A stretch of DNA of 19,385 nucleotides from assembly GCF_019402445.1 (NCBI RefSeq), contig NZ_SRZM01000240.1, positions 1 to 19,385 on the forward strand. The letters run 5' to 3'. The position numbers were made by a program, and so were the translations under genes. The notes beneath the pieces are model-generated. The model was not told where the DNA came from. It was given only the letters and a program-made list of their open reading frames with translations, and did not search any database. Within the stretch, counting starts at the first letter, position 1. Each line of letters opens with the position of its first letter. The stretch is from Brachyspira pilosicoli (lineage in GTDB: Bacteria; Spirochaetota; Brachyspiria; Brachyspirales; Brachyspiraceae). Positions 1 through 19,385 of this stretch are shown piece after piece.

Positions 1-45
1 GTGGGGGCAAAGCCACCACAAATAATAAAAACATAAAAATTTTTA
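1..45 (+). repeat. 3' tail of dispersed GC-rich repeat, copy 1 (cut by window edge)
   Basis: The first 19 bases fold into a hairpin: GTGGGGGC at 1-8, loop AAA at 9-11, GCCACCAC at 12-19, with one mismatch. The same hairpin ends copy 2 (1601-1619), and a variant ends copy 3 (5130-5146). All three are followed by A-rich tails of the type AAATA...ACATAAA. The body of this copy lies left of the window. The GC content is far above the surrounding AT-rich DNA. Confidence 0.75.
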
Positions 46-57
46 AGTTTATAATAA

Positions 58-115
58 TTGTTCTTTTTCCCGCCTTCGCTCTGCGGACTTCGTCAAAAGA
101 ACCAAAAAGTGCAAG
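58..115 (+). repeat. Hairpin module of the dispersed repeat (module A, copy 1)
   Basis: A perfect 8-bp stem, GTTCTTTT (60-67) with AAAAGAAC (95-102), encloses a GC-rich loop that starts TCCCGCC. It is followed by AAAAAGTGCAA. A related module at 4950-4989 keeps the CCCGCC loop start and the AAAAAGTGCAA tail but has different stem sequence. Here the module follows a repeat body; in copy 3 it precedes one. Confidence 0.65.
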
Positions 116-333
116 TTAAGAAAGTAATACTAATTATATTTTACATACTAAATATTAAACTAAAAACATATAAATATTTATTAATTTAGTTTTGAAACAA
201 GTCTATTAATTATAAGAAAAATCATAAAAAATTACAAAAAATCATAAAATCCAGCAAATTAAGCTTATAAATCATTATAAAAATTGAATTTAGTATAAAG
301 AAAAATTATTAAACTATTAGAGGTGTTTTTATA
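116..333. other. AT-rich leader of the replication-like gene with short direct repeats
   Basis: No gene is visible. The motif AAATCATAAAA occurs at about 219-229 and again at about 239-249, with a looser version (AAATCATTATAAAA) near 269-282. These could be iterons upstream of a replication-type gene, but the sequence is low-complexity and the match may be chance. A GAGG ribosome site at 320-323 lies 10 bases before the ATG at 334. No convincing -35/-10 pair was found. Confidence 0.35.
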
Positions 334-1410
334 ATGAATAAAGACAAAAAAAATTATTATGCCATAATACCCGCAAATGTTAGATACGACAAAAGATTAA
401 GCCCTCTCACAAGATTAATATACGGAGAGATTACAGCCCTCAGCAATGAGAAAGGCTACTGTTTTGCCACAAATGCCTATTTTGCTAATTTGTATTCTAT
501 GAGCAATGTAAGCATATCGAGATGCATATCAGAATTAAAGGAGCATAATTACATAAGGGTTGTTTATGATATAAAAGAGAAGAATGTGGATAAGAGAAAG
601 ATATATATAAATAATACTGAAAATAAAAAATTAGAAAATGAAGAATTAAAAAACAATGAAGAAATCACTAACAATAAAGAAATTAATATAAACATTCAGG
701 AGTATAAAGAAAATGAAAGCATTAATAAAAACAACAATACCAATAAAAATGATGATGCTTTCTCATTAGCAAAAATAAAATTAGTTAATAGAATTAAATT
801 AAATGATGATACAGATTTATCAAATAATATAAAAGAGTATAATCAAAATTGCTTAGATGGTATTAAAGAAAAAGTTAAAGATAATAATATAATTAATAAT
901 AAAAATAATAATATAATTAATAGTAATTTTCTTCTCTCAGAGTTTGATTCTTTTGTATTAGAATTATGCCAAGTATTTAATAATTTTACTTACAATAATG
1001 CTTCCAAAATCTCTGAGTTATACGGTTTTAAGAGCAAAGAAAAACAAGAGCTATTATTAAAGATTTTTAACGAAAGAAAGTATGATTGGAGGGAGTGTAT
1101 TAAATATGCGAAATTAAAGGCAAAAGAGAAAAACAACATACCAACATTATGGCTTGATTTTTTAAGTTTTTTAAAAATCTATTTAAGAGAGGGAGATAAA
1201 GAAAAACTCATAAAACCCCATTACACAGAAGAAGAATTATTAGAAATAGCAAGGAAACTTCAAAAACAAAAAAGGGAGAGAGAAAAAGCATTGCTTGAAG
1301 AGAGTAAAAAGATTGAGGAATTAGAGAGGGCGTTAGGCAGAGAGAGTATGACATTAGACGAGATAATAGAAGCAACCAAGGAGCAGTTTAAGCACTTAAA
1401 GAGGAAGTGA
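334..1410 (+). CDS. Winged-helix replication-initiator-like protein (phage/plasmid type)
   Basis: This 358-residue protein has an N-terminal winged helix-turn-helix domain (residues 8-80) of the HTH_36 type found at the start of many phage and plasmid replication proteins. Visible features are PANVRYDKRLSPLTRLIYGEI, a recognition-helix stretch around SMSNVSISRCISELKEHNYI (55-74) and a following beta-wing. Residues about 90-200 are a low-complexity Asn/Lys/Glu-rich linker. A helical C-terminal domain (about 203-290, with DWRECIKYAKLKAKEKNN) recalls DnaD-like domains, and the tail 296-335 is a charged coiled coil. The start is set by GAGG at 320-323. It stands alone between GC-rich repeats, which suits a mobile-element relic. 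DNA binding is well supported; a role in replication is inference from family resemblance. A simple transcription regulator is the alternative. Confidence 0.7.
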   Translation: MNKDKKNYYAIIPANVRYDKRLSPLTRLIYGEITALSNEKGYCFATNAYFANLYSMSNVSISRCISELKEHNYIRVVYDIKEKNVDKRKIYINNTENKKLENEELKNNEEITNNKEININIQEYKENESINKNNNTNKNDDAFSLAKIKLVNRIKLNDDTDLSNNIKEYNQNCLDGIKEKVKDNNIINNKNNNIINSNFLLSEFDSFVLELCQVFNNFTYNNASKISELYGFKSKEKQELLLKIFNERKYDWRECIKYAKLKAKEKNNIPTLWLDFLSFLKIYLREGDKEKLIKPHYTEEELLEIARKLQKQKREREKALLEESKKIEELERALGRESMTLDEIIEATKEQFKHLKRK

Positions 1411-1414
1411 TATT

Positions 1415-1640
1415 GTTTTAGCTTTATATTTTTGGAATACGTAAAATAATATCTATATTTTATTACACGTAAAAAGCTATAATTTATTGAATGCAGTCTT
1501 TTTGCTTCTTTGGGTCACGCCACAAGGGCACTTCCTTCAGTCGCCACCGAGTAGGTGCCTTGCCTACGGCACGCAGAGCGTCGGCAAAAGAAGTGGGGGC
1601 GTGGGGGCAAAGCCACCACAAATACATAAATTTTAAAAAA
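1415..1640 (+). repeat. Dispersed GC-rich structured repeat, copy 2
   Basis: This fills most of the gap between the replication-like gene and the cyclodeaminase gene. It aligns with 4990-5165 from GTTTTA onwards: a shared AT-rich front of about 75 bases, the block from ATGCAGTCTTTTTG at 1491, AGTAGGTGCCT, GGCAAAAGAAGTGGGG, and an A-rich tail. It carries a long-range stem, CTTCTTT (1505-1511) with AAAGAAG (1587-1593), and the terminal hairpin at 1601-1619. Copy 2 has extra GC-rich sequence inside, including a GTGCC/GGCAC stem and GCAGAGCG, that copy 3 lacks. A 68-codon open frame from 1491 is made of repeat sequence and is not called as a gene. Confidence 0.8.
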
Positions 1641-1646
1641 CAAATT

Positions 1647-1675
1647 TTGACAAAATATAAAATCTTTAGTATATT
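1647..1675 (+). promoter_or_regulatory. Sigma-70 promoter of the cyclodeaminase gene
   Basis: A consensus -35 box TTGACA (1647-1652), a 17-base spacer and TATATT (1670-1675, one mismatch) point to a start near 1682 and a leader of about 60 bases. It sits directly at the right edge of repeat copy 2. Confidence 0.7.
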
Positions 1676-1743
1676 GAACTCTCTAATAAATTATTAACGC
1701 ATCACAAAAAAACATTAAAAAACTTTTAAGGAGATTTTTGAAA

Positions 1744-2382
1744 ATGGAAAAGCTCATAAACAAAAGCGTGTTAGATTATATTAATGATGTAGATTCATCA
1801 TTGCCGGCTCCGGGTGGAGGAAGCGTTACTGCTGTTGTTGCTAGCTTGGCCTGTGCTTTGGCTGGAATGGTTGCTCATCTCACCGTAAACAAAAAAAAGT
1901 TTAAAGAATTAGAAACAGAAAAACAAATTGCTTTCAATAATGCTGTAGAAAATATAAAACAAATAAAATCTCAGTTAATAGAAATTGTAGATAAAGATGC
2001 TGATATGTTTCAATTAATTATGGACGCATACAAATTACCTAAAGACACCGATGAACAAAAAGAGATAAGAAAAAATGCTATTTCTGAGGCAGCAAAAAAA
2101 GCATTAGAGCCTCCTCTTCAAACGCTTAAAAGCTGTTATGAGTTATTAGAGCATTTTGAGATAATTCACAAATATGGCAATGAGGGCGTTATAAGCGATA
2201 TAGTATGTGCCTATACAATACTATATGCTGCGGCAAAATGTTCTATAGTAAATATTAATATAAATTTATCTTCTATAAACGATGAAAACTTTTTACATAA
2301 TACCAAAAATACATGTTTATATTATTTAAGGGGTATGAAAAAAACATATAAGGAGGTAAATTTTGCATTATTGGACATATAA
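1744..2382 (+). CDS. Cyclodeaminase/cyclohydrolase family protein (FtcD C-terminal / FchA-like)
   Basis: This 212-residue protein matches the usual length of stand-alone formiminotetrahydrofolate cyclodeaminase or methenyl-THF cyclohydrolase (FTCD_C) proteins. The family signature PAPGGGS is at residues 21-27, followed by an Ala-rich helix and a VNKKKF segment. The next conserved block is DKDADMFQLIMDAYKLPKD, with a following EPPLQ. Family members interconvert formimino-, methenyl- and formyl-tetrahydrofolate in the cytoplasm; which reaction this one runs cannot be told. AAGGAG (1728-1733) is 10 bases before the ATG at 1744 and only 4 before an in-frame TTG at 1738, so ATG is preferred. It is monocistronic by appearance, between repeat copy 2 and an inverted repeat. 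The 3' end contains a perfect AAGGAGG (2350-2356) in the coding frame. Confidence 0.85.
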   Translation: MEKLINKSVLDYINDVDSSLPAPGGGSVTAVVASLACALAGMVAHLTVNKKKFKELETEKQIAFNNAVENIKQIKSQLIEIVDKDADMFQLIMDAYKLPKDTDEQKEIRKNAISEAAKKALEPPLQTLKSCYELLEHFEIIHKYGNEGVISDIVCAYTILYAAAKCSIVNININLSSINDENFLHNTKNTCLYYLRGMKKTYKEVNFALLDI

Positions 2383-2395
2383 AATAGAATAATAT

Positions 2396-2478
2396 TTCAT
2401 ATATTAGGGAACTAATTCTTTTTCATATTGATATTTTTTTATAATGTGTTATATTGTCCCCTTAAAATATGATATGAA
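2396..2478. repeat. Imperfect inverted repeat between cyclodeaminase and IS630-type fragment
   Basis: The left arm begins TTCATATATT AGGGAAC (2396-2412). The right arm reads GTCCCCT followed by TAAAATATGATATGAA (2456-2478). The core AGGGAAC/GTCCCCT pairs at 6 of 7 positions and the outer AT arms pair with a small bulge. It could be a weak bidirectional terminator or a remnant of a small IS630/mariner-type element. No T-tract directly follows the stem, so a terminator is not certain. Confidence 0.35.
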
Positions 2479-2608
2479 TTTAATGGTATTTTTATATTTT
2501 TCTTTGTGTTTTTATGTTATATGTATTTAAGTTAAAAAATAATTTTTAGCTTAAACAATATCTTTTTTAAAATTAGCTGTTTTAGTATTAAAATTGGAGG
2601 TTTAAAAA

Positions 2609-2905
2609 ATGAGTATAACTACTAAACACATAATATCTTTAAAAGAGGAAGAAAAACAAAAGATTAAAGACTTTATTAAAAATGAAGGTAAATCTAAAAG
2701 GTTGATATCGAGAGCAAACATTATATTAGCTTTAGATGACAAAAAAAACACTGGGCTGACACATACTGATATCGCTAAACAATATAATGTAACATATCAT
2801 ACCGTAGTAAACATAATAAATGAATTCGTTGCTAAAGGATTAGATTCTACTCTCACTTATAAAAGAAATCCAAACAGCAACAGAAAAAAGAAAAAAGCTA
2901 ATTAA
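2609..2905 (+). CDS. Truncated IS630-family transposase: N-terminal helix-turn-helix domain only
   Basis: The 98 residues match the N-terminal DNA-binding part of IS630-type transposases. A first helical segment ends RANIILALDD (35-44). A classic HTH follows (about 50-73: LTHTDIAKQYNVTYHTVVNI), then the linker GLDSTLTYKRNPNSN that normally leads into the DDE domain. Here the protein stops right after an Arg/Lys-rich tail encoded by A-rich sequence, and no DDE domain follows in any frame; the convergent GH3 gene ends 23 bases on. A strong GGAGG is placed 8 bases before the ATG, so the fragment is probably translated. It may be a decaying remnant or a retained small DNA-binding protein. Transposition by this protein alone is ruled out. 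Confidence 0.75.
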   Translation: MSITTKHIISLKEEEKQKIKDFIKNEGKSKRLISRANIILALDDKKNTGLTHTDIAKQYNVTYHTVVNIINEFVAKGLDSTLTYKRNPNSNRKKKKAN

Positions 2906-2928
2906 TAACTAAATAATAATTTTGTGTG

Positions 2929-4014
2929 TTAGGTATTTTCTCTCATTATCTTTAATACCTTAGCACATGAAATTATATCTGGTTCTATATTTCTAAACAT
3001 CTCTTTTACATTCTTATAAATATTGCTTGTAAGATTTATGCCGTAATTTATAGTGCTCTCAATCTTTCCTGTCATAACGAGATCATCTGTAATAATCACG
3101 CCTTTAAAACCCATATCTTCCTCAAGTAACTTTCTATATTTTTCTGACATGCTAGCAGGAAGTGTATCATCTATATATTTATTTTTTATATGCGAAACTA
3201 AAACCATCTCAGCACCCAAATCTATAGCCTTTTGAAAAGGTATTAATTCTTTATTTTTCAGCTCCTCTAAAGTCTTATCTATCACAGGAAACTCACTATG
3301 CGAATTAACAACGGTGTCCCCATGACCAGGAAAATGCTTAACAACGCTTATAATACCAGCATCTTTTTGAGCTTTTATTGTAGCTTCCACCATTTTTGAA
3401 ACCATCTCAACATTTGTAGAAAAACTTCTATTGTATATATAAGAATCTTTATTGCTTGGCACGTCGCATAACGGACCTAGTATCATATTAATACCCATCT
3501 CTTTTAGAAACTTTGCTTTGTTGTATGCAATGTTGTAGGCATATTCAATGCTGTTGCTGTCGCCTATCATTTTGGCTGAAATGTCTTTGTATTTGTCGAA
3601 AGGTATTCTAAAGACTTCGCCTCCTTCTTCGTCTATAGATATTAACATATTTTTGTTAACATATTTCTTTAAGTCCGATGTGAGTTTCTTTAATTGTTCC
3701 TCATCTACTATATTGTAATTAAAAAGTATAACTCCAGAAACATGATTATCTTTTAATGTCTTTATAGTTTCCTCACTTAATACTGTGTCTGTGATGCCCA
3801 CCATAGTAAGAAGCCCTCGCCTCTCTTCAATGCTCATACTATTAACTTCATCTATATAATCAGACAAATAAGAATATTTTTTTTTCAATTCCAAAATATA
3901 TTTTTCATCTTCTGTGATGCTGTCTTTTTTGGTGCAAGAATTAATAGCTAGCCCAACAATTACAAAACTAAATAAAATTATAATCGATTTAACAACTTTG
4001 AAATTTTTACGCAT
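2929..4014 (-). CDS. GH3 family lipoprotein, NagZ-like beta-N-acetylhexosaminidase
   Basis: This 361-residue protein has a lipoprotein signal (Arg/Lys start, hydrophobic stretch 10-23, lipobox ending INSC with Cys27), so it should be a periplasmic or surface lipoprotein. The body is a glycoside hydrolase 3 barrel of the NagZ type: IDEEGGEVFRI (127-137), the substrate-binding NRSF (195-198), KHFPGHGDT (226-234) and GVIITDDL (305-312) with the probable nucleophile Asp310. The Asp-x-His acid/base dyad reads Asn237-Ser-His239, an Asp-to-Asn change. NagZ enzymes remove GlcNAc from peptidoglycan fragments or glycans; here that is inferred. The C-terminus after the nucleophile is atypical. The ATG at 4014 has GAGG 10 bases upstream. 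It overlaps the preceding GH3 gene by 37 bases, implying translational coupling. Confidence 0.85.
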   Translation of the reverse strand: MRKNFKVVKSIIILFSFVIVGLAINSCTKKDSITEDEKYILELKKKYSYLSDYIDEVNSMSIEERRGLLTMVGITDTVLSEETIKTLKDNHVSGVILFNYNIVDEEQLKKLTSDLKKYVNKNMLISIDEEGGEVFRIPFDKYKDISAKMIGDSNSIEYAYNIAYNKAKFLKEMGINMILGPLCDVPSNKDSYIYNRSFSTNVEMVSKMVEATIKAQKDAGIISVVKHFPGHGDTVVNSHSEFPVIDKTLEELKNKELIPFQKAIDLGAEMVLVSHIKNKYIDDTLPASMSEKYRKLLEEDMGFKGVIITDDLVMTGKIESTINYGINLTSNIYKNVKEMFRNIEPDIISCAKVLKIMRENT

Positions 4015-4892
4015 AATTCACTATCCTCTGTTTTAATATTTTTTATCTTTTCTCTATTTAATTTATAAAACCTGTAATCAATAACATTAAGCAAATTAGT
4101 ATTTATAAGAGAATATTTATTAATATAATCACTCATTACAACGCCTTTAAAGTTAAGGCTATTAAAAAGATAATCTCTGTATAATTTTTCATTTTTAATA
4201 TGGCTCATCACAAAGAAGTCGCTTTCTATTGCCGACAAGAAGGTTTGTTTTGAGTCTATTATATTTTCAACATTTTTTATATTATCTAATATATATAACT
4301 CATCATCATAGTATTTTGGAAAATATTTTGCGGCGGTGAGGACGCCACTGTCTTTATACGCTTTAATTGTTTGAGATATTAACTTTGAAGCAATTTGTTT
4401 ATCACCGCTGAAGATATGCTCTTTTAGATGAGATTTTTCATTACAGAGAGTATTTACCACAGGAGATAAAAACATATTAACGCCAATAGCTTTAAGAGTA
4501 GATGCTCTTTTTTTAGCAATATCGTATGCATAAGTTTCGCTTTGCCTCTCACCAATATAGCTTTGATAAACCTTAAAGTGCTGGTCAAAAAATAAATTAT
4601 GCGTTGGCTTATAATCTTCGTCTAGTGCTATGAATATTTTTTTGTTTATATTTTCTTTTATATTTTTTATGAGTCTTTCAATAGTATTAATATCGGCTAT
4701 ATTAATGATTATTCCTTTAACATCATCATCTTTTATTATGTTAATTAAGTCATTATCATAAGTTTTAACGGCGAGCATTATTTGCAGATTATTATTTATT
4801 TTTTTAGTGTTATGTATTTTTATTTCGTAGTAGAGATAGCAGAAAAGGAGAGCTATAATAACAATAATCAAACTAACAAAAATATAAAACAT
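3978..4892 (-). CDS. Degenerate GH3 paralogue, membrane-anchored, probably inactive
   Basis: This 304-residue protein has an N-terminal membrane segment (residues 3-22) without a lipobox. The rest follows the neighbouring GH3 protein block by block: IALDEDYKP (88-96) for IDEEGG, an Ala-Tyr-Asp-Ile-Ala-Lys segment for the AYNIAYNKA block, AAKYFPKYYDD (187-197) for VVKHFPGHGD, FVMSHIKN (227-234) for LVSHIKN, and FKGVVMSD (248-255) for FKGVIITD. It keeps the Asp at the nucleophile position but has lost GHGD, the catalytic His and the EEGG..R and NRSF substrate residues. It is therefore probably a pseudoenzyme. Placement ahead of the intact-looking paralogue with a 37-base overlap suggests a tandem duplication whose products are made together and may interact. 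No strong ribosome site is visible before the ATG at 4892. Confidence 0.75.
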   Translation of the reverse strand: MFYIFVSLIIVIIALLFCYLYYEIKIHNTKKINNNLQIMLAVKTYDNDLINIIKDDDVKGIIINIADINTIERLIKNIKENINKKIFIALDEDYKPTHNLFFDQHFKVYQSYIGERQSETYAYDIAKKRASTLKAIGVNMFLSPVVNTLCNEKSHLKEHIFSGDKQIASKLISQTIKAYKDSGVLTAAKYFPKYYDDELYILDNIKNVENIIDSKQTFLSAIESDFFVMSHIKNEKLYRDYLFNSLNFKGVVMSDYINKYSLINTNLLNVIDYRFYKLNREKIKNIKTEDSELCVKISKLLNRL

Positions 4893-4949
4893 TATAATTT
4901 ATCAATGTATCCTAAATAATTATGTTTTGTCATAAGTTTTTATTTTTTT

Positions 4950-5165
4950 CAACTTTTTCCCGCCGCAAAAAGTTGCAAAAAGTGCAAATGTTTTAACTTT
5001 ATATTTTGGAATATATAAAATAATATCTATATTTTGTTATACATAAAAAGCTATACTTTATTAAATGCAGTCTTTTTGCTTCTTTGGGACACCACCAAGT
5101 AGGTGCCTATTCGGCAAAAGAAGTGGGGTGCGGGGCAAAGCCCTGCAAATAAAAAAACATAAAAA
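4950..5165 (+). repeat. Dispersed GC-rich structured repeat, copy 3 with leading hairpin module
   Basis: The leading module has a perfect 9-bp stem, CAACTTTTT (4950-4958) with AAAAAGTTG (4967-4975), around the loop CCCGCCGC, then AAAAAGTGCAAA. The body from 4990 aligns with copy 2: AT-rich front, ATGCAGTCTTTTTG (from 5065), AGTAGGTGCCT, the stem CTTCTTT (5079-5085) with AAAGAAG (5117-5123), and the terminal hairpin GCGGGGC (5130-5136), AAA, GCCCTGC (5140-5146). It fills the gap between the GH3 pair and the aminotransferase gene. The hairpin is not followed by T's on the plus strand, so it does not look like a simple terminator. Confidence 0.8.
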
Positions 5166-5186
5166 CACAACCGCTTCTTCCTAAAC

Positions 5187-6395
5187 TCAGTTGCTCTCCA
5201 AATACCTAAAAATATTCTTAGCAATATATAAAGCGTCCTCCTCTTTAAGTGTGCTGTATAATGGCAAAGTTACTTCATTCTTATACAAATTAAAAGCATT
5301 TATATAATTATTATCAACATAATCCTTATAAACCTTGTGAAAAGGAAGAGGCAAATAATGCACATTAAGCACTATGCCAAGCTCTGCCATCTTCTCTATA
5401 AGCAAATCCCTATCAGCCTCATCATAGTCCCTAATTCTTAATAAATACAAATGATAAGATGATTCAGCCTCATCGTCTTTGAATACAGGAAGTATAACTT
5501 TTTTGCTCGCACCCAAAACACTGTTATATATATTCACAATGTTTTTTCTATTTTTAAGCATCTCATCATATCTCTTTAATTGCGATAAACCAATAGCCGC
5601 ATGAATATCGCTCATATTGCATTTATAACCTGCAACCTCAATATCATATCTCCAGCTTCCTAACTTTGTTTTATCTAATGCACTTTTGTTCTGACCATTC
5701 AAAGCCCAAATAGACACTTCTTTGTAAATCTCATCAGCATTAATATCGCCAATATCATTAAAACTCAAAGCTCCACCCTCAGCAGTTGTAACATTCTTAA
5801 CAGCATGAAATGAGAAAGAAGAAAAATCAGCCTGACTTCCTACCCTATTTCCTTTGTAAACAGCACCAATAGAATGAGCAGCATCAAGCAAGAACAAAGC
5901 CCTGTTTAATTGCTTTTGATATTTATTGGTTTCTAATGCAGTAAATAAATCTTTTTTCTTTTCAAGTATTTTTATAATGCCGTCATAATCGCAAGGTTTA
6001 CCGCCAACATCAACAGCAATAACAGCTTTTGTTTTACTTGTAATAGCCTTTTCAAGCTTCTCTAAATCTATATTAAAGTCATCATCAGCCGCATCAATAA
6101 ACACAACCTTAGCCCCCAAATGTATAGCCACATTAGCAGTAGAAGCATAAGTATACGCAGGCACTATCACCTCATCGCCCTCAGTAACACCGAATATTTT
6201 TAAAGCTAGCTCCATAGCCATAGTAGCACTAGATAATAGCTTTACCCTTTTAACATTTATATATTTACAAAGCTCCTCTTCAAGCTCTTTGTTTACAACT
6301 CCGCTAGTAATCCAGCCGGATTTTAAAACATTAACTACAGCCTCAATTTCATTGTCTGTAATGTCAGGGGGCGAGAAAGGTATAATTTTGTTCAT
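5187..6395 (-). CDS. DegT/DnrJ/EryC1/StrS (ArnB-like) sugar aminotransferase
   Basis: This is a 402-residue PLP enzyme of the DegT/ArnB family, which transaminates nucleotide-linked keto-sugars for LPS, capsule or glycan synthesis. Visible are the N-terminal block IIPFSPPDIT..E, GWITSG (27-32), the PLP-phosphate region SSATMAMEL (55-63), VPAYTYAST (78-86), the PLP-binding Asp171 in LLDAAHS, and the Schiff-base Lys200 in SFHAVKNVTTAEGGA. Length is a little above the usual 370-390, with an extra stretch around residues 145-165. The ATG at 6395 is chosen because AAGGAAA precedes it at good spacing and the protein then begins where the family begins; an upstream in-frame start would add 12 unmatched residues. 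A promoter lies upstream at 6461-6489. The exact sugar substrate is unknown, and no other sugar-pathway gene is adjacent. Confidence 0.88.
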   Translation of the reverse strand: MNKIIPFSPPDITDNEIEAVVNVLKSGWITSGVVNKELEEELCKYINVKRVKLLSSATMAMELALKIFGVTEGDEVIVPAYTYASTANVAIHLGAKVVFIDAADDDFNIDLEKLEKAITSKTKAVIAVDVGGKPCDYDGIIKILEKKKDLFTALETNKYQKQLNRALFLLDAAHSIGAVYKGNRVGSQADFSSFSFHAVKNVTTAEGGALSFNDIGDINADEIYKEVSIWALNGQNKSALDKTKLGSWRYDIEVAGYKCNMSDIHAAIGLSQLKRYDEMLKNRKNIVNIYNSVLGASKKVILPVFKDDEAESSYHLYLLRIRDYDEADRDLLIEKMAELGIVLNVHYLPLPFHKVYKDYVDNNYINAFNLYKNEVTLPLYSTLKEEDALYIAKNIFRYLESN

Positions 6396-6460
6396 AGTGG
6401 GTTTCCTTATTATTAATTTATATAATTTCAAATAAATATGTTAATTAAATTATGTTTACT

Positions 6461-6489
6461 ATTATAAGCCTAATAAACTATAAAATCAA
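6461..6489 (-). promoter_or_regulatory. Sigma-70 promoter of the aminotransferase gene
   Basis: On the minus strand TTGATT (6489-6484), a 17-base spacer and a consensus TATAAT (6466-6461) lie about 65 bases before the ATG at 6395. Together with the terminator-like hairpin at 6632-6669 this argues that the aminotransferase is transcribed separately from the glycerate kinase upstream of it. Confidence 0.6.
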
Positions 6490-6584
6490 TTGCTATATAA
6501 AATTAGAAACTTATTTTTTGATTATGAAGCAATATTGAATATGCTATTTTTAGAGAAACTAACTTAACTCTGCTTAAATAATAT

Positions 6585-6612
6585 TTTTTAAAGAATGATT
6601 TTTAAAGAATAA
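6585..6612. repeat. 14-bp tandem repeat, two units
   Basis: TTTTTAAAGAATGA (6585-6598) is followed directly by TTTTTAAAGAATAA (6599-6612), with one difference. It lies in the gap between the glycerate kinase and aminotransferase genes, which otherwise holds only AT-rich sequence, the promoter and the hairpin. Confidence 0.5.
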
Positions 6613-6631
6613 TTTTTTTGAAATAAAATCA

Positions 6632-6669
6632 TTGCATATAGGAAAAATATATAATAAGCCCATATGCAA
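6632..6669 (-). terminator. Probable terminator of the glycerate kinase gene
   Basis: TTGCATATAGG (6632-6642) and CCCATATGCAA (6659-6669) form an 11-bp stem with one mismatch and a 16-base loop, starting 18 bases beyond the stop codon. On the minus strand the stem is followed by TGATTTTATTTC, a weak T-rich stretch. The stem is AT-rich, so efficiency may be modest. Confidence 0.5.
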
Positions 6670-6687
6670 ACAAATTAATACAATTTT

Positions 6688-7827
6688 TCATATATTGATA
6701 TTAATGAACCTCAATGCCCTCTCGGAAGCATCTTCTATCAAAACTTTAGAATTAGCAATTGCCTCCTCAAGCGGCATAGCCCTCTTTAAAGCAGGCATAA
6801 TAGAATCTATCCCCATCTCATAAACAGCCTCAGCACCCTCTCTTATATCTCCAACAATGGCAATAACAGAAATATCTTTATTTAATTTTTTAACCCTCCT
6901 AGCAACTCCCACAGGTACTTTTCCTTTTTTTGTCTGCCCGTCAATAGCTCCTTCTCCAGTGATAACCAAAGAAGCACCCTCTAGCTCTCTCTCAAAATTA
7001 ATTATATCAAGCATAGCGTCAATTCCGCTTTTAATCTCCGCATTACAAAAACCAATAAGCCCCCCTCCTAAACCTCCGGCAGCACCAGAGCCTTCTATAA
7101 AATCAATCTCTTTTTTATATTTCTCTTTTATTAAGCCAGCAATATTTTTAAGCCCATTATCAAGCACATCAAAACTCTCTTCAGTAACCCCCTTCTGTTT
7201 GCCGTATATAGCAGTAGCTCCATCATCTCCATAAAGCACATTCTTAACATCAGAAGCTACATTTATTTTTATATCAAAAAGCCTTTTATCAACATTACTG
7301 TCATCTATGCTTTTTACTTTTATCATATTCTCAGCAATGCTTTCAAGTTCTTCTCCTTTCTCATCTAAAAACCTATACCCCAAAGCATTAGCCATACCAA
7401 TACCGCAATCATTAGTAGCACTGCCCCCAATGCCAATTAATATCTCTTTAACTCCCCTATTAATAGCATCTTTTATAAGTTCCCCCGTTCCATAGGTAGA
7501 AGATTTTAAAGGGTTTCTCTCTTTTTCACTCACTAATGTAATCCCCGAAGCCTCAGCCATCTCTATAACAGCCTGACTCTTGCTAATTAATCCATACTTA
7601 GCACTAACACTTTTTCCTAAAGGGTTTTTTACATCAAGTCTTATAAACTCTCCGCCCGTAGCATAAATCACACTTTCAACCGTACCCTCACCCCCGTCTG
7701 CAATAGGAATCTTTTTAACAACAACATCTTTAACTACCTTTAATACCCCTCTCTCTATACATTCGCAAACCTCTAAACTGCTAGCACTTCCCTTAAATGA
7801 ATCTGGTATTATTATTATCTTTTTCAT
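6688..7827 (-). CDS. glxK: Glycerate kinase, GlxK/GarK family
   Basis: This 379-residue protein matches the family length (about 380) and its signatures in order: PDSFKGS (8-14), PIADGGEGT (41-49), STYGTGEL (110-117), GIGGSATNDCGIGMANALG (132-150) and a late GEGAIDGQTKKGKVPVGVA. It phosphorylates D-glycerate with ATP, giving a phosphoglycerate that enters glycolysis, in the cytoplasm. No glyoxylate, tartronate or serine-cycle partner is nearby, so the source of glycerate is unclear. AAGG is 14 bases before the ATG at 7827 but 8 bases before an in-frame TTG at 7833; the ATG is preferred because the family starts MKIVIAPDSFKG. The true start may be the TTG, adding two residues. Divergent from the REC-LpxC operon. 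Confidence 0.9.
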   Translation of the reverse strand: MKKIIIIPDSFKGSASSLEVCECIERGVLKVVKDVVVKKIPIADGGEGTVESVIYATGGEFIRLDVKNPLGKSVSAKYGLISKSQAVIEMAEASGITLVSEKERNPLKSSTYGTGELIKDAINRGVKEILIGIGGSATNDCGIGMANALGYRFLDEKGEELESIAENMIKVKSIDDSNVDKRLFDIKINVASDVKNVLYGDDGATAIYGKQKGVTEESFDVLDNGLKNIAGLIKEKYKKEIDFIEGSGAAGGLGGGLIGFCNAEIKSGIDAMLDIINFERELEGASLVITGEGAIDGQTKKGKVPVGVARRVKKLNKDISVIAIVGDIREGAEAVYEMGIDSIMPALKRAMPLEEAIANSKVLIEDASERALRFININI

Positions 7828-7971
7828 ATACAAAAATTAATCCTTATAAAGTTTATATATATTTAATTAATTTATATTTTTTTCATTTTTACATAGATAT
7901 CAACTATATCAAAAAATGAATAATTATACTATTATATTAACATAATTCCGATAATTTATATATATAATATA

Positions 7972-8000
7972 TTGATTTTATACGGTTAATATAATATTAT
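7972..8000 (+). promoter_or_regulatory. Candidate promoter of the REC-LpxC operon
   Basis: TTGATT (7972-7977), 17 bases, then TATTAT (7995-8000, one mismatch to consensus). Transcription would begin near 8007, leaving a leader of only about 16 bases that still includes AGGA at 8009-8012. The whole divergent gap (7828-8022) is extremely AT-rich, so chance matches are easy; a perfect TATAAT at 7990-7995 has no partner at normal spacing. Confidence 0.4.
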
Positions 8001-8022
8001 ATTTGAGTAGGAAAATTGAATT

Positions 8023-9303
8023 ATGATGAAAAACAATATACTAATAATAGATGATGAAGAAGATATTTTAAATGCATGCAAAAATGTATTAGAAGATGAA
8101 GGCTATAATGTTGATATTGCTAAAAACTACGAAGAAGCTTTAAAAACATTTGATAACAAAAAAATAGATTTAGTATTTCTAGATGTATGGCTTCCTAATG
8201 TAGATGGTTTGGATATATTGTCAAATATAAAAAATAAATATCCTGATACTAATGTTATAATGATGAGCGGTCATGCTGGGGTGGAAACTGCGGTAAGGGC
8301 TACTAAAATGGGTGCTTATGACTTTTTAGAAAAGCCTATTAGTGTGAGTAAACTATTATCTTCTTGCGATGAAGTTTTTAAGAAAAATGAAAATATTATA
8401 GAAAATAATACATCAAACAACAATAACACTCATCATCATAAAACTAACAACAAATATAAAGTAAAGCAAAGAACTATTGCCAAAAGTATAGTGGTAAGCG
8501 GTTTTGCTCTAATGGAAGGAAGAAAAACAGCACTTACTTTAGTACCTGCTGAAGTAAATACAGGCATCGTTTTTATTGATATTAATACCAACACACAAAT
8601 AAAATTAGACCACACCAACATACTTTCAAAAGATAAATCAGGAGCAGTAAACTCTACAGCATTAGTTGCAGGAAACAGATATATAAAAACAACCGAGCAT
8701 TTCTTGGCAGCACTTCATATGATGGGTATAACAAATTTAATAGTAAAATGCGATGGAGAAGTTCCTAATGTTGATGGTTCTGCTTTGGTATTTTGTAATG
8801 CTTTAGAAGAGGCTGGTTTTGTTGAGCAAGATGATTATATAGAGCCTATAGTGATAGATGAAACGCTAACCTATGGAAATGTTAATGATAATGAAACATA
8901 TATAATACTCTCTCCATATAATGGTCTTGAGGTGAGTTTGCGTATAGATTTTGCAGGAACAATCGGCGTTCAGGAATATACATACAAGTTTGACAATTTT
9001 GAACAGTTTACTAATGAAGTGGGAAGGGCAAGGTCTTTTAACACTATAGACAATATTGACTATGCTCAAAAGATGGGTATGGCTGGAAGCGGTATGATAG
9101 GAAGTCATATACTTCTTTGTGACGGTAAGGTAATTAATACTAAACTTCATTTCGATAATGAGTTTGTAAGACATAAGATTTTGGATATAATAGGAGACTT
9201 ATATATATTAGGAAGACCTATAATAGGAAGGGTTGTGGCTAATAAATCTTCACATTCCTTTAACCATTCTGTAGTACATGACCTTGCTAATAGATATTTA
9301 TAA
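8023..9303 (+). CDS. lpxC: Receiver domain fused to LpxC (UDP-3-O-acyl-GlcNAc deacetylase)
   Basis: This 426-residue fusion starts with a full response-regulator receiver domain (residues 4-122): acidic pocket Asp10-Asp11, phospho-acceptor Asp54 in FLDVWLP, Ser82 and Lys104 in FLEKPIS. An Asn/His-rich linker (about 123-146) joins it to a complete LpxC domain (149-426). LpxC is the zinc deacetylase committing cells to lipid A synthesis. Its active site is intact: Glu225-His226 in TTEH, His384, Lys385 and Asp388 in VRHKILDIIGDL, and His411 in KSSHSFN. The family's GLHSG motif near the LpxC start reads ALMEG, losing a conserved but non-ligand His. It lies 17 bases upstream of a sigma factor gene and heads a three-gene operon. 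AGGA precedes a double ATG; the first is used. Phospho-control of LpxC is inference; no histidine kinase is in the window. Confidence 0.92.
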   Translation: MMKNNILIIDDEEDILNACKNVLEDEGYNVDIAKNYEEALKTFDNKKIDLVFLDVWLPNVDGLDILSNIKNKYPDTNVIMMSGHAGVETAVRATKMGAYDFLEKPISVSKLLSSCDEVFKKNENIIENNTSNNNNTHHHKTNNKYKVKQRTIAKSIVVSGFALMEGRKTALTLVPAEVNTGIVFIDINTNTQIKLDHTNILSKDKSGAVNSTALVAGNRYIKTTEHFLAALHMMGITNLIVKCDGEVPNVDGSALVFCNALEEAGFVEQDDYIEPIVIDETLTYGNVNDNETYIILSPYNGLEVSLRIDFAGTIGVQEYTYKFDNFEQFTNEVGRARSFNTIDNIDYAQKMGMAGSGMIGSHILLCDGKVINTKLHFDNEFVRHKILDIIGDLYILGRPIIGRVVANKSSHSFNHSVVHDLANRYL

Positions 9304-9320
9304 AGGACAGCATAAAATTA

Positions 9321-10175
9321 ATGCCAAATAGTAGAACAAAGAGTAATATAGAAGAAAATAATAATATATCTTTATATTTTGCAGATGCCAAGAGGGAGAA
9401 ACTTCTTACTAGAGAAGAGGAAATAGAATTAACTCAGAGATTAAAAAAAGGCGATTCTCAAGCTAGGGCTAAACTTATAAGAAGCAATTTAAGGTTTGTA
9501 ATAAGCATTGCTAAGCAGTATAAAAACAGCGGTTTACTTTTAGAGGATTTAATAGGTGAAGGTAATTTAGGTCTTATAATAGCTACAGACAGATTTGACC
9601 CAGACAAGGGATATCATTTTATTTCTTATGCTGTTTATTGGATAAGGCAGAGCATATTAAGGGCTATCAATGAAAAATCAAGACTCATAAGGCTTCCTTT
9701 GAACAAAGCTATGGATTTGGTGGATTTGGAGAGGGCTGTTCATCAATGTTATTACAAAACTGGTCATATGCCTGATGTTGAGGATTTGGCTTCTATATTA
9801 AAAAAAGAGCCTAGAGAAATTAGAAATATTATGGCTATGAATAATGAATATGTGTCACTTGAAAAAGATTTTAATATGGACGGTGTTAAAGACAGATTAG
9901 TTGATGTAGTTGAAGATAAAAACAGTAAAACTGTAGAAGACATATTATCTGATAAAGAGCTTACTGAAGAGTTAAAAATAGCAATGGAAGAGCTTTCTGA
10001 TATAGAAAAAGAAATAATCAATGCAAGATACGGTCTTGACCAAGAGAAAAAGACATTAAAAGAGGTTGGAGAGAAGTATTCATTCACCAAAGAACGCATA
10101 AGGCAAATAGAAAAAAAGGCTCTTAAAAAAATGCATTCCAAAAGATATAGCTCTCTTAAAGATTTCTTAAACTAA
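9321..10175 (+). CDS. Sigma-70 family RNA polymerase sigma factor (group 2-like, no region 1.1)
   Basis: This 284-residue sigma factor has region 1.2 (about 15-45, LLTREEEIELTQRL), region 2 (50-121, with DLIGEGNLGLIIATDRFDPDKG and the -10-binding YAVYWIRQSILRAI), region 3 (about 122-200) and region 4 with its helix-turn-helix (245-270, TLKEVGEKYSFTKERIRQIE). It lacks the acidic region 1.1 and long non-conserved region of a primary RpoD, so it looks like a group 2 (RpoS/HrdB-like) alternative factor; a short primary sigma cannot be excluded. AAAGGA is 13 bases before the ATG, and the gene follows REC-LpxC by 17 bases. Its stop codon overlaps the hemW start (TAATG). Its region 2 and 4 residues suggest promoters near the standard -35/-10 type. 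Confidence 0.88.
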   Translation: MPNSRTKSNIEENNNISLYFADAKREKLLTREEEIELTQRLKKGDSQARAKLIRSNLRFVISIAKQYKNSGLLLEDLIGEGNLGLIIATDRFDPDKGYHFISYAVYWIRQSILRAINEKSRLIRLPLNKAMDLVDLERAVHQCYYKTGHMPDVEDLASILKKEPREIRNIMAMNNEYVSLEKDFNMDGVKDRLVDVVEDKNSKTVEDILSDKELTEELKIAMEELSDIEKEIINARYGLDQEKKTLKEVGEKYSFTKERIRQIEKKALKKMHSKRYSSLKDFLN

Positions 10176-11302
10176 TGTCTGGTCTTTATATACATATACC
10201 CTTTTGCACATACAAATGTAGCTACTGCAATTTTTTTTCTGTTGTTAATATGAATGAAAAAGAAACATATAAAAACTACGCTGATGCATTAATTGAAGAA
10301 TTAAAATTAAGAATAGATGATTATAAAGAAGAGATAAAAACAATATACTTTGGAGGAGGCACGCCTTCAGTATTAAACGCTAATTTACTTAAATATTTAT
10401 TAGACAATATATTAAATATTCTTAAAAATCATCAAGACATAAAACTAATAAAAGAAATAACAATAGAATCAAATATTAATGATATAAACAGTGAATATAT
10501 TAATTTTTTAGAAAGTGTAGAAAATATAAGAATATCCCTAGGTCTTCAAACATTCAATGAAAAAGCTTTGTCTCTCATAAATAGACGCACAGAATTAGAA
10601 GAGATTGTTAATGCCCTAACACTCTTAAACGCCTCTGCTATAAATAACATTTCTCTTGACTTTATATCGGGACTGCCCCTAAATGATAAGCTTCAAACAA
10701 AAAAAGACATTCTAAAAGCATTAGAATTACTACCCAAAACAAAACATATATCTCTTTACTATTTGGAGCTAACAAAATCACTTGAAGAGAAATGGAGAGA
10801 TTATCTGCCAAAAGAAGAGGAAAGTGTGGAATATTATAAAATATCTTCAAACACATTAAAAGATTTGGGATTTATAAGATACGAAATATCAAACTATGCT
10901 ATTAATAATTATGAGTCAATACATAACTCAAACTACTGGAAACTAAAAAATTATTTAGGGTTAGGAGCTTCTGCTGTAGGATACTACAACAACGAAAGAT
11001 ACGAAAATATAAAAAATGTAAAAACATATATTGAACACATTAAACAAAATAAAAAACCTATTAAAGAAATAGAATATATAGACAAAGAAACACAAAAAAA
11101 AGAGTTTATATTTCTCTCTCTAAGGACTGTAAAAGGCATAAATATAAATAATTATAACACTTTATTTAAAGAAGATTTTAAAGACAAATATTCATCAATT
11201 ATAAAAAACAACAAAAATTATTTCCTTATAACAGATGAATATTTATCTATAAAAGAAAATTATTTTAATTATGCAGATGAAATTAGTTTATTATTTTTAT
11301 GA
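10175..11302 (+). CDS. hemW: HemW-like radical SAM heme chaperone
   Basis: This 375-residue radical SAM protein has the 4Fe-4S cluster motif CTYKCSYC (Cys11, Cys15, Cys18) followed by NFFS. The CxxxCxxCxF pattern is that of HemW rather than coproporphyrinogen dehydrogenase HemN, which has a fourth Cys. SAM-binding GGGTPS is at 60-65, followed by RISLGLQTF, LDFISGLPLND and HNSNYWKLKNYLGLG. HemW proteins bind heme and deliver it to respiratory proteins; they do not oxidise coproporphyrinogen. Two conserved spots are altered: GRxH near the barrel middle reads NRRT, and the usual GAH motif reads GASAVG, so heme handling may differ. The start overlaps the sigma factor stop by one base, indicating translational coupling. 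Its last six bases overlap the convergent trpR-like gene. Confidence 0.85.
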   Translation: MSGLYIHIPFCTYKCSYCNFFSVVNMNEKETYKNYADALIEELKLRIDDYKEEIKTIYFGGGTPSVLNANLLKYLLDNILNILKNHQDIKLIKEITIESNINDINSEYINFLESVENIRISLGLQTFNEKALSLINRRTELEEIVNALTLLNASAINNISLDFISGLPLNDKLQTKKDILKALELLPKTKHISLYYLELTKSLEEKWRDYLPKEEESVEYYKISSNTLKDLGFIRYEISNYAINNYESIHNSNYWKLKNYLGLGASAVGYYNNERYENIKNVKTYIEHIKQNKKPIKEIEYIDKETQKKEFIFLSLRTVKGININNYNTLFKEDFKDKYSSIIKNNKNYFLITDEYLSIKENYFNYADEISLLFL

Positions 11303-11593
11303 TTTGTTTAAGGATTCTTGAAACTCTTTATTGTTCATTAGGTATTTATCAACTATAACTGCCAAAGCACTATCTTGTTTTTTTAATTCCTTTGCCCCTC
11401 TTGTAATGGAACAAAGACTAGCATTCAGACTTTTTGCTATTTCATATTGAGGCATTTTCCTCCTAAGCAGGGTGACTATCCTGAGCCTTTGCTGAATCAT
11501 ATCCTGCTCATCTTTGGTAAAAAGTTCTGAAAGTAAGCTTTTAATAAACCTCTCATCATTTTCTGTTGCTAAAATATGTGCTAATAAGTCCAT
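11297..11593 (-). CDS. trpR: Trp repressor family protein (TrpR-like)
   Basis: This 98-residue all-helical protein matches TrpR, which is about 105 residues: SELFTKDEQDMIQQRLRIV (22-40) corresponds to the TrpR core helices, and the helix-turn-helix region 48-72 ends in SITRGAKELK, very close to the E. coli TITRGSNSLK. TrpR binds DNA as a dimer when loaded with L-tryptophan and represses trp, aro and its own gene. Ligand and targets here are inferred; the related YerC/YecD family is the main alternative, but ITRGxxxLK favours TrpR. AGGAG is 5 bases before the ATG. No tryptophan genes are in the window. A promoter and an operator-like palindrome lie upstream at 11651-11686. Confidence 0.8.
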   Translation of the reverse strand: MDLLAHILATENDERFIKSLLSELFTKDEQDMIQQRLRIVTLLRRKMPQYEIAKSLNASLCSITRGAKELKKQDSALAVIVDKYLMNNKEFQESLNKS

Positions 11594-11650
11594 TGATACT
11601 CCTATATATATATATTATTAATAATAATAATACTTTTTATGATATTTATA

Positions 11651-11686
11651 TATAGTTAAGTATAGAACAAATATAATTTTTTGCAA
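11651..11686 (-). promoter_or_regulatory. trpR promoter with overlapping palindromic operator candidate
   Basis: On the minus strand TTGCAA (11686-11681), a 16-base spacer and TATACT (11664-11659) make a plausible sigma-70 promoter. The -10 box is the first half of the palindrome TATACTTAACTATA (11664-11651), symmetric except for one base pair, with a TTAACTA core shared with the E. coli Trp operator half-site. An operator over the -10 box fits autorepression. Confidence 0.5.
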
Positions 11687-11720
11687 GTGTAATTATGTTT
11701 TTAACTTAAAAATATGCTTT

Positions 11721-14700
11721 TTATTTTGGTATGCCAGGAAGTATGTAGTCAAATAGAGTATAGCTTCCCTTAAATAAAGTGTTCATATCTGAAGCATTTA
11801 TTATATTAGGGTTTACAGTATTGTTTTTAATATATCTGTAAGAGTCTATAACGCCATTATTAAAGTTCATATATAAATACTTCATAGCAGTATAATAATC
11901 GCCCGATAAATCTGTGCTGTATGTAAACATTAATTTATTGTTGCTTCTGTCGCTTAAATACTTAAATATATCAGCATTTCTAGCAGGAGATAAGAATATA
12001 TCTTCTTTATTATAAGGCTTATTATAATTAGTGTCTATTCCTATATAGTGAGTAAGAGGCACTTTTCTTTTTCCATCAGCATAACCAACAGCTAAACTCT
12101 CTAATGATGTGTAAAAATTAGTTTGAGTATTTAATTTAATATTAGCCTTGCCTATATTAATAACGTCCATAGGCACGTACTTTAACTCTCTTATCTTTAT
12201 AACATCAGCATTCTTAAAGTCATTAAAATAAGCAAAAGGTATAGTAAATAAATTAGGATAAGAGCCTGTAATATAGACAGTGTTCACCCTTGATGCATTT
12301 TTAGATACATCTGAAGATAGCATTTGAGACTCTATAGCTTTTAATGCTTTCATTCTTTCATTAGCATTAGGAGCATTTGTAAATGCAGTTAAACTACTTC
12401 TTAATTTATCAATAGATACAAGAGAAGATTTTTTTACTTCATTATCACCCACAACATAACTATAAGAAGTATATTTATCATCTTCATAAGAATAGAATAT
12501 AAACATAGTATTTGTGTTTTCATTACTAAATATGTTATATGCATTATAAATATTCTTTCTAAAATCGCTCTCAGGCACTCTTATTTTATTTAGAAGTCCG
12601 TATATATAACTTGGCTTATCCTTATAAAGCGAATAAAACAAATTAGCAAATGATGAAATAGTATTAGCTTCAAATATATACTGATTGCCGTAAATATAAT
12701 CCATAGTTAAGAATATATTAGCTTCATTTGTAGTTTTATTATCTAATATTGTATTTGCAACTGTGAGTATTTGATTTGTATTTGTCATTAGAGTGAGTAA
12801 GTTTGTTACTTTATCTAAAGGAGTTTTAGCATATATTAAATCATAAAGCACTGCTATTTCTAATATTTTATTTTTATTTGTGCCTGTAGTTCTCTGTGCT
12901 ATATAATTTACGTATCTTACATTATTTTCTACAGTTTCGCCTGATTTTAAGAATCTTGATAATGTGCGAGGAGTAAAGTATTCATCTATTAAATGATAAT
13001 TTTCATTTGTGTATAGATACATAAAATGCAAAGCTCTTCTAGCACCCTTAACAGCCCCTTCATCTCCAAGTCTTCTATAAACAGGAAGCATTGCCTTCAT
13101 AAAGTAGTAGGCATTAGAATCGCTTATATTACTGTAGGAGGAAGCAAAATATTTATATCCGTCTTCAGAGAGATTGTATGCAGTGTTGGTGTCTTTTGCA
13201 TTATATCTATCTTCTATAAAATAAGCATAATTGTCCATAACCTCATTAGGAGATTGTGAATAGCTTATAATATTAGAAATCATGCTAACAGAAGGCGTTT
13301 TTTTGTATGATGCAAGCAAACGGCTTTTGAAATTATAAGTTTCATTTGAAAGAGTGGTCATGCTGTTATCTGGCTTTCCGTATACTGTAAATAAATTGTT
13401 GTCATAGCCTTTCATGCTCTCTTCCAAAGAATTAGTTACAAGACTTTGGAAATAATTAGTATAAAACATTATTCTTGAATATGTATTAGAATTGCCTACC
13501 ACTAATGCTATATTATTAACTTCTTTTAATACTTCTTTATTTTCATCAAAAGTTTTCTTGTCTGCATAAAGAATATAGAAATTCTTTTTCATTAAGTTTG
13601 ATATATCAGAAGCTTTAGTGTCTGTAATATCTACAACCAAAGGCACATAGGCATTAGTTAATAAATCATTAAAAGGCACAAACCTAAACTTTCTCACTCT
13701 ATTAGTAGCTCTAATAGTGTTAGTAGCTTGAAGAGTGTTATTAGTGGCATTGTTTGTAATTATATTATTAGTATATAGATTAGTGTCATCTTCATTATCT
13801 ACATAATTAACCGGCATCACTCTAGCTTCATTTTCTCTATAATTATCTGCATAGTTTACATTATTTGTAAGAAGAGTGTTGCTTGCAGAAGAGGCAGTCA
13901 TATCTATATTTTTTCTGTCGTTTCTATTAACTTTATAAAAAGAAATTAATCTGTTATCAACATAAGCAACCTTTGGAGGAAGCATATATTCAGTAGAATC
14001 ATAAAGCTCGCGTACAAAGGCATTATTATTACTCATAACAATAGGACTCTCACCAATATGAGTAACATAATTTTTTGTTTTTATTAAGTCATTAGTTTGA
14101 TAATAGAAATAAGTCTTTTTATTCTCCCTCACAAATCTATAACCCAAATAAGTATCCCATATTAGAGTTTCATCACTACGCATTGATTTATCTATATCAG
14201 TAGCCTTCACATCGCAAATTACTATATTTTTTATAGGTGTATTTTCAAAAGTTTTAATAGCTTCTTTTTCATATTCTGTAATTTCTTTTAGAGATGACTC
14301 TTCAAGCTTTTTGTCATAATTAGCTGTTACTGCAGACAAATATTTTTGATAAGCATAGAGGGCTTTTTCATATAGTTTATAATAATCTCTAAGATAATAG
14401 TTATTCTCTCCGAGTGTATATAGTCTTTTATCTAAGAACTTCCTACGCATATCTATTGCATCAAACATAGCAAGTATATTAATGCTAGCATCAGGATAAT
14501 TGCCTTCCAAAAACTCTATTACTTTATACCTAGCCTCTTGCAGTATGAGATTATTTTCTTCTACAAAAGTAATCATAAACACGCTTTCTCTTAATCTCTG
14601 TAATATTCTAAACACATACATTACAGGCTCATCAAGACTGTCAGGATAAATATCTCTATACTTCTCACTAAAATCTATTAAAGTAGTAAGTATAGCAATC

Positions 14701-17700
14701 TCCTCAACTGCAAAAGCATTAACTTTAGCCTTAGAAAAAGCAGATATATATTCTCTAGCAGCCTCTTCAATATTGCCCGCAAGCTCATAGGCTTTAGCTA
14801 AATTGTATCGAATAATAATTTCAGTCTTTAAGTCCACAGGGAAGTTCGAGTTTGATGAGAGAATATATTTATATCTATCTATAGCATTTTTTAGCATATA
14901 AAGTCTTTGAACATTAACATCATGCATGCTCATATCCAAAGATCCGTCATTATTTTTCTTTCTGTTAAGCATTAAATCATTAGCTTCAGCAGTAAGCTTC
15001 AAAGCCATTATATATTGAAAAGCTGCTATATGTGAATATAATAATAATCTGTCTTTAGAGCTTACGCTGTTATTTGTAGAAAGCACCTGAAGAGTTTTTG
15101 TAGTGTCAAAGAGCTCCATAAAAAACTCTCTTCTTATAGCAGTTAAATCATTTTGAGATAAATATCTTAAATAAAGCGATGATAAGCTCAAATAGTTTTT
15201 AGCATCATTTTGAGCATTTTCGTATATTAAACTAGGGTTATTGTTAAGGGCATTAGAGTTTATAGTTTTTCTGTATTCTTCTATAGACTTTCTAAAAGAC
15301 ATAATAGAATTAGAAACAGAGCCTTGCTTATAATATAAATAGCCTTCATTGTTGTAGTATGTAGCAAGCATTAAAGGCTGTATTGATTTTTTAGGCTTAT
15401 CTTTAATAATATAATTCCTATAAGAAGATAAAGCATCTCTTGACTCTGAATATCTTCCCATCTTCTCATAAAGCTCTTGATATATAGAATAAAGCATCTG
15501 CTGTTTATCAACATTAAGAGGCTCACCTGGTATATATCCTCCAAAAGAAGCAAGACCTAAGTTTACAACATTAATATTAGCACCATATAAAGTAATACTT
15601 ACATAATTTGGATTATATGAAGAAGAATCCAAACTGTCTATTTTAGCCTTCACATTGTCGCAGTATTTTAATGCATTGTTATAATCTTCAAGTTTTAAGT
15701 AGCAAGCAGCAATAAGAAGTTCATTAAGTTCATTCTGCTCTACATTGTTTGTAATTATGGTGTTTCTCTCTAATAATGATTCAATAGCTTTAGTGTAGTC
15801 TTTTTGTTCAATAGCTGCAACTGAAGTGTAGCCTACTATTTTGTATACTGCCTCACTGTCGCCTAGTCTTTCAAAAATCTCTCTTGCCTTATTATATTCT
15901 CTATAAGCTCCATTAATATCATTGTTCATCCACAAAGAATATCCATAAAAGAAATGATACCAAGCCTTACTCTTATCACTTCCTACACTGTTTAATAAAA
16001 CTTCAGCTTCTTTATATTCATTAGCCGCATCAGAGTATCTGCCGTTTATTAAGTAAGAGTTTGCAAGCATTATAGATACAACATTAGGCTTAGTTTTTAT
16101 CTTGCTTTTAGCCATTATAAGAGAATCAATTATTTCGCTTTCTAAATTTGGAGTTTGAAGAGTTAATTGATTGTAGCCTATATATTTATCATTATTTACA
16201 TTATTGTCTTTATAGCTTGGCACTAATTCCATTATGCTTTTATATGTTTTATCGCTTTGAAGAACCTGCATTTTTAAGGCTTCTGCAAATGTAAGCATTT
16301 CAGCCTTTTTTATATAATAATTCTCTTCATCAGGATAAAGAAATATAGCAAAATCCATATAAGAAACTGCTTTATCTACTATAGTATTAAAAGACTTATT
16401 CAAATACAAATAAAATCCGTCTTCTCTTTTTTTCTCGCTAAGCACATACCTTTCGCTGTCATATTGTTTAGACATAGCTATGCCGTAATATCTATTAGCC
16501 AAATAATAGTAGGCATTAGCAAGCTCTGCATGTGCTGCATGCTCTGAATATCTTGTAGATAAAAGAGTTCTCTCCCTCTCTGCTATGGTTTGTTCTAGTG
16601 ATTCTATAGTGCTGTATGCTCTAAGTCCGCTTTCAATAATTCTTGAAGAAGCATTGGCATCATTAGGATTATAAACTAAAACTTCTTGATAATTGTCATA
16701 AGCAATATTGTATCTCTCTTCATTATAAGCATTATCTGCTAAAGTTCTATAATAGTTGGCAAGTATTCTTTTTGATTCTTTTGCTTCATAAGTAGGCTCA
16801 AAGTTTTTGCCTCCGCTTTTTACAGCATTTACTAATAATTGATAAGCTGCATCATCTTTTTTGTCTAATAATATTTTAGCATTAGCATAATAACCCAAAG
16901 CAAGCATTATATCATTTTTTGATTCCATATAGGGCTGAAATAAATTAGTTGCCGCATCATAATTTTTAGCAAGTATAAGTCCGTCTAAATATATAAGTCT
17001 GCTTGCTACAGATAATGGTGCATAGGGGTGAGAGTTATCTATTATTGTTTGATAAGGAATCTTTGAATCTTTTATAAAATCTTTTGCTATTTCAAGCCTA
17101 TCAGCAAATATTAAATCTTTTCTTCTGTAAGGTTTATTATACAAGTCCTCATCTGCAGGATATTTATAATTATTATCTTCAAGTGAATGAGAATATAATT
17201 TTGATATTAATACATATAAATCTTTGCTGCTGTCATAGTCTATTATGCTATTTAAAATTTCTAATGTTGAAGCATTTGTGTTATTTTTATTATATTTTTC
17301 ATTAGCAGATATGTAGCCCGCCCAAGATAAAGCATTTACTATATTTTCATTGCTTGTGATAATTGATTCATTTGTAGTATAATATGAAGCATTAAGCCAG
17401 TTATCATTAGTGTCAAAATTTTCATCTATCTTTAAAGCCAAAAATCCGTAAAAAGTGTTAGTATATTCTGTTGTTAGAACATTTTTTGAAGTATTGTAAA
17501 TATCTCTGTTTTTATTAGTATAGGCCTGATACATTACATCGAAATATGCCTTTGATACATTGCCCCTATCTTCATCTGAAGGGAAATACTCTGAAAACTT
17601 CTCTATTACTTCAACTTTTCTGTTATAAGGCAAAGCAACAAAGGTATTATACATATCATTAGCATTGGCATCTTTAATGAAATATTCTTTAGTAGAGCCC

Positions 17701-18689
17701 ATAGTTACTATACTAGTGCCTGAAGTGCTTAATACATAGCTTCCTACCAAAGCAGATTCATATGCTACATTAAATGTGCTTAAACTTGTATTTTCTTCTA
17801 ATACATAATATTGTCCTGTAGACAAAGAATAAGACATTAATCTTCTTTTATCATTATATGTTAAATTGCCGTCTTTATCAGTATCATTTGCTATTTCAAA
17901 ATAAATTATAGTGTCGTTGTTGTAGAATGACGGATTAAACTTAAAGGTTTTAGTATCAGTTAAAATCATCAAATTGGTTTGAATATCATTTGTGATGTAG
18001 GAGTTAGCTTGCAAGTCTACTACTGCTAATTGAGAATAAGGCTCTCCTATTTTTGAAGTAATAAAAGCAATATGCCTATCATTAAAAGAGAATGTAGGAG
18101 AAGAGGCTTCTATATCTGCTCTTTTAATTACATCTTTACCATTTGGCTTAACTGTGAAGAGTTTTTTTATATTATCTTCTCTGTCTGAAACAAAAGCTAT
18201 CATATCGGCATTATGAGAGATTTCTGGGTCTGTATCATAGCCTTTATAATCTGTTATTCTTACTATACTTTGCTCTAGATTTTCCAAATTATTTTTTGAA
18301 GTTCTAATACCAAGATTAACCAACTTATATAAATAAATATCAGAAAAAGCATCATCTCTAGTAGAAGAGAATACCAAATATTTTGATTTACTATCCACAG
18401 ATACAGAAGAATCTATTCCTGGGCTTCTTGTGAGTCTAAAAGTTTCAAGTGTATAAGAATCTACAGCAAATATATCGGTATTACCTGCATTTTCTCTGGA
18501 ATAGTATACCCAAGTTCCTTCTCTGTCTATAACAGAATCTAATACAGGGTTACCCTCTCCAGAAGTTAGAGAGTATCTTTTATACTCTCTTAAGAAAGGT
18601 CTGCTATTAAAAATAGAATCTGCACTCTTTTGACTGGATGCACAAGATAATAAAATAAATAATGGTAATAATAATAGCTTTAATTTCAT
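11721..18689 (-). CDS. Giant lipoprotein: PD40 propeller, TPR array and CHAT-like C-terminal regions
   Basis: This 2322-residue protein has a lipoprotein signal (hydrophobic 4-14, lipobox LLSC with Cys16), placing it in the periplasm or on the surface. Residues about 45-340 are TolB/PD40-type propeller blades, seen in LVFSSTRDD (105-113), IAFVSDRED (164-172) and IAFITSK (207-213). A calcium-loop-like DTDKDGNLTYND is at 269-280. About 640-1320 is helical with TPR-like units such as AWYHFFYGYSLWMNNDINGA and NEGYLYYKQGSVSNSIMSF. A Thr/Asn-rich linker lies near 1640-1665. Two regions (about 1500-1780 and 2060-2322) resemble CHAT caspase-fold domains, the second with LFTIPFAYF, but neither shows the His and Cys catalytic motifs; this assignment is tentative. 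AAAGG is only 3 bases before the ATG. It is 58 bases downstream of the STAS gene. Function is unknown; scaffolding or signalling at the envelope is a guess. Confidence 0.85.
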   Translation of the reverse strand: MKLKLLLLPLFILLSCASSQKSADSIFNSRPFLREYKRYSLTSGEGNPVLDSVIDREGTWVYYSRENAGNTDIFAVDSYTLETFRLTRSPGIDSSVSVDSKSKYLVFSSTRDDAFSDIYLYKLVNLGIRTSKNNLENLEQSIVRITDYKGYDTDPEISHNADMIAFVSDREDNIKKLFTVKPNGKDVIKRADIEASSPTFSFNDRHIAFITSKIGEPYSQLAVVDLQANSYITNDIQTNLMILTDTKTFKFNPSFYNNDTIIYFEIANDTDKDGNLTYNDKRRLMSYSLSTGQYYVLEENTSLSTFNVAYESALVGSYVLSTSGTSIVTMGSTKEYFIKDANANDMYNTFVALPYNRKVEVIEKFSEYFPSDEDRGNVSKAYFDVMYQAYTNKNRDIYNTSKNVLTTEYTNTFYGFLALKIDENFDTNDNWLNASYYTTNESIITSNENIVNALSWAGYISANEKYNKNNTNASTLEILNSIIDYDSSKDLYVLISKLYSHSLEDNNYKYPADEDLYNKPYRRKDLIFADRLEIAKDFIKDSKIPYQTIIDNSHPYAPLSVASRLIYLDGLILAKNYDAATNLFQPYMESKNDIMLALGYYANAKILLDKKDDAAYQLLVNAVKSGGKNFEPTYEAKESKRILANYYRTLADNAYNEERYNIAYDNYQEVLVYNPNDANASSRIIESGLRAYSTIESLEQTIAERERTLLSTRYSEHAAHAELANAYYYLANRYYGIAMSKQYDSERYVLSEKKREDGFYLYLNKSFNTIVDKAVSYMDFAIFLYPDEENYYIKKAEMLTFAEALKMQVLQSDKTYKSIMELVPSYKDNNVNNDKYIGYNQLTLQTPNLESEIIDSLIMAKSKIKTKPNVVSIMLANSYLINGRYSDAANEYKEAEVLLNSVGSDKSKAWYHFFYGYSLWMNNDINGAYREYNKAREIFERLGDSEAVYKIVGYTSVAAIEQKDYTKAIESLLERNTIITNNVEQNELNELLIAACYLKLEDYNNALKYCDNVKAKIDSLDSSSYNPNYVSITLYGANINVVNLGLASFGGYIPGEPLNVDKQQMLYSIYQELYEKMGRYSESRDALSSYRNYIIKDKPKKSIQPLMLATYYNNEGYLYYKQGSVSNSIMSFRKSIEEYRKTINSNALNNNPSLIYENAQNDAKNYLSLSSLYLRYLSQNDLTAIRREFFMELFDTTKTLQVLSTNNSVSSKDRLLLYSHIAAFQYIMALKLTAEANDLMLNRKKNNDGSLDMSMHDVNVQRLYMLKNAIDRYKYILSSNSNFPVDLKTEIIIRYNLAKAYELAGNIEEAAREYISAFSKAKVNAFAVEEIAILTTLIDFSEKYRDIYPDSLDEPVMYVFRILQRLRESVFMITFVEENNLILQEARYKVIEFLEGNYPDASINILAMFDAIDMRRKFLDKRLYTLGENNYYLRDYYKLYEKALYAYQKYLSAVTANYDKKLEESSLKEITEYEKEAIKTFENTPIKNIVICDVKATDIDKSMRSDETLIWDTYLGYRFVRENKKTYFYYQTNDLIKTKNYVTHIGESPIVMSNNNAFVRELYDSTEYMLPPKVAYVDNRLISFYKVNRNDRKNIDMTASSASNTLLTNNVNYADNYRENEARVMPVNYVDNEDDTNLYTNNIITNNATNNTLQATNTIRATNRVRKFRFVPFNDLLTNAYVPLVVDITDTKASDISNLMKKNFYILYADKKTFDENKEVLKEVNNIALVVGNSNTYSRIMFYTNYFQSLVTNSLEESMKGYDNNLFTVYGKPDNSMTTLSNETYNFKSRLLASYKKTPSVSMISNIISYSQSPNEVMDNYAYFIEDRYNAKDTNTAYNLSEDGYKYFASSYSNISDSNAYYFMKAMLPVYRRLGDEGAVKGARRALHFMYLYTNENYHLIDEYFTPRTLSRFLKSGETVENNVRYVNYIAQRTTGTNKNKILEIAVLYDLIYAKTPLDKVTNLLTLMTNTNQILTVANTILDNKTTNEANIFLTMDYIYGNQYIFEANTISSFANLFYSLYKDKPSYIYGLLNKIRVPESDFRKNIYNAYNIFSNENTNTMFIFYSYEDDKYTSYSYVVGDNEVKKSSLVSIDKLRSSLTAFTNAPNANERMKALKAIESQMLSSDVSKNASRVNTVYITGSYPNLFTIPFAYFNDFKNADVIKIRELKYVPMDVINIGKANIKLNTQTNFYTSLESLAVGYADGKRKVPLTHYIGIDTNYNKPYNKEDIFLSPARNADIFKYLSDRSNNKLMFTYSTDLSGDYYTAMKYLYMNFNNGVIDSYRYIKNNTVNPNIINASDMNTLFKGSYTLFDYILPGIPK

Positions 18690-18747
18690 AAACCTTTTAT
18701 ATAAGTAATAATAATTACTACTTTAAAAACAAAACATTCAAAATATT

Positions 18748-19080
18748 TTAGAATGTAGCTAAAGCATCATCAACGCTATCAAAAACTTCAAATAAATCTT
18801 CTAAATCTACAGTTTTTAATATTTTCTTTATTACATCAGGTACTGAAGCTAAAACAAGTCTTCCGTTTTTATCTTTTATCTTTCTCATCATATTAATGAA
18901 TACTCTAATTCCGCTTGAGCTTAAATATTCAACTTTAGATATTTCTAAAATCAAATTAATACTTCCAGACTCTATAAGAGCATCTAATTCGCTTTCTATA
19001 GATACAGATAAATTAACATCTAATTTACCTTCTAATTTTACAACTTTTGCTTTACCTTTATCTTCTATATTTAAACTCAT
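18748..19080 (-). CDS. STAS-domain anti-sigma factor antagonist (SpoIIAA/RsbV-like)
   Basis: This 110-residue single-domain STAS protein has LEGKLDVNLSVSIE near the start, a hydrophobic beta strand LILEISKV, and YLSSSGIRVF (52-61). Ser56 aligns with the Ser of SpoIIAA that is phosphorylated by the anti-sigma kinase; the usual Asp two residues earlier is Ser54. Such proteins bind an anti-sigma kinase when unphosphorylated and release a sigma factor, or act in similar partner-switch circuits. No kinase, phosphatase or cognate sigma is adjacent, so the partner is unknown. The ATG at 19080 is preceded by GAAGGAG 9 bases upstream; a longer in-frame start would run through that ribosome site. It is first in an operon with the giant lipoprotein, driven by the promoter at 19114-19141. 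Confidence 0.88.
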   Translation of the reverse strand: MSLNIEDKGKAKVVKLEGKLDVNLSVSIESELDALIESGSINLILEISKVEYLSSSGIRVFINMMRKIKDKNGRLVLASVPDVIKKILKTVDLEDLFEVFDSVDDALATF

Positions 19081-19113
19081 AATATATTTCTCCTTCAAAG
19101 ACTTAATTAGAAT

Positions 19114-19141
19114 ATTATAACAAACATAATATTAAAGTCAA
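19114..19141 (-). promoter_or_regulatory. Strong sigma-70 promoter of the STAS-lipoprotein operon
   Basis: TTGACT (19141-19136), a 16-base spacer and a consensus TATAAT (19119-19114) read towards the STAS gene, whose ATG is about 33 bases downstream of the -10 box. It is the best promoter match on the minus strand of the window. Confidence 0.75.
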
Positions 19142-19385
19142 TAATTAATAAGAATGGTAAATAGTTATAATAGGAGTAAAATTTTATTATGTTTAAAACA
19201 CCGCACGCACGGTAGAGAGCTTATAAAATATAATAAAACTGCATTATTAACTTATTTAAAAACATTGTTTAGTTTAGCGTGCGTTATGTAAGCAACAAAT
19301 TTAAAAAAACTTGGGCGGGCAGCTAAGACAACAGTGAAAACAAAAAAGAAAAATCAACACATAAACAAAAGAAAAGACAGAAAGC
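19142..19385. repeat. Gene-free right edge with GC-rich inverted repeats
   Basis: No gene could be supported here. ACCGCACGCACGGT (19200-19213) is a small hairpin with ACCG/CGGT arms. Its core CGCACGC (19202-19208) is complementary to GCGTGCG (19277-19283), giving a larger alternative fold. Further right is a lone GC-rich block TTGGGCGGGCAGC (from 19311) followed by purine-rich sequence running off the window. The composition recalls the repeats at the left of the window, but the sequence is unrelated. It may be another dispersed element or the edge of the next gene's control region. Confidence 0.4.

Follow-up and report, generated by a model that had tools for sequence, protein, structure and literature searches.

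An NtrX-type receiver domain fused to LpxC in Brachyspira pilosicoli and other bacteria, with a candidate partner kinase

Introduction

LpxC is the enzyme that commits the cell to lipid A, and it is a long-pursued antibiotic target. CheB and PleD are response regulators with enzyme outputs, and the protein discussed here resembles them in that a receiver is joined to an enzyme, which allows for control without transcription. To our knowledge there is no response regulator whose output enzyme is a step of lipid A biosynthesis, and a literature search found none.

In E. coli, LpxC is controlled by proteolysis through a C-terminal degron (PMC12444477). The same 2025 review states that alternative mechanisms of LpxC control are still emerging, and names R. 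sphaeroides and C. crescentus as species in which lpxC transcription is inhibited by NtrYX. Without NtrYX the lpxC transcript was 8.8-fold up, but there was no NtrX site upstream of lpxC, for which reason the authors term the effect indirect (PMC7240162). In D. vulgaris the regulator DVU2934 has lpxC as its single target (PMC3333781). The genes lpxA, lpxB, lpxC, lpxD and kdtA are listed for the B. hyodysenteriae genome, and no mention of a fusion was found in the available parts of that genome paper (PMC2650404). Likewise, the words receiver, fusion, fused and response regulator are absent from the available portions of the review (PMC12444477), and a search of open-licence papers returned no report of a receiver-LpxC fusion. 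LpxC control outside the enterobacterial FtsH-LapB-YejM route is largely an open field, in which a receiver inside LpxC would represent a third control route after proteolysis and transcription. An extra control domain on this antibiotic target is also worth knowing about in gut spirochaetes.

In this work, a 19,385-nucleotide stretch of the Brachyspira pilosicoli genome (contig NZ_SRZM01000240.1, hereafter the window) is discussed. It contains a gene that encodes a receiver domain and a complete LpxC in one protein (REC-LpxC). Among the closest described systems is NtrY-NtrX of the alphaproteobacterial type, with which there are in common the receiver type, a membrane kinase with an NtrY-like H-box and a published role in lpxC and envelope control (PMC12444477, PMC7240162). 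It differs from NtrY-NtrX in that the fused protein has neither an AAA+ nor a DNA-binding part, LpxC itself serves as the output, and the kinase gene lies apart. The canonical LpxC proteins of E. coli, P. aeruginosa and A. aeolicus have the whole catalytic domain, the catalytic and zinc residues and the fold in common with the fused protein, whereas the N-terminal receiver is an addition and the C-terminal tail is missing. In contrast to the E. coli FtsH-LapB-YejM system, the fused LpxC has no degron tail, and YejM was not found in 61 genomes. DVU2934 is likewise a two-component regulator dedicated to lpxC, but it binds DNA at lpxC and is not part of LpxC (PMC3333781). The bifunctional LpxC-FabZ protein (NF009667) is likewise an LpxC fusion; its extra domain is a dehydratase by the model description, and the window protein scored 167.2 bits with this model against a cut-off of 465.

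The fused gene and its product

The gene and the parts of its product are as follows (window coordinates, residue numbers of the fused protein).

8023..9303, + strand: REC-LpxC fusion gene, 426 aa, one frame without an internal stop
8038..8361, + strand: NtrX-type receiver domain, residues 6-113 (Pfam Response_reg; NCBIfam NtrX is the best-scoring receiver model)
8050..8055, + strand: acidic pair Asp10-Asp11 (sequence and conservation)
8182..8184, + strand: predicted phospho-acceptor Asp54 (sequence; 352 of 353 fused proteins have D here and one has a gap)
8266..8268, + strand: switch residue Ser82 of the SGH motif (sequence; S in 353 of 353)
8332..8334, + strand: conserved Lys104 of the EKP motif (sequence; 352 of 353 have K here and one has a gap)
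8362..8466, + strand: Asn/His-rich linker, residues 114-148 (AlphaFold2 disorder at 124-142; dN/dS)
8467..9288, + strand: complete LpxC deacetylase domain, residues 149-422 (Pfam, alignment with solved LpxC, structure match)
8695..8700, + strand: E225-H226, presumably the general base and a zinc ligand by analogy with known LpxC (alignment to solved LpxC; conservation)
9172..9186, + strand: H384 to D388, of which H384 and D388 are taken to be zinc ligands by the same analogy (alignment to solved LpxC; conservation)
9253..9255, + strand: H411, presumably the general acid, again by analogy (alignment to solved LpxC; conservation)

A sequence-only reading of the window had described the gene as a receiver fused to a complete LpxC through a flexible linker, and that description was borne out. 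Response_reg matched residues 6-113 with an E of 7.7e-33, and LpxC (PF03331) matched residues 149-422 with an E of 2.4e-69, covering profile positions 1-267 of 268; both are above the Pfam cut-offs. The lpxC model TIGR00325 gave 203.1 bits, above its cut-off of 187.25. Asp10, Asp11, Asp54, Ser82 and Lys104 are all at the positions that had been claimed, and the Asn/His-rich linker is predicted to be disordered, with a pLDDT below 50 at residues 124-142 (AlphaFold2).

Residues 147-419 can be aligned with solved LpxC, and E225, H226, H384, D388 and H411 are all inside the aligned stretches. When the model of the fused protein was submitted to Foldseek, the top PDB matches were LpxC structures (best E 7.1e-31); the best 50 matches listed were all LpxC entries, one of them a LapB-LpxC complex, with no receiver among them. 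The complete LpxC domain is predicted to act as a deacetylase. AlphaFold model 1, built from an 80-row alignment, had a mean pLDDT of 87.6 and a pTM of 0.67. Over two models of the fused protein the pTM was 0.67 and 0.73, so no fixed docking of the receiver onto LpxC is predicted. The fused gene is the single LpxC match in the window genome (G000). A second, ordinary LpxC alongside the fusion was considered and rejected, as none was found in G000 and there was one LpxC match per genome in 31 Brachyspirales. No RNA family reached the gathering score upstream of or inside the fused gene.

The receiver was also compared with models of full-length regulators. NtrX (NF051870) was the top NCBIfam receiver model in all four fused proteins scanned, with 120.2 bits for the window protein, 143.9 for P0188, 136.3 for P0214 and 94.9 for P0122; none of the four reaches 600, the cut-off set for the full-length regulator, which is to be expected when only the receiver is present. 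A profile of 26 fused receivers gave 129-152 bits for spirochaete NtrX receivers, 108-122 for NtrC-type receivers and at most 86 for others. As this profile was trained on fused receivers, it is the ranking among the non-fused receivers that is informative. Judged from these scores, the receiver of the fused LpxC is NtrX-type, which is new. The fused protein is nevertheless not an NtrX, since it is without a sigma-54-type AAA+ or Fis-type DNA-binding domain; Response_reg and LpxC are the only domains of the window protein that pass the Pfam cut-offs.

Distribution of the fusion

The receiver-LpxC fusion is confirmed as real and is neither a chance event nor a mis-join. Sequencing error or the mis-joining of two genes, which the sequence-only reading had allowed for, was rejected because the fusion recurs across independent assemblies. 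Of the 18 loci matched, 14 (L002-L015) are named Brachyspira or near-Brachyspira and cover nearly the full query, the closest named relative being B. pilosicoli at 93% identity. Additionally, both Pfam domains were present in all 120 database proteins among the matches listed for the fused-protein query.

A domain survey across 392 Spirochaetota genomes determined that 110 have LpxC and that 34 of these 110 are counted as fused. The 34 comprise 31 Brachyspirales (26 from the same genus as the window, 3 others from its family and 2 others from its order) as well as the genomes G040, G052 and G062. For 20 of the 34, the call was made by reading both halves with profiles or from the window sequence; another 13 were called by the length of the frame, which is 436-452 aa with a C-terminal LpxC, and in one (G005) the gene runs into the end of its contig. 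Among the 76 other LpxC genomes, the 20 that were read contained no receiver in the LpxC frame (19 true LpxC and one weak paralogue only), and the remaining unfused calls rest on frame length. Beyond Spirochaetota, both Pfam domains were present in all proteins of two match lists of at least 120 each; these lists were obtained with fused queries and indicate that the architecture is common, not how frequent it is. The source labels of the fused proteins, which are names of metagenome-assembled genomes in which single contigs may be mislabelled, include Spirochaetota, Deltaproteobacteria, Methylomirabilota, Candidatus Binatia, Verrucomicrobiae and Dadabacteria. The earlier suggestion that this is a non-standard architecture stands insofar as no description was found in the literature, but the fusion is not rare. 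REC-LpxC is a widespread response-regulator architecture, and apparently an undescribed one.

Several other arrangements of LpxC were observed. Unfused LpxC is present on many viral-collection contigs (L063-L075, L079, L082-L084). On the IMG/VR contig L076, an unfused LpxC gene and a separate receiver gene 40 bases on are side by side at 9980-11275 (LpxC E 1.2e-78, Response_reg E 3e-10), and the genes nearby look phage-like. At L033:2356-3600 (G046), an unfused lpxC has a separate, convergent neighbour that contains a receiver and scored 79.8 bits with the fused-receiver profile. In family f31, five genomes (G175, G186, G192, G198, G146) encode a weak LpxC-like protein (E 1e-10 to 1e-18), which accompanies a true LpxC in four of the five.

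Conservation and age

Conservation was examined in 353 fused proteins, which are the best-listed matches from searches with fused queries. All five receiver residues (D10, D11, D54, S82, K104) are retained in 350 of the 353 and all five LpxC residues (E225, H226, H384, D388, H411) in 352, and the exceptions are gaps, apart from a single Asp11 substitution. Median dN/dS values calculated from 20 Brachyspiraceae sequences were 0.101 for the receiver, 0.728 for the linker (taken as residues 118-146) and 0.050 for LpxC, from 185, 175 and 188 pairs with finite dS, respectively; these values are rough, as synonymous sites are close to saturation. By this measure the receiver is under purifying selection, and its low dN/dS together with the kept residues points to a receiver that is apparently still doing phosphotransfer chemistry.

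In a tree of 61 LpxC domains (31 fused, 20 unfused from 19 spirochaetes and one Pelagibacteraceae, and 10 from IMG/VR contigs), all 31 fused domains are on one side of a single branch with support of 100/99 and in 100% of 200 bootstrap trees. Matches with E above 1e-10 were left out, which removed the weak LpxC-like paralogues L058-L060. Given this one fused clade, the tree is most simply explained by a single fusion that was then inherited and transferred, with the proviso that unfused LpxC from other phyla was barely sampled and that one could still fall within the clade. In a tree of 73 receivers, from which those below 60 bits or 100 residues were left out, the Brachyspirales fused receivers are grouped at 99/97 and join three NtrX receivers at 95/78 on a branch that is not starred. 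The fused receivers are not one group in this tree and 3 changes are needed, which is compatible with one origin. Repeated fusion with the host's own NtrX receiver was considered and is unsupported, as the LpxC tree has one fused clade and the receiver tree leaves the order open. Going by these trees and the survey, the REC-LpxC architecture is old and widespread.

A candidate partner kinase

The candidate, ~590-600 aa long, is a membrane kinase whose H-box, W-xxx-A-xx-[ILV]-AHEIKNPL[TM]P, we take to be NtrY-like. In G000 its gene is split over contigs C185 and C323. With the fragment from the window genome as query, every one of the 31 Brachyspirales genomes was found to have one orthologue, with identities of 43-100%; outside Brachyspirales the matches have at most 51% identity over shorter stretches, the best of them 32%. 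An NtrY-type kinase is also present in G040, G052 and G062. The nearest NCBIfam model is LIC_11548, a Leptospira kinase family, with 153 and 194 bits for two orthologues. Where it is the best model it gives 117-194 bits, far below its cut-off of 750, and it ranks third for the G062 kinase, so the NtrY-type label rests on the H-box and on the neighbours of the kinase elsewhere.

The kinase family was matched in 181 of 392 Spirochaetota genomes, many of them without LpxC, and its presence alone is therefore not evidence of pairing. Phylum-wide co-occurrence of this family with the fusion was accordingly set aside as uninformative; the neighbourhood of the kinase gene is informative instead. Kinase loci were read in 20 unfused genomes, of ~150 that match the kinase family, and an NtrX-type sigma-54 regulator directly follows the kinase in 18 of them, or in 18 of the 19 that are readable, L171 being cut by a contig end and L172 having none. 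Eleven of these 20 unfused genomes have LpxC, and NtrX adjoins the kinase in 10 of the 11, the eleventh being L171. When five of the 18 neighbours were scanned, NtrX was the top NCBIfam model for all five (455-499 bits, cut-off 600), and all five carry sigma-54 and Fis-type domains by Pfam. Many of these unfused spirochaetes (L164-L183) have the kinase-NtrX pair beside what are presumably HPr-like and HprK-like genes, and several have an apparently RpoN-like gene there.

The fused genomes have a different arrangement. NtrX was beside the kinase in none of the 13 whose kinase locus was read (G000, G006, G009, G014, G016, G021, G027, G028, G029, G030, G040, G052, G062). Comparing 18 of 19 with 0 of 13 by Fisher's exact test yields 4e-8, a value that overstates the case since the species are related. 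Receivers were also searched genome-wide in seven fused genomes (G000, G006, G016, G027, G028, G052, G062), and among the receivers scored, which were those of the best 30 of one search that came with DNA, none apart from REC-LpxC reaches the NtrX range. Other long regulators in these genomes are NtrC-like; for those of G006 and G052, AtoC is the top model and NtrX the fourth. The pairing of the NtrY-type kinase with NtrX in unfused spirochaetes, and never in the 13 fused genomes, is new. An NtrY-type membrane kinase without an adjoining NtrX is a good candidate for the co-occurring orphan histidine kinase that the sequence-only reading had envisaged. In the loci read, no kinase gene is next to the fused gene; in G030 (L053) a large hybrid-like kinase lies at a distance of about five genes from it.

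Directly upstream of the ntrY-type kinase in G040, G052 and G062 is psd, which encodes phosphatidylserine decarboxylase (Pfam E 4.7e-53, 1.9e-35 and 3e-39), with a spacing to the kinase of 2 bases, an overlap and ~160 bases, respectively. In the Brachyspira loci scanned, a HAD-type hydrolase and not psd precedes the kinase. In Brachyspiraceae the NtrY-type kinase gene faces a small convergent gene for a degenerate receiver. Asn (FNPNL) takes the place of the phospho-Asp in the copies at L146:5093-5449, L147:6515-6871, L152:6296-6661, L155:6180-6527 and L114:554-1024, and similar small genes are present in L150 and L153.

Proteolytic control

The sequence-only reading had set the fusion against the usual control of LpxC by proteolysis, and the comparisons below cover part of this contrast. 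Past the C-terminal end of the LpxC profile there is 1 further residue in the Brachyspira group (n=121), whereas the median is 3.5 among the remaining fused proteins (n=120), of which ten have at least 15. Among unfused spirochaete LpxC, 15 of 19 have at least 15 such residues. YejM (PF11893) was matched in 0 of 61 genomes, and among 14 controls E. coli alone matches. The LapB zinc ribbon PF18073 was matched in 51 of the 61 genomes, but also in 10 of the 14 controls including B. subtilis; most matches are in frames of ~450-490 aa, which we take to be RadA. With the tail missing and YejM absent, E. coli-type proteolytic control of LpxC is unlikely.

A proposed mechanism and its alternatives

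These comparisons are best read as pointing to direct phospho-control of LpxC. We propose an NtrX-type receiver on a complete LpxC, of which Asp54 is, on balance, likely phosphorylated by the NtrX-less NtrY-type kinase, which would change the rate of LpxC. The kinase would sense the state of the membrane and, as the putative partner and perhaps also as a phosphatase, would phosphorylate Asp54 of REC-LpxC. Receivers of the NtrC family pair through their alpha4-beta5 face when active (PMC12632262), so phosphorylated REC-LpxC would be expected to pair, and the paired form may have an altered LpxC rate or altered access to the membrane. As to the direction of control, our guess, by analogy with the repression of lpxC by NtrYX in alphaproteobacteria, is that signalling would lower LpxC output. 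In the fused genomes the NtrYX-lpxC link appears to be built into the LpxC enzyme itself, and the fused receiver is likely the point at which a membrane sensor kinase acts directly on lipid A synthesis. More tentatively, REC-LpxC may be an old multi-phylum device in which NtrY phosphorylates LpxC and, where ntrY is paired with psd, sets lipid A against phospholipid synthesis in a single step that needs neither transcription nor proteolysis; we consider this broader proposal possible, though somewhat doubtful. The key question reduces to one residue, Asp54, with a candidate kinase and a psd-ntrY lipid link named.

It is also conceivable, though we consider it unlikely, that the receiver is phosphorylated by another orphan kinase (the GAF-containing kinase of contig C279 or the nudix-kinase of C20) or by acetyl phosphate, and that NtrY acts elsewhere. 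Further kinases do exist in G000, where there are 11 HATPase matches and two kinases (contigs C246 and C140) adjoin their own response regulators; every Brachyspira genome listed has other kinases besides the NtrY-type one, and the kinase gene and the fused gene are unlinked. However, the receiver is of the type that this kinase has as its partner in 18 of the 19 readable unfused loci, and no other scored receiver in the seven fused genomes is in the NtrX range.

The near-invariance of the phosphotransfer residues over three deep clades argues against a receiver that functions as a phosphorylation-independent scaffold, holding LpxC in a stable or dimeric state or close to a partner or a protease. 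For such a scaffold the loss of Asp54 would be expected, as is seen in the copies read of the degenerate receiver beside the kinase. The long disordered linker without predicted docking is what a scaffold might have, and with the E. coli degron tail missing, stability control must sit elsewhere; we nonetheless hold a scaffold to be improbable.

Receivers without an output can serve as phosphate sinks, and the wiring could be reversed, such that the receiver is a sink through which LpxC abundance or substrate load tunes the kinase. The kinase without an adjoining NtrX in the fused genomes would fit with this, but in the fused genomes enumerated there is no NtrX-type target left to compete with, which makes a sink very improbable. 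That the receiver is an inert leftover of gene fusion, for which its rate of evolution at about twice that of LpxC (dN/dS 0.101 against 0.050) could be cited, is scarcely credible for a domain that is under purifying selection while the linker drifts, that keeps its key residues in 350 of 353 proteins, and that is part of the only LpxC found per Brachyspirales genome.

Genomic surroundings in the window

Direct phospho-control as proposed above concerns the fused protein, and its gene lies head to tail with two others in the window (8023-11302).

9321..10175, + strand: sigma-70-family factor (Pfam), directly downstream of the fused lpxC
10175..11302, + strand: radical SAM protein (Pfam), presumably HemW-like; its start overlaps the stop of the sigma-factor gene

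The sigma-70-family gene is likely in the same operon as the fused lpxC. A sigma gene follows the fused lpxC in 16 of the 22 loci read, of which L015 and L056 are apparently the same contig; among these 22 loci it does not follow in genus g3, family f2 and the other fused families. Elsewhere in the window, two adjacent genes at 2929-4892 overlap at 3978-4014, each with a glycosyl hydrolase family 3 N-terminal domain, and 11721-18689 encodes a 2322-aa protein that begins with what resembles a signal peptide and for which a weak match to the PD40 propeller is the only one.
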